In this document: in pieces, positions 1-64,000 of the stretch
Layout of the letters: every line of letters begins with the position of its first letter
Numbering within the stretch: position 1 is the first letter of the stretch
Assembly (NCBI RefSeq): GCF_001708965.1
Contig: NZ_LVJW01000003.1
Span: 1,488,001 to 1,552,000, forward strand
Origin: Candidatus Thiodiazotropha endoloripes
GTDB taxonomy: Bacteria; Pseudomonadota; Gammaproteobacteria; Chromatiales; Chromatiaceae
Direction: 5' to 3'
Length of the DNA stretch: 64,000 nt
The notes under the pieces: model-generated
Databases searched by the model: none
Seen by the model: only the letters and a program-made list of their open reading frames with translations
What the model was told of the DNA's origin: nothing
Program-made: the position numbers and the translations under genes

Positions 1-169
1 TTGACACTGTTGCGCCAATACCGGCTTTTTCTACATAACTTTCTGATATTACTCTATAGAATCCACTTAGGGGATCTATCTGTATTGAGCGGTGAGCAGC
101 GTCTGGTTACTCATTTGATAGGTTTATCGACTTCAGGTTTCGAATTTTTACAAATGTTATAAAAACATG

Positions 170-1243
170 TCATCCCTGGCTGAGGAGGTTTCGCAAATCG
201 ATTACCGCCGCGTTAGCTCTGGAAATGTAGGAAGCCATCACCAGCGAGTAGTTGGCGAAGATGCCAAATCCCTTACCATTCAATACCACAGGACTGCTGA
301 TCGGTGCCTGGGTGGCTTCCAGTTCACGGATGATCTGTCGCAGACTGACCAGAGCATTCTTTTTGCGCAGGATTTCATAGAAATCGATCTCCACTGCCTG
401 CAGGAAGTGAATCAGTGCCCAGGTCGAGCCTCTGGCTTCATAGAAAACGTCATCGATCTCCAGCCAGGGAGTCTGTACCCTCATCTGCTGATTAGTGGCT
501 GTGGACTGGGAGGCCGAAGGGTCACCTGCCAGATCGGTATTGATCCGCTGTTGCCCGACACTGGCGCTCAAACGCTGAGAAAGACTGCCCAGCCTCTTTT
601 CCACCACCGCCAGCCAATCCCGCAGATTATCGGCCCTGGCATAAAATTGGGTGTTTTGATTGCCATCCGCAGAGAGCCCTTTCAGATAACGCTCCAGTGC
701 TACAATACCCTGTCTGTATTCACCCTCGGTGGATGGGAAAATCCAGGAGTCATTGCTGTAGTTGAACTGGGGCTCAGTGATGGCGAGATCCTTGTTTTCC
801 AGGGATTGGGATTGGGAGCGGCTCATATCGTTTCTCAGCGAACGAGCCAGATCCCTGACCTGGGTGAGCACGCCGAACTCCCAATTCGGCATGTTGTCGA
901 GAAACACACTGGGAGGCGTGATGTCGTTACTCAGATAGCCACCCGGTTTTTCTAACAGGGTTTTGATTGCCGTCAGCAGGGTCATGGTGGTGTAGGAGCC
1001 TGTTACCGGTTTCAGCTCCAGTTCCGCCAGTCGATCGTTACTGTGGCTGCGCACATCGAACGGTGGCGGCATGATGCTCCAGTAGACTCCGAGCAGAAAC
1101 AGGATGACGATCAGTGTGATGGTGGCCAGGCCACTCGCCCAGAGCTTACCTTTCTCCCGCAGAGTACGGGGATGGTAGAGGGATAGGATGCGATTGAACA
1201 TTGCCGCTGTTTGGCGGGCAATCCTGGCGAATATGTCCTTCAC
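170..1243 (-). CDS. DUF2333 family membrane-anchored protein
   Basis: Protein of about 357 residues with one N-terminal membrane segment (roughly residues 35-57, reading WASGLATITLIVILFLLGV) followed by a long soluble region, which matches the DUF2333 family of inner-membrane proteins of unknown function. The start is a choice. An ATG lies at 1261, but GTG at 1243 (VKDIFARIARQ) is preceded by an excellent AAGGAAGG six bases upstream that overlaps the ATG codon, so I prefer GTG. It lies downstream of ctaB in the same orientation with a gap of about 150 bases, so it may be a separate unit. No catalytic motif was seen. Confidence is high for the family and moderate for the start. Confidence 0.8.
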   Translation of the reverse strand: MKDIFARIARQTAAMFNRILSLYHPRTLREKGKLWASGLATITLIVILFLLGVYWSIMPPPFDVRSHSNDRLAELELKPVTGSYTTMTLLTAIKTLLEKPGGYLSNDITPPSVFLDNMPNWEFGVLTQVRDLARSLRNDMSRSQSQSLENKDLAITEPQFNYSNDSWIFPSTEGEYRQGIVALERYLKGLSADGNQNTQFYARADNLRDWLAVVEKRLGSLSQRLSASVGQQRINTDLAGDPSASQSTATNQQMRVQTPWLEIDDVFYEARGSTWALIHFLQAVEIDFYEILRKKNALVSLRQIIRELEATQAPISSPVVLNGKGFGIFANYSLVMASYISRANAAVIDLRNLLSQG

Positions 1244-1397
1244 GGATGACCTTCCTTTCATTGAGATTGAAATATTCCCTGGCTCAGATTGCCAGCCGCG
1301 AATTTCACAACCCGCAAAGAATTATCTCACGATTCTCTTGGAGACATACCCTATATGGTGTCGAGAGCTTGAGAATTCAAGCTCATTTTACAATTGT

Positions 1398-2300
1398 TCA
1401 GATCAGCATGATGTAGTGATCTGCCAGTAACAGTGTGAAGAGCAGGCTCAAATAGAGGATTGAGTAGCCAAAGGTTTTCATCGCATGGGTACGACCCGGG
1501 CTATGCAGCAGTTTGACTGCGTGATAGACAAAACCGATACCAAGTGCGATGGCACCGCTCAAATAGAGATAGCCACTCATATGCACCACGAAGGGCAGCA
1601 GCGTAACGGCCAGCAACATGATGCTGTAGATCAGAATCTGCTGCTTGGTAAAGTCGACACCATGGGTTACCGGCAACATCGGAATGTCCGCCTTGGCATA
1701 GTCATCGCGCCGGTGGATCGCCAGCGGCCAGAAGTGGGGTGGGGTCCATACAAAGATGATCAACATCAGCAGAAAGGCCTCGATGGTCACCTCGCCGGTA
1801 ATCGCAGCCCAACCGAGCAGTGGAGGCGCAGCACCGGCCAAGCCCCCCCAGACGATATTTTGCGGAGTGGTGCGTTTCAGAAAACGGGTATAGATCAGTG
1901 CATAACCGATCAGCGCCAGGAATGTCAGCAGTGCAGTCAGCGGATTTACCAGGAAATAGAGCATGGAGATCGAAACCATACCCAGTAACAGGGCAAAACT
2001 GCCCGCATGCTGACTGTCCATGTGGCCGCTGGGGATTGGTCGACGCTGGGTGCGGTCCATCATTTTATCAATTCGCTGATCGACAATATGGTTGACCACC
2101 GCCCCACAGGCCGCTGCCAAAGAGATGCCGAGCAGCCCGAACAACATCGGTTGCCAGGGGACTATGCCCTGTTTTGACAGCAGCATGCCGACCAGTGCAG
2201 TAAAGGCGATCAACAACACCACCTTGGGTTTGGTCAGTTCATAGTAGTGCTGCCAGGCAAAACCAACGGATTGGCGGGCGGTAAGATCACTGGTGGCCAT
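1398..2300 (-). CDS. ctaB: protoheme IX farnesyltransferase (heme O synthase)
   Basis: Polytopic inner-membrane prenyltransferase that adds a farnesyl group to heme b to give heme o, the first step toward heme a for the oxidase encoded upstream. About 300 residues. It carries the UbiA-family motif region NHIVDQRIDKMMDRTQRRP (near residue 70-90) with the Asp-rich DxxxDxxxxRT pattern, and a second conserved region around RRDDYAKADIPMLPV. A longer frame runs to 2390, but the ATG at 2300 has a near-perfect AAGGAGG seven bases upstream. The start overlaps the 3' end of the Sco-like gene by 14 bases, indicating translational coupling within the oxidase assembly genes. Confidence 0.95.
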   Translation of the reverse strand: MATSDLTARQSVGFAWQHYYELTKPKVVLLIAFTALVGMLLSKQGIVPWQPMLFGLLGISLAAACGAVVNHIVDQRIDKMMDRTQRRPIPSGHMDSQHAGSFALLLGMVSISMLYFLVNPLTALLTFLALIGYALIYTRFLKRTTPQNIVWGGLAGAAPPLLGWAAITGEVTIEAFLLMLIIFVWTPPHFWPLAIHRRDDYAKADIPMLPVTHGVDFTKQQILIYSIMLLAVTLLPFVVHMSGYLYLSGAIALGIGFVYHAVKLLHSPGRTHAMKTFGYSILYLSLLFTLLLADHYIMLI

Positions 2301-2931
2301 ATTGACCTCCTTGGGACCAGGTTTGTGAGGCCTTGAGTAGGCGTTCCAGATCTTTGAGAATCTGTTTGGAAGTGACCTGTGGGGTGTCATAACGCATCAT
2401 CAAATCACCTCTGGGATCGATTACAAAGATCGGTACGCTATCTTCAAATTCGGCGAGTGGAAAGAGTGTTCTGACGGCGCTCTGCTGGCCATCTTCTGGG
2501 ATCAGCAGATGGGTGCCATCAAGACCGTCGAGGGAGGGGGTCTGCAGAGTTCCATCGCTCCCCGGCAGAATGATCAGCCCACGGGCAATGCGCTGTCTGT
2601 TGGCCGCTGTGGCTTTTCGTATCTGGCGAACTTTGATCAGGGTTTCCAGGCAGGCTGCATCACAACTCCGTTCGCTGATTACCAGCAGTGTCCACATGCC
2701 TTCAAGGGTCAGCCAGTCAAAACTCGATTGATCGATTGTCTTGAGATCGATTGATGCCACCGCTCTGGGCGGATCGATCAACACCCCATGATGTGTCCTG
2801 CCTGAGGGAAGCCATTGTGGATTCAGAAAAAACAGCCAGGCGGCTATCAGTGGTAGCGCAGTAATCGCAACCAGGATCCATAACGAGGTCAAATTGCGAG
2901 AAGCAGGAGGTTGTTGGGCCAGACTGTTCAT
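2287..2931 (-). CDS. Sco-like membrane-anchored thioredoxin-fold protein of the oxidase locus
   Basis: About 214 residues with one N-terminal membrane anchor (LWILVAITALPLIAAWLFFL) and a periplasmic domain. A CxxxC pair (SCDAAC, near residues 87-91) sits where SCO1/SenC copper chaperones keep their copper-binding cysteines, after a WTLLVIS strand. The C-terminal histidine used by true Sco proteins for copper is not evident, so this is a divergent relative that may act as a thiol reductase or in CuA-site assembly. The ATG overlaps the SURF1 stop in an ATGA arrangement, and the gene overlaps ctaB at its other end. The locus supports a role in cytochrome oxidase maturation; the precise role is inferred. 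Confidence 0.75.
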   Translation of the reverse strand: MNSLAQQPPASRNLTSLWILVAITALPLIAAWLFFLNPQWLPSGRTHHGVLIDPPRAVASIDLKTIDQSSFDWLTLEGMWTLLVISERSCDAACLETLIKVRQIRKATAANRQRIARGLIILPGSDGTLQTPSLDGLDGTHLLIPEDGQQSAVRTLFPLAEFEDSVPIFVIDPRGDLMMRYDTPQVTSKQILKDLERLLKASQTWSQGGQYGHQ

Positions 2932-3659
2932 GGGATTTCGTTTGCCACCTTTTGATAGGAGAGACGCAGCCAGACAAGTAGAGCGATGATAGCGAAAGCA
3001 AACCACTGGATGGCATAGCCGATATGCATCAGATCACTGACTTTCGGTGTTGGCCATTGGCGGATGAAATCCTGATCATCTTCAGATGTCTGCAGTACCA
3101 GAATGGGTAATACCTCCAAACCTGACCATTGGTGATAACGCTCCAGAGTCAGATAGGGCCAGTGTGGCTGTAACTGAGCAGCGTCGTCGGTTGGCGTAAG
3201 CTCTATCGCAGGAGCTTGGGGAATGGTGATCTCTCCAGCTATGGTCAGCTGGCCACTGTGGTTGGACAGTGATTCGTTGTCTGTGGAAGGTGTCACTGCA
3301 GTCCAACCACGATTTACCAGGACCAGTTCGCCGCTGGCTGAGAGTTGCAGTGGTGTCACCACATGAAATCCGGTTTTACCCAAGTGTTTGCGATTGGCAA
3401 TTAAGATGGTTCTCTCGGTCAGGAATTCACCTTGCAGATTTACCTGTCTGTATAGAAGTTGATCTGTTTCAGGTCGTGAAGAATCGGTCAGCGAAATCGG
3501 GGGCATCTTACGGCGCATCTCCAAGGCAGTGGCCTGGGTGCGTTTCTGCTCGGCACGATCGAGTTGCCAGAATCCAAGACTGCATAACAGGGGGGTTACA
3601 ATTACCATAACAACTGTAGGGATTGTTTGAGCGCGAAATTGCCGGGTACTACGTGTCAT
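2928..3659 (-). CDS. SURF1 family cytochrome oxidase assembly protein
   Basis: SURF1-like protein of about 243 residues. It has two membrane segments, one at the N-terminus (TIPTVVMVIVTPLLCSLGFWQLDRA) and one at the C-terminus (IGYAIQWFAFAIIALLVWL), flanking a periplasmic domain, which is the family layout. The conserved GFWQLDRAEQK and LVNRGW segments are visible. SURF1 helps insert heme a into subunit I. The frame can extend to a TTG at 3689, but the ATG at 3659 gives the usual N-terminus; neither has a good ribosome binding site. It is divergent from the DUF2909 gene at 3741 and overlaps the Sco-like gene by four bases. Confidence 0.9.
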   Translation of the reverse strand: MTRSTRQFRAQTIPTVVMVIVTPLLCSLGFWQLDRAEQKRTQATALEMRRKMPPISLTDSSRPETDQLLYRQVNLQGEFLTERTILIANRKHLGKTGFHVVTPLQLSASGELVLVNRGWTAVTPSTDNESLSNHSGQLTIAGEITIPQAPAIELTPTDDAAQLQPHWPYLTLERYHQWSGLEVLPILVLQTSEDDQDFIRQWPTPKVSDLMHIGYAIQWFAFAIIALLVWLRLSYQKVANEIP

Positions 3660-3740
3660 AACAACTATATTAAAATCATCCTTAATCAAAACAGTACTGA
3701 AGATCGGTATTTCATCGGTACCTCAGAAGAGGGCATAAAC

Positions 3741-3962
3741 GTGGACATTATCTTTAAATTACCTGTACTTCTGGTTCTGTTGTTCATTCTCATCTCCCTT
3801 TTTCAGGGAATGTACTACATGGCGAAGGATGACGGTAAGAACAGTAGCACCCGTGTGGTACGCGCCTTGACCATCCGGGTGACACTCTCACTACTGTTGT
3901 TCGCCATTCTCATGGCCGGTTACTTTTTCGGGCTGCTCACACCGCATGGTCTAACACCTTGA
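3741..3962 (+). CDS. DUF2909 family twin-transmembrane small protein
   Basis: A 73-residue protein with two membrane helices (PVLLVLLFILISLFQGMYYM and TIRVTLSLLLFAILMAGYFFG) joined by a short polar loop containing KDDGKNSSTRVVRALTIR. This is the pattern of the twin transmembrane DUF2909 proteins found beside cox genes in gamma- and betaproteobacteria. GTG at 3741 is preceded by AGAAGAGGG at good spacing and begins right before the first helix; the open frame runs further upstream but that part has no family character. It is the only plus-strand gene in the oxidase locus and is divergent from SURF1. Function is unknown; assembly or stability of the oxidase is inferred from context. Confidence 0.8.
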   Translation: MDIIFKLPVLLVLLFILISLFQGMYYMAKDDGKNSSTRVVRALTIRVTLSLLLFAILMAGYFFGLLTPHGLTP

Positions 3963-3990
3963 TTCTATTTGATATGGGTGGTGAAGAGGC

Positions 3991-4863
3991 TTACAGCCAA
4001 TAGACAAATACAAACAGGCCAAGCCATACCACATCCACAAAGTGCCAGTACCAGGCAACGGCCTCGAAGGCGAAGTGGTTATGCGCGCTGAAATGGCTTT
4101 TCATACTTCGGCCCAGGATGGCCATCAGCATCACCGCCCCCATGGTCACATGGAATCCATGGAATCCGGTTAGCATATAAAAGGTTGAGCCGTAGGCTCC
4201 GGTTTCCAGTGTCAGGTTGAGCTCCTGATAGGCGTGGCCATATTCATAGGCCTGAAGGATCACGAAAAAGACCCCCAGGGCGATGGTTGCGATCAGTCCG
4301 TTAACCAGCTGCTTTTGGTTGTCCAGCTTTAAACCCCAGTGGGCCCAGGTGATGGTCGCACCACTGGTCAGCAGTATCAGTGTATTGATTGCAGGAATAC
4401 CCCAGGCACCCATCGGTTTGAAATCACCACCCAGTTCTCCCGGCCCATGGGATGGCCAGGCATTCTCAAAACCGTGATAGAGAATTTCGTTGGTTACACC
4501 AAGATAGCCATCGCCACCCAGCCAGGGTAAAGCGATATTCCGAATGTAGTATAGGGCGCCAAAAAAGCTTAGAAAGAAGAATACTTCCGAGGCAATAAAC
4601 CAAAACATGCCCATGCGGAAAGAGGTATCGACCTGACGATTGTAACAATCGCTTAAATTCTCCTTGATCACATCCCGGAACCAGCCATACAGCAGGTAGA
4701 AGAACATCAACAGGCCGGCTACCACCAGAAAATTGCCTATCGAGACCCCGTTCATTGCCAGAGCGCCGCCAAACAGGGTGATTAACAGTGAAAACATGCC
4801 GATGATTGGCCAGGGACTTGGATCGGGTATGAAGTAGTCCCCACTATGCTCCTTTGCTGACAT
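3991..4863 (-). CDS. coxC: cytochrome c oxidase subunit III
   Basis: Subunit III of a heme-copper oxidase, 290 residues with seven predicted membrane helices. Family signatures include the WFIASEVFFFLSFFGALYY segment, GATITWAHWGLK, TGFHGFHVTMGA and the C-terminal WYWHFVDVVWLGLFVFVYW. Subunit III stabilises the catalytic core and does not itself carry redox centres. The ATG is preceded by GGGGAGAG seven bases upstream. It is the last gene of the minus-strand run coxB-coxA-small protein-ctaG-coxC and ends convergently with the DUF2909 gene about 28 bases away. Confidence 0.96.
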   Translation of the reverse strand: MSAKEHSGDYFIPDPSPWPIIGMFSLLITLFGGALAMNGVSIGNFLVVAGLLMFFYLLYGWFRDVIKENLSDCYNRQVDTSFRMGMFWFIASEVFFFLSFFGALYYIRNIALPWLGGDGYLGVTNEILYHGFENAWPSHGPGELGGDFKPMGAWGIPAINTLILLTSGATITWAHWGLKLDNQKQLVNGLIATIALGVFFVILQAYEYGHAYQELNLTLETGAYGSTFYMLTGFHGFHVTMGAVMLMAILGRSMKSHFSAHNHFAFEAVAWYWHFVDVVWLGLFVFVYWL

Positions 4864-4910
4864 TATAATTCTCTCCCCGATATGAGTTTTGTTTGGTTGA
4901 TTGTCATCGG

Positions 4911-5537
4911 TTATCTGTTGGGTAAAGTGCTTCCAGTTGTAGACTGCTTGGCGATTTGCGGTAGCAGTTTCGACAGATCAGTTTTGCTTTTGGAGGCCTT
5001 CAAGCGCATAAAGCTGTAGGACAGGGTAAGCGATTGGATGTCCGCCGGCAGGTCAGGGGATACCATAAATCTTAGTGGCATGTCGGTCTGCTGATTGCCG
5101 GCCAGAGTCTGCTTGTTGAAACAGAAGCACTCCAGTTTGCTGAAATAGGGGGTGGCCTGCCAGGGAGCAACACTGGGAATTGCCTGTCCGGTCGCAGCAT
5201 CGCCACTGCGGTTGCGGGCGACAAAATTGACTTCATAGGTTTTACCCGGATGTACCCGCATAGTGCGGGTTGCCGCCTGGAAATCCCAGGGCAGATTCGG
5301 GTTCACCGTGGCGTCGAATTTCACGGTTACCCACCTGTCGCTTTCAACCTGTTTGACCACCGTAAGATCTGCAGGATTGATTTTTCGCTGAGACAGGGAT
5401 TGTGTGCCTGTGACTTCACAAAATAGGTCATACAGCGGTACCAGAGCGAAACCAAAACCGAACATACCCACCACCAGTCCACTCAGCAGCAGGGTGGTAC
5501 GACGGTTCTTGTTTTCTCCGGAACGCGCTTTGTTCAT
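4911..5537 (-). CDS. ctaG: cytochrome c oxidase copper-delivery protein CtaG (Cox11 family)
   Basis: About 208 residues with a single N-terminal membrane helix (TLLLSGLVVGMFGFGFALVPLYDLFC) and a periplasmic beta-rich domain. The copper-binding CFCF pair is present near residue 135 (KLECFCFNKQTL). CtaG/Cox11 inserts CuB into subunit I. The start at 5537 (MNKARSGENKNR) overlaps the stop of the 50-residue gene upstream in an ATGA arrangement, which decides it over the longer open frame that begins at 5579 and has no family support. Confidence 0.94.
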   Translation of the reverse strand: MNKARSGENKNRRTTLLLSGLVVGMFGFGFALVPLYDLFCEVTGTQSLSQRKINPADLTVVKQVESDRWVTVKFDATVNPNLPWDFQAATRTMRVHPGKTYEVNFVARNRSGDAATGQAIPSVAPWQATPYFSKLECFCFNKQTLAGNQQTDMPLRFMVSPDLPADIQSLTLSYSFMRLKASKSKTDLSKLLPQIAKQSTTGSTLPNR

Positions 5538-5686
5538 GGCATTGCCTGGGTGCCTACGATGCGGAACAGGCCAGTCCAAAATGGAAAGGAGGTAACCAGG
5601 AAAAAAATCGCCATGCCACCCAGCACCCAGGCCAGGCGGACATTTTTATTTCTCAACTCCGGTGTTTGATATCTCGGTATTCTCAT
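5534..5686 (-). CDS. 50-residue single-pass membrane protein of the oxidase operon
   Basis: A short gene between coxA and ctaG. It starts at ATG 5686 with GGGAG seven bases upstream and ends in TGA at 5534-5536, sharing ATGA with the ctaG start. The product has a basic N-terminus (MRIPRYQTPELRNKNVRLAW), then one hydrophobic helix (VLGGMAIFFLVTSFPFW) and a short tail. Very short, poorly annotated single-helix proteins are commonly encoded at this position in proteobacterial cox operons. The ribosome binding site, tight packing and translational coupling argue that it is expressed. Its role in oxidase assembly or stability is inferred from position only. Confidence 0.8.
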   Translation of the reverse strand: MRIPRYQTPELRNKNVRLAWVLGGMAIFFLVTSFPFWTGLFRIVGTQAMP

Positions 5687-5703
5687 TACCACTCCCAGTG
5701 TTT

Positions 5704-7299
5704 CTATTTAATTTGTGGAGCTACGGTCCAGGTATGAAATGCCGGTGGTGAATCCAACTCCCATTCCAGGCCTTTGGCGCCTTCCCAGGCCCGGCTCTCT
5801 GCTTTCTTTCCACCACGAATGGTTTTAATGACGATATAGAGCAACAACAGGTGGCTAAGACCGAAAATGATCGCACCGATACTGGAGATGACATTGAACT
5901 CGGTAAACATCATGTTGTAGTCGACGATTCTTCGCGGCATGCCAGCCAGGCCAAGAAAGTGCTGCGGGAAGAAGGTGATGTTGAAACCGATCACATTGGT
6001 CCAGAAAAAGATCTTGGCCAGGGTCTCGTCATACATATGACCTGTCCACTTGGGTAGCCAGTAGAATACACCTGCAAACAGTCCGAACACAGCGCCTGGC
6101 ATCAATACATAGTGGAAATGAGCCACAACGAACATACTGTCGTGATACTGCATGTCGGCAGGAACAACAGCCAGCATGACGCCACTCAATCCTCCGAAAG
6201 TGAACATCAGAACGATTGCTACGGCAAACAGCATGGGTGTTTCGAAGGTCATGGCGCCGCGCCACATGGTGGCGATGAAGTTAAAGATCATCAGACCCAC
6301 CGGGATGGAGATCAGAATGGTGCCGATCATGAAATAGGTAACAGCACCCAATGACATACCGATGGTGTATTGATGATGGGCCCACACCACCATACCGATT
6401 GTGGCTACCGTCAACATCGCACCAACCATCGACTTATAGCCGAATAGGGGCTTGCGGGAGAATGCAGGAATTACATGGGAAAGTACGCCGATTGACGGTA
6501 ACAGCAGGATGTAGACTTCCGGATGACCAAAGAACCAGAACAGATGTTGAAACAACACCGGGTCTCCACCACCGGCTGCATCAAAAAAGCTGGTGCCGAA
6601 ATGTCGGTCAAACAGCAGCATTGTGACACCGCCGGCAAGAACAGGTACTACCAGAATCAGCAGGAAAGCGGTTACCAGCCAAGTCCAGCAGAACATCGGC
6701 ATGGTCATCAGGGTCATCCCTGGTGCGCGCATATTCAACAGCGTGACAATGATATTGATCGAGGCCAGCACTGAGGATATACCCAACAGATGGATGGCGA
6801 AGATGAGGAAATCCATCGACATGCCAACTTGAACTGAAAGCGGAGGATAGAGCGTCCAGCCGGTATTGATCTGGGTACCGCCACCTGGAAAGAAGGGCAC
6901 TACAAAGGAGAGAATCAACATGGTTGCAGCTGCAGGAAGGATCCAGAAGCTGAGATTGTTCATCCTTGGCAGGGCCATATCCGGTGCACCGATCATCATC
7001 GGGATCATCCAGTTTGCCAATCCTGCCGCAGCCGGCATAACCGCGCCGAATATCATGATCAGGGCATGGTTGGTTACCAGATTGTTGTAGAGATCCGGAT
7101 CAAGCAACTGAATGCCCGGCTGGAACAGTTCCACACGGATCAGCATGGCGCTGGCACCACCGAGAAACAGCATTGTCAGGGCAAACAGAAGATAAAGAGT
7201 CCCGATATCTTTATGGTTGGTGCTGAACAGCCAGCGACGCCAACCTGTGGGCATATCATGATGATGCGCTTCATCGTGGTTTAAGGTGGTTGTGGTCAT
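5704..7299 (-). CDS. coxA: cytochrome c oxidase subunit I
   Basis: Catalytic subunit of an aa3-type oxidase, 531 residues with about twelve membrane helices. Ligand motifs are visible: the first heme a histidine in VTNHALIMIF, WFFGHPEVYILLLP (CuB His, cross-linked Tyr and the A1-type Glu), the WAHHQYT histidine pair, and MFVVAHFHYVLMPG (heme a3 and heme a ligands). It reduces oxygen to water and pumps protons. The ATG at 7299 follows AGAGGAG by nine bases; a TTG two codons earlier also lies in frame. It sits 14 bases after coxB. Confidence 0.97.
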   Translation of the reverse strand: MTTTTLNHDEAHHHDMPTGWRRWLFSTNHKDIGTLYLLFALTMLFLGGASAMLIRVELFQPGIQLLDPDLYNNLVTNHALIMIFGAVMPAAAGLANWMIPMMIGAPDMALPRMNNLSFWILPAAATMLILSFVVPFFPGGGTQINTGWTLYPPLSVQVGMSMDFLIFAIHLLGISSVLASINIIVTLLNMRAPGMTLMTMPMFCWTWLVTAFLLILVVPVLAGGVTMLLFDRHFGTSFFDAAGGGDPVLFQHLFWFFGHPEVYILLLPSIGVLSHVIPAFSRKPLFGYKSMVGAMLTVATIGMVVWAHHQYTIGMSLGAVTYFMIGTILISIPVGLMIFNFIATMWRGAMTFETPMLFAVAIVLMFTFGGLSGVMLAVVPADMQYHDSMFVVAHFHYVLMPGAVFGLFAGVFYWLPKWTGHMYDETLAKIFFWTNVIGFNITFFPQHFLGLAGMPRRIVDYNMMFTEFNVISSIGAIIFGLSHLLLLYIVIKTIRGGKKAESRAWEGAKGLEWELDSPPAFHTWTVAPQIK

Positions 7300-7313
7300 G
7301 TTCAAACTCTCCT

Positions 7314-8468
7314 CTATCTCGCCTGCTTCACATCTGAAGGTTGCACCACATCGCCTGTATTGTTGTCCCAGGCGTTTCGTTCGTAGGTCACGATGGCTGC
7401 AATTTCAAGATCGTTCAGTGAACCCCAAGGCTGCATGGCAGTCCCCTCTTTACCTTTGATCACGATCTCAAGGTGGGCTTCGATTGGGCCGGTTACCATT
7501 GCCGAGCCTTTCAAGCCAGGAAAGGCGGGAGGCAGGCCCATGCCGGTGACCTGATGGCAGGCGGCACATTTCGTGTCGTACAGGGTTTTTCCTTTGGCCA
7601 TCAACTCGTCCAGGCTCCATGTTTTGTCAGCACTGGCCTCTGCCGCCGCAGCGACCTTGATGGCTTTTTGGTCATCGACCCAGGCGGCAAACTGTTGTGG
7701 CGAAACCGACTCAACCACAATGGGCATGCGGGAGTGCCAGGTGCCGCAAAGTTCAGCACATTGACCACGGAATACACCTTCACGGTTGAGCTCAGCCCAG
7801 GTTTCGGTGACATAACCGGGAATGGCATCTTTTTTTACTGCCAGTTCCGGTACCCAGAAGGCGTGCAAAACGTCAGCTGAGGTATGTAGAAAGCGTATTT
7901 TCTGACCAGTCGGTAATACCAGGCGATTGTCGACCTCTCTCAGATAGAGATCCCCCGATTCCTTTTCCGGCACATAGCGGCTTTCCACCTTGATGTCATG
8001 ATCCAGATAGTCGAACTCCCACCACCATTGATGGCCGGTGACTTTGACATCCAGAATATTCTCCGCTTTCGGTACATCCCAGACTTTTTTAAGTACCGCA
8101 TCCGCTTTACCGGCAATGGTGAGATCCACACCCAGCACCATTACTGGTACAACAACCCAGGACCAGTTGCCAAACCAGGAGTTATGGAAATCCTGATCGG
8201 CCTCAAATCCCCGGCTTTTTCGATGATAGTAGAGGGAGTAGAAGACGAATCCGAAAACAATCAGCAACAACACAGTTGTGATCTGCATCGTCAACATATG
8301 GATGTCATAGATCTCCTGGGCAACATCAGCAGCCGGAGGAGGGAAATTGATACCATATTCCGCTCTACATTTATCGGCAAAAAACATTCCGGCAACTGCT
8401 ATACCGGTTAATGATGTCGCTTTAAGCTTGTAAGATTGGTTATTGATCAGCTGCTGAGTTACCGACAT
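7314..8468 (-). CDS. coxB: cytochrome c oxidase subunit II with fused cytochrome c domain (caa3 type)
   Basis: About 384 residues. It has two N-terminal membrane segments, then the cupredoxin domain with GHQWWWEF and the CuA ligands (CAELCGTWHSRM, near residues 236-248), and a C-terminal class I cytochrome c with CAACH near residues 298-302 and a Met ligand in AMQPWG. The fused heme makes this a caa3-type subunit that passes electrons from cytochrome c to CuA. ATG 8468 (MSVTQQL) has AGGA about ten bases upstream. An in-frame ATG at 8510, only five bases after the DUF2244 stop, cannot be excluded. First catalytic gene of the operon. Confidence 0.95.
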   Translation of the reverse strand: MSVTQQLINNQSYKLKATSLTGIAVAGMFFADKCRAEYGINFPPPAADVAQEIYDIHMLTMQITTVLLLIVFGFVFYSLYYHRKSRGFEADQDFHNSWFGNWSWVVVPVMVLGVDLTIAGKADAVLKKVWDVPKAENILDVKVTGHQWWWEFDYLDHDIKVESRYVPEKESGDLYLREVDNRLVLPTGQKIRFLHTSADVLHAFWVPELAVKKDAIPGYVTETWAELNREGVFRGQCAELCGTWHSRMPIVVESVSPQQFAAWVDDQKAIKVAAAAEASADKTWSLDELMAKGKTLYDTKCAACHQVTGMGLPPAFPGLKGSAMVTGPIEAHLEIVIKGKEGTAMQPWGSLNDLEIAAIVTYERNAWDNNTGDVVQPSDVKQAR

Positions 8469-8515
8469 GGGATGATTATCCTGTCGTTTAAAATTGTTAT
8501 TGAACTTCATACGGC

Positions 8516-8995
8516 TCAGATGCCCTCGATTGCACTTTTCAGGTTGTGGGCGAGTGTTTCCCGCTCCTCTTCAATCAAATACTTTCCTACCTCTACGAAT
8601 TGTCCATGGGAACCGATCAACAGCCGGCTTGGGTACCAGCCTTTCGGATCACGGTTTCTGATGATCTTCAGCCAGGATTTGTGAAAACACTTTTCCGTTT
8701 CGACTCGACCGCTATCGATGACTCTGACATGTTTGCTGTCTATGCGGATGATCTGTTGACTATGGGCACAGCAGCTTTGGCAATAGATGGCGATACCGAT
8801 CAGCAGAATCTCCATACCGGCAAACGGGAGCACCAGCCAGGCGCCGAGCGAGTAGAAATAAGCGGCAACTGCCGAACAGCAAAAGGCAAACAAGAGGAAT
8901 AACCACTTGGACTGCTGCCATGTAAGGTTTCTGTTTGGATTTATGATGAGAACTGCTTCATCAGAATCACTGTTTTGACTATCCCTTAGGATCAT
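8516..8995 (-). CDS. DUF2244 domain-containing integral membrane protein
   Basis: A 159-residue protein with two adjacent membrane helices (WLFLLFAFCCSAVAAYFYSL and LPFAGMEILLIGIAIY) and a soluble C-terminal domain. The layout (PNRNLTWQQ N-terminus, G.W..LPFAG.E turn, then a W-rich C-terminal part with RNRDPKGWYPSRLLIGSHGQFVEVGKYL) fits DUF2244, a family that often precedes cox genes. Function is unknown. It lies directly upstream of coxB and is probably the first gene of the oxidase operon. The ribosome binding site is weak. Confidence 0.85.
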   Translation of the reverse strand: MILRDSQNSDSDEAVLIINPNRNLTWQQSKWLFLLFAFCCSAVAAYFYSLGAWLVLPFAGMEILLIGIAIYCQSCCAHSQQIIRIDSKHVRVIDSGRVETEKCFHKSWLKIIRNRDPKGWYPSRLLIGSHGQFVEVGKYLIEEERETLAHNLKSAIEGI

Positions 8996-9540
8996 CTGCT
9001 ATTCCGCACATCAGTGACGGCCGGATTCTGCTAGGCGTCGTTTTATTGGTCTAGAACTTATTTAATAGGCCCTAGGTCTGAAGAATAAGTCAAAAACCAA
9101 CTAAAACGCAATAACTAAGTTAATTTGTCGAGAATTAATTAAGGTATTGATTATTAATTAGAATAATTGAATATACTTTTAAGAGTGCCGCATTCTTCAT
9201 GGGGAGGTCCAGTTGTGGAGGCAGAGCAGCGCATAGGGCCTCTTGCTGGCCGGTTGATAAAGCACTGTTGTCGAAGTGATTCCGCTTGTCAAAGCCTTTC
9301 GTCTGTTCCAATTGGCCAGGAAAATTCCCATGATTTTCCAGTGGAATTGCGGATCTTTATTATAATTGATAGTTAAGGCCCTTAATTGTGAGTAAATACT
9401 GCTGTTGCTTGCGATCAACAGATTCACAGCAGGCAATATGCTGCTTATATACTGATAATCATGGTCTTGAATTACCAGCCACTGTTTGCACCTTACTTTT
9501 CAGTAGGTTCGCCGATCAGAAGTTATAAGAGAGTCTGTTC
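8996..9540. other. AT-rich intergenic region between divergent transcription units
   Basis: Spacer of 545 bases separating the minus-strand oxidase operon from the plus-strand P-type ATPase, so promoters for both should lie here. The part from about 9100 to 9180 is very AT-rich with repeated AATTAAT-like words, and TTAAGG and CCTTAA form a small palindrome with a one-base centre at about 9373-9385. Open frames in the region (for example on the minus strand at 9197-9436) lack ribosome binding sites and family character. No RNA gene was recognised. Confidence 0.5.
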
Positions 9541-12372
9541 ATGTTTAGTGACATATGGTGGAGCGGCCTGGCGCTGTTATGTGTATTCGTTGTCATCTTC
9601 AGTCTTTACAGAGTCTTCAAACCAGCCAGGAGTAGTGACTCAGCCGAGCAGGATGATTCCCAACAAATCAATGATTACTGGCATGCTTCTGATTACAGGG
9701 CGGTGTTTGAACGATATGATTCGAATCAAGCCGGGTTGTCGAGCGATCAGGCAAAAAAGCATTATGAACTCTATGGTGCCAATCGACTTCCAGAGCCAGA
9801 GCCGGTACCTGCCTGGAAGCGTTTTCTCCATCAATTCCATAATTTACTGATCTATGTACTGATTGTTGCAGGGGTAGTCACTGCACTGCTGCAACATTGG
9901 CTTGATGCCAGTGTTATCTTCGGGGTGGTGGTCATCAATGCCTTGATCGGCTATCTCCAGGAAGGCAAAGCGGAAAATGCTCTGAATGCCATTCGCCAGA
10001 TGTTATCTCCACAGGCCATGGTGCTACGGGATGAAGTGCAACTGACCGTTGATGCTGAACAGCTGGTTGTAGGTGATGTGGTGCTGTTGCAATCAGGTGA
10101 TCGGGTGCCGGCTGACCTGAGGCTGTTTCGGGTCAAGGGGCTTCAGCTACAGGAGTCAGCATTGACAGGCGAATCGATGGCTGTCGAGAAGGGCGTCCAG
10201 GTACTTGAAAAGGATGCTCCTCTCGGAGATCGGACAAACATGGCCTACTCGGGAACCCTGGTAACTCATGGACAGGCTAGAGGTGTGGTGGTTGCGACTG
10301 GAGTGAATACAGAAATCGGCCGTATCGGTTCATTGGTTGCTGAGGTCAAATCCACAACAACGCCACTGTTGCGACAAATGGATCAATTTGGCCGCTGGCT
10401 GACCTTTGGCATTCTGGCCGTTGCAGTGATCACTTTTCTATTCGGTATATTACTGCAGGGTTACCAGGCTGCAGATATGTTTCTAGCCTCAGTCAGCCTT
10501 GCGGTTGCCGCGATACCGGAAGGGTTGCCGGCAATCATGACCATAACCCTGGCCATCGGTGTACAACGCATGGCGCAACGGAATGCGATCATCAGAAAGC
10601 TGCCTGCTGTAGAGACTCTCGGATCGGTTATGGTGATCTGTTCGGACAAAACCGGTACCCTGACACGCAACGAAATGGCCGTGCGAACCATTGTTACCTG
10701 CCAGAACCGTTTTAGCTTGACTGGTGATGGCTACGATCCTCATGGTTCCATAAACCTGGGCGGTCAAGCGATTCAGGTCGAAGATCACCCGCAACTGGGT
10801 GAAGTGGTGAGGGCTGGGGTGTTGTGTAACGATGCTTCCCTGCAGCAGCTTGAGAATAATGAATGGCGAGTTCACGGTGATCCCATGGAGGGAGCACTGC
10901 TGGTGGCCGGTGTCAAAGCTGGTCTCGATACAAATGCAGCCATTCAGGAGCATCCACGTTCCGATCTGATTCCCTTTGAATCTGAACATCGCTTCATGGC
11001 AACCCTCCACCACAGTCACAGTGGCGGTGCTTTCATCATTATCAAAGGTGCTCCGGAAAAATTACTCGACATCTGTCGATTGCAGAGAACCTTGAGCGGT
11101 GACGAATCTCTGGACCGACAACGTTGGCTGAATCAGATCGATGAGATGGCAAAACAGGGACAGCGTGTATTGGCCATTGCAATCAAGCCTACACCGATCG
11201 ATAAGATTGAACTGGATTTTCAGGATGTAGAGCAAGGAATGATCCTGCTGGGTATGTTTGGTTTGATCGATCCTCCCAGGAGTGAGTCCATCGAAGCGAT
11301 AAACCAGTGTCAACAGGCTGGTATCAGGGTCAAAATGATTACCGGGGATCATGGTGCAACTGCACTGGCAATCGCCCGGCAATTGCATCTGGTGAATAGT
11401 GACGATGTATTGACCGGTCAGGAACTGCAACGGATGGATGATCAACAACTAAGTGAACGGGTCATGGATGTCGATGTTTTTGCCCGGGTGAGTCCTGATC
11501 ATAAGTTAAGGCTTGTCTCTCTGCTGCAGGATCAGCAGCAGGTTGTTGCCATGACAGGAGACGGTATCAATGACTCCCCGGCATTGAAGCGTGCGGATGT
11601 GGGAACAGCAATGGGTCAGAATGGTACAGAAGCGGCAAAGGAGGCCTCCGAGATGGTTCTTGCCGATGACAATTTTGCCTCGATCATCTCCGCTGTTGAG
11701 GAGGGAAGGACGGTTTATGACAACTTACAGAAAGCCATACTCTTCATACTGCCGACAAACGGTGGCGAGGCTTTAATCATTCTTGCGGCAATTGTACTCG
11801 GTTTCAATCAACTCCCACTGACACCGGTACAGATTTTATGGGTCAATATGATCACAGCGGTGACTCTGGCCTTGGCACTGGCTATGGAGCCTTCAGAGCC
11901 GGATGTCATGCGACGTAAACCAAGAGAGGCTGGCGAGCCACTGTTAACCCCATTTCTACTTTGGCGCATTCTGTTTGTCTCGATCATTCTCACAGGTGGA
12001 ACTTTTGGTCTGTTTATCATGGCACGTGAACAGGGTTTGAGTATTGAGGAAGCAAGAACCATCGCAGTCAATACCCTTGTAATGTATGAGATATTCTACC
12101 TGTTCAATTCTCGCTATATCACAGCATCCATCGTGAACTGGGGAGGGTTTTTAGGTAATCGCTATGTGCTCTATGCAATCGGATTATTGCTGATTTTTCA
12201 AATGGGATTTACCTACCTTCCACAGCTGCAGTTTCTATTCGGTACGGCCCCAATATCACCAGGCATGTGGTTGGTGATTGTAATGGTTGCTTCAAGTGTT
12301 CTGATTCTGGTGGAGATAGAGAAACTGATCTACCGAAAGATTAACCGCAACAGGCGAATTCGCAATCACTGA
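9541..12372 (+). CDS. P-type cation-transporting ATPase (Ca2+/P2-type)
   Basis: A 943-residue P-type ATPase. The phosphorylated Asp is residue 369 in SDKTGTLTRNEM, the actuator loop reads LTGESMAVEK, and the hinge motif is MTGDGINDSPALKRADVG near residue 670. Helix 4 carries PEGLPAIMT, as in P2A-type calcium pumps and related monovalent-cation pumps, with a C-terminal Cation_ATPase_C block of membrane helices. One extra hydrophobic segment lies at the extreme N-terminus before the usual cytosolic N-terminal domain. The start has only a modest AGAGAG upstream. It stands alone, without a regulator or partner. Calcium is the first guess; Mg, Mn or Na/K export cannot be excluded from sequence alone. 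Confidence 0.92.
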   Translation: MFSDIWWSGLALLCVFVVIFSLYRVFKPARSSDSAEQDDSQQINDYWHASDYRAVFERYDSNQAGLSSDQAKKHYELYGANRLPEPEPVPAWKRFLHQFHNLLIYVLIVAGVVTALLQHWLDASVIFGVVVINALIGYLQEGKAENALNAIRQMLSPQAMVLRDEVQLTVDAEQLVVGDVVLLQSGDRVPADLRLFRVKGLQLQESALTGESMAVEKGVQVLEKDAPLGDRTNMAYSGTLVTHGQARGVVVATGVNTEIGRIGSLVAEVKSTTTPLLRQMDQFGRWLTFGILAVAVITFLFGILLQGYQAADMFLASVSLAVAAIPEGLPAIMTITLAIGVQRMAQRNAIIRKLPAVETLGSVMVICSDKTGTLTRNEMAVRTIVTCQNRFSLTGDGYDPHGSINLGGQAIQVEDHPQLGEVVRAGVLCNDASLQQLENNEWRVHGDPMEGALLVAGVKAGLDTNAAIQEHPRSDLIPFESEHRFMATLHHSHSGGAFIIIKGAPEKLLDICRLQRTLSGDESLDRQRWLNQIDEMAKQGQRVLAIAIKPTPIDKIELDFQDVEQGMILLGMFGLIDPPRSESIEAINQCQQAGIRVKMITGDHGATALAIARQLHLVNSDDVLTGQELQRMDDQQLSERVMDVDVFARVSPDHKLRLVSLLQDQQQVVAMTGDGINDSPALKRADVGTAMGQNGTEAAKEASEMVLADDNFASIISAVEEGRTVYDNLQKAILFILPTNGGEALIILAAIVLGFNQLPLTPVQILWVNMITAVTLALALAMEPSEPDVMRRKPREAGEPLLTPFLLWRILFVSIILTGGTFGLFIMAREQGLSIEEARTIAVNTLVMYEIFYLFNSRYITASIVNWGGFLGNRYVLYAIGLLLIFQMGFTYLPQLQFLFGTAPISPGMWLVIVMVASSVLILVEIEKLIYRKINRNRRIRNH

Positions 12373-12540
12373 TTTGGTCTAATGTTTCGCCATAACTTTC
12401 TGGGTAAAAACTGATGGTGGGGTCGTTGCAAAGACAACATGGCCTCGAAAAGTGACTGGCAGGACGGCTCAAAAGGATTATGATCAGGAATCAGATTCTG
12501 GCTGAGACCGGATGATTAGGATGATTCAGTTCCGTTAAAA

Positions 12541-12573
12541 GATAGAACGGCACAAGAGCGGGAGCGTTCTATC
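12541..12573. repeat. inverted repeat, 9-bp arms
   Basis: GATAGAACG at 12541-12549 and its exact complement CGTTCTATC at 12565-12573 are separated by 15 bases. It lies downstream of the P-type ATPase gene. It has no T-tract on either side, so it could be a processing or protein-binding site or a weak terminator. Confidence 0.5.
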
Positions 12574-12653
12574 CCCTCAGGTGCAGAAAAAGCATCATGC
12601 CCGGTTTCAGCTGTTGGTGATCTTTAGGAGGGGGGGCTTGAAGTTGGGGGAGG

Positions 12654-12685
12654 ATTCACTGTCCTGGAAGGCCAGGACAGTGAAT
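12654..12685 (-). terminator. strong hairpin downstream of the basic-protein gene
   Basis: A perfect 14-bp stem (arms 12654-12667 and 12672-12685, core CACTGTCCTGG) with the four-base loop AAGG ends 23 bases beyond the stop of the basic protein. It lacks a clear T-tract on the minus strand, so it may stabilise the 3' end of the mRNA or act bidirectionally between the convergent genes. Confidence 0.6.
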
Positions 12686-12708
12686 TCAATTCTTCATGAA
12701 TTGCCAGC

Positions 12709-13203
12709 TTATTCGGCAGCGGCAGCCACTTTTGTCTTGGTCCTGCGACGTCGACGGCGTGGTGAATCAACGGCCTTTTCGAGAGTTTTCGCACTCTTCT
12801 CAAAGTCTTTGATCATTTTCGCACGGGCAGATTGCATGGCTTTGTAGAGCCCCTTTGCCAGACGAACCGCCTTTCCTTGCTCACTGGCCAGTGCACTACG
12901 ATCAGCCTTGACTTGCTTAAGCTTGTCTTGAGCAGCATTCAGACGCTCTTTAGCCTTTGCTTTGCTGGCTGGAGTCTTAGCACTGCTAACCGCGGCGCGA
13001 GCTTTTGCTACACGTTCGCTGTTGGTCGCAAGCATTTTGTCTTGACGCTCCAATGCTTTTTCAGCTTTAGATAATCTGCTCAATGCACGTTTGTTTGCGG
13101 CAGAAAGATTAATGTCGGCTTGCAAAGCTTCTGTGATTGTTTCCATTGAAACAACTTTTCTTTTTGCTCTACGACGCTTTTTTACAGTTTTCTTAAGTGC
13201 CAT
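12709..13203 (-). CDS. highly basic Lys/Arg/Ala-rich coiled-coil protein, possibly nucleoid-associated
   Basis: A 164-residue protein of strikingly biased composition. It has an Arg/Lys-rich N-terminus (KKTVKKRRRAKRKVV), a long Ala/Lys/Ser-rich helical middle with heptad-like spacing (ERVAKARAAVSSAKTPASKA and onward), and a C-terminal tail with six consecutive Arg followed by TKTKVAAAAE. This resembles eukaryotic H1-like or AlgP-like DNA-binding tails in character, but I do not recognise the family. The start ATG has TAGGAG five bases upstream and a well-formed promoter further up. It is monocistronic, with a strong hairpin after the stop. DNA or RNA binding is inferred from charge and not shown. 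Confidence 0.75.
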   Translation of the reverse strand: MALKKTVKKRRRAKRKVVSMETITEALQADINLSAANKRALSRLSKAEKALERQDKMLATNSERVAKARAAVSSAKTPASKAKAKERLNAAQDKLKQVKADRSALASEQGKAVRLAKGLYKAMQSARAKMIKDFEKSAKTLEKAVDSPRRRRRRTKTKVAAAAE

Positions 13204-13235
13204 TGGTACTCCTATATGATTGAATAGACTTGCAT

Positions 13236-13264
13236 AATATAGTTCGAGATGAGCATAAGAACAA
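13236..13264 (-). promoter_or_regulatory. sigma70-like promoter of the basic-protein gene
   Basis: On the minus strand, TTGTTC (13259-13264) and TATATT (13236-13241) are separated by exactly 17 bases. The -10 lies about 30 bases before the ATG at 13203, which has its own TAGGAG. Spacing and position fit a housekeeping promoter. Confidence 0.5.
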
Positions 13265-13970
13265 CACCTTATGACAATTTATTACGACAAAATCTATAAA
13301 TTTATGACGAATACAACGAAATTCAGTCACTAAACCACGTTAAATCGTAACTATGCTTTCGTCCGATCGTTTTTTTTCTTAAGTATTAAATAGATTCAAA
13401 AACAGAATTATCAATCGGTAAAAAGTTTTCATCTGGGTAAATAAAAACTGCAATTCGATTCACCAGGGAGTGAATACGTTTGAGTTCCAGTTAATAAAAT
13501 AACAGAAAATGTTGAGAGAAAGATTTCAGTGATTGTCCGAAATCGAAGCACAGATCAGTTCATAGATATCAGTCAATTCCCATAGTCAATCGACTATGAA
13601 ATGGTATCAGTGAACCGGGTCGAGATTGTGATCTCATTTCAACAACCAATTGCACCTGAATGTTTCCCAAAATAAGGCCGGTATGGGTATCAATATCATC
13701 TCTGATTTTGTGTCTTCGAAGATATCTCATAAAAATTCTCTTCAGCTGACATTTCATCTTTGCAGAAACATTGAATTCAGTGAGGTGTTGTGACTGGATT
13801 GGTTGGGCCGGCATCCGCTCAAGATTCATTTGAAGCCATCTCTTATCTGATCCGACCGTTAACAGCAGTGACGACTTCAACCAGCATTGGTGTGGGATTA
13901 TTCCTGCACGATAATGAACCATTCGATGTTGTGCATGTTGAACAAAATTAGTGCATTGGATAGGAGAGCC

Positions 13971-14114
13971 ATGACGAGTAAATTTTTTAAATTATTGAAA
14001 TAAAAAGAAAATAAAATTTGGCCCGTTTACTGCATATTGATCTGTGTTTCGAGCGTAACACGCTTTGAACATTGTGATCCTCCACATTATCCCGGCACCT
14101 GCCGGGATTTTTTT
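13971..14114 (+). ncRNA. candidate small RNA or leader transcript with terminator
   Basis: The segment has a ten-codon open frame (13971-14003, MTSKFFKLLK) preceded by TAGGAG at good spacing, then an AGCGT/ACGCT hairpin at 14052-14064, and then a textbook intrinsic terminator at 14091-14114. No longer plus-strand gene ends at this terminator, so something shorter must be transcribed into it. It could be a small RNA, a leader peptide transcript or the remnant of a lost gene. The 5' end is unknown because no convincing promoter was found. Confidence 0.35.
14091..14114 (+). terminator. rho-independent terminator
   Basis: CCCGGC (14091-14096), loop ACCT, GCCGGG (14101-14106), then A and seven T. 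It lies about 160 bases upstream of the SLC13 gene and is not preceded by a known plus-strand gene, which implies a short upstream transcript. Confidence 0.85.
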
Positions 14115-14271
14115 GAGCTGTCATAAAGCGGCTATACTGGCCTAATAGCGACCAGCGTTATCCAGCCCTGTTTCAATCTCTTGCCTTTTTTGAGTCTTAT
14201 TACATGCGATTTGTTTTGATTACTGTTCTGGTTTGTTATCGGCGATCAGAACATCCGGTCAGTGGAGAGAA

Positions 14272-16104
14272 ATGATAGAAAACGGAATGGTTAATTCACA
14301 CATGCTAGCCGTATTACTGCTTACAGGGTTGGCATTGGTGCTTTTCAGCCGGGAAAAGTTCCCATTGGAGAGTTCAGCACTGGTGATTTTGACTCTGCTT
14401 ACACTTGGCTTTGAGTTGTTTCCTTACCAAGGGTCTGCAGGCAGAGTTCATTCAGTCGATTTTTTCAAAGGCTTTGGTCATGAGGCATTGATTGCTGTCT
14501 GTGCATTGATGGTGGCAGGTCATGGCCTTGTCAGATCCGGCGCACTGGAGCCGATTGGCCGAACTCTGGCAAATTTATGGCGAGTCAGTCCAACAATTTC
14601 GTTTCTGCTCACACTGTTGATGGCAGCCGTGATGAGTGCTTTTATCAACAATACACCCATCGTGGTACTTTTATTACCTATTCTGGTCAGTGTGGCGCTG
14701 CAGACCAAGAGTGATGCCTCCGCTTTATTGATGCCGATGGGATTTGCGACATTGATCGGTGGCATGAGTACCTCAATTGGTACTTCAACCAATCTTCTGG
14801 TTATCGGTGTCGCAGCTGATATGGGATTGGATCGGATAGGGATGTTTGATTTCATCGTCCCCGCCCTGATAGCCAACACGATCGCCATGCTCTATTTATG
14901 GCTGATCGCTCCCCGCATACTGCCAAACAGAGAGCTGGTTCTGGCCGATAGTTCACCACGGATATTTACTGCGCATCTGGTCATAAAAGAGGATAGTACG
15001 GTAGCGGGTATGCCCCTTTCCGAAGCCATCGCCCTAACCCATGATCGTATGCAGGTGGAGGGGATCAGGCGCAGTGAAACGACCTATATCATGCCTCTCC
15101 CCGATGCCCAGCTTAATCCTGGAGATCGCCTGCTGGTGCACGATACACCCGCCAATCTGAAAGCTTTTGAACAGCAGATGGGGGCAACACTCTATTCAGG
15201 TAGGGATGAGGTAGATAATGATCACCCGCTGCGGGCGGACGATCAGCAGCTGGCAGAGGCGATTATTTTCAGAGGCTCCCCCCTGCAGAACCGCACGATC
15301 AATGAGATGCGCTTCGCAGATAGTTACCAATTGGTCGTATTGGCCGTTCACCGCGCCAATGAACGCATCAAGTCCATGCCACAGGGATTGGGTAATCTGA
15401 GCCTGAGGGTTGGTGATGTCCTGCTGGTACAAGGAAAACGTGATCAGATACACGAGCTGAAACAGCAATCGATCGTCATGGTATTGGATGCCACGACTGA
15501 CTTGCCTCATACCCGGCGTGCCCCCTATTCATTGGCCATCATGTTGGGGATTATTCTGTTTGCCGCTCTGGGCATTCTGCCGATTGCGGTCAGTGCGGTA
15601 ACCGGTGTGTTGCTGATGTTAATGTGTGGTTGTCTCAGTTGGCGCGATATCGGCCGAGCACTGAACGCACAGGTGGTTCTGATCATTGTTGCCAGTCTCG
15701 CCTTGGGAAATGCACTGTTGATGACCGGGGGTAGCGAGTTTCTGGCAAACAGTTTTGTCAGTTTGACCGCCGGGGCATCTCCAACCGTGATACTCAGCAG
15801 TCTGATGTTGCTGATGGCGTTACTGACCAATGTGGTGTCGAACAATGCGGCTGCGGTTATCGGCACCCCGGTGGCAATCGGTATCGCGCAGAATCTGAAT
15901 CTGCCGACAGAGCCATTTGTACTTGCGGTACTGTTCGGTGCCAATATGAGCTATGCCACGCCTATGGCCTATCAGACCAATCTGTTGGTCATGAGCGCCG
16001 GCAACTATACTTTCGGTGATTTTGTACGGGTTGGATTACCCTTGATTCTGATCATGTGGCTGGCATTCAGTTGGCTATTGCCGCTCTTCTACCAAACCGG
16101 ATGA
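14272..16104 (+). CDS. SLC13 family permease with two TrkA-C (RCK_C) domains
   Basis: About 610 residues. N- and C-terminal halves of membrane helices flank a cytosolic insert with two RCK_C domains (about residues 228-303 and 318-400). The paired transport motifs NNTPIVVLLLPI and VVSNNAAAVIG and the SIGTSTNLLV segment are typical of the divalent anion:sodium symporter (DASS/ArsB-like) fold. Members with this architecture are predicted to move dicarboxylates, sulfate or similar anions; the substrate cannot be read from sequence. ATG 14272 follows GGAGAGAA closely. A second ATG at 14287 is possible, and an upstream TTG at 14233 has no support. It appears monocistronic. Confidence 0.85.
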   Translation: MIENGMVNSHMLAVLLLTGLALVLFSREKFPLESSALVILTLLTLGFELFPYQGSAGRVHSVDFFKGFGHEALIAVCALMVAGHGLVRSGALEPIGRTLANLWRVSPTISFLLTLLMAAVMSAFINNTPIVVLLLPILVSVALQTKSDASALLMPMGFATLIGGMSTSIGTSTNLLVIGVAADMGLDRIGMFDFIVPALIANTIAMLYLWLIAPRILPNRELVLADSSPRIFTAHLVIKEDSTVAGMPLSEAIALTHDRMQVEGIRRSETTYIMPLPDAQLNPGDRLLVHDTPANLKAFEQQMGATLYSGRDEVDNDHPLRADDQQLAEAIIFRGSPLQNRTINEMRFADSYQLVVLAVHRANERIKSMPQGLGNLSLRVGDVLLVQGKRDQIHELKQQSIVMVLDATTDLPHTRRAPYSLAIMLGIILFAALGILPIAVSAVTGVLLMLMCGCLSWRDIGRALNAQVVLIIVASLALGNALLMTGGSEFLANSFVSLTAGASPTVILSSLMLLMALLTNVVSNNAAAVIGTPVAIGIAQNLNLPTEPFVLAVLFGANMSYATPMAYQTNLLVMSAGNYTFGDFVRVGLPLILIMWLAFSWLLPLFYQTG

Positions 16105-16435
16105 GCTTCCGGAATGGCCGTAGAGTTACCTGAGAGGGTACCGGATTTCTACAGGAAGACGTCTATTCCTACGCTTCTGTAGCATCTGCTACAGAACACC
16201 CCTGCGGCTTTTTCTAGCATGCCACTGACGGCTACTTGCGACTAATCGATCTCGTTAGTCTGGCAGGTTCATGCAGTCTGATATTTTCATTTGTTTTATG
16301 GAACCTCTAAGCCTGTAGTGACTGATTTCGATGCATCATAGTGATCCATGTCTGCCTGTGAAACCATGAGGTTGGAGAGGGTTCATTCTGTCGGCTGTCT
16401 ATTCAGTCAGAGCCAGGTTGAGGTGATAAAGGTGT
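16105..16435. other. intergenic region with a hairpin
   Basis: Spacer of 331 bases between the SLC13 permease and the isochorismatase-like gene. It holds a 9-bp stem hairpin at 16175-16196. An open frame at 16348-16572 overlaps the next gene in another frame and is not credible. No promoter was identified with confidence. Confidence 0.5.
16175..16196 (+). terminator. hairpin downstream of the SLC13 permease
   Basis: TTCTGTAGC and GCTACAGAA form a perfect 9-bp stem with loop ATCT about 70 bases after the permease stop. There is no T-tract, so termination is only suggested by position. Confidence 0.4.
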
Positions 16436-17164
16436 ATGACCATGAAGAAAACCCTATCCACACTGTTCACACTGGTGGTTCTTTCCATTCCATTATCTCC
16501 GCAGGCAGCGGAAACACCATTAAAGCTGGAAAAAGCCAAAACAGCCTTGCTTGTCACGGATCCGCAAAGTGATTTTCTCGACGAGAAGGGCATTGCCCAT
16601 GGATTGTTTGCCGAGAACATCAAAGAACTTGGAACCATCCCCAATATTGAAAAACTGTTTATTACCGCAAAACGGATCGATATGCCTGTCTTTGTCAGCC
16701 CGCATGCCTATTTTCAGCATGATCACAATTGGGAAAATCCAGGGGCATTGCAAAAACAGCTACTTGAGCTGAAGGTGTTCAATCGAAAGGATTCAGTCTA
16801 CGCAACGGATCTAAGAGATACAGGGGCCGATTTTCTGACTCAATACAAGAAATACATTCTTGATGGAGAGACCGTTGTAACCAGTCCTCATAAGATATAT
16901 GGCCCGGACAGCAATGATCTGGTGTTGCAGTTGCGTATGCAGGGTATTGATACCGTGATACTGGCCGGCCTTGCCGCCAATCTTTGCACTGACTCCCATC
17001 TACGGGAGCTGGTTGAGAATGGTTTCAAGGTGGTTGTGGTCAAGGACGCTGTTGCTGCCCCAGGGAAAGAGGCCTATCAGGCCGCTCTGGTGAATTTTGG
17101 TCTGATTGCCAATAAGGTGGTTGATACCAAGCAGGCAGTGAAACTGATGACCGGCTCAATATAA
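16436..17164 (+). CDS. exported isochorismatase-like cysteine hydrolase
   Basis: A 242-residue protein with a Sec signal peptide (KKTLSTLFTLVVLSIPLSPQAAE, cleaved after about residue 25) and an isochorismatase/nicotinamidase fold. The catalytic Asp lies in LLVTDPQSDFLDE, and the nucleophilic Cys in LAGLAANLCTDSHLRELVENG. Relatives hydrolyse amides or vinyl ethers; the substrate is not evident. Two ATG codons (16436 and 16442) lie behind AAGGTGT, and the second has the better spacing. Export to the periplasm is unusual for this mostly cytosolic family. It is followed 180 bases later by another exported small protein of GlcG type. Confidence 0.85.
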   Translation: MTMKKTLSTLFTLVVLSIPLSPQAAETPLKLEKAKTALLVTDPQSDFLDEKGIAHGLFAENIKELGTIPNIEKLFITAKRIDMPVFVSPHAYFQHDHNWENPGALQKQLLELKVFNRKDSVYATDLRDTGADFLTQYKKYILDGETVVTSPHKIYGPDSNDLVLQLRMQGIDTVILAGLAANLCTDSHLRELVENGFKVVVVKDAVAAPGKEAYQAALVNFGLIANKVVDTKQAVKLMTGSI

Positions 17165-17345
17165 CAGTAGCGTCCACATAGAGAGGCGTATGGTGGTTGA
17201 AATGTTGCTGTTGATTGGTGAGGCGTCAGCTTTCATCAGTAACATTTCATTCTGCTGGATAGAGTCTGTGTGACATATGTTACATACCGCTATTGGTCCG
17301 TATGACAGATTTTTCCCGCTGCTATTTTTTACCTGGGGAATCCTA

Positions 17346-17870
17346 ATGCAATATTCAATTAAAGCGATTTTGATCCTGGCTTTATGGGTAGTGACACAAA
17401 TCGGCTTTGCTGAGAGTGACAGCCTCTACAGCAGTCGAAGCCTGAGTCTTGAATTGGCATCCAAGGCCGTGGATGGTGCAATCAAGGCATGCCGGAAAAA
17501 GGGCTACTCAGTTGCTGTGGCTGTAGTCGATAGAGGTGGGAATGTCACCGCATTGCTGCGTGACAGGTTTGCCGGGCCGCACACCATCGAGACAGCCATA
17601 CGGAAAGCCTGGACGGCAAACAGTTTCCGTCAATCCACATCGGTTCTGGCCGGCCTGCTGAAAGAGGGGCGTATTCCGGATCAGGTGCAGCATAATCCTG
17701 GTGCTCTGCTGGTCGGTGGTGGACTGGTTATCACAGCGCAAGGTGAAACCCTTGGCGGGATCGGCGTATCCGGTGCGCCGCCTGGTTCATCTGAGCGGGA
17801 TAGTATCGATGGGGCCTGTGCCGAGGCAGGATTGGAGGCGATCTGGGAGGATCTGGAACTGGCCGATTGA
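17346..17870 (+). CDS. exported GlcG/HbpS family (DUF336) heme-binding-like protein
   Basis: About 174 residues. It has a signal peptide (MQYSIKAILILALWVVTQIGFAES) followed by a complete GlcG/HbpS domain: SLELASKAVDGAIKACRKKG, VAVVDRGGNVTALLRDR, AIRKAWTANSFR and the Gly-rich PGALLVGGGLVI...LGGIGVSGA segment. Family members bind heme or act as accessory proteins; enzyme activity is not established. ATG 17346 has GGGGA six bases upstream and starts exactly at the signal peptide; the open frame begins earlier at 17277 without family support. It may form a unit with the preceding isochorismatase-like gene. Confidence 0.85.
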   Translation: MQYSIKAILILALWVVTQIGFAESDSLYSSRSLSLELASKAVDGAIKACRKKGYSVAVAVVDRGGNVTALLRDRFAGPHTIETAIRKAWTANSFRQSTSVLAGLLKEGRIPDQVQHNPGALLVGGGLVITAQGETLGGIGVSGAPPGSSERDSIDGACAEAGLEAIWEDLELAD

Positions 17871-18017
17871 AGTTGCATCGTGCGGGTGCTGCTGCCTGTG
17901 GTCGAAAGCAAGCCTATCAGTTATCCAGATGAAAAGAGAAATCACAAGGAATCTGTCTGCTGATTGCGTATTGAACTAAGATTTAATCTTATTTCACTGA
18001 AAAAACCGTTAGGGCCT

Positions 18018-18563
18018 GTGGACAATCCCCAAGATATACTCGAATTCTGGTTTTCTGATGAGGTAAGACCTCGCCATTTCAAATCCACCCCCGAGTTTGA
18101 TCAACAGATCAAAACCCGCTTTATGAGTGCATGGCAGCAGGCCAGGAGTGGTGGACTCGACAGTTGGCTGGGTAGCCGTGAAGGGTGTTTGGCACTGGTG
18201 ATCATTCTTGATCAGTTTCCCTTGAATATGTTTCGTGATCAGCCGCAGGGATACTCGACCGAGCAGCATTCGAGAGAGGTAGCAAATCATGCGATCCGTG
18301 CCGGTTTCGATGAACAGTTGCCAGCCGATCAGCGGGCTTTCCTGTATCTACCGTTCATGCACAGTGAATCCCTATCAGATCAGGATTACTCCGTTGCGCT
18401 ATTTGAAGCGGCCGGTATGCAAGAGAGTCTTAAGTGGGCTAAGCACCATCGTGAAATCGTCCGCCAGTTCGGCAGGTTTCCCCATCGCAATACAGTTTTA
18501 GGTCGGCAGAGCAGTAAGGAAGAGCTCAGCTATCTCGAGTCGGACCAGGCCTTTCATGGTTGA
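18018..18563 (+). CDS. DUF924 family protein
   Basis: About 181 residues of the DUF924 family of alpha-helical, TPR-like cytosolic proteins. Diagnostic segments are DILEFWFSDEVRPRHFKSTP, CLALVIILDQFPLNMFRDQP and FLYLPFMHSESLSDQD, with HREIVRQFGRFPHRN near the C-terminus. Function is unknown. The open frame extends to a TTG at 17964, but family proteins begin just before the DILEFWF segment, so GTG 18018 is preferred; its ribosome binding site (AGGG) is weak. It converges with the EF-G gene, with 27 bases between them. Confidence 0.85.
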   Translation: MDNPQDILEFWFSDEVRPRHFKSTPEFDQQIKTRFMSAWQQARSGGLDSWLGSREGCLALVIILDQFPLNMFRDQPQGYSTEQHSREVANHAIRAGFDEQLPADQRAFLYLPFMHSESLSDQDYSVALFEAAGMQESLKWAKHHREIVRQFGRFPHRNTVLGRQSSKEELSYLESDQAFHG

Positions 18564-18590
18564 TAAGCTGTCTCGGCTAATTGACTTGAA

Positions 18591-20663
18591 TCACCTGCCC
18601 ATGGTGCGCATAATCTCTTTGGATACTGCCGCATAGTGGTCGAATTCCATGGTAAATGTGCCCCGCCCATGGGTGGCGGATCTCAGTTCTGTTGCATAGC
18701 CGAACATCTCCGAAAGGGGGACAAGATTGTGTATGGATTTGATACTGCCAGGCCTATCTGAGATCCCTTCGATCTCAGCTCGCCGGTTTGCCAGTTGTGC
18801 CAATACATCCCCAAGGTGTTCTTCCGGGGTAATCACGTTGCAGTTCACAACAGGTTCCAGAAGCGTAGGATCACCCGCCTCAAGCCCTGAACGAAATGCC
18901 ATGCCAGCTGCTACTTTGAAGGATAGTGGCGTTGAGTCCATCTCGTGGTATGAACCATCAATCAAGCTGACTTTGATTCCGGTCACCGGATAACCACCGA
19001 TGACTCCGCTGCGGGACGACTCTGTAATACCCGCTTCAATGGCCGGAATGTACTGAGCCGGGATGGCGCCGGCTTTGATACTGTTTTCAAACATCACACC
19101 ATCCGTGGAGCTGTCCGGGGTAAGAGAAATGACAACATGTCCATATTGGCCATGGCCACCGGTCTGCCTGATGAAACGGCCCTCTGCGTTATCCACTGGC
19201 TGGTTGATCGTCTCCTTATAGGCAACCTTCGGCATACCTGTGCGTACTGTCACGCCATGCTCACGCTTCAATCGCTCCAGAACCACCTCCAGATGAAGTT
19301 CACCCATACCACCGAGCAGGGTTTGTCCGGTCTCTTTTTCGGCTTCGAATTTGAAGGTTGGATCATCTTCCGCCAGTTGCTGCAGAGCATTAGCCAGTTT
19401 GTCATTATCCTGTGCGGTCATTGGCGAGATGGTGATTTTGATGACCGGTTCCGGAAATGAGATCGATTCGAGTAACAGTGGTTGTTTGGCGCTGCAGAGT
19501 GTATCTCCCGTTACTGTCTCCTTCAGCCCCAGCAGAGCGGCTATATCCCCTGTACCGATCTGCTTGATGTCTTCTCGATGCTCGGCATACATCCTTTCAA
19601 GGCGTCCGACTCGCAGGGTCCGGTTCTGTCTTGGATTGAGTATGTTCGCTCCGGATTCCAGTACCCCCGAGTAGACCCTGACATAACATAATCTGCCTGC
19701 ATAGGGATCTGTCACGGTTTTGAATATCAGTGCGCTCAATGGCGACTCTGGATCGGGTTGACGCTCAATCACCTTCTCCGATTTCGGATCTATCCCTGCA
19801 ACCGCACCGACATCGACAGGTGAGGGCAGGTAGTCGACAATGGCATCCAGCAGAGGCTGTACGGCCTTGTTTTTAAAAGCACTGCCACAGAGTACCGGGG
19901 TAAGGCTGTTGCTAATGGTAGCCCGGCGCAGAGCCGCCTTAATTTGCGAATCAGTGACCTCTGCGTTTTCCAGCCACAGGGTGAGCAGTCGGTCATCCAC
20001 TTCTGCGATGGCCTCGATCATGCTATTGCGTGCCGATTGGGCTGCTGCATTCAGCTCTGGTGGGATATCCTGATACTCAGGCGGGCTGTCCAAGGTCTCC
20101 TGCCAGACGATGGATTGCATATTGATTAAATCGATAACACCTTGAAATTCACTCTCTGCACCAATCGGTAATTGTAGAATGACCGGGTTTGCCGAAAGTT
20201 GTTTTCGTATGCTCTCAACGGACTTTTCGAATTCCGCTCCGAGCCTGTCCATCTTATTGATAAAACAGATGCGCGGTACACGGTATTTATCTGCCTGGCG
20301 CCATACGGTCTCACTCTGTGGTTCGACACCCTGTGAGGCATCAAACACCACGACGGCGCCATCAAGAACTCTCAGTGCACGCTGGACTTCAGCGGTGAAA
20401 TCGATATGTCCGGGTGTATCGATGAGATTGATCTGGCAATCCTGCCAATAGGCGGTTACTGAAGCATCCACGATGGTGATGCCTCTCTCCCGTTCCTGGT
20501 CCATCCAATCGGTTATGGTGGTGCCATCATCAACGGAGCCGACCTGATGGGTACGTCCGCAATAATAGAGCATGCGTTCAGTTGTGGTGGTTTTGCCTGC
20601 ATCGATATGGGCGATTAGACCAATGTTTCGTATTTGTTCGAGTGAAAAGTCAGCCAAGCTCAT
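18591..20663 (-). CDS. fusA: elongation factor G, paralogous copy
   Basis: A 690-residue translational GTPase with the full five-domain EF-G layout. G1 is AHIDAGKTTTTE, G3 is DTPGHIDF, G4 is NKMD, and domain IV and V motifs follow (GGHGQYGHVVI near residue 500; GYATELRSATHGRGTFTMEF at the end). It is not in a str operon with rpsL, rpsG and tuf. Its switch I reads VDDGTTITDWMDQERERGIT, which is typical of the second EF-G type rather than of the main elongation copy. I therefore expect a main fusA elsewhere. Its role may be ribosome recycling or stress-time translocation; this is inferred. Confidence 0.9.
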   Translation of the reverse strand: MSLADFSLEQIRNIGLIAHIDAGKTTTTERMLYYCGRTHQVGSVDDGTTITDWMDQERERGITIVDASVTAYWQDCQINLIDTPGHIDFTAEVQRALRVLDGAVVVFDASQGVEPQSETVWRQADKYRVPRICFINKMDRLGAEFEKSVESIRKQLSANPVILQLPIGAESEFQGVIDLINMQSIVWQETLDSPPEYQDIPPELNAAAQSARNSMIEAIAEVDDRLLTLWLENAEVTDSQIKAALRRATISNSLTPVLCGSAFKNKAVQPLLDAIVDYLPSPVDVGAVAGIDPKSEKVIERQPDPESPLSALIFKTVTDPYAGRLCYVRVYSGVLESGANILNPRQNRTLRVGRLERMYAEHREDIKQIGTGDIAALLGLKETVTGDTLCSAKQPLLLESISFPEPVIKITISPMTAQDNDKLANALQQLAEDDPTFKFEAEKETGQTLLGGMGELHLEVVLERLKREHGVTVRTGMPKVAYKETINQPVDNAEGRFIRQTGGHGQYGHVVISLTPDSSTDGVMFENSIKAGAIPAQYIPAIEAGITESSRSGVIGGYPVTGIKVSLIDGSYHEMDSTPLSFKVAAGMAFRSGLEAGDPTLLEPVVNCNVITPEEHLGDVLAQLANRRAEIEGISDRPGSIKSIHNLVPLSEMFGYATELRSATHGRGTFTMEFDHYAAVSKEIMRTMGR

Positions 20664-21418
20664 AAATCAATAATCCCAGGCGCTGTTGGCAAGGCCGGTA
20701 TGGTCAAAAAGTCTGTAACCTGCTGATAATAGGGATGCAGATAGTGGTATGACTATATTAGAGCTCTTTATTCATTAATAATCAATCAGTTACTCTTACG
20801 AAACTGAATATGGCTCCGGCGCTACTGACACAATGAAGTTTTTAAGCCGGATTAGCCTCTGCTTTGCGTAAAGTTGTCTGGCGGATTTGTGTGCGAAGTT
20901 GTCCAGATTGTTCGTTACAAACCGGCTGATCTGAGCTTGATGGTCAGCCGGTATGCGGTTATTGATCTGTAAAAAATTGCAACATTGTTTAGATTTTCCA
21001 CTCACGCCTATTCAAGCTCTGTCGCATCAATCTGTTGACTGGCCTGGTGTCAACAAGCCCAGGATGATTCTGTGTGGCAATGCACTCAACACTGATTCGA
21101 TGAGTGACTGTCTTGGTAAATTGCGTTAGTCTCAGGATAGAGTCAGGATTTGACTCCATTAACCCAGTGGCCAGGTGCGCTGTGTCCAAGCTCAAGGTAG
21201 CCGGGTTAATAGCTTGGTGTCTGTTTGATGGCTGCATGGAATGGTACAAACCCTGTCCCAATCACTGGAATGGGAACTGGACTCCATTCTGGCATTGTAG
21301 ATGGGATGGCCAGCTTTCAGCGGTCCAGAGTCCCCATCAAGTATCTGAGCTTAGGCCGGTATCATGATTGATCAAAATCCGGCCAATCTATAACATGGTT
21401 GTTATCAGGGTGAATGGG
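20664..21418. other. intergenic region between divergent EF-G and signalling genes
   Basis: A 755-base spacer. Minus-strand open frames at 20796-21005 and 20989-21261 have no ribosome binding site, no recognisable domains and unremarkable composition, so I do not call them. The region must hold divergent promoters, but none stands out. No RNA structure was recognised. Confidence 0.5.
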
Positions 21419-23803
21419 ATGTCCACAAGCGAAGATTCAATCGATCATGAGGCGTTGCAACAGCTGCCGTATCTACTTGATCGACTTAAGAGTAATTGGC
21501 CGATACTGCCTTCCGGGTTATGGAACAGTTCCTGTATCCAGGCCGCTCTTCGCCAGCTCCATGAGCTTGGTAGATACAGCAAAGCCTCTGGTTTGGTGAA
21601 TATACACGAAATCTGCCTGGCTATAGAAAAAGTGATCAGTGATGTTCATGAAGAGCATGAACTATCTGATAGAGATGAGCTGGATCAACTCTCTCTCTAT
21701 CTGATTCAACTCACCCAGGCGATCGAAGTCTCAAGCTCCCGTCAACCACACGCTGACCATTCGGCCGATGCTTGTCAGGTGATCTATTTACCACGCAACA
21801 GCGTGGAGGGTGATCTGATCACTGCGGCTATTGAAAAGAATGGTTGGTCAGTCAGGCAGTTGTCTGATATCGATTCACTTGACAGTGTGCTGCTCAGCCA
21901 TCCAGTGGAGTTACTGCTGCTGGATACACAATACCTACCCTATATCGATCAGATAAAACACTGTTTTTCAGATCAGACTCGAGCTGAGACGAAATCTCCA
22001 GAGTTGGTTTTCATATCCAATGTCTGTGATGTTGAAACACGGCTGGAAGTGTTACGTGCTGGATCGAGTCAGTGTTATTCAGAACCCATCAATGTCAATG
22101 AATTGATGGCTGGTATCAAGCACATCCTCTCACCTGAATTAAACCCACATTACCGGGTGTTGGTTGTAGAGGATGATGAATCACAGGCTGAATTTGCCCG
22201 TAAATTGTTAAATAAAGGCGGCTTTGAAACCCTGATAATCACCGATCCCATGAGTGTCATGGAGGCTGTCGAAGGATTTCAGCCCGATCTTGTGCTGATG
22301 GACCTCTATATGCCCGGTGCCAACGGAATCGAATTGACACAGTTGATCCGTGCCAAGTCCTCGGCATGTTTTATCCCCATTGTCTTCCTTTCGGGTGAAG
22401 AGGATATTGAAAAAAAGATTTTGGCACTGCATTCTGGAGCCGATGACTTTTTAACCAAACCGGTTAGATCTCCACACCTTATTGCTACTGTGCAAACCCG
22501 GATCATGCGAACCAAAGAGATGCTCAGTTATCGTAAAACAACCTCCGATGATGCAATAACAGGTGTTGTTGGCCGCCGTAGACTGCTTGATGAACTGGAT
22601 CTTTGTTGCACCGGAAACGGCTTTGAAAATGAATTCGTGTCGCTTTTTCTGATCGCCCTGGAGAGTGACGAGAGCTTGACAGATGAGCAGTCGTCAGCAG
22701 CAAACCACGCATTGATCTCACTCATAACTGATGTCCTGAATCCTGTCCTTGGTAGGAGGGATCTGGTTGCTAGAACTGGAAATACCGCACTTGGTATTCT
22801 TGTCAAACGTGAGCTTGAGTCTGATATAGATCAACTGGGCCGGGATTGTGCTCAACAGATAACCGATGAACTCTCCCGTGCCAAAGGTGCTACCCCCAGT
22901 TGGGGTATAGGTCTGGTTACTTTTGATTCCATTTATGACAGGGCCTATGCAATTCTGCAGCATGCAGAGTTCACGGCCAATGCTGCACTTGAACAGGCTG
23001 CTGTACCCTATTTACGCCATAATGAGTCGAAAATAAAACAACCGATAGCAGAAAAGCAAACGGATCTCATACTGAGAGATCAGGTCAGGACGGCACTGCA
23101 AAATGGTGCAGTTGAGTTTCATGAGCAGCGCTATATGGCACTTAATGAGCCTGGAGCGATCATAGAGCAGATTCCCGGTTTTTCACCATCCACCGGATTG
23201 CATGGTGAGATGGGGGGGATTTATCAGAGTGCCAGCCAGTTTGATGGAATGGGAATGCTTAACCGGTTGGTCTGCCAGCAGGCTATTCGCAAGCTCGGCG
23301 AATCTCTGTTTTGTGGCAATCCTGACAGGATACTGATATGGATGTCCGGTATGGCTATTCACGATGACCAACTTATTCCATTCATTCAGTCTGAGCTGCG
23401 CAGACTCCATGTCGTTGGGACCGGCTTGATCGTTGAGTTTGATCTACCGGCGATTGCTCCTGAACTCAAGGCGGCGAAAAGGCTGTTGAACCAGCTGTCA
23501 CGCTTGGGAATTGCTGTTCTACTGGGGAATTTCTCCTGTAATGAAACTGCTTACAAAGTACTTGCCTATCTGTCCGCAGATGGGGTCAGGCTGCATCCCT
23601 CTCTGATGCGTGCGGACCAGGAGAGGGTTAACTCGACACTGACCAGCATCAAAGCATTGGATGCATTTATCATGCTGCCGAGATCTGATGTGTCAGGTCA
23701 TAACAGCCACTACTGGTCGGATGCTGCTGATTATGTTCAGGTGGAACATTTAGCTCAAGTAACCCAAGCTTCGCCGACTCAGGGATTAACCGCATTTGAT
23801 TGA
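21419..23803 (+). CDS. multidomain response regulator with degenerate GGDEF and EAL domains
   Basis: About 794 residues. In order: an HPt-like helical region (His48 in LHELGRYSKASGL), a degenerate receiver (about 115-230), a canonical receiver (about 245-365; VVEDDESQ, phospho-Asp in LVLMDLYMPG, FLTKPV), a GGDEF-fold domain (about 380-530) and an EAL-fold domain (about 560-790). The GGDEF signature is replaced by RTGNTALGIL, and the EAL domain lacks the ExLxR and DDFG metal motifs (GNFS instead). It is therefore probably a catalytically dead c-di-GMP effector or scaffold, comparable in logic to FimX or LapD. ATG 21419 follows AGGGTGA; a TTG at 21368 and an ATG at 21395 are alternatives. No cognate kinase is adjacent. 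Confidence 0.85.
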   Translation: MSTSEDSIDHEALQQLPYLLDRLKSNWPILPSGLWNSSCIQAALRQLHELGRYSKASGLVNIHEICLAIEKVISDVHEEHELSDRDELDQLSLYLIQLTQAIEVSSSRQPHADHSADACQVIYLPRNSVEGDLITAAIEKNGWSVRQLSDIDSLDSVLLSHPVELLLLDTQYLPYIDQIKHCFSDQTRAETKSPELVFISNVCDVETRLEVLRAGSSQCYSEPINVNELMAGIKHILSPELNPHYRVLVVEDDESQAEFARKLLNKGGFETLIITDPMSVMEAVEGFQPDLVLMDLYMPGANGIELTQLIRAKSSACFIPIVFLSGEEDIEKKILALHSGADDFLTKPVRSPHLIATVQTRIMRTKEMLSYRKTTSDDAITGVVGRRRLLDELDLCCTGNGFENEFVSLFLIALESDESLTDEQSSAANHALISLITDVLNPVLGRRDLVARTGNTALGILVKRELESDIDQLGRDCAQQITDELSRAKGATPSWGIGLVTFDSIYDRAYAILQHAEFTANAALEQAAVPYLRHNESKIKQPIAEKQTDLILRDQVRTALQNGAVEFHEQRYMALNEPGAIIEQIPGFSPSTGLHGEMGGIYQSASQFDGMGMLNRLVCQQAIRKLGESLFCGNPDRILIWMSGMAIHDDQLIPFIQSELRRLHVVGTGLIVEFDLPAIAPELKAAKRLLNQLSRLGIAVLLGNFSCNETAYKVLAYLSADGVRLHPSLMRADQERVNSTLTSIKALDAFIMLPRSDVSGHNSHYWSDAADYVQVEHLAQVTQASPTQGLTAFD

Positions 23804-23850
23804 AAGCCCCGATGAATGCTCACTAGCCGTCACACATACCAATCTGTTCC

Positions 23851-23886
23851 GGTGAGGGCTGAATCACCATTTCGGCGCTAAGCGCC
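23851..23886. terminator. pair of small hairpins between convergent genes
   Basis: GGTGA/TCACC (23851-23868) and GGCGCT/AGCGCC around one A (23874-23886) lie in the 94-base gap between two convergent genes. There is no T-tract; a bidirectional terminator is only suggested by position. Confidence 0.3.
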
Positions 23887-23897
23887 CTGTAACCAAT

Positions 23898-24245
23898 CTA
23901 ACTGGCCGGCGGATCTGTAATCGTGGTTTCAGCCGACTCTTTATCGATAGACAACATAACCTCACAATATTCCGGTTGTGTTTCGATCGGAGTTGGGTCA
24001 TCCGCACAGTTGCAGCCAGCTTCGATACCACTGTAGATGATGCCGACTTTTGCCAGGACAACTCGAGTCTCCTCATGGCTCTGAATCACCATGACACTGA
24101 ATGGTTCATCACTGACGTAACTGCTCAATGCCAGATTCTGTTGCAATGGCAGGCTAACCGGGTCGACACTTTCCAATTCTTGCTTTAATGTCTTATTGAA
24201 CTGATCTGTCTTCCAGGCGTCACGTGAATTGGGGAGGAGGATCAT
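23898..24245 (-). CDS. hypothetical protein, 115 residues, acidic C-terminus with CxC
   Basis: I do not recognise the family. The ATG has AGGAG six bases upstream, and the frame is clean. The N-terminal half is polar (NSRDAWKTDQFNKTLKQELES), the middle has alternating hydrophobic strands (FSVMVIQSHEETRVVLAKVGIIYSG), and a CNC pair precedes an acidic tail with a third Cys (PEYCEVMLS). No signal peptide or membrane helix is seen. The VVLAKVGIIYSGIEAGCNCADDP part looks like a small conserved core that could bind metal. It stands alone between two plus-strand genes. Confidence 0.65.
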   Translation of the reverse strand: MILLPNSRDAWKTDQFNKTLKQELESVDPVSLPLQQNLALSSYVSDEPFSVMVIQSHEETRVVLAKVGIIYSGIEAGCNCADDPTPIETQPEYCEVMLSIDKESAETTITDPPAS

Positions 24246-24424
24246 AGGAGACTCCTAATTATCAGGAAAATAACTCCGCCTGCTATTTGGCTTGGCTGGT
24301 ATATGGCGGCGGATTACGACATATTCACTTGCCTGATTAATAATAACATGACATACAGTTGGCGGCTGAGGAGAGCCGATAGGCTCTTCAGGTCGATGAG
24401 AAAGGTATCAATAAGGTTTTTTCA

Positions 24425-25933
24425 ATGATAGAGCAGCAGAAAAATCGATCATCGAAGCGGATATTCAGGTTGATTCTGCTGATGCTGATCCTGTTTCTCG
24501 GATTACTGATTCTTCTGCTTACTCTGCAACTTACTGAGTCTGCACTGAATGTCTGGCATTTGCTGGATCAACTCTCGCCCAAACTGCTGGTGTTTTACGG
24601 GGTAGGGCTCTTCCTCTTCACTTTAGGGCTGTTAATTCTCATCTGGCGACTGCTCAAACCTGGGAAATCGGCAAAACAGGAGGTTCCAGCGCAGCGGCAG
24701 ATACCGATGCCTGAAGATCGTGAAGCATTTGAAACCGCATTGGCAAAGGCCGATGAGAAGGGGGTTGATGTTTCCCAGGCTCAGCAGGAACTTTTTGAAC
24801 TGGATCATCGTAGCAAGAGTGCCGATCGCTATGTGGCCTTCTTTGGTCCGGTATCCGCCGGTAAAAGTGCATTGATCAGGGCGATCACCGGGGCTGAGGA
24901 GATCCAGACCGACCCAAGGGCAGGTACCACCAAGGCCGTTGAGCATTACCCTTGTGAAATCCAGGGTGAACGACTCATATTCACCGATGCCCCGGGTATC
25001 CTTGACAGTAATGAAGCGCGTGTACAGATTGCCCGGGAAGAAGCGCGACGGGCACATCTGGTGATCTACGTCTGTGAGGCCGAGCTGACTCGTGATCAAC
25101 ATCAGGAACTGGTTGAGCTGCAGGCCTTTGAGCGGCCATTGATAGTCGCTCTGAACAAACGGGATAGATACACCGACAAAGATCTGGCTGCCATTATGCA
25201 ACGGCTTGCCAGTCAGCTGCCTGGAGTCGATAAAATGGTGTCTGTTCAGGCCGGTGGCCAGGAGGAGGTGATCAGGATCGATGCACAGGGGAATGAGAAG
25301 CGGGCACTTCGTGAACGACCCCCTCAGGTGGATTCACTTTTGGCTGAGATACTCAAAAGAACTGGCCGCCAACGAGACTCCCTGGAGCAGCAGAGAGACC
25401 AGAGTCTTCTGCATCTCGGTGCAGAGAAACTCCATACAGCAACATTGGAGTATCGACAGCAGCAAGGACGAAAACTGGTAAAAGAGTATACCCATAAAGC
25501 GATGCTTGGGGCGATGGCTGCGGTCAGCCCGGGCACTGATATTCTGATTCAAGGCTATTTGGGTATGAAGATGGTCGGTGCACTCTGCGAACTCCATGAG
25601 ATAAGGGCCAGAGATGTGGACCTTGAACAATTGGTTGAACAGGCCGGTCAGCATGTGGGTAAGCGCATGACTCTGTTGTTGGCACTGGCCGGAAATGTTT
25701 TGAAAGCATTTCCCGGCCTGGGCACGGTCACTGGCGGGGCGACTCATGCCGTGGCCTATGGTTTGATATTTCAGAGTCTGGGTGAGTCCGTTATTGAAAC
25801 CCTTGAACAGGGGGAATCTCTGGAAAAGAGCGTGGTCTTAGATAAATTTGAGGAGACAATGAGTGGAAATCTGGAAGCGCGTGCAAAACATTTTGCGCGG
25901 CTCACCCTGGAACAGCTCATCAGAAAAGATTGA
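24425..25933 (+). CDS. membrane-anchored GTPase with C-terminal DUF697
   Basis: A 502-residue protein. It has two N-terminal membrane helices (LILLMLILFLGLLILLLTL and LLVFYGVGLFLFTLGLLILI), a linker, an Era/YfjP-type GTPase domain with P-loop GPVSAGKS (141-148), DAPG near residue 188 and NKRD near residue 245, and a C-terminal DUF697 region with amphipathic and hydrophobic helices (about 345-480). Related proteins are of unknown function; membrane remodelling or envelope stress roles have been proposed for the wider dynamin/Era-like group. It overlaps a second, homologous GTPase gene by 71 bases, so the two are probably co-translated partners. Confidence 0.85.
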   Translation: MIEQQKNRSSKRIFRLILLMLILFLGLLILLLTLQLTESALNVWHLLDQLSPKLLVFYGVGLFLFTLGLLILIWRLLKPGKSAKQEVPAQRQIPMPEDREAFETALAKADEKGVDVSQAQQELFELDHRSKSADRYVAFFGPVSAGKSALIRAITGAEEIQTDPRAGTTKAVEHYPCEIQGERLIFTDAPGILDSNEARVQIAREEARRAHLVIYVCEAELTRDQHQELVELQAFERPLIVALNKRDRYTDKDLAAIMQRLASQLPGVDKMVSVQAGGQEEVIRIDAQGNEKRALRERPPQVDSLLAEILKRTGRQRDSLEQQRDQSLLHLGAEKLHTATLEYRQQQGRKLVKEYTHKAMLGAMAAVSPGTDILIQGYLGMKMVGALCELHEIRARDVDLEQLVEQAGQHVGKRMTLLLALAGNVLKAFPGLGTVTGGATHAVAYGLIFQSLGESVIETLEQGESLEKSVVLDKFEETMSGNLEARAKHFARLTLEQLIRKD

Positions 25934-27227
25934 CGAGCAGCAATCAGAGAACGATGGCCACCTGCAGTTGGCGCGGGAGAATTTACGTGAGCTGCTGAGT
26001 GATGACCGATTACCTGAGTCTGTTCGTGATTCACTTAAGGATGATTTTCACCAGGTTCAGGCAATGCTCGACAAACTTGAGCATGGGCATCTGCATATCG
26101 CGGTTTTTGGTCGTGTCAGCGTGGGTAAATCCGCATTGCTTAATGCGCTGCTGGGCGAGCAGCGTTTCGCTGTCAGTGCGTTGCATGGCGAGACCCGTCA
26201 TAGCGATATGGCTGTCTGGCGAGAAGTTGAGGTATCCGGGGTGTTTCTGATCGATACGCCGGGTATCAATGAAATCAGTGGTGAGGAGCGCGAACGTATG
26301 GCCGAGGATGTGGCGAGCCGTGCGGATTTGGTGCTGTTTGTAGTGGACGGTGATTTGACCCAGACAGAGCTGCAGGCAATGCAGAAGCTTGCACAACTGA
26401 ATCGGCCATTGATTGTGGTGCTGAACAAAGCGGACCGATATACCGCGGATGAACTGCAACTTTTGCTCAGCAGTCTGCGAGAGAAATTAACCGGACTTGT
26501 CGCTAGCGACTATATCGTTGCCGCCGCGGCAAGACCCGCAGAGCGGATCTATCTGCAGATGGATGAACAGGGTCAGGAGCAGGAGATCAGAAGAACTCCG
26601 CAAGCGGATGTTTTGGCTTTGACTGACACGCTCTGGATGTTGATCGAAAAGGAGGGCATGACACTCTCTGCTTTGAACGCCAGTCTGTTTGCCGGTCAGT
26701 TGAGTGATGAGGTGGCTGAACGGGTGGTTGCGATACGCCAGGAAGTGGCAGAGCGGGTGATCCGCGGCTACTGTCTGGGTAAAGGGGTCGCAGTTGCTGT
26801 TAATCCGATACCGGTTGCCGATCTGGTTGCGGCTTTGGCTCTGGATGCCTCAATGGTTGTGCATCTGGCAAGGATCTACGGGATGTCGGTTACCCGGGGT
26901 GAAGCCGGACAGTTGATCAAAACCATCGGTTCCCAGATGGCTCTGTTGATGGCTACGGTATGGAGTGTGAATCTAGCAGCCAGTGCACTCAAAGCGAGTA
27001 GTGCCGGGCTTTCGACCCTGGTAACTGCAGCTGCTCAGGGTGGCATGGGCTACTACACCACCTATGTGGTGGGACTGGCGGCACAGCGATACTTTTCCCA
27101 GGGGCGCTCCTGGGGTAGTGACGGTCCGAAAACCATTGTGCAGCAGATTCTCGATTCAGTGGATAAGGACTCAATACTGCAACAGGCCAGCGATGATATC
27201 CGTCAACGGATGAAGCTGGCAAAATAG
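25863..27227 (+). CDS. second GTPase with DUF697, overlapping the first
   Basis: A 454-residue homologue of the preceding gene product without the N-terminal membrane anchor. The P-loop is GRVSVGKS (about 83-90), followed by DTPGINE near residue 131 and NKAD near residue 189, then a DUF697 region with hydrophobic stretches (AVAVNPIPVADLVAALALDASMV, ALLMATVWSVNLAASALKAS). GTG 25863 has GAGGAG seven bases upstream, inside the first gene, giving a 71-base overlap in another frame. No later start has comparable support, so translational coupling is likely. The switch I Thr is not obvious in either protein and should be checked by alignment. Confidence 0.85.
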   Translation: MEIWKRVQNILRGSPWNSSSEKIDEQQSENDGHLQLARENLRELLSDDRLPESVRDSLKDDFHQVQAMLDKLEHGHLHIAVFGRVSVGKSALLNALLGEQRFAVSALHGETRHSDMAVWREVEVSGVFLIDTPGINEISGEERERMAEDVASRADLVLFVVDGDLTQTELQAMQKLAQLNRPLIVVLNKADRYTADELQLLLSSLREKLTGLVASDYIVAAAARPAERIYLQMDEQGQEQEIRRTPQADVLALTDTLWMLIEKEGMTLSALNASLFAGQLSDEVAERVVAIRQEVAERVIRGYCLGKGVAVAVNPIPVADLVAALALDASMVVHLARIYGMSVTRGEAGQLIKTIGSQMALLMATVWSVNLAASALKASSAGLSTLVTAAAQGGMGYYTTYVVGLAAQRYFSQGRSWGSDGPKTIVQQILDSVDKDSILQQASDDIRQRMKLAK

Positions 27228-27259
27228 TGACTACCTGGTCACCGGATTGAACATGGTTC

Positions 27260-27949
27260 CTAATAGTTGACCTCAACCGCTGTACAGAGATAACGCATCA
27301 ATTGGTCTGTGGCTTGAAACCCGTCCATGACAAAATCCGTGAAATCCGATCGGTTGATCTGTGAGCAATCGAAGGATTTGAGGGCGATGAAGTCCTTGCG
27401 CTTCAAGTCCTCGATCAGCGGGTGATCCGGTGTGAACCCTTTCGGTGCCCGTTTCAGGGAATCTCCGGCAAGTTCGAACTGAGTGCTGAACTCAGTCTGC
27501 TCTTTCAAGGCACTCCAGGAGGCCGGGTTATCCGCGATAAAGTTTCTGATTTTGCCCAGGGTTTTCGATTCTGGATGCCAGATTCCCGCACCGATGAAAC
27601 AGCCGCTGTTTTCTATATGCAGATAGAAGCCCGGTGCATGGACATCCTTTCCGAGCTGGTGTCTGAACTGAATGCCGATATTGGTTTTGTAGGGTGTCTT
27701 GTCTTTGGAGAAGCGGGTATCCCGGTAGACCCGCATCAGGGATCCACCTGACTTTTTTGCGATGGCGTGGAAATGGCTGGACAAGGTTTTCAGCTTTGGC
27801 GCCATCTCCTCAATAAAGGCAAACGCAGGCTCACGCACATAGGTTTCGTACTCCTGCTTATGGTCATTGAACCACTCCCGCTGGTTGTTGCGGCCCAGTT
27901 TTTGTAGAAACGGCAACGTCTGCTTCGGAAAACCGCTGAACTCCCGCAT
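27260..27949 (-). CDS. DUF2461 domain-containing protein
   Basis: About 229 residues of the DUF2461 (TIGR02453) family. Conserved segments are LPFLQKLGRNNQREWFNDHK near the N-terminus, GGSLMRVYRDTRFSKDKTPYKTN in the middle and FYLHIENSGCFIGAGIWHP. Proteins of this family are widespread, cytosolic and of unknown function. ATG 27949 follows GAGGTAGA; a GTG two codons earlier is also in frame. It converges with the GTPase pair, 32 bases away. Confidence 0.88.
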   Translation of the reverse strand: MREFSGFPKQTLPFLQKLGRNNQREWFNDHKQEYETYVREPAFAFIEEMAPKLKTLSSHFHAIAKKSGGSLMRVYRDTRFSKDKTPYKTNIGIQFRHQLGKDVHAPGFYLHIENSGCFIGAGIWHPESKTLGKIRNFIADNPASWSALKEQTEFSTQFELAGDSLKRAPKGFTPDHPLIEDLKRKDFIALKSFDCSQINRSDFTDFVMDGFQATDQLMRYLCTAVEVNY

Positions 27950-28054
27950 TGTCACTCTACCTCGTTATCGATTTTTAACTGTTCGGAGAGATCCTGATTT
28001 TATGCCGATGTCGGATCAATGCATGATTTGCGGGGAAATGGTGCGAACTGTGCG

Positions 28055-28300
28055 CTATATGTCATATTTGCTGTGGATGGCATGTCTGACCGGGCAGGTA
28101 CATACGGTTTGATTACCCAGTTGGGAACTGTATGGGCACTCGGTACCCTTGCCGCAAACCATGCGGGCATGATTTTCTGTGGTGATGCGAATACCGCAGA
28201 GCTGATATTCGTCATCAGTCAGACAGGCATGATGTTTCGTACACTTTTTTGCTTCGAGTAGTACTTCCAGCGGGATATTGAATCTTTTCTTACTGTGCAT
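28055..28300 (-). CDS. small cysteine-rich putative metal-binding protein
   Basis: An 81-residue protein with seven Cys in a regular pattern: CTKHHAC, then LC, VC, TEC and a terminal VCTC before PVRHAIHSKY. The His and Cys spacing suggests zinc or iron-sulfur binding. I do not recognise a named family. The frame competes with a plus-strand frame at 28019-28261, but only this one has family-like character, and it follows the similarly oriented HMA-like gene by 96 bases. The ribosome binding site is weak (TAGAG). No signal peptide. Confidence 0.6.
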   Translation of the reverse strand: MHSKKRFNIPLEVLLEAKKCTKHHACLTDDEYQLCGIRITTENHARMVCGKGTECPYSSQLGNQTVCTCPVRHAIHSKYDI

Positions 28301-28396
28301 CTCTATGTTTTCAATGGCTCACCTTCTTTTTTTCAGAATAATAACGAATGAACTAAGTGTGGTTATTGATCTGAATTCAGATAAAGCTAAATAATC

Positions 28397-28633
28397 CTAG
28401 ATTCCACCCACCAGGGATGCATGCACACCATTTCTTTCAATATAAAAGAGAAGATCGCATGAGTGTATGGATTGGGGGTCGTAGTCAACGACCATCAGAT
28501 GGGGCGTTTTGACATGAGCACAGGCACTGACGACACCTCTGACTCCGGACAGCTCTTTTTCGATATTGTGGATCTCTTCTGCAGAGAGATTTTCATTGAT
28601 ATGTACTACTGCATTGGCGTCGAACTCAATCAT
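28397..28633 (-). CDS. HMA-like small protein, putative metal or cofactor binding
   Basis: A 78-residue protein with the beta-alpha-beta pattern of heavy-metal-associated (ferredoxin-like) domains: DANAVVHINENLSAEEIHNI, GVRGVVSACAHVKTPHLMVVDYDP, then LLFYIERNGVHASLVGGI. The classical CxxC metal site is absent; one Cys lies in SACAH and one in HSCD, so any metal binding would differ. The ATG has AGGGAGAG six bases upstream. It probably shares a transcript with the Cys-rich gene downstream. Confidence 0.75.
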   Translation of the reverse strand: MIEFDANAVVHINENLSAEEIHNIEKELSGVRGVVSACAHVKTPHLMVVDYDPQSIHSCDLLFYIERNGVHASLVGGI

Positions 28634-29426
28634 TTCAGACTCTCCCTAGATTGGTATGGATGCTCTGGCAATATGGTCAAATCATTATAACTAACTGATA
28701 AACCGGTATAAAAATGTACTACTGAGGTAAATGATATACCAGCTGAGATATCTTCAGGCATTGCATCATCTATTTCAGTATGTGAGAAACCTCTGATGAA
28801 TCCAGAGATGTACCCAGCTGTGCAAGCGAGCCGGCTTTAAGAATGAACGGCGTTCATTAGGAGACAATCACCAACCCGCAAACCCACCTGGACAGCATCC
28901 TTTCAGTCAATCAGATGATGTTTGATTTAACAGAGGTTCCTCATGCTTGAAGCTAGTTCAGTTGGGGATGATTACAAGCAGAATATACCCCATCATTTTT
29001 TAGGGTAGTTCGAGGCGAGGAAATTCAAACCGAATTTGGCTCATGCCATAATCGATCTGTGATTGACAGCCTGCTCAATCTGCCAAAGACTGGATGGACA
29101 CACTGTAAGTGTGTATACCAAGAAGGTATTATCTCCCCAGGCCGATTAACCAAAGAGGATTTTTTGACCTGATGATGAATAGTCCCGATCCGGATAAACA
29201 GCCGCGTTGCAAAGAACAAAGTATGATATTGATGGAATCTCCGGGTAATCCGCCTCTCCGCCGAATGACAGAATCCATCTACTGGATTTTCCTCGACCCC
29301 GGCATTCACCGGGAAGGCAAATTGTGAATAGATCAGAGGTTTCCAATTTAAATAATAAACGGTTGGCCTGCCATGATCGGCGGGTAGAGAGTCAGGGTTC
29401 ACCCTCAATACCAATATAAGAATCTT
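28634..29426. other. 793-base intergenic region with an operator-like palindrome
   Basis: Spacer between the divergent HMA-like gene and the antiporter gene. It holds an 8-bp-arm palindrome at 28842-28858. Open frames on both strands (29025-29432 minus, 29109-29327 plus) overlap each other and lack ribosome binding sites and domain character. Around 29230-29320 the words CTCCGGG, CCGAATGACAG and CACCGGG recall degenerate dispersed repeats, but no clear copy pair is present in this window. Confidence 0.5.
28842..28858. promoter_or_regulatory. operator-like palindrome
   Basis: AATGAACG, one G, then CGTTCATT: a perfect 17-base palindrome with a one-base centre. The size and the TGAACGnCGTTCA core resemble TetR-family operators. 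No regulator gene is adjacent, so the binding protein is unknown. Confidence 0.45.
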
Positions 29427-31175
29427 ATGCACCTGGATACCTTCCTAGTATCAGCTTTGATGTTATTGATTGCCACTTCAGTGGCAGTTGCCTTGTTCAA
29501 GCACCTTGGGCTTGGTTCCGTATTGGGGCTGTTGGTTGCCGGAATCGTTGTCGGACCCTACTCACCAGGTCCTTATGTAACTGAGCATGTTGAGGATGTA
29601 CGTCATTTCACCGAGCTCGGTGTTGTGCTGCTGCTGTTTCTGATCGGACTTGAGATGCGGCCGAAAAGATTGTGGGCAATGCGTCGGGAAGTATTCGGGC
29701 TGGGTTCACTGCAGATCCTGGTTACCGGATTGGTGATTGCATTCTATGTTCACCTGTATGAATCCTCCTGGTCGCTCTCCCTGCTGATCGGTCTGACCTT
29801 TGCTCTCTCATCCACGGCATTCGTCATACAGATACTCCATGATCGAGGAGAGATCGCCAGCAAGCACGGTATGACGGCTTTCTCAATTCTGTTGATGCAG
29901 GATCTGGCGATCGTACCACTGCTGGCGGCTGTGCCGATCCTCTCCGATGCCGGTCGTCTCTCCGCCGATGTTCCCCTGTGGCAACAGCTGGGTATCGTGG
30001 TAGGCGTGATTGCCGCAGTCTATGGTATCGGGCGCTATGTACTTCCCGTGGTGCTCAACCATCTGGCGCGACAGGCAAATCGTGAGGGATTTCTGCTGGT
30101 GGTAATGCTGGCGGTGTTCCTTGCCGCCTGGGCGATGGATCAGGCGGGACTCTCCATGGCACTGGGTGCGTTTGTCATGGGTATGCTGCTTTCCGGCTCC
30201 AGCTATCGGTTGCAGATCCAGGCCTATATCGAACCCTATAAGGGGTTGTTGATGAGTCTGTTTTTCGTGGCGGTGGGCATGTCCATCGATTTCTCATCAA
30301 TCTATGATGAGTTGTCGATGTTTCTACAGCACATTGTGGTGATCGTTGCGATCAAGATCCTGGTACTGTTTTCGTTGGCACTGATGTTTGGTGTAACCAA
30401 ACCCATTGCCTTGCGGATCAGTTTTTTTCTGGCTCAGGGTGGTGAGTTCGGATTTGTTCTCTTTGGGTCGGCCAAAGCACTGCAACTGATCAATGACAGT
30501 ACCTTTGTCATGGCTGTGGGGGTGATCTCTGTGAGCATGCTGATAACCCCGCTGCTGGTTGGCCTCAGTGACAGGCTTGCAAAACGGATCAGCAGCAAAA
30601 AACAGGAAACTGAGCATCTCAAGTATCCTATGGAGCATGGAGACATCTCGAAAAAGGTGGTCATAGGGGGTTATGGCAGAGTAGGGCATACCGTTGCTGT
30701 GTTGCTGCATACCAGTGGTGTACCCCTGGTTGTGTTTGATACCAATCCGGAACGGGTGGCCCAGGGAAAGAAGGATGACTTGCCGGTCTACTATGGTGAT
30801 ATCAGTGATCCGGATCTGCTGGATGCCGCCAATCTTGGAACTGCCTCTTTGGTGGTATTGACAGTCAACAGCGGACCGACTGCTTTACGCGCTATCACCC
30901 ATATCAGAAACACCTATCCGCATGTGCCGATTATCTCCCGGGCCAGGGACCTGGAAGCCTGCGGCCATCAGGTCAGTGCCGGTGCAAGCCATGCTTTTCC
31001 AGAGGCGCTGGAAGGGAGTCTCAGACTGGGTGCCATTGCATTGGAGATGATCGATGTGCCAAAGGATAGCGTCGATCAGCTGCTCAAAGGTGTGCGACAG
31101 GATAATTATACTTTAGTGGTATCGGATGAGGATGTGTTACGCAAAAAATCGTCTCATTCAAAAAGGAAACAGTGA
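29427..31175 (+). CDS. CPA2 family cation:proton antiporter with TrkA-N domain (KefB/KefC-like)
   Basis: A 582-residue transporter. About twelve membrane helices (residues 1-385) include the LGLLVAGIVVGPY and FALSSTAFVIQILHDRGE segments of the Na+/H+ exchanger fold, followed by a cytosolic NAD-binding TrkA-N/RCK domain (VVIGGYGRVGHTVAVLL near residue 412, with the Gly-rich loop). KefB/C-type proteins export potassium under glutathione-adduct control; no KefF/KefG ancillary gene is adjacent, so gating by adducts is uncertain. It appears monocistronic, with a weak hairpin after the stop at 31209-31225. Confidence 0.9.
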   Translation: MHLDTFLVSALMLLIATSVAVALFKHLGLGSVLGLLVAGIVVGPYSPGPYVTEHVEDVRHFTELGVVLLLFLIGLEMRPKRLWAMRREVFGLGSLQILVTGLVIAFYVHLYESSWSLSLLIGLTFALSSTAFVIQILHDRGEIASKHGMTAFSILLMQDLAIVPLLAAVPILSDAGRLSADVPLWQQLGIVVGVIAAVYGIGRYVLPVVLNHLARQANREGFLLVVMLAVFLAAWAMDQAGLSMALGAFVMGMLLSGSSYRLQIQAYIEPYKGLLMSLFFVAVGMSIDFSSIYDELSMFLQHIVVIVAIKILVLFSLALMFGVTKPIALRISFFLAQGGEFGFVLFGSAKALQLINDSTFVMAVGVISVSMLITPLLVGLSDRLAKRISSKKQETEHLKYPMEHGDISKKVVIGGYGRVGHTVAVLLHTSGVPLVVFDTNPERVAQGKKDDLPVYYGDISDPDLLDAANLGTASLVVLTVNSGPTALRAITHIRNTYPHVPIISRARDLEACGHQVSAGASHAFPEALEGSLRLGAIALEMIDVPKDSVDQLLKGVRQDNYTLVVSDEDVLRKKSSHSKRKQ

Positions 31176-31208
31176 AATAACTTATTCATAGCATTGGGAA
31201 AAATTAAC

Positions 31209-31225
31209 CAAGTTTAACACTTGGG
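31209..31225 (+). terminator. weak hairpin after the antiporter gene
   Basis: CCAAGT, loop TTAAC, ACTTGG, followed by GTATTTATATTT. The short stem and T-rich tail suggest a weak intrinsic terminator 34 bases beyond the stop. Confidence 0.4.
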
Positions 31226-31405
31226 TATTTATATTTCTGTTGACTTGGTCTATCTTTAGGCTTACCTGCAATTAACAATGCAGTTGTTGTTTTTTTGGGT
31301 AAATATGCAGGATTTTGGTTACAACTCAGAAGTCCAGCAACCTGTTATCTTTGCAACGATCGCAAGGAAATAGGCCAGACAAAAAAAATACACGGAGAGA
31401 GACGA

Positions 31406-31567
31406 ATGCCTAAACTGACCAGTGGTTTGACACAAAAGGAGCGATTGCAGGTTTTACATTCAATCGAGTTGATCAAATCGAACAACAGCAAACGTGAGAG
31501 AAAGATTCTCCAGATGTACAGAGATTGGATTGCAAAAGAGTGTTTTGTTACACATCTGCCTGAATAA
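31406..31567 (+). CDS. 53-residue hypothetical basic protein
   Basis: Small helical-looking protein (MPKLTSGLTQKERLQVLHSI at the start; KRERKILQMYRDWIAKECFV later), rich in Lys, Arg and Glu, with one Cys. ATG 31406 is preceded by GGAGAGAGACGA, a clear ribosome binding site, and the frame is closed by a strong bidirectional hairpin nine bases after the stop. No family was recognised. The open frame extends upstream to 31295, but that part reads as non-coding. Monocistronic. Confidence 0.6.
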   Translation: MPKLTSGLTQKERLQVLHSIELIKSNNSKRERKILQMYRDWIAKECFVTHLPE

Positions 31568-31575
31568 GCTGCTTC

Positions 31576-31602
31576 CAGCGCTCTCTGTTCAGGAGAGCGC
31601 TG
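31576..31602. terminator. bidirectional hairpin between convergent genes
   Basis: CAGCGCTCTC (31576-31585) and GAGAGCGCTG (31593-31602) form a perfect 10-bp stem with a seven-base loop between the small gene and yciK. There is no T-tract beyond it on either strand. Confidence 0.6.
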
Positions 31603-31626
31603 ACAATCCTTAAATCCTAATAACCT

Positions 31627-32388
31627 TTAAGTGCTCTGCTCACTTCTCTCCGGCAGAGCGGTCATGGCCTCTCCATTCACCTGATTGCTGTCGGGACCCA
31701 TCAGATAGAGATAACTGCCCATCAGGGTATCCGGAAGCGGATGCGAGAGGGGATTCTCACCCGGATAGGCCCAGGCCCTCAATGAAGTGCGTGTTGGGCA
31801 GGGGGCGATGCTGTTGACTCTGATGTGACTGTTTTCCAGCTCGTCTGCAAGGGTCTGCATCAGGCCCTCTATGCCGAATTTCGATACACCGTAGGCACCC
31901 CAGTAGGCCTTGCCTTTTCTACCCCGCTCATCCGAGGTGAACAGTATCGATGCATCTTCCGCTTTTCGCAGCAGTGGCAGACAGGCCTGGGTGAGTAGGA
32001 AGGGGGCGGTTAGATTGACCTGTATGACTTTCTGCCAGGTCTCGAAATCATAGTCATCGATACGACTGAGCAGGGCCAATTGTGCCGCATTGTGCAGCAG
32101 GCCATGCAGTACACCGAACTCCTCGTAGAGACTCTCACCCAATGCGTAGTAGTCGTTGGCGGGCGCCTTCTCCAGATCGAATGAGATCATCGCCGGTGTT
32201 GGACCTCCGGCAGATTCGATGGCGTCGTAGGTCTCCTCGAGCCGACCCTCGTGACGACCCAGCAGAATTACCGTGGCGCCATGATCGGCGAATGCTCTGG
32301 CGGCTGCCTGGCCGATACCGCTGCCGGCACCGGTGACCAGGATATTGCGCTCTTTGAGTAGTGTTTTCGAGGGTTGGTAGTTATGCAT
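31627..32388 (-). CDS. yciK: short-chain dehydrogenase/reductase YciK
   Basis: A 253-residue SDR with the cofactor loop TGAGSGIGQ near residue 19, NAA near residue 99 (LLHNAAQLA) and the catalytic YGVSK. The wording around LLKERNILVTGAGSGIG, FTSDERGRKGKAYWGAYGVSKFGIEGL and APCPTRTSLRAWAYPGENP is specific to the YciK subfamily of gammaproteobacteria. The substrate is unknown. It follows gph with a gap of about 117 bases in the same orientation, as is usual in this group. Confidence 0.92.
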   Translation of the reverse strand: MHNYQPSKTLLKERNILVTGAGSGIGQAAARAFADHGATVILLGRHEGRLEETYDAIESAGGPTPAMISFDLEKAPANDYYALGESLYEEFGVLHGLLHNAAQLALLSRIDDYDFETWQKVIQVNLTAPFLLTQACLPLLRKAEDASILFTSDERGRKGKAYWGAYGVSKFGIEGLMQTLADELENSHIRVNSIAPCPTRTSLRAWAYPGENPLSHPLPDTLMGSYLYLMGPDSNQVNGEAMTALPERSEQST

Positions 32389-32505
32389 GCTTCAGGGCCT
32401 GTTAACACGAATCCGATTGCGGGAGTGGCATTATAGCGACCAAGCGAGTGATTATGACATTGATATTACTCATATGAGACATTATCGGTTGTTCATGGAA
32501 TCGGT

Positions 32506-33165
32506 TTATAGCCACTCCAGTATCTGTGCGGGGTGGTCGATCCGGCCATCCGCCTGCCAGGTTTCCGGCTTGTCGGTTTCGCCCAGGTAACCGAACATGG
32601 CGATCAAAGTCCTGGTTCCCGCATTTCGCCCGGCTTCGATATCCCGCTGGGCATCGCCGATATAGAGTGTTCGTTCAGGACTGGCATCTGACTCTCTGCA
32701 GGCCTGAAGAATGGGTTCCGGGTGGGGTTTGGCGTAAGGGGTTGTGTCACCGCTGATCACGGCTGAGGCACGCTGCTGCAGACCGAGTTTCTGCATCAGA
32801 GGATCGGTCAGTCTGGCCGGTTTGTTGGTGACTATGCCCCAGCGTATTGCCAGAGATTCCAGTTCGTCCAACAGCTCAAGCATGCCTTCAAAGGGTTTGG
32901 TCTGCTGGGCAATATTCTGCAGATAGAGATCGAGAAACTCCTTTTGCAGGGCACTGAAATCCGGGTGCTCGGGATCGATACCGAAGCCTACCTGCAGCAT
33001 CGCCCGACTGCCATGAGAGACGGAAGGGCGCAGTTGCTGAAACGATACGGGCTCTCTGCCATGACGCTCCAACTGCAGATTCAGTGCATAGTGAAGATCC
33101 TGGGCCGTGTCCGCAAATGTGCCATCCAGATCGAACAGTACACAATCAGTATGATTCGACTTAAT
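32506..33165 (-). CDS. gph: phosphoglycolate phosphatase (HAD family), apparent ATT start
   Basis: HAD-superfamily phosphatase that recycles 2-phosphoglycolate. The nucleophile motif FDLDGTFADT lies at residues 11-20, TNKPARLT carries motif II (Thr, with Lys), and motif III is IGDAQRDIEAG. No ATG, GTG or TTG lies in frame between the upstream stop and the FDLDGT motif. The first ATG/GTG/TTG-type start is TTG at 33072, which would remove the catalytic Asp. ATT at 33165 (residues MKSNHTDCVL if read as Met) sits four bases after the ubiG stop, with AGGGA at suitable spacing. I therefore call ATT as start (219 residues); an in-frame CTG further on is the alternative. Confidence 0.85.
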   Translation of the reverse strand: MKSNHTDCVLFDLDGTFADTAQDLHYALNLQLERHGREPVSFQQLRPSVSHGSRAMLQVGFGIDPEHPDFSALQKEFLDLYLQNIAQQTKPFEGMLELLDELESLAIRWGIVTNKPARLTDPLMQKLGLQQRASAVISGDTTPYAKPHPEPILQACRESDASPERTLYIGDAQRDIEAGRNAGTRTLIAMFGYLGETDKPETWQADGRIDHPAQILEWL

Positions 33166-33169
33166 GGCT

Positions 33170-33880
33170 CTATCCCTGTTTGATTGTGGCTACCATATAA
33201 TTGACATCCACATCGTCACCCACTCGATAGTGTTGTGTCAGCGGGTTGTAGCTGAGACCTTTGATATCCAGGCTGTCCAAACCGGCTTCTCTGGTCCAGG
33301 CGTTGAGTTCGGATGGGCGGATGAACTTGGCGTAGTCATGCGTCCCCTTGGGCAGCAGCTGGAGCAGGTACTCGGCGCCGACGATGGCAAACAGATAGGA
33401 CTTGGGATTTCGGTTGATCGTGGAAAAGAACAGCTGGCCACCAGGTCTGACCAGCTTGGCGCAGGCACTGACAACCGAGGCTGGATCAGGGACATGTTCC
33501 AGCATCTCCATGCAGGTGATCACATCGAATGAGGCGGGACGCTCTTCGGCGAGACGCTCCACCGGGATGCGCTCATAGTTGACCTCGAGCCCCGATTCCA
33601 GCAGATGCAATCGCGCGACCTGCAGGGGGGCTTCTCCCATATCGATTCCGGTTACCTTGGCGCCACAGGCTGCCAGACTTTCCGACAGAATGCCGCCGCC
33701 GCATCCCACATCGAGAACCTCTTTGCCTTCGAGTGAGGTGAATCCCTTGATATAGTCGAGTCGCAGCGGATTGATTTCATGCAGAGGCTTGAATTCACTA
33801 TGGGGGTCCCACCAGCGTGAGGCGAGCTCCTCAAACTTGCTGACTTCCGAGTGATCGACGTTGATCTGTTCCTGATTCAT
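33170..33880 (-). CDS. ubiG: bifunctional ubiquinone O-methyltransferase UbiG
   Basis: A 236-residue SAM-dependent methyltransferase that performs both O-methylation steps of ubiquinone synthesis. It has the UbiG N-terminus ([19 protein letters not shown]), motif [23 protein letters not shown] and the family C-terminus with [20 protein letters not shown]. It lies 59 bases downstream of mtaD in the same direction and is followed by gph, an arrangement common in gammaproteobacteria. Confidence 0.96.
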
Positions 33881-33939
33881 GAATCTTCGATTAAGCCTGG
33901 TTGTGGTAATCCGGTTAGGTTACACATCAAAGGTTGGAT

Positions 33940-35280
33940 TTACGAGTCCTGCTGAGCCGAATCCGAGGCGGCAATACGTTCCGCCCAGGATGATGCCTGC
34001 TTGATGAGTTGGGGCTGGTTAAGGGTTGTCAGAGTGTGATTGTTGACCAGTTGCTGTCCGGCGACCCAGACATGGCAAACCTGTTCCCGTCCGGCTGCAT
34101 AGACCAGCTGGGATATCGGGTGGTAGATCGGCTGACTCGCCAGCCTGGCCAGGTCGACACTGATCAAGTCGGCGGACTTGCCGATCTCCAGTGAGCCGGT
34201 GATCTCTTGTAACCCCAATGCCCTTGCGCCGTTGATGGTGGCCATCGAAAGCGCCTTGGCGGCCGGCACGGCACTGGCATCCACCGCCACCCCTTTGGCG
34301 AGCAGCGCAGCTGTGCGCATCTCACTGAACATGTCCAGGTCGTTATTGCTGGCAGCCCCATCGGTACCCAGGGCGATGTTGATGTCGGATTTGATCATCT
34401 CGGCAACCGGGCAGAAGCCACTGGCCAGTTTCAGGTTGGACTCTGGGCAGTGCACCACATGGGCGCCGCTCGAGGCAAACAACTCGATCTCCTCAGGCTG
34501 AAGATGGGTCATGTGCACCGCGGCAAGAGCGGGCGACAGAAGCCCAAGTTCGTTCAGCCGCTGCATCGGTCGGTTGCCGTGCTGCTGCTGTCCCTGGACG
34601 ATCTCATCCTGTGTCTCATGCAGGTGCATGTGAATGGGGATTTCCAACTCATCGGCAAGCACCGCGATGCGCTTCAGCACCTGGTCGCCCACTGAATAGG
34701 GGGCATGGGGTGCAAAGGCGCTATGGATTCTTGAGTTGTTGCGGAACTGATCATGTACCTCCAGTCCCTTGTGAATGTACTCATCTCCATCGGCGGCCCA
34801 GGCGGATGGGAAATCGATGGCAATCAATCCGAGCACGGCCCGTATGCCCGCATGGTCCGCAACCCGACCGGTGATATCGGGAAAGAAGTACATGTCGTTG
34901 AAACAGGTGGTTCCACTTAACAGCATCTCGGCGATGGCCAGCTGGGATCCGTCATGAATGAACTCTTCGTTGACCCACTGGGTCTCAGCAGGCCAGATAT
35001 GCTCATTCAGCCAGGTCATCAATGGCAGATCATCCGCAAGACCTCTCAACAGACTCATCGATGCATGGGTATGGGCATTGATCAGGCCGGGAATCAGTGC
35101 CTGACCGGGAAGATCGATGGTCTGCAGGGCATCGAGTTCTGACTCTGCCTGACTACGCGGCAGAATACGCTCAATTCGGCCTCCGCTGACGGCCAGGCTG
35201 TGATGCGTGAGTACCTGATTTTCCGGTACGACCGGGATGATCCATTCCGCATGGATCAGAAGATCAACCTGTTGGGGCAT
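33940..35280 (-). CDS. mtaD: methylthioadenosine / S-adenosylhomocysteine deaminase
   Basis: A 446-residue amidohydrolase of the TRZ/ATZ family. It shows the metal pair AHTHASMS (near residue 70), the catalytic HMHLHETQDE block, HCPESNLKLASG and the metal Asp in LGTDGAASNNDLD. Enzymes of this group deaminate 5'-methylthioadenosine to methylthioinosine. The gene is divergent from mtnA, the isomerase of the methionine salvage pathway, which supports the substrate. Downstream on the same strand are ubiG, gph and yciK. SAH or related adenosine analogues may also be used. Confidence 0.9.
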   Translation of the reverse strand: MPQQVDLLIHAEWIIPVVPENQVLTHHSLAVSGGRIERILPRSQAESELDALQTIDLPGQALIPGLINAHTHASMSLLRGLADDLPLMTWLNEHIWPAETQWVNEEFIHDGSQLAIAEMLLSGTTCFNDMYFFPDITGRVADHAGIRAVLGLIAIDFPSAWAADGDEYIHKGLEVHDQFRNNSRIHSAFAPHAPYSVGDQVLKRIAVLADELEIPIHMHLHETQDEIVQGQQQHGNRPMQRLNELGLLSPALAAVHMTHLQPEEIELFASSGAHVVHCPESNLKLASGFCPVAEMIKSDINIALGTDGAASNNDLDMFSEMRTAALLAKGVAVDASAVPAAKALSMATINGARALGLQEITGSLEIGKSADLISVDLARLASQPIYHPISQLVYAAGREQVCHVWVAGQQLVNNHTLTTLNQPQLIKQASSWAERIAASDSAQQDS

Positions 35281-35518
35281 TGTTTCGCTTCATGTTTGTG
35301 AATGGATATCAAACTGTCAACCGGATGATACCTTCCGGCGATGCAGAGCATGGCATGTTAAAGCGGAAATATGCAATGCCTTTCAAGTGGATGTGGCTAT
35401 TTCGAGCTGCATTTTCCAGCCCCGGGGAGAGTTGTCCAGAGCAGGTTTTGAAATATCCCATCGTTGGTAATTGTGAGAGACTAAGTGCTTCGAAACTAAA
35501 GATAGGTACCGATTGAAC

Positions 35519-36583
35519 ATGCAACCCCGATTCGATCCTGAACAGGTTACCGCCGATGACGCCATCGTCTGGCAAGAAAGCAAACTCTTTCTGCTGGACC
35601 AGAGAGTACTGCCTCAGCAAGTGGCTTTTGTTGAATTGAACAGCGCCACAGAGACCGCCAACGCAATTACTGAGATGGTGGTTCGAGGTGCTCCGGCAAT
35701 CGGTGTCACGGCAGCCTACGGGATGGTTCTGGCCGCTCGGGCGGCGTATCAGGCCGGGGCGGTTCAATGGCGATCCAGGATCCGTGCGGAAGTGGATCTG
35801 TTGCGCCGCTCCAGGCCGACAGCGGTGAATCTGTTTTGGGCGATCAAGAGAATGGATCAATTGATAGGGGCACTTGCTGATGATGAGGACCCCACTGAGC
35901 GGCTATTGACTGAGGCCAAGGCGATCCATCAAGAAGATATCGCGGCCAACAGAGCAATGGGCGATCTTGGTGCTGAATTGATCGCTGCAGGCTCGAAAGT
36001 CATAACACACTGTAATGCGGGGGCATTGGCAACCGGTGGATATGGCACTGCCCTTGGCGTTATTCGCTCAGCCTTCAAAAGCGGCAAACTGGCCGGAGTC
36101 TATGCGGACGAGACCCGCCCCTGGCTGCAAGGGGCAAGATTGACGGCATGGGAACTGCTGCAGGACAGGATTCCCGTGACCTTGCTTGCCGATGGGGCGG
36201 CGGCCAGTCTGATGCGGCAGGGTGAGGTCGACTGGGTGATTGTCGGCTCCGACAGAATTGCCGCCAACGGAGACGTGGCGAACAAGATCGGTACCTATCA
36301 TCTGGCCGTGGCGGCAAAACATCACCAGCTGAAAGTGATGGTGGTGGCTCCCACTTCGACCATCGATATGTCACTGCCATCCGGGGCAGAGATTCCGATT
36401 GAGGTGAGGGATGGTGCAGAGATTAAAAGCTGTGGGGATAAACGGGTCGCCGCAGACGGTGCAGAGGTGTGGAATCCGGTGTTTGATGTGACACCGGCGG
36501 GGATGGTGGATGCGATTGTCACAGAGAAGGGGGTTGTTCACGCGCCAAATGAAGAAAAGATGCGAAAATTGATGATTAATTGA
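35519..36583 (+). CDS. mtnA: methylthioribose-1-phosphate isomerase
   Basis: About 354 residues; it isomerises S-methyl-5-thioribose-1-phosphate to the ribulose form in methionine salvage. Visible signatures are [15 protein letters not shown], the catalytic Cys in [20 protein letters not shown], and the Asp in [22 protein letters not shown] 35519 is preceded by TTGAAC, so a TTG two codons earlier also lies in frame; I use the ATG. Divergent from mtaD across a 238-base region that should hold both promoters. Confidence 0.95.
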
Positions 36584-36624
36584 CCTGAGAGGCTCTTAAA
36601 ACGGATTTCAGGCGTTTTTTATAC

Positions 36625-36653
36625 AACACAGTATCGGGGGACTATGGTACACT
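36625..36653 (+). promoter_or_regulatory. candidate extended -10 promoter upstream of gyrA
   Basis: TGGTACACT at 36645-36653 fits an extended -10 element (TGn plus TACACT) about 95 bases before the gyrA ATG. The -35 region is poor, as is common for extended -10 promoters. The assignment is tentative. Confidence 0.3.
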
Positions 36654-36748
36654 GTGCTTTTTTCTGACGCCCTACAGAGCTTTCAGACGGCAAATAGCCA
36701 ATCGGTTGCCGATGAGCCGGGCAATATTAAGGAAGCCAGCCTTAACTC

Positions 36749-39331
36749 ATGACAGAATTCGCCAAAGAAGTACTTCCCGTCAATCTCGAAGACGAGATGC
36801 AGCAATCCTACCTGGCCTACGCCATGAGCGTGATCGTAGGCAGAGCCCTCCCAGATGTCCGTGATGGACTGAAACCTGTCCATCGTCGTGTGCTCTATGC
36901 AATGAATGAGTTAGGCAACGACTGGAACAAGCCCTATAAAAAGTCAGCCCGTATCGTCGGTGATGTGATCGGTAAATATCACCCCCATGGCGATACGGCG
37001 GTCTACGACACCATCGTACGCATGGCGCAACCGTTCTCAATGCGCTACATGCTGATCGATGGGCAGGGAAACTTCGGTTCGGTGGATGGTGATTCACCAG
37101 CCGCCATGCGTTACACCGAAGTCCGTATGGCGCGTATCGCCCATACCATGCTCGACGATCTCGACAAGGAGACCGTCGATTTCATCGCCAACTACGATGA
37201 AACCGAGCATGAACCTTCCGTACTCCCGGCACGGATCCCCAATCTGCTGGTGAATGGCTCAGCCGGTATTGCGGTCGGCATGGCAACCAATGTTCCACCA
37301 CATAATCTGTCCGAGGTGATCAATGCCTGCGTGGCACTGATTGACAATCCCGATATCTCCATCGATCAGCTGATGGATCATCTGCCGGGGCCGGATTTTC
37401 CCACCGCTGGATTGATCAACGGCGCCACCGGTATTCATGAGGCCTACCATACAGGCCGTGGACGCATCTATATGCGTGCCCGCAGTGAAATCGAAACCGA
37501 TGAGAGCAATGGCAAACAGACCATCATCGTCAATGAACTACCTTACCAGATCAATAAAGCCCGACTGATCGAGAAGATCGCCGAGCTGGTCAAAGACAAG
37601 CGTATCGAGGGAATCACGGAGCTGCGTGACGAGTCCGATAAGGATGGCATGCGCATCGTCATCGAACTGCGTCGGGGTGAAGTGGCTGAAGTGGTACTCA
37701 ACAACCTCTATCAGCAGACTGCCATGCAGAGTGTCTTCGGCATCAACATGGTTGCCCTGGTGGATGGCCGGCCGAGACTGCTCAACCTCAAACAGCTGCT
37801 GGAGTTCTTTATCCGCCATCGCCGTGAGGTGGTGACCCGCAGAACGCTCTACGAACTTCGTAAAGCGAGAGACCGGGCCCATGTGCTGGAAGGCCTGGCT
37901 GTGGCGTTGGCGAACATCGATGAAGTGATCCAACTGATCAAGCAGGCGGCGAGTCCGGCTGAGGCGAAAAAGGGATTGCTGGCTCAATGCTGGAAGTCCG
38001 GCGCCGTTGAAGCGATGCTGGCGCGTACCGGTGCCGCCTCCACCCGGCCTGAAGAGTTAACCGATGAGTTTGGCCTGACGGAAGCGGGCTACCGTCTGAC
38101 GGAAGTCCAGGCGCAAGCCATTCTGGAACTGCGACTGCACCGTCTGACCGGCCTCGAGCAGGATAAGATCATCAAGGAGTATGAGGATCTGCTGGAGAAG
38201 ATCGCCGATCTGCTCGACATTCTCGGGAATCCCGACCGTCTGATGCAGGTGATCCGCGATGAGTTGATCGAGATTATCGAACAGTATGGCGACGAGCGTC
38301 GCACTGAGATTATCCAGACCCGCCTGGATCTGACGCTAGAGGATCTGATCACCGAAGAGGATGTGGTTGTCACGCTCTCCCATGCGGGGTATGCCAAGGC
38401 CCAGCCGGTGAGTACCTATCAGGCACAGCGACGGGGCGGCAAGGGCAAAGTGGCGACTGCCACCAAGGATGAGGATTTTGTCGACAAACTGTTTGTCGCC
38501 AGTACCCATGACACCATTCTCTGCTTCTCTAACATGGGCAAGGTCTACTGGCTGAAAGTCTATGAACTGCCTCAGGCAGGCCGTAACGCCCGCGGTAAGC
38601 CAATCGTCAATCTGTTGCCGCTGGAGAGTGAGGAGCAGATCAACGCCATTCTGCCGGTGAGAGAGTATCAAAGCGATCGCTATGTCTTCATGGCCACCAG
38701 TTCCGGTACGGTCAAGAAAACCCCGCTGGAGGCTTTCTCCAGACCCAGGGCAAACGGCATCATTGCGGTGGATCTGAGGGATGGGGACAAACTGGTCGGA
38801 GTCTCGGTAACCGACGGTGAACAGGACATCATGCTGTTCAGCAGCAGTGGTAAAGCGGTTCGTTTCTCTGAAGCCAACGTCCGACCGATGGGGCGTACGG
38901 CCTGTGGCGTGCGCGGTATACGCCTGGAAGCCGAACACAAACTGGTATCTCTGATTGTCGCATCGGAAGGGGACGTGCTGACCGTGACGGAGAATGGTTA
39001 CGGCAAACGTACTGCCATCGAGGAGTATCCGCTACACGGTCGAGGTGGCCAGGGTGTTATCTCGATCCAGACATCGGATCGTAACGGCAATGTTGTTGGT
39101 GCGGTTCAGGTCACCGATGAGGATGAGGTGATGATGATCACCGATGGGGGAACCCTGGTTCGCAACCGGGTTGCGGAAGTCTCCCAAATGGGTCGCAACA
39201 CGCAAGGTGTGATCATGATCAGACTCAGTAACGAAGAGAAACTGATCGGTATTGAGCGGGTTGAAAACCTCGATGGTGAAACCGATGAGGAGGCTGACGA
39301 GGATGAGTCAGCCCAGGACGCAGACGAGTAA
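36749..39331 (+). CDS. gyrA: DNA gyrase subunit A
   Basis: An 860-residue type IIA topoisomerase subunit (E. coli 875). The active-site Tyr is residue 122 in [12 protein letters not shown], the GyrA-box is QRRGGKGK (near residue 558), and six C-terminal beta-propeller blades follow, ending in an acidic tail ([19 protein letters not shown]). The quinolone-pocket position equivalent to E. coli Ser83 is Thr ([15 protein letters not shown]), as is natural in Pseudomonas. Introduces negative supercoils together with GyrB, encoded elsewhere. It is the first gene ahead of serC, with a hairpin in between. Confidence 0.98.
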
Positions 39332-39357
39332 TCGGATTTTCATTTTATTTAAAGTAA

Positions 39358-39383
39358 GGGTCGGGAGGTTCCACTCCCGACCC
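39358..39383 (+). terminator. hairpin between gyrA and serC
   Basis: GGGTCGGGAG and CTCCCGACCC form a 10-bp stem with loop GTTCCA, 27 bases after the gyrA stop. The sequence after it (CATTCTTCAC) is not a strong T-tract, so it could be a partial terminator or attenuator before the amino acid operon. Confidence 0.6.
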
Positions 39384-39413
39384 CATTCTTCACAGCAAAC
39401 TTGAGAGGCCAAG

Positions 39414-40496
39414 ATGTCACGAGTCTTTAATTTCAGCGCCGGACCGGCGATGTTGCCGGAAGCGGTTTTACAGCAGGCACAGGAAGAGATGCTGGATTGG
39501 CATGGCGCTGGTATGTCGGTGATGGAGATGAGTCACCGGGGTAAGGAGTTCATGTCTATCGCTGAACAGGCCGAGGCGGATCTGCGCAGTCTGTTGAAAG
39601 TACCGGACAACTACAAAGTGCTGTTCCTGCAGGGCGGCGCCTCCAGTCAGTTTGCAATGATCCCGATGAATCTGGCCAGTACAAAGCGCAAAGTGGACTA
39701 CATCAATACCGGCTCCTGGTCGAAAAAGGCGATCGCCGAGGCGAAGCGCTTTGCCGATGTGAATATCGCTGCCACCACGGAAGATTCCAAGTTCACCACC
39801 ACTCCCGGACAGTCCGAACTGCAACTCAGTGGTGATGCCGCCTATGTGCACTACACACCCAATGAGACCATCCAGGGTGTTGAGTTTCCCTACACACCGG
39901 AGACCGGAGGTGTACCGCTGATCGCCGATTTTTCCTCAACCATTCTTTCCAGGCCGATCGATGTTTCCAATTACGGGATCATCTATGCGGGTGCGCAGAA
40001 GAATATCGGCCCGGCCGGGTTGACTCTGGTCATCATTCGTGAGGATCTGATTGGCCAGGCAGCGGACGATACTCCGGTGATGTTTCAATACGCCACCCAC
40101 AATGACAATGGCTCGATGTACAACACACCACCGACCTATGGCTGGTATCTGGCCGGACTGGTCTTCAAATGGCTGAAGGACAGAGGTGGTCTGGAAGCCA
40201 TGGCGGAAGTGAATCAGCGTAAGTCGGCGGCGCTCTACAGTGCGATCGACAACTCGGACTTCTATGCCAACCCGGTGACACCGGAGAGCCGCTCCTGGAT
40301 GAATGTGCCGTTCACTCTGGCGAATGCTGATCTGGACAGCAAGTTTCTTGAAGGCGCCAGTGCAGAGGGTCTCAAGACCCTGAAAGGGCACCGCTCTGTA
40401 GGCGGAATGCGGGCCAGTATCTATAACGCAATGCCGGAGCAGGGTGTGCAGGCATTGATCGACTATATGGCTGAATTTGAACGGGTAAACGGTTAA
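39414..40496 (+). CDS. serC: phosphoserine aminotransferase
   Basis: A 360-residue PLP enzyme of the serine pathway, which also acts in pyridoxal phosphate synthesis. It begins with the family signature [16 protein letters not shown]; the PLP Lys lies in [18 protein letters not shown], and the [16 protein letters not shown] segment binds cofactor phosphate. The C-terminal [18 protein letters not shown] is typical. The ATG has GAGAGG nearby. It opens the serine-aromatic gene run gyrA-serC-serA-pheA found in this group. Confidence 0.97.
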
Positions 40497-40591
40497 TCCA
40501 TCCGTACACATCCTGTGCATGCAAGCGTTATCCATAACCCGTAAGACCAGCGATCAATTGAGCTGAGCAAATCGGAAACAAGAGAGACAGT

Positions 40592-41770
40592 ATGTATAAA
40601 ATCTTGACCCTGAATAATATATCTGTGGCCGGTTTGGATCGTCTGCCGAGGGACAGTTATGAAGTTGCCTCTGAAGTCAGCCATCCGGATGCGATACTGC
40701 TACGTTCCTACAAGATGCATGAGATGGAGATTCCACCGACAGTACAGGCCGTTGGGCGTGCCGGTGCCGGTGTCAACAACATTCCAGTGGCTGATATGAC
40801 GAATAAGGGTATCCCGGTCTTCAATGCACCGGGCGCCAATGCCAATGCGGTAAAGGAGCTGGTATTGGCCGGCGCCCTGCTGGCAGCAAGAAATCTGGGA
40901 CAAGCGTGGCGCTTCGCCACCAATCTCGATGGCAGTGACCCGGAGGTTTCGAAAATGGTCGAGTCCGGTAAAAAGGACTTCGTCGGTTTTGAGCTGCCCG
41001 GTCGCACCATGGGGGTAATCGGTTTGGGGGCGATCGGTGTCAAAGTGGCCAATGCCTGCCGTGCATTGGGTATGAATGTGATCGGCTACGACCCAACCAT
41101 CACTGTGCAAAGCGCCTGGAAGCTGGCCTCTGAGGTTGAACAGGCACTCAGTGTCGATGATCTGTTGTCTAAGTCTGACTTTGTGACTTTTCATGTGCCC
41201 CTTACCGATGCCACCGCCGACATGATCAATGCGGATCGGCTTAAACTGATGAAGCCGGGATCTGTCCTGCTCAATTTCGCCCGTAACGGCATCATCAACG
41301 ACCAGGCGGCTGTCGAGGCCCTGGATAGCGGTCATCTGTACGCCTATGTTTGTGACTTTCCAAATAACCTGCTCAAGGGTCACCCCCGGGTGATCACGCT
41401 GCCTCACTTGGGGGCATCGACCAAAGAGGCGGAAGACAACTGTGCGATTATGGTGGCGGACCAGGTCAAGGACTATCTGGAAAACGGCAATATCACCAAC
41501 TCGGTCAATTTTCCAAGCATCAATCTGCCAAGAAACGGCGGTCATCGGATCGCGGTAGTGAATAGTAATGTTCCCAACATGGTAGGCCAGATCTCCACCG
41601 ACCTGGCCAATGAGGGGCTGAACATTCTCGATATGCTGAACAAGTCCCGGGACGATGTGGCGGTAACCCTGCTTGATGTGGATCAGAAACCGAGCGAGCA
41701 ACTGATCGAAACCCTCTCTTCCATCGAGGGTGTCCTGTCTGTCCGGTCCTTGAACGGCAGCACAAACTGA
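40592..41770 (+). CDS. serA: D-3-phosphoglycerate dehydrogenase (short form with ACT domain)
   Basis: A 392-residue NAD-dependent dehydrogenase for the first step of serine synthesis. The nucleotide loop is GVIGLGAIGVKVANACRALG (near residue 138), and the catalytic Arg lies in NFARNGIINDQA, with His in LPHLGASTKEAEDN. A C-terminal ACT domain (from VNSNVPNMVGQISTDLANEG) suggests allosteric control by serine. It is the shorter proteobacterial type, not the 500-residue form. Between serC and pheA, so serine and aromatic synthesis share one transcript. Confidence 0.95.
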   Translation: MYKILTLNNISVAGLDRLPRDSYEVASEVSHPDAILLRSYKMHEMEIPPTVQAVGRAGAGVNNIPVADMTNKGIPVFNAPGANANAVKELVLAGALLAARNLGQAWRFATNLDGSDPEVSKMVESGKKDFVGFELPGRTMGVIGLGAIGVKVANACRALGMNVIGYDPTITVQSAWKLASEVEQALSVDDLLSKSDFVTFHVPLTDATADMINADRLKLMKPGSVLLNFARNGIINDQAAVEALDSGHLYAYVCDFPNNLLKGHPRVITLPHLGASTKEAEDNCAIMVADQVKDYLENGNITNSVNFPSINLPRNGGHRIAVVNSNVPNMVGQISTDLANEGLNILDMLNKSRDDVAVTLLDVDQKPSEQLIETLSSIEGVLSVRSLNGSTN

Positions 41771-41785
41771 CCTTAGGGTTTTTGC

Positions 41786-42871
41786 ATGAACGATGATGCC
41801 AAGCTGAAGAGCATACGCCAGCGAATCGATGAGATCGATTCACAGCTGCAAGCACTGATCAACGAACGTGCTGAAGCGGCACAGGAAGTGGCACGCATCA
41901 AGTTGAGCGCCAATCCTGAGGCGGAGTTTTATCGGCCAGAACGGGAGGCTGAGGTCTTACGCAAGGTCAAAGCCAGAAATCAGGGTCCCTTGGAGAGTGA
42001 AGAGGTCGCTCGTCTGTTCCGGGAGATCATGTCTGCCTGCCTGGCGCTGGAAAAGCCGCTGAATGTGGCATTTCTTGGGCCCGACGGAACCTTCACCCAG
42101 GCGGCTGCCTTGAAACAGTTCGGTCATTCGGTAAGAACCCATTCCCTGAACTCGATCGGAGATATCTTTCGTGATGTGGAAGCCGGGGCCTGCCAGTATG
42201 GCGTTGTCCCGGTGGAGAACTCCACGGAAGGTGTTATCAGTCATACCCTCGACAGCTTTCTCAATTCACCTCTGCTGATTTCCGGTGAGGTGACGCTGCG
42301 AATCAACCATCAGCTGCTCAGTAAGGAAAAGGAGCTTGCAGCTATCCAAAAGGTCTACTCTCATGCCCAGTCTCTGGCCCAGTGTCGTGGTTGGCTCGAC
42401 CGTCACCTGCCAAACGCTGAGCGTATCGCGGTAAACAGTAATGCGGAAGCCACCGGGCTGGCCGCTCAGCAGAGCGGCTGCGCGGCGATCGCTGGAGATG
42501 CGGCCGGGGAGATCTATCAATTGAACCAGTTGGCTAGCAACATCGAGGATGAACCGGGTAATACCACAAGGTTCCTGGTTATCGGTAAACAGGATGTCGC
42601 TGCCAGCGGTCGGGATAAGACGACCATCCTGTTCTCTACGCACAATAAGGCGGGTGGTCTGCATGAGATGTTAAGTCCGTTTGCGGAACATGGCATCAGC
42701 ATGACCCGGATCGAATCGAGACCCTCCAGAAGAGGGCGCTGGGATTATGTCTTCTTCATCGATGTTGAGGGTCACAAGGATGATCACAATCTCTCCCAGG
42801 CACTGAAAAAAATCGAGCAGTCTGCGACACAATTCAGAGTGTTGGGCTCCTATCCAAAAGCGGTTCTTTAA
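41786..42871 (+). CDS. pheA: chorismate mutase / prephenate dehydratase
   Basis: A 361-residue bifunctional P-protein that converts chorismate to phenylpyruvate. An N-terminal AroQ chorismate mutase (RQRIDEIDSQLQALINERAE, then YRPEREAEVLRK; residues 1-88) is followed by the dehydratase (VAFLGPDGTFTQAAALKQFG through NTTRFLVIG) and a C-terminal ACT domain with the ESRPSRRGRWDYVFFID phenylalanine-binding signature. Feedback inhibition by phenylalanine is therefore expected. It starts 15 bases after serA. Confidence 0.97.
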   Translation: MNDDAKLKSIRQRIDEIDSQLQALINERAEAAQEVARIKLSANPEAEFYRPEREAEVLRKVKARNQGPLESEEVARLFREIMSACLALEKPLNVAFLGPDGTFTQAAALKQFGHSVRTHSLNSIGDIFRDVEAGACQYGVVPVENSTEGVISHTLDSFLNSPLLISGEVTLRINHQLLSKEKELAAIQKVYSHAQSLAQCRGWLDRHLPNAERIAVNSNAEATGLAAQQSGCAAIAGDAAGEIYQLNQLASNIEDEPGNTTRFLVIGKQDVAASGRDKTTILFSTHNKAGGLHEMLSPFAEHGISMTRIESRPSRRGRWDYVFFIDVEGHKDDHNLSQALKKIEQSATQFRVLGSYPKAVL

Positions 42872-42904
42872 CACCGCCGATCGTACAAATTTGAATAACG
42901 GCCG

Positions 42905-44014
42905 ATGAAGCGTTCAAACCTTCCATTCCTAACACATGCTGCCGTTGGTGTAAGGGCACTAACGCCCTACGTACCGGGCAAACCAATCGCTGAGCTGGAA
43001 CGTGAGCTCGGTATCAGCCATTCGATCAAGCTTGCATCCAATGAAAATCCGCTCGGTGTCAGCCCCAGGGTTGCCCAGGCCGTGACGGATGCGATGGGGG
43101 AGATCTCCCGCTATCCGGACGGTAGCAGTTTTGAGTTACATCAGCGACTGGCCGGGAAACACCACTGTGATGCATCACACATTACCCTTGGCAACGGTTC
43201 CAATGATGTACTGGATATGGTGGCCAGAGTTTTTCTGGCTCCCGGCAAAGAGTCACTGTTTTCCCAATATGCCTTTGCAGTCTATCCAATCAGCAGCCAG
43301 GCCGCTGGGGCCAACCTGGTAGCGGCACCGGCCAATGACTATGGTCACGATCTGGAGGCGATGTTGCAGCGGTTGAGTGACAAGACGGCGGTTGTCTGGA
43401 TCGCCAATCCCAACAATCCGACCGGCACCTGGCTGACCAAGCACGCACTCTACGGTTTTCTGCAACAGATTCCCGAAACCACCATTGTCGTCATCGATGA
43501 GGCCTATCTCGAATATGTTCAGGCCACTGAATATCCGGATGCTTCCCAGTGGCTGGATGAGTTTCCCAATCTGATTGTGACCCGTACCTTTTCCAAGGCC
43601 TATGGTCTGGCGTCGTTAAGGATCGGTTACGCTCTGTCGCATCCGGATATCGCGGATTTGCTGAATCGGGTTCGGCAGCCTTTCAATGTCAACAGTATGG
43701 CGCAGGTCGCTGCATTGGCTGCACTTGAGGATGATGACTTCATTCAACAGAGCGTGGCATTGAATGATGCCGGGATGAAACAGCTTTGTCAGGGTTTTGA
43801 AGCGCTGTCGTTGGCCTACATTCCTTCAGTCGGTAACTTTATCACCCTGGATCTTGGCAGCGATGCGGCTGCGGTCGATCAGGCATTGTTGAAACTGGGT
43901 TGCATTACCCGTCCGCTGGCCGGTTACGGTATGCCCAACCATTTGCGAATCTCCATCGGATTGGAAGAGGAGAACCAACGGCTCCTCACAGCATTGAAAG
44001 AGGTGCTTCAATGA
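42905..44014 (+). CDS. hisC: histidinol-phosphate / aromatic aminotransferase
   Basis: A 369-residue class I/II PLP aminotransferase of the HisC family. Cofactor segments are GNGSNDVLDMV, ANPNNPTG, VIDEAYLEY and the Lys loop TRTFSKAYGLASLRIGYAL. Encoded between pheA and tyrA and away from a his operon, so it most likely transaminates phenylpyruvate and hydroxyphenylpyruvate as well as, or instead of, histidinol phosphate. It ends in TGA overlapping the tyrA start (ATGA). Confidence 0.93.
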   Translation: MKRSNLPFLTHAAVGVRALTPYVPGKPIAELERELGISHSIKLASNENPLGVSPRVAQAVTDAMGEISRYPDGSSFELHQRLAGKHHCDASHITLGNGSNDVLDMVARVFLAPGKESLFSQYAFAVYPISSQAAGANLVAAPANDYGHDLEAMLQRLSDKTAVVWIANPNNPTGTWLTKHALYGFLQQIPETTIVVIDEAYLEYVQATEYPDASQWLDEFPNLIVTRTFSKAYGLASLRIGYALSHPDIADLLNRVRQPFNVNSMAQVAALAALEDDDFIQQSVALNDAGMKQLCQGFEALSLAYIPSVGNFITLDLGSDAAAVDQALLKLGCITRPLAGYGMPNHLRISIGLEEENQRLLTALKEVLQ

Positions 44015-44889
44015 TGATCGAAAAGCTGGCAATCATCGGAGTGGGCCTGATCGGCGGTTCGGTGGCCATGGCTCTCCGGGAGGAGGGTAAGGTTAAGGAA
44101 GTGGTCGGCTGCGGCAGAGGTGAGGCGAATCTGCAGAAAGCCCAGCAGTTGGGTGTGATCGATCACTATACCCACGACGTGGCACAGGCGGTTCAGGGCG
44201 CGGACATGGTGCTGCTTGCCGTACCTCTGGGTGCCATCCGTGATACTTTCGAGAAGATGAAAGGGCAGCTGGCCGATCATGCTGTGGTAACCGATGCTGG
44301 CAGTGTCAAAGGCAGCGTGGTACGGGATGCCGAAGCGGTGTTTCAGGGCGTCCCGGACTTTTTGGTGCCTGGTCATCCGATCGCGGGCACTGAGCGTAGT
44401 GGTGTCGAGGCGGCGTTTGCGGAACTCTATCGAAACCGCCGGGTGATTCTGACCCCGCTTGCCGAAACCCGTGCCGATGCAGTTCAGAGGGTTGAACAGA
44501 TGTGGCTGGATTGTGGTGCAGAGGTTTCCAGTATGAGCGTGGAACACCACGATGAGGTATTGGCGGCGACCAGCCACCTGCCTCATATGCTGGCTTACTC
44601 CCTGGTAGATAGTCTTTCCCGGTTGAAAGAGAATGATGAGATTTTTCGCTTTGCCGCGGGTGGTTTCCGGGATTTTACCCGGATTGCTTCGAGCAATCCT
44701 GTGATGTGGCGGGATATCTGTATCGCCAATCAACAGGCGCTCGGCGGTATGCTGACACGATTTGCGGATGAACTGCATGATCTGGCTGCGTTGCTGGAGC
44801 AGGGTGATGCGGATGGCTTGCTGAGTCTGTTCGAATCGGCCAAACAGGCACGGGATCGCTACGTGGATGGTGTCAAACACCCGGAATAA
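44011..44889 (+). CDS. tyrA: prephenate dehydrogenase
   Basis: About 292 residues; NAD(P)-dependent enzyme of tyrosine synthesis. The dinucleotide loop is IIGVGLIGGSVAMAL, and the catalytic region reads VPGHPIAGTERSGVEAAF with the His in SHLPHMLAYSLVDSL and FAAGGFRDFTRIASSNP. No ACT domain is fused, in contrast to pheA. ATG 44011 overlaps the hisC stop; the open frame begins earlier (43900) inside hisC but without family sequence. Followed by aroA after 39 bases. Confidence 0.95.
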   Translation: MMIEKLAIIGVGLIGGSVAMALREEGKVKEVVGCGRGEANLQKAQQLGVIDHYTHDVAQAVQGADMVLLAVPLGAIRDTFEKMKGQLADHAVVTDAGSVKGSVVRDAEAVFQGVPDFLVPGHPIAGTERSGVEAAFAELYRNRRVILTPLAETRADAVQRVEQMWLDCGAEVSSMSVEHHDEVLAATSHLPHMLAYSLVDSLSRLKENDEIFRFAAGGFRDFTRIASSNPVMWRDICIANQQALGGMLTRFADELHDLAALLEQGDADGLLSLFESAKQARDRYVDGVKHPE

Positions 44890-44928
44890 AAAAAGCATCC
44901 TCTCTCTTTCCCTTATTAGCCAACAATT

Positions 44929-46266
44929 ATGAGTACAATCGAGTTGCAAACAACAAAACGACACTATCAGGTAAATCCCGGCGGAAGATTGAGCGGCAGC
45001 ATTCGGGTGCCTGGCGACAAATCCATATCCCATCGTTCGATCATGCTCGGTTCTCTGGCTGAGGGTGAGACCCTGGTCAACGGATTTCTTGAAGGGGAAG
45101 ACAGCCTCGCCACACTCAATGCATTTCGAGCAATGGGTGTTCAGATCGAAGGGCCTGAAGCGGGTTACGTGAAGATCAAAGGGGTTGGAATGAAGGGTCT
45201 CTCAACACCCGATGCGCCCTTGGATCTCGGTAACTCAGGAACCTCAATGCGGCTGCTCAGTGGTCTGTTGGCCGGCAGTGGTGTTGCCGTGACCCTGACC
45301 GGGGATAGTTCTCTCTCCGGGAGGCCGATGGGGCGGGTCATCGATCCACTGAGTGAAATGGGTGCGAATATCGGCTCACAGCCAGGTGGCACGGCCCCGT
45401 TGGTGCTGGCGGGACATCAACAGCTCAATGGGATCGACTATCAGCTGCCGATGGCCAGTGCACAGGTAAAATCCGCAGTTCTTTTGGCCGGGCTTTATGC
45501 GCAGGGTGAGACCTGTGTGACCGAACCTGCACCAACCCGGGATCATACTGAACGCATGCTGCAGGGGTTTGGCTACAGCTTGCAGCGTGATGGAGCCAAA
45601 ACCTGTCTACAGGGGGGTGGCAAACTGACTGCCTGTGAAATCGATGTGCCGGCCGATATCTCTTCAGCAACCTTTTTTATGGTTGGGGCCGCCATTGCCG
45701 AGGGTTCCGAGGTTACATTGCAGCATGTGGGTATCAACCCGACCCGGGACGGTGTGATCTCGATTCTGCGCCTGATGGGGGCCGACATCGAGCTGCTCAA
45801 TCAGCGGGAGATTGGTGGTGAACCGGTTGCCGACATCGTGGTTCGCTCCAGTCCACTGAAGGGAATCGACATACCCGAGGAGCTGGTGCCACTGGCGATC
45901 GATGAATTTCCGGCGATCTTCGTTGCAGCGGCCTGTGCGGAGGGGGAGACCCGACTGCAGGGGGCGGAAGAGCTCAGAGTCAAGGAGAGTGACCGGATTC
46001 AGGTTATGGCGGATGGATTGATATCGCTGGGGGTTCAGGCAGATCCGACCCAAGACGGTATCCTCATCAAGGGTGGGCCGATCCATGGTGGCCAGGTGGA
46101 AAGTCACGGTGATCACCGGATTGCCATGTCGTTTGCAATGGCCGGACTGGTTGCTAGCGGTTCCATCGAGATCGCCGACGTGGCGAATGTAAACACCTCA
46201 TTTCCCGGTTTCGTGGAGCTGGCCAGTGGTTGTGGCCTGAGCATTACTGAGGTGTCAGGAAAATGA
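44929..46266 (+). CDS. aroA: 3-phosphoshikimate 1-carboxyvinyltransferase (EPSP synthase)
   Basis: A 445-residue enzyme of the shikimate pathway that joins PEP to shikimate-3-phosphate. Signatures are GDKSISHRSIMLG near residue 30, LGNSGTSMRLLSGLLAG near residue 100, and RVKESDRIQVMADGL. The residue after LGNSG is Thr and the Gly-rich pocket around residue 100 reads LGNSGTSMR, which differs in detail from the E. coli NAGTAMR motif and is closer to class II enzymes. It ends in TGA that overlaps the cmk start (ATGA). Confidence 0.96.
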   Translation: MSTIELQTTKRHYQVNPGGRLSGSIRVPGDKSISHRSIMLGSLAEGETLVNGFLEGEDSLATLNAFRAMGVQIEGPEAGYVKIKGVGMKGLSTPDAPLDLGNSGTSMRLLSGLLAGSGVAVTLTGDSSLSGRPMGRVIDPLSEMGANIGSQPGGTAPLVLAGHQQLNGIDYQLPMASAQVKSAVLLAGLYAQGETCVTEPAPTRDHTERMLQGFGYSLQRDGAKTCLQGGGKLTACEIDVPADISSATFFMVGAAIAEGSEVTLQHVGINPTRDGVISILRLMGADIELLNQREIGGEPVADIVVRSSPLKGIDIPEELVPLAIDEFPAIFVAAACAEGETRLQGAEELRVKESDRIQVMADGLISLGVQADPTQDGILIKGGPIHGGQVESHGDHRIAMSFAMAGLVASGSIEIADVANVNTSFPGFVELASGCGLSITEVSGK

Positions 46267-46937
46267 ACCATGTTCCAGTAATCGCAATCGATGGGCCATC
46301 AGGTTCCGGCAAAGGTACTCTGGCAAGTCGGGTCGCGGAGACCCTTGGGTGGCGCCTGCTGGACAGTGGTGCGATCTATCGAGTGCTGGGATTGGCTGTT
46401 GAACGTGCTGGAATAAGTTTCGAAAATGCAGATAAAGTTTCTGAACTGGCAAGAAATCTGGATCTTACCTTTGATCAGGGGAGGGTTTTGCTGGGGCAGG
46501 AGAATGTGGCGGATGCGATCCGCACGGAAACCGCCGGTAATGCCGCCTCAAAAGTGGCGGCAATACCCCGGGTACGCCAGGCATTGCTGGATTGGCAGCA
46601 AAGTTACGCAAAAGCTCCGGGATTGGTAGCTGACGGACGGGATATGGGAACAGTGGTTTTCCCCACAGCTGAAGTGAAAATATTTCTTACAGCAAGTGTG
46701 GAAGAGCGCGCGTTAAGACGTTATAAACAGTTGAAAGAAAAGGGTTTGAGTGTTAATCTCGCCGCTCTTACTGAAGAGATTAAAGAGCGTGACGAGCGTG
46801 ATAGCGGGCGGGCGGCAGCTCCGCTCAAGGCGGCGTCGGATGCCTGGCAGTTGGATTCGACACAGTTTTCCGCCGATGAGGTCTATCAACAGGTCATGCA
46901 GCGCGTCTATAATGCGCTGCCTGAATCGGCGAGTTAG
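46263..46937 (+). CDS. cmk: cytidylate kinase
   Basis: A 224-residue (d)CMP kinase. The P-loop is DGPSGSGKGTLASRVAE near residue 10, the nucleotide region reads LLDSGAIYRVLGLA, and RDMGTVVFP and the RDERDSGRAAAPLK segment near residue 180 bind CMP. The start codon overlaps the aroA stop by four bases. Ahead of rpsA, as in most gammaproteobacteria, with an intrinsic terminator in between. Confidence 0.97.
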   Translation: MNHVPVIAIDGPSGSGKGTLASRVAETLGWRLLDSGAIYRVLGLAVERAGISFENADKVSELARNLDLTFDQGRVLLGQENVADAIRTETAGNAASKVAAIPRVRQALLDWQQSYAKAPGLVADGRDMGTVVFPTAEVKIFLTASVEERALRRYKQLKEKGLSVNLAALTEEIKERDERDSGRAAAPLKAASDAWQLDSTQFSADEVYQQVMQRVYNALPESAS

Positions 46938-46965
46938 GCTCGAAAATTCAGTAAGTAATCAGGTG

Positions 46966-46990
46966 GCCGGGTGAATCCCGGCTTTGTTTT
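46966..46990 (+). terminator. rho-independent terminator between cmk and rpsA
   Basis: GCCGGG, loop TGAAT, CCCGGC, followed by TTTGTTTT, 28 bases after the cmk stop. It separates the aroA-cmk transcript from rpsA, which then needs its own promoter; TATGAT at 47009-47014 is a possible -10. Confidence 0.75.
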
Positions 46991-47068
46991 AACTTTAACC
47001 CTGGTGGGTATGATCAGCTAGATCACACTTCACCTGTGCAACAGACATGTTGCAGGAAACCCAATCCC

Positions 47069-48745
47069 ATGACCGAAAGTTTTGCAGAATTATTTGAGGA
47101 GAGTCTCTCCAGTACCCAGCTTCGCAGCGGCGCCATCATCATTGGTACCGTTCTCGATATCACCTCTGAAGCTGTTATCGTCAATGCCGGCCTGAAGTCC
47201 GAAGGCGTCATTCCCCGTTCACAATTTCTCAACCATGCCGGTGAGATCGAAGTAGAAATTGGTGATCAGGTCGAAGTGGCCCTGGATGCTGTTGAAGATG
47301 GCTTTGGCGCAACCCGACTCTCCCGTGAAAAAGCCAAGCGCGACCAGGCTTGGAAAGTTCTTGAGAAAGCTCACGAAGCTGAAGAGACCGTCATTGGACG
47401 CATCAATGGCAAGGTAAAAGGTGGCTTCACTGTTGAATTGAACGATATCCGTGCATTCCTCCCAGGCTCACTGGTGGATGTGCGTCCGGTACGCGATACC
47501 GCTTACCTGGAAGGTAAGGATCTGGAATTCAAAGTGATCAAGCTGGATCGCCGTCGCAACAACGTGGTGGTTTCACGCCGTGCTGTTGTTGAACAGGAAT
47601 ACAGCGAAGAGCGGGAGAAGCTGCTCGAGAACCTTCAGGAAGGCCAGGAAGTCACCGGTGTGGTCAAGAACCTCACCGATTACGGTGCCTTCGTCGACCT
47701 GGGTGGTATCGACGGCCTGCTACACATCACCGATATGGCCTGGAAGCGTGTTAAACATCCTTCCGAGGTTGTCGAGATCGGTGATGAGATCCGCGTCAAG
47801 ATTTTGAAATTTGATCGTGACCGCAATCGTGTTTCACTGGGTCTCAAGCAGATGGGTGACGATCCTTGGGTTGCATTGGCACGTCGCTATCCTGAAAGCA
47901 CCCGTCTGTTCGGTAAGGTTACCAACATTGCCGATTACGGCTGCTTTGTTGAGATCGAAGAGGGCGTTGAAGGTCTGGTGCATGTCTCCGAGATGGATTG
48001 GACCAACAAAAACGTTCACCCCTCAAAGATTGTATCCCTGGGAGATGAGGTTGAGGTCATGGTTCTGGATATCGATGAAGAGCGCCGTCGTGTCTCGCTC
48101 GGTATCAAACAGTGCAAGCCCAACCCATGGGATGAGTTTGCCGCCATTCATAAGAAGGGCGACCATGTCAGCGGCAGCATCAAGTCGATCACTGACTTCG
48201 GTATCTTCATCGGCCTTGATGGTGGTATCGACGGTTTGATTCATCTGTCGGATATCTCTTGGGATGATGAAGGTGAAGATGCCATCCGCAACTTCAAGAA
48301 GGGTGACGAAGTTGAGACCGTTGTACTCTCTGTTGACCCTGAGCGTGAGCGTATCTCTCTGGGTATCAAGCAGTTGGCACAGGATCCGTTCTCACTGTTC
48401 GTTGCTGCCAATGAAAAAGGCAGTTTCGTCAAGGGAACCGTTGCCGAGGTTGATGCTAAGGGTGCGGTGATTGCTCTGGCCGATGGTGTTGAAGGTTATC
48501 TGCGGGCTTCAGAGCTCTCTCGTGATCGTGTTGAGGATGCCCGTTCCATACTCAAGGAAGGTGATGAAGTTGAAGCTAAATTCATCGGAGTCGATCGTAA
48601 AAACCGTACCATTTCGCTCTCGATCAAGGCTAAGGATGCTGATGAAGAGGCTGCAGCCATCAAAGGTTACGCCAGAGATGCTGCAAGCAGTGCCCCGACA
48701 TTGGGTGACTTGCTGAAGGAGCAGATGGATAATCAGGGCGACTGA
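47069..48745 (+). CDS. rpsA: 30S ribosomal protein S1
   Basis: A 558-residue ribosomal protein (E. coli 557) with six S1 RNA-binding repeats. It starts [13 protein letters not shown], and the repeats are marked by [40 protein letters not shown] and [20 protein letters not shown]. It unfolds mRNA on the 30S subunit. ATG 47069 with AGGA upstream; an open frame reaching 47036 is not needed. Followed by ihfB on the same strand, with a 13-bp stem hairpin between them. Confidence 0.98.
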
Positions 48746-48787
48746 TAGGTCCTGGAGTCTGCAACAGAAAGACTCCGAAACCGCAAA

Positions 48788-48818
48788 TAAGGGGTTGCAC
48801 TCAAGGTGCAACCCCTTA
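48788..48818 (+). terminator. hairpin between rpsA and ihfB
   Basis: TAAGGGGTTGCAC (48788-48800) and its exact complement at 48806-48818 form a 13-bp stem with loop TCAAG. It ends 29 bases before the ihfB start. The base run after the stem is CAAAACGG, not T, so partial termination, mRNA protection or occlusion of the ihfB translation start are all possible. Confidence 0.6.
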
Positions 48819-48847
48819 CAAAACGGCGAATTGGAGAACTTACAAGA

Positions 48848-49168
48848 ATGACAAAATCCGAACTAATAGAAATTATTGCCAAGGAGCAAAGTCATCTCGC
48901 CTACAGGGATGTTGAACTGGCAGTTAAGTGTATGATTGAACATATGAGTCAATCACTTGCGTCTGGAGAGCGGATCGAGATTCGTGGTTTTGGCAGTTTC
49001 TCACTGCACTACAGACCACCTAGAATGGGACGTAATCCAAAAACTGGCAAAACAGTCGCGCTTTCAGGCAAATACGTGCCGCACTTCAAACCCGGTAAAG
49101 AGCTGCGGGATCGGGTTAATATCAACTACACCATCGAACTGGAAGACAAGGAAGAAGAGACGGCATAA
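48848..49168 (+). CDS. ihfB: integration host factor beta subunit
   Basis: A 106-residue DNA-bending protein of the HU/IHF family. It has [11 protein letters not shown] at the start, the beta-arm [22 protein letters not shown] containing the intercalating Pro, and [18 protein letters not shown] near the C-terminus. It pairs with IhfA (elsewhere). The C-terminal tail is slightly extended and acidic (LEDKEEETA). ATG 48848 with GGAG upstream. Convergent with phoR. Confidence 0.96.
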
Positions 49169-49200
49169 GGCTGTGTCTGTTTTGGTCAGTATATGATTCA

Positions 49201-49226
49201 GACTGGACCGGCAGTATGGGCCAGTC
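49201..49226. terminator. hairpin between convergent ihfB and phoR
   Basis: GACTGG (49201-49206) and CCAGTC (49221-49226), extended inward by CC/GG after one mismatch, form a stem in the 93-base gap between the two 3' ends. Likely bidirectional; there is no T-tract. Confidence 0.4.
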
Positions 49227-49261
49227 GACCGTACATCTCTAGGCAGCTTCCTCTGCCATCT

Positions 49262-50626
49262 TCACATGTCTTGGGCTGATTCCAAGTCGTTGCTGAGTTG
49301 TTCTTGTTCCTCCAGCGTTTTCAGATTGCATTTATGCAAAATGACATCTTCCGGAAACAGGCACTTGAATTGGCTGCCTGAACCCAGCTGACTGGCGATC
49401 TGCAGTTCGCCGTCATGGCGTCCGATAATGTGTTTAACAATGGCCAGTCCAAGGCCGGTTCCACCCGACTGACGGGAGCGGGCCTTATCCGCACGATAGA
49501 ATCTTTCGGTCAACCTGGGAATATGTCTTTGTTCGATCCCCGGCCCACTGTCGGCAACTGTCAGGCAGGCCTGATTGTCCAAACTTTGCCAACTGATATT
49601 GATCTCAGTGCCAGGTGGAGTATGGACAATGGCATTGAATACCAGATTTGAAAAAGCACTGGTCAGCTCACTCTCTTCACCCAGCAGGTATAGCTGATCA
49701 TCCACCTGCAGATTTATCGAATAACCACCTTTTTGATCGGCCAGCAGGCGTGCCTGATCAACAATTCTACTGAGCAGCTCGGGTACTGCGATTGGCTTGT
49801 CGGATGATGGTGCCTCACCCATCTCCAGTCGGGACAAGGCAAGCAGGTCATTGATGATACTGTTCATCCGTTCAGCCTGTTGGCTCATCAAGGTGAAAGG
49901 GCGCTGTTGGAACGGCAGCATCTCGTTGTCTCCCAGATTCTCCAGAAATCCGGTGATAACCGTGAGTGGTGTTCTTAACTCATGGGATACATTTGAGACA
50001 AAATCCCGACGTGTCTGATTCAGTGTGTAGACGTCGGTAATGTTCCTGACCACGACCAGACGCTGGGCCTTTTTGCCGCCAAAGCGGGTGACGCGTAGAG
50101 AAACAATAATTGCCTTGTTGACCGGGGATGGAAACTCCAGGGGTTTGGAATAGTCAGGATTTTTCAAATAGTCTGCCAGATCATCATGTTTGATCCGTTC
50201 CAGCAGGGAGAGATTTTCATCCCTTGGCCAACTGATGTGGAGCAGATTGTTGGCTGCAGGATTGGCCCATTCGATATTTCCGGATTTATTGAGCAGGATT
50301 AAGCCATCCGGTATCGAGCTGGTGACTTTTCTGAAACGTGAAGCGAACCGGTTCAGGGTACGTTTACGTTTACGACTTCGCAGTCGATGCCTGGATAGCT
50401 CTTTGTAGATCATACCCCAGATATCAGCAGGGTATGGTGGTGTGATTGGTTTACCGTGATGGATCAAATGGGCAAGTTTGATCAGATAGAAGCCATGTTT
50501 GGTCAGATAGGCGGTAATCGCAAATACAGCGGCAAGAGTCAGTGTGTCAGCCAAATATCCAAACGGTAAAACAACCAGCAATGCGCCAGTTAACTGACTG
50601 ATTTCAATGTTGAGATAATTTCTCAC
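49262..50626 (-). CDS. phoR: phosphate-regulon sensor histidine kinase PhoR
   Basis: A 454-residue sensor kinase. Two N-terminal membrane helices, a PAS domain (about 110-220), a HisKA domain with phospho-His in VSNVSHELRTPLTVITGFLE, then an ATPase domain with N box, DSGPGIEQRH and GTGLGLAIVKHI. The layout and motif wording are those of PhoR. GTG start at 50626 overlaps the phoB stop by four bases. The Pst/PhoU components that normally signal to it are not in this window. Confidence 0.95.
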   Translation of the reverse strand: MRNYLNIEISQLTGALLVVLPFGYLADTLTLAAVFAITAYLTKHGFYLIKLAHLIHHGKPITPPYPADIWGMIYKELSRHRLRSRKRKRTLNRFASRFRKVTSSIPDGLILLNKSGNIEWANPAANNLLHISWPRDENLSLLERIKHDDLADYLKNPDYSKPLEFPSPVNKAIIVSLRVTRFGGKKAQRLVVVRNITDVYTLNQTRRDFVSNVSHELRTPLTVITGFLENLGDNEMLPFQQRPFTLMSQQAERMNSIINDLLALSRLEMGEAPSSDKPIAVPELLSRIVDQARLLADQKGGYSINLQVDDQLYLLGEESELTSAFSNLVFNAIVHTPPGTEINISWQSLDNQACLTVADSGPGIEQRHIPRLTERFYRADKARSRQSGGTGLGLAIVKHIIGRHDGELQIASQLGSGSQFKCLFPEDVILHKCNLKTLEEQEQLSNDLESAQDM

Positions 50627-51330
50627 GATTTTTCTGAGTTATGACTGGCAGGCTGTGGTGTAAATCGATATCCAACCCCGCGAACGGTCTGTATGAAACG
50701 ATGGTGGTTGGAAGGCGTCAGTAATTTTCTCAAACGGCGTATGTGTACATCAACGGTTCTCTCATCCACATAGACATCATTACCCCAGACGTGATCCAGA
50801 ATCTGGGATCGGCTATAAGCACGCTCGGGATGACTCATGAAAAAATAGAGTAGACGATACTCTGCTGGGGAGAGATGCAGGGGCGTCTCATTGATCAGTA
50901 CAAGATGTTTGACCGGATCGAGGATCAAACCGTGATAGGCAACCGCCTGTTGCTCTGAAGAGCCGCCAGAGCGCCGTAATACCGCTTTGATTCGTGCAAT
51001 CATCTCCCTGGTGGAGAAGGGTTTGGTGATGTAATCATCCGCACCACTGTCCAAGCCTACCACCTTGTCCGATTCATCCGTTTTTGCCGTGAGCAGGATG
51101 ATCGGTGTAGAGACTGGTGATACCTGTTTCAGCTCCTTGGTGAGATCCAATCCTGATCTGCCGGGCAGCATCCAATCCATCAGGATCAGATCATAGTTGT
51201 GATCTGCCAACAGTTTTCGCGCATCCTGGGCATTATCGGCTTCGCTTATCACAAATCCTTTCGGTTCCAACGCAAAGCGGATCATCTCACGAATCTCCGG
51301 TTCATCTTCTACGATTAAAATTTTCGGCAT
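50623..51330 (-). CDS. phoB: phosphate-regulon response regulator PhoB
   Basis: A 235-residue OmpR/PhoB-type regulator. The receiver domain has EDEPEIREM, the phospho-Asp in LILMDWMLPGRSGLD near residue 54, and KPFS; the winged-helix domain has the recognition segment VYVDERTVDVHIRRLRKLL and VRGVGYRF. It activates phosphate-starvation genes. Upstream of phoR in one operon. No obvious Pho box was found in the 600 bases upstream. Confidence 0.96.
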   Translation of the reverse strand: MPKILIVEDEPEIREMIRFALEPKGFVISEADNAQDARKLLADHNYDLILMDWMLPGRSGLDLTKELKQVSPVSTPIILLTAKTDESDKVVGLDSGADDYITKPFSTREMIARIKAVLRRSGGSSEQQAVAYHGLILDPVKHLVLINETPLHLSPAEYRLLYFFMSHPERAYSRSQILDHVWGNDVYVDERTVDVHIRRLRKLLTPSNHHRFIQTVRGVGYRFTPQPASHNSEKS

Positions 51331-51935
51331 TGGGGCCCAAATGTCTGGTGGTGGTCAGGAGACGTCAGAGGGCCTCGTGTGGCGTAACGTATAAACTCTA
51401 GTATTCAGAGCCCCGTGAACGCCTCAAGACAAGGCGTAGCGTGCAGGCTATGGCGCCTCGTGCCAAGCAGCTATCGGCTTAGCGTCTCGCTGATTGGGTG
51501 AGTTTATACGTTACACCACACGAGTAGACCCAATAGGTAAATTGTACCGTATGGTGGCTGAATAACTTAACCTTGTTTTCATATTTTGATCGATACCCGC
51601 TTACAGGGTGCCTGCAATATCTGTCCAGGCTGGGTATCGCGCTATTTTCCAGTCTCTTTGCTCAGCAGCCTTGATGGTTTTTAAACTGACTGGGTTGGGG
51701 ATCAAGGATGACCTCACCCTATATCCTGGGATTAAAATGTATATCATTTCTTAGGTATTATTAAGTTTTATAATTAACTTGTTGATAAAACATGAATAAA
51801 TTAACTGATGTCATCTTGTGACAAGCCGCTGTATCCTAGTGGTTATAAATAAAGCGTTGGGATTACTTGTGATTCAAGTCCCCAATAGAGATAATCATAA
51901 CTGGGCCAAATCTGGCGAAATTTTAAAGCAACTTC
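51331..51935. other. 605-base intergenic region with a MITE-like element
   Basis: Divergent spacer between phoB and the CorC-like gene. It holds the 151-bp element with terminal inverted repeats at 51374-51524 (listed separately). The rest from 51525 to 51935 is AT-rich in parts (51731-51800) and shows no open frame with a ribosome binding site or RNA gene. Confidence 0.5.
51374..51524. mobile_element. MITE-like element with 25-bp terminal inverted repeats
   Basis: Arms at 51374-51398 and 51500-51524 are inverted complements over 24 of 25 positions (the outer bases read CTCGTGTGGCG and CACCACACGAG). The 101-base interior contains a further small stem (CGCCT/AGGCG, about 51421-51437). There is no coding capacity. 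The size and structure fit a miniature inverted-repeat transposable element or a large REP-like hairpin. No target-site duplication was evident, and no second copy is visible in the window, so mobility is unproven. Confidence 0.55.
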
Positions 51936-53207
51936 GTGGAAAGTTATCTAATTTTGGTGGCACTGCTCGTGCTGTCGGGCGTCTTCTCCGGTTCTGAGAC
52001 AGCTCTGGTATCCCTATCGATGGCTCGTGCCGAGGCATTGTACAAGGAGGGTAGAAGTGGCGCTCATGCTCTCTACATCCTGAAAAAAGATCCCAGCCGA
52101 ATGCTGATCACGATTCTGATCGGCAATAATGTGGTCAATATCGCTGCATCCGCCATGGCCACAGTGATTGCAACAGACTACTTCGGCGATAGTGGCCCAG
52201 GCATTGCGGTCGGTATACTGACCATCGTGATTCTGATTTTCGGTGAGATTACCCCGAAGAGTCTGGCAACCCGTTTCTCCGAACGTATCTCACTGGCAAT
52301 ATCACCCCTCATCTATGGATTCATGCGCTTGATCTACCCGCTGGTCTGGCTGTTTCTGCAGTTCACCAACTGGGTACAGTCCTCTACCAAGGCGATGGAT
52401 GATCCGCTGATTACGGAATCAGAGGTGATCACACTGATCGAGCATGGAGAGGAAGAGGGTGTCATCGACACCGATGAGCGGGAGATGATTGAGCGCATCT
52501 TCAGCTTCAATGACCTCAAGGCTGAGGATGTGATGACCCCCAGGCGCCAGGTGTTTCGGCTCGATGGTTGTCGCACCCTAAGGGATGTGCTACCGAATAT
52601 ACTGACCGAAGGATATTCCCGAATTCCGGTCTATAGTGAAGACCCGGATGAAATCGTCAGTGTGATCATCCTGCGGGACCTGATCGGTATCATTGCCAAG
52701 GGTGAGTTGGATGTGGAACTCAAAGAGTTGGGTCAGGAGCCCTTGTTCACCTCAGCCATCACACCGATCGATGAGTTGATTCGAATTCTGAAAAATAAAA
52801 GCACTCATCTGGCCGTTGTGGTTGATGAGCATGGTGCGATGGTGGGCGTCATCTCACTTGAGGATATGCTTGAAGAGCTGGTGGGTGAGATCTACGACGA
52901 AAGTGACGAAAAGCCCGATGATCTGTTGGTGCTGGACGATAGTAATATACTGGTGAAGGGGACAGCGGAGTTGCGCGTTGTTGAGGAGTTTTTCTCCATC
53001 GATATTCCTGGCAAGCCAACCGACACAATCAACAGATGGTTGCTTGAGCATACCGAACGGATTCCGGCTAAAGATGAGAAATTTGAACTGGATGGTCTGA
53101 TGGTGCGAGTCGAAGATGCGTCCACCCGACGAATTCACCAGGTGATTCTCAGCCGAACCGACAAAACCGAAGAAGATCAGAGTGAGGACCTGCAGACTGA
53201 GTCCTGA
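51936..53207 (+). CDS. CNNM/CorC-HlyC family transporter
   Basis: A 423-residue protein with an N-terminal DUF21/CNNM membrane domain (three to four helices; FSGSETALVSLSMARAEALY and GNNVVNIAASAMATV), a pair of CBS domains (about 195-320; MTPRRQVFRLDG and DEHGAMVGVISLEDMLEELVGEI) and the C-terminal CorC_HlyC domain. Homologues are linked to magnesium or cobalt efflux; YfjD of E. coli is similar. The start is GTG 51936 with only a weak ribosome binding site. Divergent from phoB. Confidence 0.92.
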   Translation: MESYLILVALLVLSGVFSGSETALVSLSMARAEALYKEGRSGAHALYILKKDPSRMLITILIGNNVVNIAASAMATVIATDYFGDSGPGIAVGILTIVILIFGEITPKSLATRFSERISLAISPLIYGFMRLIYPLVWLFLQFTNWVQSSTKAMDDPLITESEVITLIEHGEEEGVIDTDEREMIERIFSFNDLKAEDVMTPRRQVFRLDGCRTLRDVLPNILTEGYSRIPVYSEDPDEIVSVIILRDLIGIIAKGELDVELKELGQEPLFTSAITPIDELIRILKNKSTHLAVVVDEHGAMVGVISLEDMLEELVGEIYDESDEKPDDLLVLDDSNILVKGTAELRVVEEFFSIDIPGKPTDTINRWLLEHTERIPAKDEKFELDGLMVRVEDASTRRIHQVILSRTDKTEEDQSEDLQTES

Positions 53208-53233
53208 CCGGAGGATTCAGCTTTCTCTGAATG

Positions 53234-53261
53234 GCGCTGACTGACCTTTGTCAGCCAGCGC
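53234..53261. terminator. bidirectional hairpin between the CorC-like gene and ppk1
   Basis: Twelve-base arms (GCGCTGACTGAC and GTCAGCCAGCGC, one mismatch) with loop CTTT lie in the 83-base gap between two convergent genes. Position suggests termination in both directions. Confidence 0.6.
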
Positions 53262-53290
53262 ATGCATGATAATTCAAGCAGGAGCTATCG

Positions 53291-55522
53291 TTACCCATTC
53301 CCACCGTTCTGGCTGTGATTTTTCAGACGGTGTTTGAAATGGGTCATCAGTTTTTCCCGCATACGCTTTTCACGATGCTTCTTGGCGGCTTCCAGGCGCC
53401 TTTCCGCAACTCCGATCAGTGTCTCCTGACAGTTGAGTGATTTATCCTCTTCAGCGGGTGTGCGACGGATGTAGGTGCCGTCAGACTGCATGTCCCAGGC
53501 GTTGTGCTTGTCACCCAGTTGTACATCCAGCATCAGCCGCAACTCCTGACGCAGTGCCGGGGCTTCTACCGGAACCAGGACTTCAACCCGTTGCATCAGA
53601 TTGCGCTGCATCAGGTCGGCAGAGCCGATGAAGTACTCCTCATCGCCACCGTTGTGGAAGTAGGTGATTCGTGCGTGTTCCAGAAAACGTCCAACGATAC
53701 TGACCACACTGCCGCTCTCGCTCAAGCCTTTGATGCCGGGGCGGAATCGACAGGTATCGCGAACGATAAGTTCCACTTTGACCCCAGCCTGTGTGGCCTT
53801 GTAGAGGGATTTGACGATGTCAGGGTCTTCCAGCGCATTCATCTTCAACTGAATATGGCCAGTGGAGGACTCCCGGTGGATTTTGATCTCACGCTCTATC
53901 TTATTCAACAGAGACTGTTTCAGGGTGTAGGGTGCCGCCAGAATTTTGCGGTAACTGGGTGGTGGTGAGTATCCGGTAAGGTAGTTGAACTGTTCCGTCA
54001 GATCCTTGCCTATCTCTTCATCGCAACCCAATAAACCCAGGTCGGTATAGAGACGTGCCGTGCCGGCATGATAATTACCTGTGCCGATATGGTAGTAACG
54101 CCGTAATTGTGAGTAATCCTTGCGGATCACCATGATCAGCTTACTGTGGGTTTTCAGGCCGAGCACGCCGTAAGTGACATGAATGCCAGCCTGTTCAAGT
54201 CTTCTCGCCCAACGGATATTTGCGGCTTCATCAAATCTGGCCTTCAGTTCAACCAGTACGGCAACCTGTTTGCCGTTACGCGCTGCCTTGGTCAGTGAAT
54301 CGAGTACATTGCCATCGGCGGAGGTGCGATAGAGGGTCATCTTTATCGCCAGCACCTTCGGGTCTTCAGCCGCTGTACGCAGGAAACGCTCAACCGTGGT
54401 GCTGAACGATTCATAGGGGTGTTGTAACAACAGGCCTTGATGATCGCGCAGGATATGAAAGATGTTACGCCGATCGTGGGCCAGTTGAGGGTGATCGACT
54501 GGGTGGTGAGGTAAGTCATGAAGTTCCGGAAGGTTGAGTTTGGTCAACTCAAACAGATCCCGAAGCGCCATCATGCCTTCGATGGTATAGACATCCTGCT
54601 CTTCATTCAGTCCCAGTTCCGCTGCCAACATGCCGCGGTGAACGGCATTCATGCCGTTTGAAATCTCCAGGCGAACGATGGGGGCAAAGTGACGCTCGCG
54701 TAGTTCACTCTCGATGGTTTCCAACAGGTCATTTGCCGCTTCCTGATCCAGTTCCACATTGGCATTACGGGTAACCCGAAACAGATCACAGGATTCGATC
54801 GCCATACCCGGGAACAACATATCCAGATTGTTGGCAATCAGGTCATCCAGGGTGACATAGGTGTAATCTTCGCCAACCTTGATCAGTCTTGATGAAACAT
54901 CCTGACTGACTGGAACTTTCACCCTCGCCATATGCAGATCGTGGCCTCCTGGAAAGCGAAGTGTCACCAGCAGATTGAGGGTCAAATTGGAAATAAATGG
55001 AAAAGGGTGGCTCGGGTCCATGGCCAGGGGGGTCAGCATGGGAAAAATGTTCTGCTGAAAATGGTCCCGTAACTTCTCTTGTTGATGTTCATCAAGGGAC
55101 TGATATTCACTGATGCGTATCTGTTCCTCTGACAGAGCCTGCAGCAGTTCGTTATAGATCTGCTCCTGGGTCTGTTGCATCTCCCGGGTGACTTTGTGGC
55201 ACTCCTCAAGCTGTTGCATCGGTGTTCTACCATCGACACTCGGTACACTGATACCAGCGGCCACCTGCTGTTTCAGGCCGCCCATGCGTTTCATGAAAAA
55301 CTCATCCAGATTATTGCTGACGATGGCCAGAAACTTGACCCTTTCAAGCAGTGGGCTTTTCTCCCTGGAGGCCTCGGCCAGTACGCGGCGGTTGAATGAA
55401 AGCCAGGTGAGCTCTCTGTTTAAGTAGAGACTGGCATCATCAAGATCGACTGCGCTCGGCTCGTTGCTTACCTGGTTCTCTGTTGTCTCGTACTGATCTG
55501 GGATCTGTTCTGGATTGTTCAT
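53291..55522 (-). CDS. ppk1: polyphosphate kinase 1
   Basis: A 743-residue enzyme that makes polyphosphate from ATP (E. coli 688). N domain: SLYLNRELTWLSFNRRVLAEA. Catalytic His-bearing regions include LKTHSKLIMVIR (autophosphorylated His, near residue 460) and SLYKATQAGVKVELIVRDTCRFRPG, then the FIGSADLMQRNLMQRVEVL segment at the second active-site His region. A polar N-terminal extension and a basic C-terminal tail account for the extra length. It lies 93 bases downstream of the phosphoglycerate-mutase-like gene on the same strand; phoBR is close by, so phosphate control is plausible. Confidence 0.97.
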   Translation of the reverse strand: MNNPEQIPDQYETTENQVSNEPSAVDLDDASLYLNRELTWLSFNRRVLAEASREKSPLLERVKFLAIVSNNLDEFFMKRMGGLKQQVAAGISVPSVDGRTPMQQLEECHKVTREMQQTQEQIYNELLQALSEEQIRISEYQSLDEHQQEKLRDHFQQNIFPMLTPLAMDPSHPFPFISNLTLNLLVTLRFPGGHDLHMARVKVPVSQDVSSRLIKVGEDYTYVTLDDLIANNLDMLFPGMAIESCDLFRVTRNANVELDQEAANDLLETIESELRERHFAPIVRLEISNGMNAVHRGMLAAELGLNEEQDVYTIEGMMALRDLFELTKLNLPELHDLPHHPVDHPQLAHDRRNIFHILRDHQGLLLQHPYESFSTTVERFLRTAAEDPKVLAIKMTLYRTSADGNVLDSLTKAARNGKQVAVLVELKARFDEAANIRWARRLEQAGIHVTYGVLGLKTHSKLIMVIRKDYSQLRRYYHIGTGNYHAGTARLYTDLGLLGCDEEIGKDLTEQFNYLTGYSPPPSYRKILAAPYTLKQSLLNKIEREIKIHRESSTGHIQLKMNALEDPDIVKSLYKATQAGVKVELIVRDTCRFRPGIKGLSESGSVVSIVGRFLEHARITYFHNGGDEEYFIGSADLMQRNLMQRVEVLVPVEAPALRQELRLMLDVQLGDKHNAWDMQSDGTYIRRTPAEEDKSLNCQETLIGVAERRLEAAKKHREKRMREKLMTHFKHRLKNHSQNGGNG

Positions 55523-55615
55523 GGTGGGGGGCTATCCGGATAGAGAGATGGTATAAGTATATGCCTTGAAATCGATATTGTGGAACAGTTCGGTGAGACG
55601 GCTGGAATCCCGGTC

Positions 55616-56890
55616 TCAGAATAGATATGCGCCGTCTTTCGGCCTGAAGTTTTCCAGACGATTCATCTGATCCAGGAAGGTGATCAGGAATCCCAGGCTG
55701 TTGATCCGTCCAAGGCCACCCATTGTGCAAGCCGACTCTGAAAAGCTTGTGCAGCTATCGACTCTACCACAGGGATTGAAAATCAGACTGGGAACCGGGT
55801 CTCCTGTGTGGCGCCCCGTATTACTGTCTGTGCTGTGGTCAGCGGTGATCCCAATCACCAGCTCATCATTGATCAAGGGTGCTATGGCATCGTCAAACTT
55901 CGACAATATCTCACGTTTACTCATGGGATCCATATCGTGTGAGGCAATGTCAGTAGCTTTTATGTGGAGATAGACCAGATCGTTCTCTTTCAATGCACTG
56001 CGAGCTGACTCCACTTTGGCCTGCAGGTCGGTATCCTTGGCGCCAGTGAAACGTGGGTTCTCATACAGCCGGTAGCCAAGCAGTTTACCGAATCCGAGTA
56101 CTGTCCGTTCGCCGGAAATAACACCGACATCGATTTTAAGATGGCGAAGTAAGGATTTTATTTTCGGCAGCTTGCCGGGGCTGCGACAGATAATACCGTT
56201 TGCCGGCACCAGGCCATGCTCCCGACGACGTTGATTGAGCGGGTGTTGATCGAGCTTTTCGTAGACAATCTCGATCAGACGATTGATGCAGCGGGCGGTT
56301 TTTTCAGCAGCGGCATCTCCCGGGGTGTTGGCCTGGCAAGTGAGTAGTCCTTTATTGCGGTAATCATTGCCCGGGTCTGAGTTGCCGATATCATTCGACA
56401 GGCCGATACCTTCCAACTGAAGTACTACCCGATGTTGTGTGGCAGGATGCAGACTCGCCGTTATGCCTTCGCCCAGATCGACTTGACCAATATCTGAGGC
56501 GAGGGCTCCGGTGCCTTGATTGATTCGGCCAGCACGCCGGTCAAGGATTTTGAATCGCTTGCCCTTTCGCTCGATCGTGGCAAAGTTACAGCGGAAGTAG
56601 AGCGCCTGATCGCTGCTGCTTAAACCAACCCCGGAAGCCTCAACAGGACCGCGGGCAAGCTCAACGGCCTGTTGTTGGGATAAGCCGAACAGAGGGCAGA
56701 AACCGGTATGGGTACCGACCGGCATGCCGGGGAAGAGCGGATCGATGAGGCCACATTGTCCGGCGCTGGCGAGACTGTCCATATTCGGTGTCTCAGCGAC
56801 TTCCAAAGGTGTTTTACCGCCAAACGAGGGGATACCCCGATCACCCAGACCATCGAGTATGATCAATAGACCTTTATGGGTCGTTATCAA
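55616..56890 (-). CDS. archaeal-type cofactor-independent phosphoglycerate mutase homologue, Ser-to-Thr variant
   Basis: A 424-residue alkaline-phosphatase-superfamily protein of the aPGAM (COG3635) type. The N-terminal metal Asp is D13 in ILDGLGDRG, and the later ligands are in KATDIASHDMDP, TADHSTDS and GRHTGDPVP. At the nucleophile, where aPGAM has PGSD, this protein has VGTH (Thr60, His61), so the usual Ser is Thr. That change argues for an altered reaction rather than plain 3PG/2PG exchange. UUG at 56890 is the start: the frame closes three codons upstream, and GAGG lies ten bases before it. It sits between a 2-phosphoglycerate kinase gene and ppk1. Confidence 0.8.
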   Translation of the reverse strand: MITTHKGLLIILDGLGDRGIPSFGGKTPLEVAETPNMDSLASAGQCGLIDPLFPGMPVGTHTGFCPLFGLSQQQAVELARGPVEASGVGLSSSDQALYFRCNFATIERKGKRFKILDRRAGRINQGTGALASDIGQVDLGEGITASLHPATQHRVVLQLEGIGLSNDIGNSDPGNDYRNKGLLTCQANTPGDAAAEKTARCINRLIEIVYEKLDQHPLNQRRREHGLVPANGIICRSPGKLPKIKSLLRHLKIDVGVISGERTVLGFGKLLGYRLYENPRFTGAKDTDLQAKVESARSALKENDLVYLHIKATDIASHDMDPMSKREILSKFDDAIAPLINDELVIGITADHSTDSNTGRHTGDPVPSLIFNPCGRVDSCTSFSESACTMGGLGRINSLGFLITFLDQMNRLENFRPKDGAYLF

Positions 56891-56966
56891 GTTGAGTTAA
56901 CCTCAGATGAGTTGAACCGGTCACGGCAATAGGCGCATGCTCAAACTTCAGTGCCAGATTGGCTTG

Positions 56967-58160
56967 TTATTCCATGCCAAATACATCCTCAACTTTAGCA
57001 TGAAAATTCTGCTCTAACACTTCAATTATCAATCGCATGATGTGATCGGTCGCCTGGTCTTTATTGTCGTTGGCGATGATAGAGACACTGTGATTATCCG
57101 CTTCGGATAGCAGGTGACTCTGCAGCATCCAGATCGATTCGAAATTCGACAGATAGTTGCTGTCTTCACTGCGTTCGGGAGCGGTGATGCCCCGATCTTT
57201 CAGACGATGTTTCAATTGGTTCTGTTTCAACACCGCCAGCACGATCGGTACGATCACCGCATCGCTGTGATCCTTGAACAGGTTGTACAGGGTAGGGGTG
57301 ACATGTACCCCTTCAAGGATCAGTGAGACTCTCTCTTTCAGGGCTCGCTGTACTACCGCTTCACAGGGTACAGATACCAGTTCCGACTGGTGAAGATAGC
57401 CATGAATCATCAGCTCTTCGGTACTTCCCTCATGCTCATGTTGCCTCAGGGTTTTATGCCAGGCGTTGAATGAAGAGGTGTGCAGTTCAGGCATCAGTCG
57501 TTGCGGAATCATCATACGCATAACTTCCCGCAACATGTCGGTTGACTGGGTGCGGATGATGTTCAGCCGATGTGCCACTTCAGTGGCAATGGTACTTTTA
57601 CCGCATCCTGTGGTACCACCAATCAGCAATATCAGTGGCCGTTTGGAGTGTTTGTAGTCGGTCCACACCAGATAGCTGTTTGCGGCACGCTTACCATATC
57701 GTTGCTTGAGCTTCTCATGGGTCAATCGGCCAAGTTTATTGCTGCTAATACCCTCCTGGTAGGATTCAAGCAGATCCAGATAAACCGATTGGGTGATCAG
57801 TGAAGCCTTATCGCTGCCCAGTCCGGATGACTCCAGTGATTGCCGGTGTTCTATGGTTGAAAAGGAGCGTGGGACCCCTTTGCGGTCGGTGACCATAATC
57901 TCAGGTGTATTGGGGGTAAGGCTCTCATAGTTTTCTATGACTTCGTGCTGTTCAAGTTGCTCAAGTTGTTTCAGCACCAGTTTACGCAGTTCATCCGTCG
58001 ACAGTTCATCCTTGCCGGCTATCTGCTGGCGTATCTCGGATGAGAGCTCGTAGGCGGTTTCAAATGCCAGTCCGGCATCCGTCAGCGAACGGGTTAGGAT
58101 GCCGCGTAAGAACGGAGCACGTGTCTCATCGTTGCTGTCTATGATGAAAGTTTTTGCCAT
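56967..58160 (-). CDS. 2-phosphoglycerate kinase with ATP-cone domain
   Basis: A 397-residue protein. An N-terminal ATP-cone (about 1-90) precedes a P-loop kinase domain with Walker A GGTTGCGKST at 181-190 and SFNAWHKTLRQHE further on. It matches the 2PGK family (COG2074), known in methanogens for making 2,3-diphosphoglycerate from 2-phosphoglycerate on the way to cyclic diphosphoglycerate. In a gammaproteobacterium the product role is unknown. The ATP-cone suggests control by adenine nucleotides. It is 76 bases upstream of the phosphoglycerate-mutase-like gene on the same strand. Confidence 0.85.
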   Translation of the reverse strand: MAKTFIIDSNDETRAPFLRGILTRSLTDAGLAFETAYELSSEIRQQIAGKDELSTDELRKLVLKQLEQLEQHEVIENYESLTPNTPEIMVTDRKGVPRSFSTIEHRQSLESSGLGSDKASLITQSVYLDLLESYQEGISSNKLGRLTHEKLKQRYGKRAANSYLVWTDYKHSKRPLILLIGGTTGCGKSTIATEVAHRLNIIRTQSTDMLREVMRMMIPQRLMPELHTSSFNAWHKTLRQHEHEGSTEELMIHGYLHQSELVSVPCEAVVQRALKERVSLILEGVHVTPTLYNLFKDHSDAVIVPIVLAVLKQNQLKHRLKDRGITAPERSEDSNYLSNFESIWMLQSHLLSEADNHSVSIIANDNKDQATDHIMRLIIEVLEQNFHAKVEDVFGME

Positions 58161-58323
58161 GGCGTCAGGCTATCAGATCAGTCGCCATGCGTGGAGTGAA
58201 TAGATCACTTTTCACGCTAACTCGATCTTTTTGTTGTTGTTTGATGGGAATATTGAACTCCATCTTCAGAAATCCTTTTTTGGCATTTGCACGCTATCTT
58301 GTCGGTTGCAAACCCCTTGGTAT

Positions 58324-58347
58324 AAAAAAACCGGCTGAATGGTCAGC
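58324..58347 (-). terminator. rho-independent terminator after the PP2C gene
   Basis: On the minus strand GCTGA, loop CCAT, TCAGC, CGG and seven T, about 50 bases beyond the PP2C stop. It separates that gene from the 2-phosphoglycerate kinase gene. Confidence 0.7.
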
Positions 58348-58395
58348 ATTCAAATGTGTCAATTATAGCGGTTGCTCGAGCTTGTTGACACTAAG

Positions 58396-60132
58396 CTATT
58401 TTGTCTTTTCCCAGGCATAGATGGCTTCTGCCTTGTTGCCCGGTTTAAAGAAGTGCAGTTGTTTACAAAGGGACTCGACCAACAGTAAGCCTCGGCCACT
58501 GTAGAGCTGATCATTACTGCTATCCTTTTTATGATTGCTGTAGTCAAAACCATTGCCGCTGTCTTCAATCGTGATGATGATATGGCCACCACTATCCTGA
58601 CTGTAGATCCTGAGGTTTATGCGGACACAACCTTGGGAGAGATTGTTTAGTCGCTGTTCACGCTGTTGGAAATAATCAGTAAATCCATTTTCACCCTGCT
58701 TTAGGCTGGAGTCCAGTTTGAGGATGCCATGGTCGAGCGCATTGACATACAGTTCGGTCAGTATGGTAAAGAGGGGGCGTCGATGATCATGCAGTCCTGC
58801 AGTCTCCTGGATTGAATTGATCAGGATCGGTATCGGATCGGCTTGACGCAGTTGCGCACCATAAAGTGTGAACTGGAATTCAATGCAGTCCGGGTGTTCT
58901 TTCAAAATTGTTTCAGGCAATTCATGTTCAACTTTTTTATTGGGTGCCTTAGAAGAACCCAAAGCTGGAAACATCTGTCGAATCAGTGGGATTTCTACAA
59001 CACTGATATCATCATCCTGCGGGGCATCACTACAGAATTCCTGCAGCTCACCACTCAGATTATCCAGAATGTAGTCATGATCGATACTGTGCTTGATTGC
59101 ATCGATATATCTTATCTGCCCGAACAGTTCACCTTTCGGATTCCGTGCCTCGGTAACACCATCCGTTGCCAGTATGATCCGGTCACCCTCATTGATTTTC
59201 AAAAAGTGGAAATCATCCTTTAAGTTGATATCCGGCGCTATACCGAGTGGCAGGGATTGGGAGTTGATCTTCTGTTTGATTCTTCGCCCATCCTTGTCGA
59301 TCAGATAGCAGTCCGGCATACCACAATTGATCAGTTTGATATGGTCGAGCTGGTGATCGATTTTGACAAACTGCACAGCCATGAACATGCCGGTTGGCAG
59401 TAGAGTGTACAATTTGTTATTGATCGCCTGCAGTATCTGGTGTGGACCAAACCCTTTGGCTGTCATCGAGCGGAAGGCCTCTGAAGTCGGCAGGGCGCCC
59501 AGTGCGGATGCCAGCCCATGACCGGTGAAATCCCCAAGCAGGACATACAGATCATGGGATGGGGCAAAAGCGGTCAACATCAGGTCGCCACTGAACAGGC
59601 TGGCAGGTTGCAGCAGACTGTGGATATGTTCCAGGGCAACATTTTCGGCAACCACAGCACCACTGAAGACCTGCTCGGCAATCTCTTGATCTCTTTGCAT
59701 CCGGCTGTAGAGCATACGCGTATCCTGTTGAAGGATGCGGATCCGCTCCATCGCCTTCACTTTTGCGGAAAGTACGGTAAAGCTGTATGGCTTGGAGAGA
59801 AAGTCATCGCCACCTACCTCGACGCAGCGGGCCAGTGCCTTCTCGTCTTGCATTGCGGTGAGAAAGATAATCGGTACAAACGAGTTACCTGCACGCTGTT
59901 TGATCTGTATGGTAGCCTCATAGCCGTCCATTTCCGGCATCATCACATCCATGAAAACGATGTCTGGCTGGTGCTGCTCAAACAGGCTCACAGCCTGGCG
60001 GCCGTTTTCCGCTTCGATGACCTCATAGCCATGCTTCTGCAGGAGTTTTTTCAGGATCAGCCTGTTGGTTATTTCATCCTCGACAATCAAGGCTTTGCCG
60101 TGATTTTCATGGGTGCCGAACTCTTTAGGCAT
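58396..60132 (-). CDS. response regulator with PP2C phosphatase and HATPase (RsbW-like) domains
   Basis: A 578-residue protein in three parts. A receiver (about 12-130; EDEITNR and phospho-Asp62 in FMDVMMPEMDG) is followed by a SpoIIE-type PP2C phosphatase (about 175-385; GDFTGHGLASALG, ATDGVTEARNP, DDISVVEIPL) and a C-terminal HATPase domain (about 430-575) of the anti-sigma kinase type (ELYVNALDHGILKLD, IEDSGNGFDY). A fused phosphatase and switch kinase suggests partner switching through an anti-sigma antagonist (STAS protein) elsewhere. Phosphorylation of the receiver would tune phosphatase output. A clear terminator follows the gene. Confidence 0.9.
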   Translation of the reverse strand: MPKEFGTHENHGKALIVEDEITNRLILKKLLQKHGYEVIEAENGRQAVSLFEQHQPDIVFMDVMMPEMDGYEATIQIKQRAGNSFVPIIFLTAMQDEKALARCVEVGGDDFLSKPYSFTVLSAKVKAMERIRILQQDTRMLYSRMQRDQEIAEQVFSGAVVAENVALEHIHSLLQPASLFSGDLMLTAFAPSHDLYVLLGDFTGHGLASALGALPTSEAFRSMTAKGFGPHQILQAINNKLYTLLPTGMFMAVQFVKIDHQLDHIKLINCGMPDCYLIDKDGRRIKQKINSQSLPLGIAPDINLKDDFHFLKINEGDRIILATDGVTEARNPKGELFGQIRYIDAIKHSIDHDYILDNLSGELQEFCSDAPQDDDISVVEIPLIRQMFPALGSSKAPNKKVEHELPETILKEHPDCIEFQFTLYGAQLRQADPIPILINSIQETAGLHDHRRPLFTILTELYVNALDHGILKLDSSLKQGENGFTDYFQQREQRLNNLSQGCVRINLRIYSQDSGGHIIITIEDSGNGFDYSNHKKDSSNDQLYSGRGLLLVESLCKQLHFFKPGNKAEAIYAWEKTK

Positions 60133-60374
60133 GGTGCTCTTCCGATTCTCTTAGCATGGATTTGTACTTTATATCACAGCTGGGTCTGTTGACACTGATC
60201 CAATACTCAGCTCTATTGGGATCCCGCTTGACAGGGCAAGCTTGATCACTGCGTACAGTAAAGATCGACATAGTGTGAAATATCTTGATAGAGGAGCGAA
60301 CGGGCTACCCAGCAATCCCAGGATATGGTATTGATAAGTTTGTGACCCTATCAGTCGTGAATGGACATTGATCT

Positions 60375-61505
60375 GTGCACCATCATTCGCTGAAGATTAC
60401 CTACCCCGATCCAGCTACTGCCGAATTGGCCTTTGTGGGGGATTGGACGCTCCACTCAGAAGTATGTCCCTGGCAGCATCTGCAGCAGCAATTGCAAGCA
60501 CAGCCTCACCTTAAAAAGATTCGTTTGGTAACGGTTGATCTCGGTATTTGGGATAGCAGATTGCTGAATGTCTTGCAAAAAGTAAGTGAATACTGCGCAG
60601 ATCGGGAGTATCGACTCGATGCGGATGATCTACCGTCAGGAGTCCGGCGGCTGCTCGATCTGGGATCGGCTGTCGCAGAACGTCAGGGGGCGCGCAGATC
60701 AGATCGCCGTTTCTCGTTTTTGTATCGTACCGGTGAAGCGGCCATCGCAATCTGGCAGGAGTGTCTGCGCTTCACCGAGTTCGCCGGTGAACTGGTGCTC
60801 TCCCTATGGCGTCTGCTCAGGGGTAGGGCGAGATTTCGCCGTGATGATTTTTTCAACCTGCTGCAGGCGGCAGGACCTGATGCCTTGCCCATTGTCAGTC
60901 TGATCGCCATCCTGGTAGGGGCTGTGCTGGCCTTTGTCGGTGCCATACAGTTGCAGATGTTCGGTGCTGAGATCTATGTGGCCAATCTGGTTGCCTTGGG
61001 ATCTCTGCGTGAGATGGGAGCGATGATGACGGCAATCATCATGGCTGGTCGAACCGGTTCTGCCTACGCCGCCCAATTGGGTAGCATGCAAGTAAATCAT
61101 GAAATCGATGCCTTGAAGACCTTCGGTATTTCAATTATCGATTTTCTGGTGCTCCCCAGGATGATTGCGCTGGTGATCATGTTGCCTTTGCTGACCCTGT
61201 GGGCTGACCTGCTCGGTATAGTCGGTGGGTTGATGGTGAGTGTCATGGTGCTGGACCTCTCACTGCTTGAGTATTTGATTCAAAGCAGAGAGTCGGTGGG
61301 CTGGGAGGATCTGACGGTCGGTCTGATCAAGAGCGTCCTGTTTGCCATTGTGATTGCCATGTCCGGTTGTCTGCGGGGACTGCAGAGTGGCCGGGATTCC
61401 GCTGCCGTGGGAAAGGCGACCACTTCAGCCATGGTGACAGCCATTTTATTGATTGTGGTATGGGATGCGATTACCACCATTCTTTTTAACCTGCTGGATT
61501 TCTAA
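60375..61505 (+). CDS. MlaE-type lipid ABC transporter permease with N-terminal STAS domain
   Basis: A 376-residue protein. Residues 1-110 form a STAS-like domain (LAFVGDWTLH, VTVDLGIWDSRLLNVLQKVS), followed by the MlaE permease (TIGR00056; VGAIQLQMFGAEIYVANLVALGSLREMGAMMTAIIMAGRTGSAYAAQLG and LKSVLFAIVIAMSGCLRGLQSG). In other MCE systems the STAS role is a separate protein (MlaB); here it is fused. GTG at 60375 has no strong ribosome binding site, so the exact N-terminus is uncertain. First of four genes for a lipid-trafficking system of the envelope. Confidence 0.88.
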   Translation: MHHHSLKITYPDPATAELAFVGDWTLHSEVCPWQHLQQQLQAQPHLKKIRLVTVDLGIWDSRLLNVLQKVSEYCADREYRLDADDLPSGVRRLLDLGSAVAERQGARRSDRRFSFLYRTGEAAIAIWQECLRFTEFAGELVLSLWRLLRGRARFRRDDFFNLLQAAGPDALPIVSLIAILVGAVLAFVGAIQLQMFGAEIYVANLVALGSLREMGAMMTAIIMAGRTGSAYAAQLGSMQVNHEIDALKTFGISIIDFLVLPRMIALVIMLPLLTLWADLLGIVGGLMVSVMVLDLSLLEYLIQSRESVGWEDLTVGLIKSVLFAIVIAMSGCLRGLQSGRDSAAVGKATTSAMVTAILLIVVWDAITTILFNLLDF

Positions 61506-62317
61506 TGGGATTGGCAACGGAGAGAGATCATTCGACGGCGCAAAAACCGCTGATTCAGGTCTCGGATCTGACCATGGCCTATGGTGATTTTGTGATCCAG
61601 CAGGAGCTCAACTTCACCATTCATGCCGGTGATGTATTCATCATCATGGGGGGCAGTGGATGCGGTAAAAGTACCCTGCTAAGACATCTCATCGGGTTGC
61701 ACAAGCCGGCACAGGGAAAGATCCGTTTTCAGGGGGAGTCGATCTGGGATCTGGATAGCCAGAAGCGCCATCAGATCCTTCGGCGGATGGGGGTACTCTA
61801 CCAGTCCGGGGCGTTGTGGACCCATATGACGCTGGCGGAGAATGTGGCACTGCCTCTGCAGACCTATACATCCCTGTCAACGAAAGAGATCAGTGAACTG
61901 GTCTCCTTCAAACTCGCATTGGTGGGATTGAAAGGCTTTGAAGCCTACTATCCTTCTGAGATCAGCGGCGGTATGCAGAAACGGGCCGGCTTGGCGCGGG
62001 CCATGTCACTCGATCCCGAACTGCTGTTCTTTGACGAACCATCGGCAGGCCTCGATCCGGTCAGCGCTCGTCGTCTGGATGAGCTGATCCTGGAGTTGAG
62101 TGAGAGCCTCGATACGACAATTGTGGTGGTGACCCACGAACTGGCGAGTATTTTTGCCATCGGAGACGACTCGGTGTTCCTGGATCCGGTGTGCAAGCGT
62201 ATGATCGCCAGTGGCAACCCAAACGAATTACTGGCGACAACAGATGACCCAAGGGTACGTGAATTTCTTACCCGGGGTGATTCAGAGGTGGATCCGAGTC
62301 ATGCAATCAAGGATTAG
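61505..62317 (+). CDS. MlaF-type ABC transporter ATP-binding protein
   Basis: A 270-residue ATPase. Walker A is MGGSGCGKSTLLRHLIG (near residue 50), the signature reads EISGGMQKRAGLARAM (near residue 150) and Walker B LLFFDEPSAGLDPV (near residue 177). GGMQKRAGLARAM is the MlaF-like form of the signature. The ATG overlaps the MlaE stop in TAATG. It powers the lipid transport made by MlaE and MlaD. It overlaps the MlaD gene at the 3' end. Confidence 0.93.
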   Translation: MGLATERDHSTAQKPLIQVSDLTMAYGDFVIQQELNFTIHAGDVFIIMGGSGCGKSTLLRHLIGLHKPAQGKIRFQGESIWDLDSQKRHQILRRMGVLYQSGALWTHMTLAENVALPLQTYTSLSTKEISELVSFKLALVGLKGFEAYYPSEISGGMQKRAGLARAMSLDPELLFFDEPSAGLDPVSARRLDELILELSESLDTTIVVVTHELASIFAIGDDSVFLDPVCKRMIASGNPNELLATTDDPRVREFLTRGDSEVDPSHAIKD

Positions 62318-63311
62318 TCCAACCCTTATCGGCAGCTTTGTGCTGGCCAGCCTGGCTCTGGGGCTCGCCTCGGTGTTGCTCTTCTCAAACGGCTCCCTGG
62401 CCAACAAACCGACCCAGTTCATTCTCTATTTTGAAGGGGATGTGAAAGGCCTGCAGGTGGGTTCGCCCGTCAATTTTCGCGGAGTGAAGGTGGGGCAGGT
62501 CGAGTCCATGTCGATCACCTATGTTCGGGAGTCAAAAGAGTTCAGAATTCCGGTGGTGATCGGAATCCGGGATGGTCATGTGAATGTTGATGGGGTGGTC
62601 ACAGAGAGTGGCGTCAAGCTGGAACTCGATGATTTGATTGCCCAGGGTCTCAGAGCCAGGCTCAATCTGCAAAGCCTGGTGACGGGTAAACTGGAGATTG
62701 AACTCGATTTCATGCCCGAGACACCGATCCGGCTGATTGCGGAGGATAAGCGCTATCCTGAAATCCCGACGGTGCAATCGAGTATGGAGAAACTGGCCAC
62801 TGCGATAGAGCAGATACCGGTTGAGCGGATTACTCAACGGCTTTCAGAGATCCTCGACAGCATTGATGAGATGATGGCGGATGGTGAATTGAAGCGACTG
62901 ACAACCTCTCTGCTTCAGATTGCCAAGCGACTCGATCAAATCAGCCTGCTGCTTGCTGAACAGGCCCCGGAACTGTTGACGAACAGTAATGCGACACTGC
63001 TTGAGGCGAGGGCGATGATTACCGAGGTGGCCGGTACCGCGAAACAGACTCAGGCACTGATCTCAGCAACCGATGAAAACCTGACCTCGGCATTTTCCCG
63101 TTGGGACAGAACCCTGGCCAGTGGGGATCAAGCCTTTCGCCAGGTAGGGGAGACGGTCGATACAGCCGACCGGTTGCTCAATGAGGATTCGGAATTGATC
63201 AGTCAACTCACCACCACGCTGCGTGAACTGGGTAGTGCAGCACGGGCGATACGCATCATGTCTGAGTATCTTGAACGCCATCCCGAGGCCTTGCTAAGAG
63301 GGAAACAATAG
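62301..63311 (+). CDS. MlaD-like MCE domain protein
   Basis: About 336 residues. One N-terminal membrane anchor (LIGSFVLASLALGLASVLLF), then an MCE domain (FEGDVKGLQVGSPVNFRGVKVGQVESM, residues about 40-120), followed by a long helical part with Ala/Glu/Leu-rich coiled-coil character (about 180-330). It is longer than MlaD of E. coli because of the helical tail, and closer to PqiB/Mce-type proteins with one MCE domain. The start at 62301 has GAGGTGG nine bases upstream and overlaps the MlaF gene; the frame beginning at 62211 is not needed. Confidence 0.9.
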   Translation: MQSRISPTLIGSFVLASLALGLASVLLFSNGSLANKPTQFILYFEGDVKGLQVGSPVNFRGVKVGQVESMSITYVRESKEFRIPVVIGIRDGHVNVDGVVTESGVKLELDDLIAQGLRARLNLQSLVTGKLEIELDFMPETPIRLIAEDKRYPEIPTVQSSMEKLATAIEQIPVERITQRLSEILDSIDEMMADGELKRLTTSLLQIAKRLDQISLLLAEQAPELLTNSNATLLEARAMITEVAGTAKQTQALISATDENLTSAFSRWDRTLASGDQAFRQVGETVDTADRLLNEDSELISQLTTTLRELGSAARAIRIMSEYLERHPEALLRGKQ

Positions 63312-63315
63312 ACAG

Positions 63316-63939
63316 ATGAATACGCTTTCACTCAGGTCATGGATGGTGGTTTTTCTTTTGATCACCCTCTGTATCGGTTGCGCCTCACCTTCACAGCCAA
63401 CCCGCTTTTACCGCTTGGATGCAGGCAGCAACAATCTTGGTCCGATTGATCTGACCCCCAGGCCTGGTGGGGTTGTGATCGGCATCGATGAGGTGCAGCT
63501 GGCCGGGTATCTGGATCGCCCGCAAATCATTGAACGCAGCTCCAGCCATCGCCTCAAACTCTATGAGTTCGATCAGTGGGCAGGCTCGCTGCAGGAGAAC
63601 CTGCTTGGCCTGGTCAGGGAGCGGATACAGCAGCAGTTGAGTGCCATGCAGATCATCGCCTATCCTTGGCCACAGGGCTTGAAACCGGACTATGAGTTGA
63701 AACTTGCCATTCAGCGTTTTGAAAGGGTCGATGGTAGAATTGAGTTGCAGGGGTTATGGACTCTGGTCGAAACTGATCGCCGCAAAATTGTTTTGATGCA
63801 ACAGAACCGCTTGCAGGAACCGATCCAGGGGTCAACGATCGAGGCTGGTGTGGCTGCCGCCAGTGAGGCTGTCAGCAAGCTCTCGGAGCAGATCGCTGAG
63901 CAGATGTTACGCCAGATCGAGTCTGAAAAAGTGCGTTGA
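63316..63939 (+). CDS. ABC transport auxiliary lipoprotein (PqiC/DUF330-like)
   Basis: A 207-residue outer-membrane lipoprotein candidate. The signal ends in the lipobox LCIGC with the modified Cys at residue 22. The mature part has FYRLDAGS, VVIGIDEVQLAGYLDRPQIIER and the WAGSLQENLLGLVRERIQQQLS segment of the ABC_trans_aux (PqiC/DUF330) family. In MCE systems such lipoproteins link the inner-membrane complex with the outer membrane. It follows the MlaD gene after four bases and is the last gene of the operon visible here. Confidence 0.9.
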   Translation: MNTLSLRSWMVVFLLITLCIGCASPSQPTRFYRLDAGSNNLGPIDLTPRPGGVVIGIDEVQLAGYLDRPQIIERSSSHRLKLYEFDQWAGSLQENLLGLVRERIQQQLSAMQIIAYPWPQGLKPDYELKLAIQRFERVDGRIELQGLWTLVETDRRKIVLMQQNRLQEPIQGSTIEAGVAAASEAVSKLSEQIAEQMLRQIESEKVR

Positions 63940-64000
63940 TCTTAAATACCGGTTGTCCGTCGATACTGACTTACCGACCGCGGTTTGGACCTTTCATCGG

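Follow-up and report, generated by a model that had tools for sequence, protein, structure and literature searches.

A conserved pair of genes in the window

The conserved core of the locus described here is a pair of genes and not a row of three: a kinase resembling 2-phosphoglycerate kinase (2PGK), and a homologue of archaeal phosphoglycerate mutase (aPGAM) of a threonine type. The link of this pair with phosphate genes is stronger than gene order in the one window indicated, the window being the whole stretch of 64,000 nucleotides of the Candidatus Thiodiazotropha endoloripes genome that was analysed. An ORF check agrees with an earlier note on this DNA, which had placed the kinase, the aPGAM-like gene and ppk1 in a row on the minus strand, separated by 76 bases (aPGAM-like gene to kinase) and 93 bases (ppk1 to aPGAM-like gene). 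The features are:

49262-50626, minus strand: phoR, ORF; the name is that of the note and fits the sequence by eye
50623-51330, minus strand: phoB, ORF; the name is that of the note and fits the sequence by eye
51936-53207, plus strand: CNNM/CorC-like membrane protein with CBS domains (PF01595, PF03471, PF00571)
53291-55522, minus strand: ppk1, open frame (TIGR03705, 799.7 bits, cut-off 465.85)
55616-56890, minus strand: Thr-type aPGAM homologue, open frame with a TTG start (TIGR00306, 326 bits, just above the cut-off of 320)
56967-58160, minus strand: 2PGK-like kinase, N-terminal ATP-cone and adenylate-kinase-like P-loop domain
58396-60132, minus strand: response regulator with SpoIIE phosphatase and HATPase domains (PF00072, PF07228, PF13581)

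The score of the third gene of the row bears out its naming as polyphosphate kinase 1 (PPK1). The phoBR genes (49262-51330), for a phosphate two-component system, lie near ppk1 on the same strand, as had been reported, but form a separate unit: with the plus-strand CNNM/CorC-like gene between them, a gene that recurs as a neighbour in other loci, phoBR and ppk1 do not seem to be transcribed together. The response regulator is the upstream neighbour in Thiodiazotropha and lies farther away in tubeworm symbionts; it was matched in most of the loci L063-L081, as well as in L083, L084, L092 and L117.

Relatives were collected by a scan with two peptide patterns from the pair proteins, and the best 80 of 270 comprise 62 pair-type loci, two (L124 and L126) with the kinase one gene off, and 16 without a kinase in the DNA examined (15 Ser-type loci and L132). 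Among these best 80, every one of the 62 loci with an aPGAM identity of at least 45% has the kinase paired with it, including L088, where just the last 60 kinase residues are on the contig. In 36 of the 62 no more than 20 bases separate the two genes, and in six the genes overlap, as measured from match ends rather than proven start codons. Likewise, 36 genomes of the same order have a strong aPGAM match (E < 1e-100), and in all of them the kinase is the next gene upstream on the same strand, at a distance of at most about 465 bases. Strand and gene order of the pair are conserved in two families of the class; its carriers are sulfur-oxidising clam symbionts, relatives of these, and a range of mostly uncultured Gammaproteobacteria. 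A mirror-tree correlation between kinase and aPGAM (r = 0.72, 44 pairs), which has no null test, is weak evidence.

The position of ppk1 is different. Of 37 pair genomes, 25 have it next to the pair (in G262 the gene is cut to a fragment where the contig stops), three have it elsewhere and nine give no match (E 1e-40), and among the genomes tested its adjacency is confined to the window's own genus and a tubeworm-symbiont genus. PPK1 was thus discarded as a fixed third member and is a lineage-specific neighbour. Of the three-gene module that had been proposed, the kinase/Thr-aPGAM unit stands and PPK1 drops out; adjacency limited to close relatives, set beforehand as the pattern that would speak against the module, is seen for ppk1 and is not seen for the pair.

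Phosphate genes around the pair

For the analysis of neighbourhoods, loci were clustered at 90% identity, leaving out L088, which gave 45 pair clusters (nine of Thiodiazotropha type, with an aPGAM identity of at least 60%, and 36 others) plus L124 and L126; L096, L115, L120 and L121 were omitted from neighbour clustering, and L047 and L058 from the neighbour listing (gene lost by the ORF caller). Outside Thiodiazotropha, Pst, PhoU, PiT-DUF47 or Na/Pi genes occur in the flanks (up to 8 kb) of 17 of the 36 clusters. When PPK1, PPK2 and CHAD are included the count, with probe families picked after the neighbourhoods had been seen, rises to 22/36, against 0/20 gpmI loci and 1/20 fixed-position windows taken as controls. 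Fisher values for this comparison are indicative only, because the probe families are post hoc, the clusters related and the controls from the same order. The remaining 14 clusters have no phosphate gene in the DNA examined; many contigs are short, including some of these. The association with phosphate and polyphosphate genes suggested for the window thus extends well beyond close relatives. In several Thiodiazotropha loci, and in L086, L098 and L107, phoBR again lies no more than 8 kb away. One gpmI control has a PhoR-like match, a class outside the count.

Membership of the pair in the PhoB (Pho) regulon was considered and set aside. Scored with a Pho-box consensus, the regions upstream of the kinase are not enriched, with 8/44 having a box at four mismatches or fewer and shuffled sequences about 15%; upstream of pstS the figure is 8/12, from regions that are longer and include some near-duplicates.

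A rebuilt nucleophile loop in the aPGAM homologue

The aPGAM-like protein of the window scores 348.2 bits with NF003104, below the cut-off of 489, and its AF2 model (pLDDT 95.1) has PH0037 (2zkt) as its best Foldseek match (E 2.7e-40). Thr60, in the motif GTHTG, aligns with the serine of Ser-type relatives and of solved aPGAMs, in agreement with the substitution of the nucleophilic Ser already noticed. Within the best 80 of 270 relatives, T60 is present in 62/62 pair proteins, H61 in 59/62 and H64 in none, whereas all 15 Ser-type relatives have S60, D61 and H64. The nucleophile loop has been rebuilt in the pair proteins from SDTxH to THTGx, and a Ser nucleophile in GSDTxH, by which an aPGAM is recognised, is absent from the window protein and from all 62. 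The arginines of aPGAM are retained in the pair proteins. So are D13, D314, H318, D351, H352 and H361, which we take to be the metal ligands of aPGAM: all six are kept in the window protein and each in 60 or 61 of the 62, the exceptions being gaps and one Gly. (The aPGAM tree, a quick one without bootstrap, includes 10 of the 15 Ser-type rows; L110, whose gene is broken by a stop, was omitted from it and from the structure alignment.) A Thr-type aPGAM also occurs in one Clostridium that lacks a convincing 2PGK. We found no description of a Thr nucleophile in archaeal PGAM in the open-access literature.

The kinase and its relation to archaeal 2PGK

The window kinase has an ATP-cone (PF03477, 1.6e-12, in two stretches) and a P-loop domain. 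Its top-scoring models are those of 2PGK, but with NF003259 it reaches 265 bits, below the cut-off of 343, so that of its original description as an ATP-cone 2PGK the architecture and the nearest family hold and full membership does not; another phosphorylated substrate is possible given this score. The P-loop and the invariant catalytic residues of archaeal 2PGK are present, the window kinase and three Thermococcus-group kinases above the cut-off having in common the P-loop, T207, D208, R211, R215, Q258, R323 and Q347. Among the kinase-domain columns listed, Q/L versus I are the sole differences between pair kinases and the 2PGK set. No solved structure of a 2PGK relative was found by sequence at E < 0.1, and VIA-align gave a general adenylate-kinase-like fold only, among the families listed.

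The kinase can occur alone, since six kinases that group among the pair kinases have no adjoining aPGAM (quick tree without bootstrap, Asgard duplicates and L060 omitted). In a sample of the class, only two of eight kinase-bearing genomes have an aPGAM, and in a sister kinase clade 5/9 members have a gene of the histidine-phosphatase superfamily nearby.

In two distant bacteria (L124 and L126) a single row of genes encodes a Thr-aPGAM, a 2PGK and a homologue of cyclic-2,3-DPG synthetase. As whole proteins their kinases score above the NF003259 cut-off (385.5 and 354 bits), although single six-frame stretches fall below it, and their synthetase homologues match 8oru (E 2.7e-142 and 1.3e-78). 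No match to the synthetase was found in the window genome (G000) or, more generally, in 48 of the 49 pair or kinase genomes searched, the 49th having a marginal match of 117 residues (E 3.2e-4); cyclic DPG as the product in pair genomes is therefore unsupported.

What the pair may do

A conserved archaeal-type pair, often amid genes for phosphate uptake and polyphosphate, suggests an unrecognised phosphate-handling branch in bacteria. The reading that we favour, tentatively and short of calling it probable, is a bacterial counterpart, built of two genes and linked to phosphate, of the archaeal 2,3-diphosphoglycerate branch, in which linear 2,3-bisphosphoglycerate would be made and removed with phosphate supply. 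The kinase would use ATP to phosphorylate 2-phosphoglycerate, yielding linear 2,3-bisphosphoglycerate, with the ATP-cone region serving to sense adenylates, and the Thr-aPGAM would strip a phosphoryl group from this product, as a phosphatase or phosphotransferase, giving phosphoglycerate and Pi. The pair would then charge and drain a small pool of organic phosphate beside Pi import and polyphosphate. What we infer from the genes are the substrates, which way the aPGAM step runs, what the ATP-cone does, and that the purpose is storage or buffering; 2,3-DPG as a metabolite is plausible, given the rows with cyclic-DPG synthetase and the residues that the kinase has in common with archaeal 2PGK. 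The histidine-phosphatase-superfamily genes near sister-clade kinases, and the idea of cDPG as a phosphate store in a methanogen, count in favour of the two-gene reading; the subthreshold 2PGK score, the lack of Pho-box enrichment, the clusters without a phosphate gene, the kinases without an adjoining aPGAM and the Clostridium protein count against it.

A rather unlikely alternative is that the Thr-aPGAM is a normal mutase of 3PG and 2PG feeding the kinase, making a line from 3PG to 2,3-BPG without dedicated breakdown. The retained metal ligands and arginines and the fold shared with PH0037 would fit this, as would a supply of 2PG in L124 and L126, where a Thr-aPGAM lies beside 2PGK and cyclic-DPG synthetase. 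Thr alone does not rule out a mutase, since a threonine, Thr85, is in the active site of phosphopentomutases, which belong to the same superfamily (PMC11641776). Against it stand the rebuilt loop and the presence of ordinary iPGM above cut-off in 117/119 genomes of the order, G000 included, pair or no pair; a second mutase is thus unneeded for glycolysis, and the Thr-aPGAM as sole glycolytic mutase was excluded.

It is unlikely that the kinase acts instead on another phosphorylated polyol, such as an inositol phosphate, with its partner as the matching phosphatase and no 2,3-BPG involved. The subthreshold 2PGK score and the phosphate-gene neighbourhood would suit such a substrate, and the plant 2PGK homologue LPA1 affects seed phytate and total phosphorus (PMC4844318, PMC7020182). 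The near-identity of pair kinases and the 2PGK set in the columns listed, and the co-location of related Thr-aPGAMs with cyclic-DPG synthetase, argue for phosphoglycerate. So do both partner folds, since the histidine phosphatase fold, like that of aPGAM, includes phosphoglycerate enzymes.

That the three genes are independent neighbours in an incidental phosphate context is very improbable: the 76- and 93-base gaps allow separate transcription, ppk1 is elsewhere or unmatched in 12/37 pair genomes (and for ppk1 as a fixed member this reading is right) and Pho boxes are not enriched, but adjacency in 62/62 loci (of the best 80 of 270 relatives) and 36/36 genomes strongly disfavours independence of kinase and aPGAM, and phosphate neighbourhoods (22/36 against 1/40 controls) speak against an incidental context. 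Cofactor-dependent phosphoglycerate mutase (dPGM) needs 2,3-BPG, whose source in bacteria is to our knowledge poorly known, yet it is extremely improbable that the pair makes this priming cofactor, as dPGM (TIGR01258), above cut-off in 15/119 genomes of the order, is not so in 35 of the 36 pair carriers (sole exception G306).

If the chemistry of the two-gene 2,3-bisphosphoglycerate branch holds, bacteria would have an organic phosphate pool, so far unrecognised, that is coupled to Pi uptake. A bolder version, which we regard as improbable, would make linear 2,3-bisphosphoglycerate, or a compound close to it, an intracellular phosphate reserve or signal written by the kinase under the control of its ATP-cone and erased by the Thr-aPGAM (in the sister clade, by a histidine phosphatase), tuning Pi import and polyphosphate; if true, it would be a bacterial counterpart of the phosphate accounting based on inositol phosphates in eukaryotes.

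Comparison with known systems

No description of a bacterial kinase/Thr-aPGAM pair of this type was found in the open-access literature, a body that leaves subscription papers mostly outside. The combination that recurs here, often beside Pst, PiT-DUF47, Na/Pi, PPK1 or PPK2, joins an archaeal-type kinase to a partner with a rebuilt loop. The partner resembles archaeal aPGAM (TIGR00306, COG3635; PH0037) in fold, metal ligands and arginines, and differs from it in having Thr for Ser, His for Asp at +1 and no His at +4, and in its constant kinase neighbour (62/62 pair-type loci among the best 80 of 270 relatives). The kinase resembles archaeal 2PGK of the Methanothermus fervidus type (NF003259, COG2074) in its ATP-cone, P-loop kinase domain and catalytic residues; it differs in its score, in being bacterial and paired with a Thr-aPGAM in a phosphate neighbourhood, and in a genome with no cyclic-DPG synthetase match.

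COG2074 and COG3635 also co-occur in Thermus and Deinococcus (PMC1274311), a likeness at the level of family presence, and Thermus composti and Deinobacterium chartae likewise give matches to the 2PGK model. LPA1, compared by description, is of the 2PGK family and linked to phosphorus storage (PMC4844318, PMC7020182); unlike the pair kinase it is a plant protein, proposed in the latter source to be an inositol phosphate kinase. The nearest pathway is the cyclic 2,3-DPG pathway of methanogens (2PGK and cDPGS), which has the same type of kinase and is echoed in the L124 and L126 rows, whereas cDPGS is unmatched in 48/49 pair or kinase genomes. PMC10690619 describes 2,3-diphosphoglycerate made by a dedicated kinase in methanogens and states that the cyclic form is found in them alone; a role of cDPG as a phosphate store has been suggested for one methanogen (PMC1224877).

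The conserved gene pair and its spread

Three genes of the window had been read in the earlier note as one putative phosphate-metabolite module, possibly acting on 2,3-DPG. Their positions were confirmed in the window sequence, where 76 and 93 bases separate one gene from the next:

56967-58160, minus strand: ATP-cone/P-loop kinase, 2-phosphoglycerate kinase (2PGK)-like
55616-56890, minus strand: aPGAM homologue with Thr60 instead of the nucleophile Ser (Thr-aPGAM)
53291-55522, minus strand: ppk1, encoding an ordinary PPK1

In profile searches the top models for the kinase are those of 2PGK, with scores below their cut-offs, and the aPGAM homologue lies narrowly above the TIGR00306 cut-off; its AF2 model is confident (pLDDT 95.1), with PH0037 as closest solved relative. 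Kinase and aPGAM each have a single match in the window's genome. A 32-codon open frame (58165-58263, minus strand) ends 4 bases ahead of the kinase start; it also occurs in three close relatives (L063, L064, L067), is replaced by two short frames in L066 and was not seen in the remaining 19 loci checked.

An aPGAM match was found in 39 of 119 same-order genomes. It is strong (E < 1e-100) in 36, and in every one of these the next gene upstream is the kinase, in the same orientation and no more than about 465 bases away. The three weak-aPGAM genomes (two of genus g221, one of g230) gave no kinase match at E 1e-15, and six genomes of the order have the kinase without an aPGAM match. The pair is not common in the class: among 229 class genomes the kinase occurs in 8 and the aPGAM in 3 (one weak), both together only in the window's genome and in G218, of a different family, where the genes nearly abut.

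A wider scan (one genome per species, two peptide patterns) shows that this adjacency extends beyond close relatives. Among the best 80 of 270 relatives, 62 loci share 45% or more aPGAM identity with the window; the kinase adjoins the aPGAM in the same order in all 62, with a gap of at most 20 bases in 36/62 and overlapping genes in 6/62. In this same set, the closest relatives (aPGAM 92-94% identical) are mostly labelled Ca. Thiodiazotropha or lucinid clam symbionts, which places the window's genome in the Ca. Thiodiazotropha group. The pair loci are mostly labelled Gammaproteobacteria and largely MAGs; the pair is also present in MAGs labelled, as deposited, Gemmatimonadota (L099), Rhodothermales (L115) and Planctomycetota (L121). 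Kinase-only genes are scattered among pair kinases in the kinase tree, so there has been either repeated loss of the partner or repeated origin of the pairing.

The position of ppk1 was examined in 37 pair genomes, among 45 genomes in all. It adjoins the pair in 25 (20 from the window's genus and 5 from g206, a genus of tubeworm symbionts, with a fragment at a contig end in G262), lies at another site in 3 and is unmatched at E 1e-40 in 9. PPK1 is thus an optional neighbour, and of the proposed three-gene module it is the kinase-aPGAM unit that stands. In a Lamellibrachia barhami symbiont (L092:9354-14873), ppk1 (in part) and a Na/Pi cotransporter are each matched a second time beside the pair, which could reflect duplication or an assembly effect.

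Phosphate genes around the pair

Phosphate is a recurrent theme of the pair's neighbourhood. Flank probing located pst-phoU downstream on the same strand (L086, L101, L103, L107, L108, L112), pst upstream (L113, L123) or divergent (L048), PiT-DUF47 (e.g. L091, L094, L095, L105, L109), Na/Pi cotransporters (e.g. L078-L081, L098) and PPK1; neighbour clustering added PPK2 and CHAD/CYTH genes. When loci were clustered at 90% identity, Thiodiazotropha-type excluded, 17 of the 36 clusters had a strict Pi-transport or PhoU gene within 8 kb and 22 a Pi or polyphosphate gene, against 0/20 for identical probes around gpmI of pair- or kinase-bearing genomes (one had a PhoR-like match, a class uncounted) and 1/20 for fixed-position control windows; because the probe set was picked after looking and all controls are from a single order, the effect size is indicative. 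Kinase-alone loci were positive in 7/11 cases with the same probes. The Pho box is not enriched upstream of the kinase, which counts against co-regulation.

CHAD genes near the kinase in L122, L128, L057 and L058 (with CYTH in L122 and L128) are a possible further polyphosphate link; ParA-like ATPase genes occur in L122, L128 and, by eye, L057. A potential for polyphosphate storage in lucinid symbionts is stated in PMC9938160.

Thr60 and the catalytic loop

Among the best 80 of 270 relatives, Thr60 is found in all 62 pair proteins and His61 in 59, and none has His64; the 15 Ser-type relatives all have S60, D61 and H64. Residues D13, D314, H318, D351, H352 and H361 and arginines 80, 100, 118, 119, 122, 154 and 236 are near-universally retained in the aPGAMs aligned. 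In a quick tree including 10 Ser-type proteins, the Thr proteins split from these (SH-aLRT 98) and the pair aPGAMs form one group (support 100). The Thr60 noticed in the window's protein is therefore an old fixed trait, not a mutation peculiar to this genome. In Clostridium sulfidigenes, an anion symporter-type gene (PF00939) lies upstream of a Thr-type aPGAM (GTDVG; L132:8004-9257), and the genome has no convincing 2PGK (best E 5e-4).

Possible chemistry of the pair

The pair is a likely candidate for 2,3-BPG chemistry. The kinase and three Thermococcus-group members above the 2PGK cut-off have in common the P-loop, T207, D208, R211, R215, Q258, R323 and Q347. One genome each of Ca. Abyssobacteria and Ca. 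Coatesbacteria (L124:1912-5718; L126:5405-9236) carries a row of 2PGK, a 460-residue protein and a Thr-aPGAM. Scored over the whole protein, their 2PGKs reach 385.5 and 354 bits, above the cut-off of 343; single stretches in a six-frame search reach 326.4 and 307.2 bits, below it. The middle proteins share 36% identity, and both match a solved structure, 8oru, of cyclic 2,3-diphosphoglycerate synthetase (E 2.7e-142 in L124, 1.3e-78 in L126). In the tree, the Thr-aPGAMs of these rows (GTDVG and STDVG, respectively) are placed with the Thr proteins but outside the pair group. A CBS-domain gene comes next after both rows. No such synthetase was found in 49 pair or kinase genomes, except for a marginal partial match in G333, so any 2,3-DPG made by the kinase presumably stays linear.

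A sister clade of 2PGK-like kinases (support 99; about 35% identical to the window's kinase), including L009/L060, L053, L054, L055, L061, L056 and L120:3061-4215, has a histidine-phosphatase-superfamily gene near the kinase in 5 of 9 members: beside it on the same strand (L053, L055, L061), divergent (L009/L060) or about 2.5 kb off (L054). L051, not in this clade, has one about 3.3 kb away; PF00300 was confirmed in L051, L055, L060 and L061. A CHASE-domain histidine kinase lies near several sister-clade kinases. The presence of two unrelated phosphoryl-handling families beside related kinases suggests a dedicated step on the kinase's product or substrate.

Plain 3PG/2PG exchange by the Thr-aPGAM is the less favoured reading. 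Thr does not by itself abolish mutase chemistry, since Thr85 is a substrate-binding residue in phosphopentomutases, which belong to the same superfamily (PDB titles; PMC11641776). An ordinary iPGM is above cut-off in 117/119 same-order genomes, so the Thr protein is unneeded for glycolysis. The dPGM, which needs 2,3-BPG as cofactor, is above cut-off in 15/119, and in only G306 among 36 pair carriers. We favour a scheme in which the kinase would make linear 2,3-BPG and the Thr-aPGAM would then remove or transfer its phosphate.

Comparison with known systems

The module reading is partly supported: what remains of it is a conserved phosphate-linked archaeal-type gene pair in these bacteria, to which PPK1 is an optional addition. 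The portions of the literature searched gave no account of such a bacterial pair; co-occurrence of COG2074 and COG3635 is recorded for Thermus and Deinococcus (PMC1274311). In two genomes labelled Asgard group archaeon and Ca. Heimdallarchaeota (L173/L188, L175/L189), two 2PGK-like genes adjoin in opposite directions. In plants, both phytate and total phosphorus depend on LPA1, a 2PGK homologue proposed to be an inositol phosphate kinase (PMC4844318, PMC7020182). In methanogens, 2PGK and cDPG synthetase make cDPG (PMC12136491, PMC10690619), for which a role in storing carbon and phosphate has been proposed (PMC1224877). The bacterial rows L124 and L126 encode a homologue of cDPG synthetase, although the literature describes cDPG as confined to methanogenic archaea (PMC10690619).
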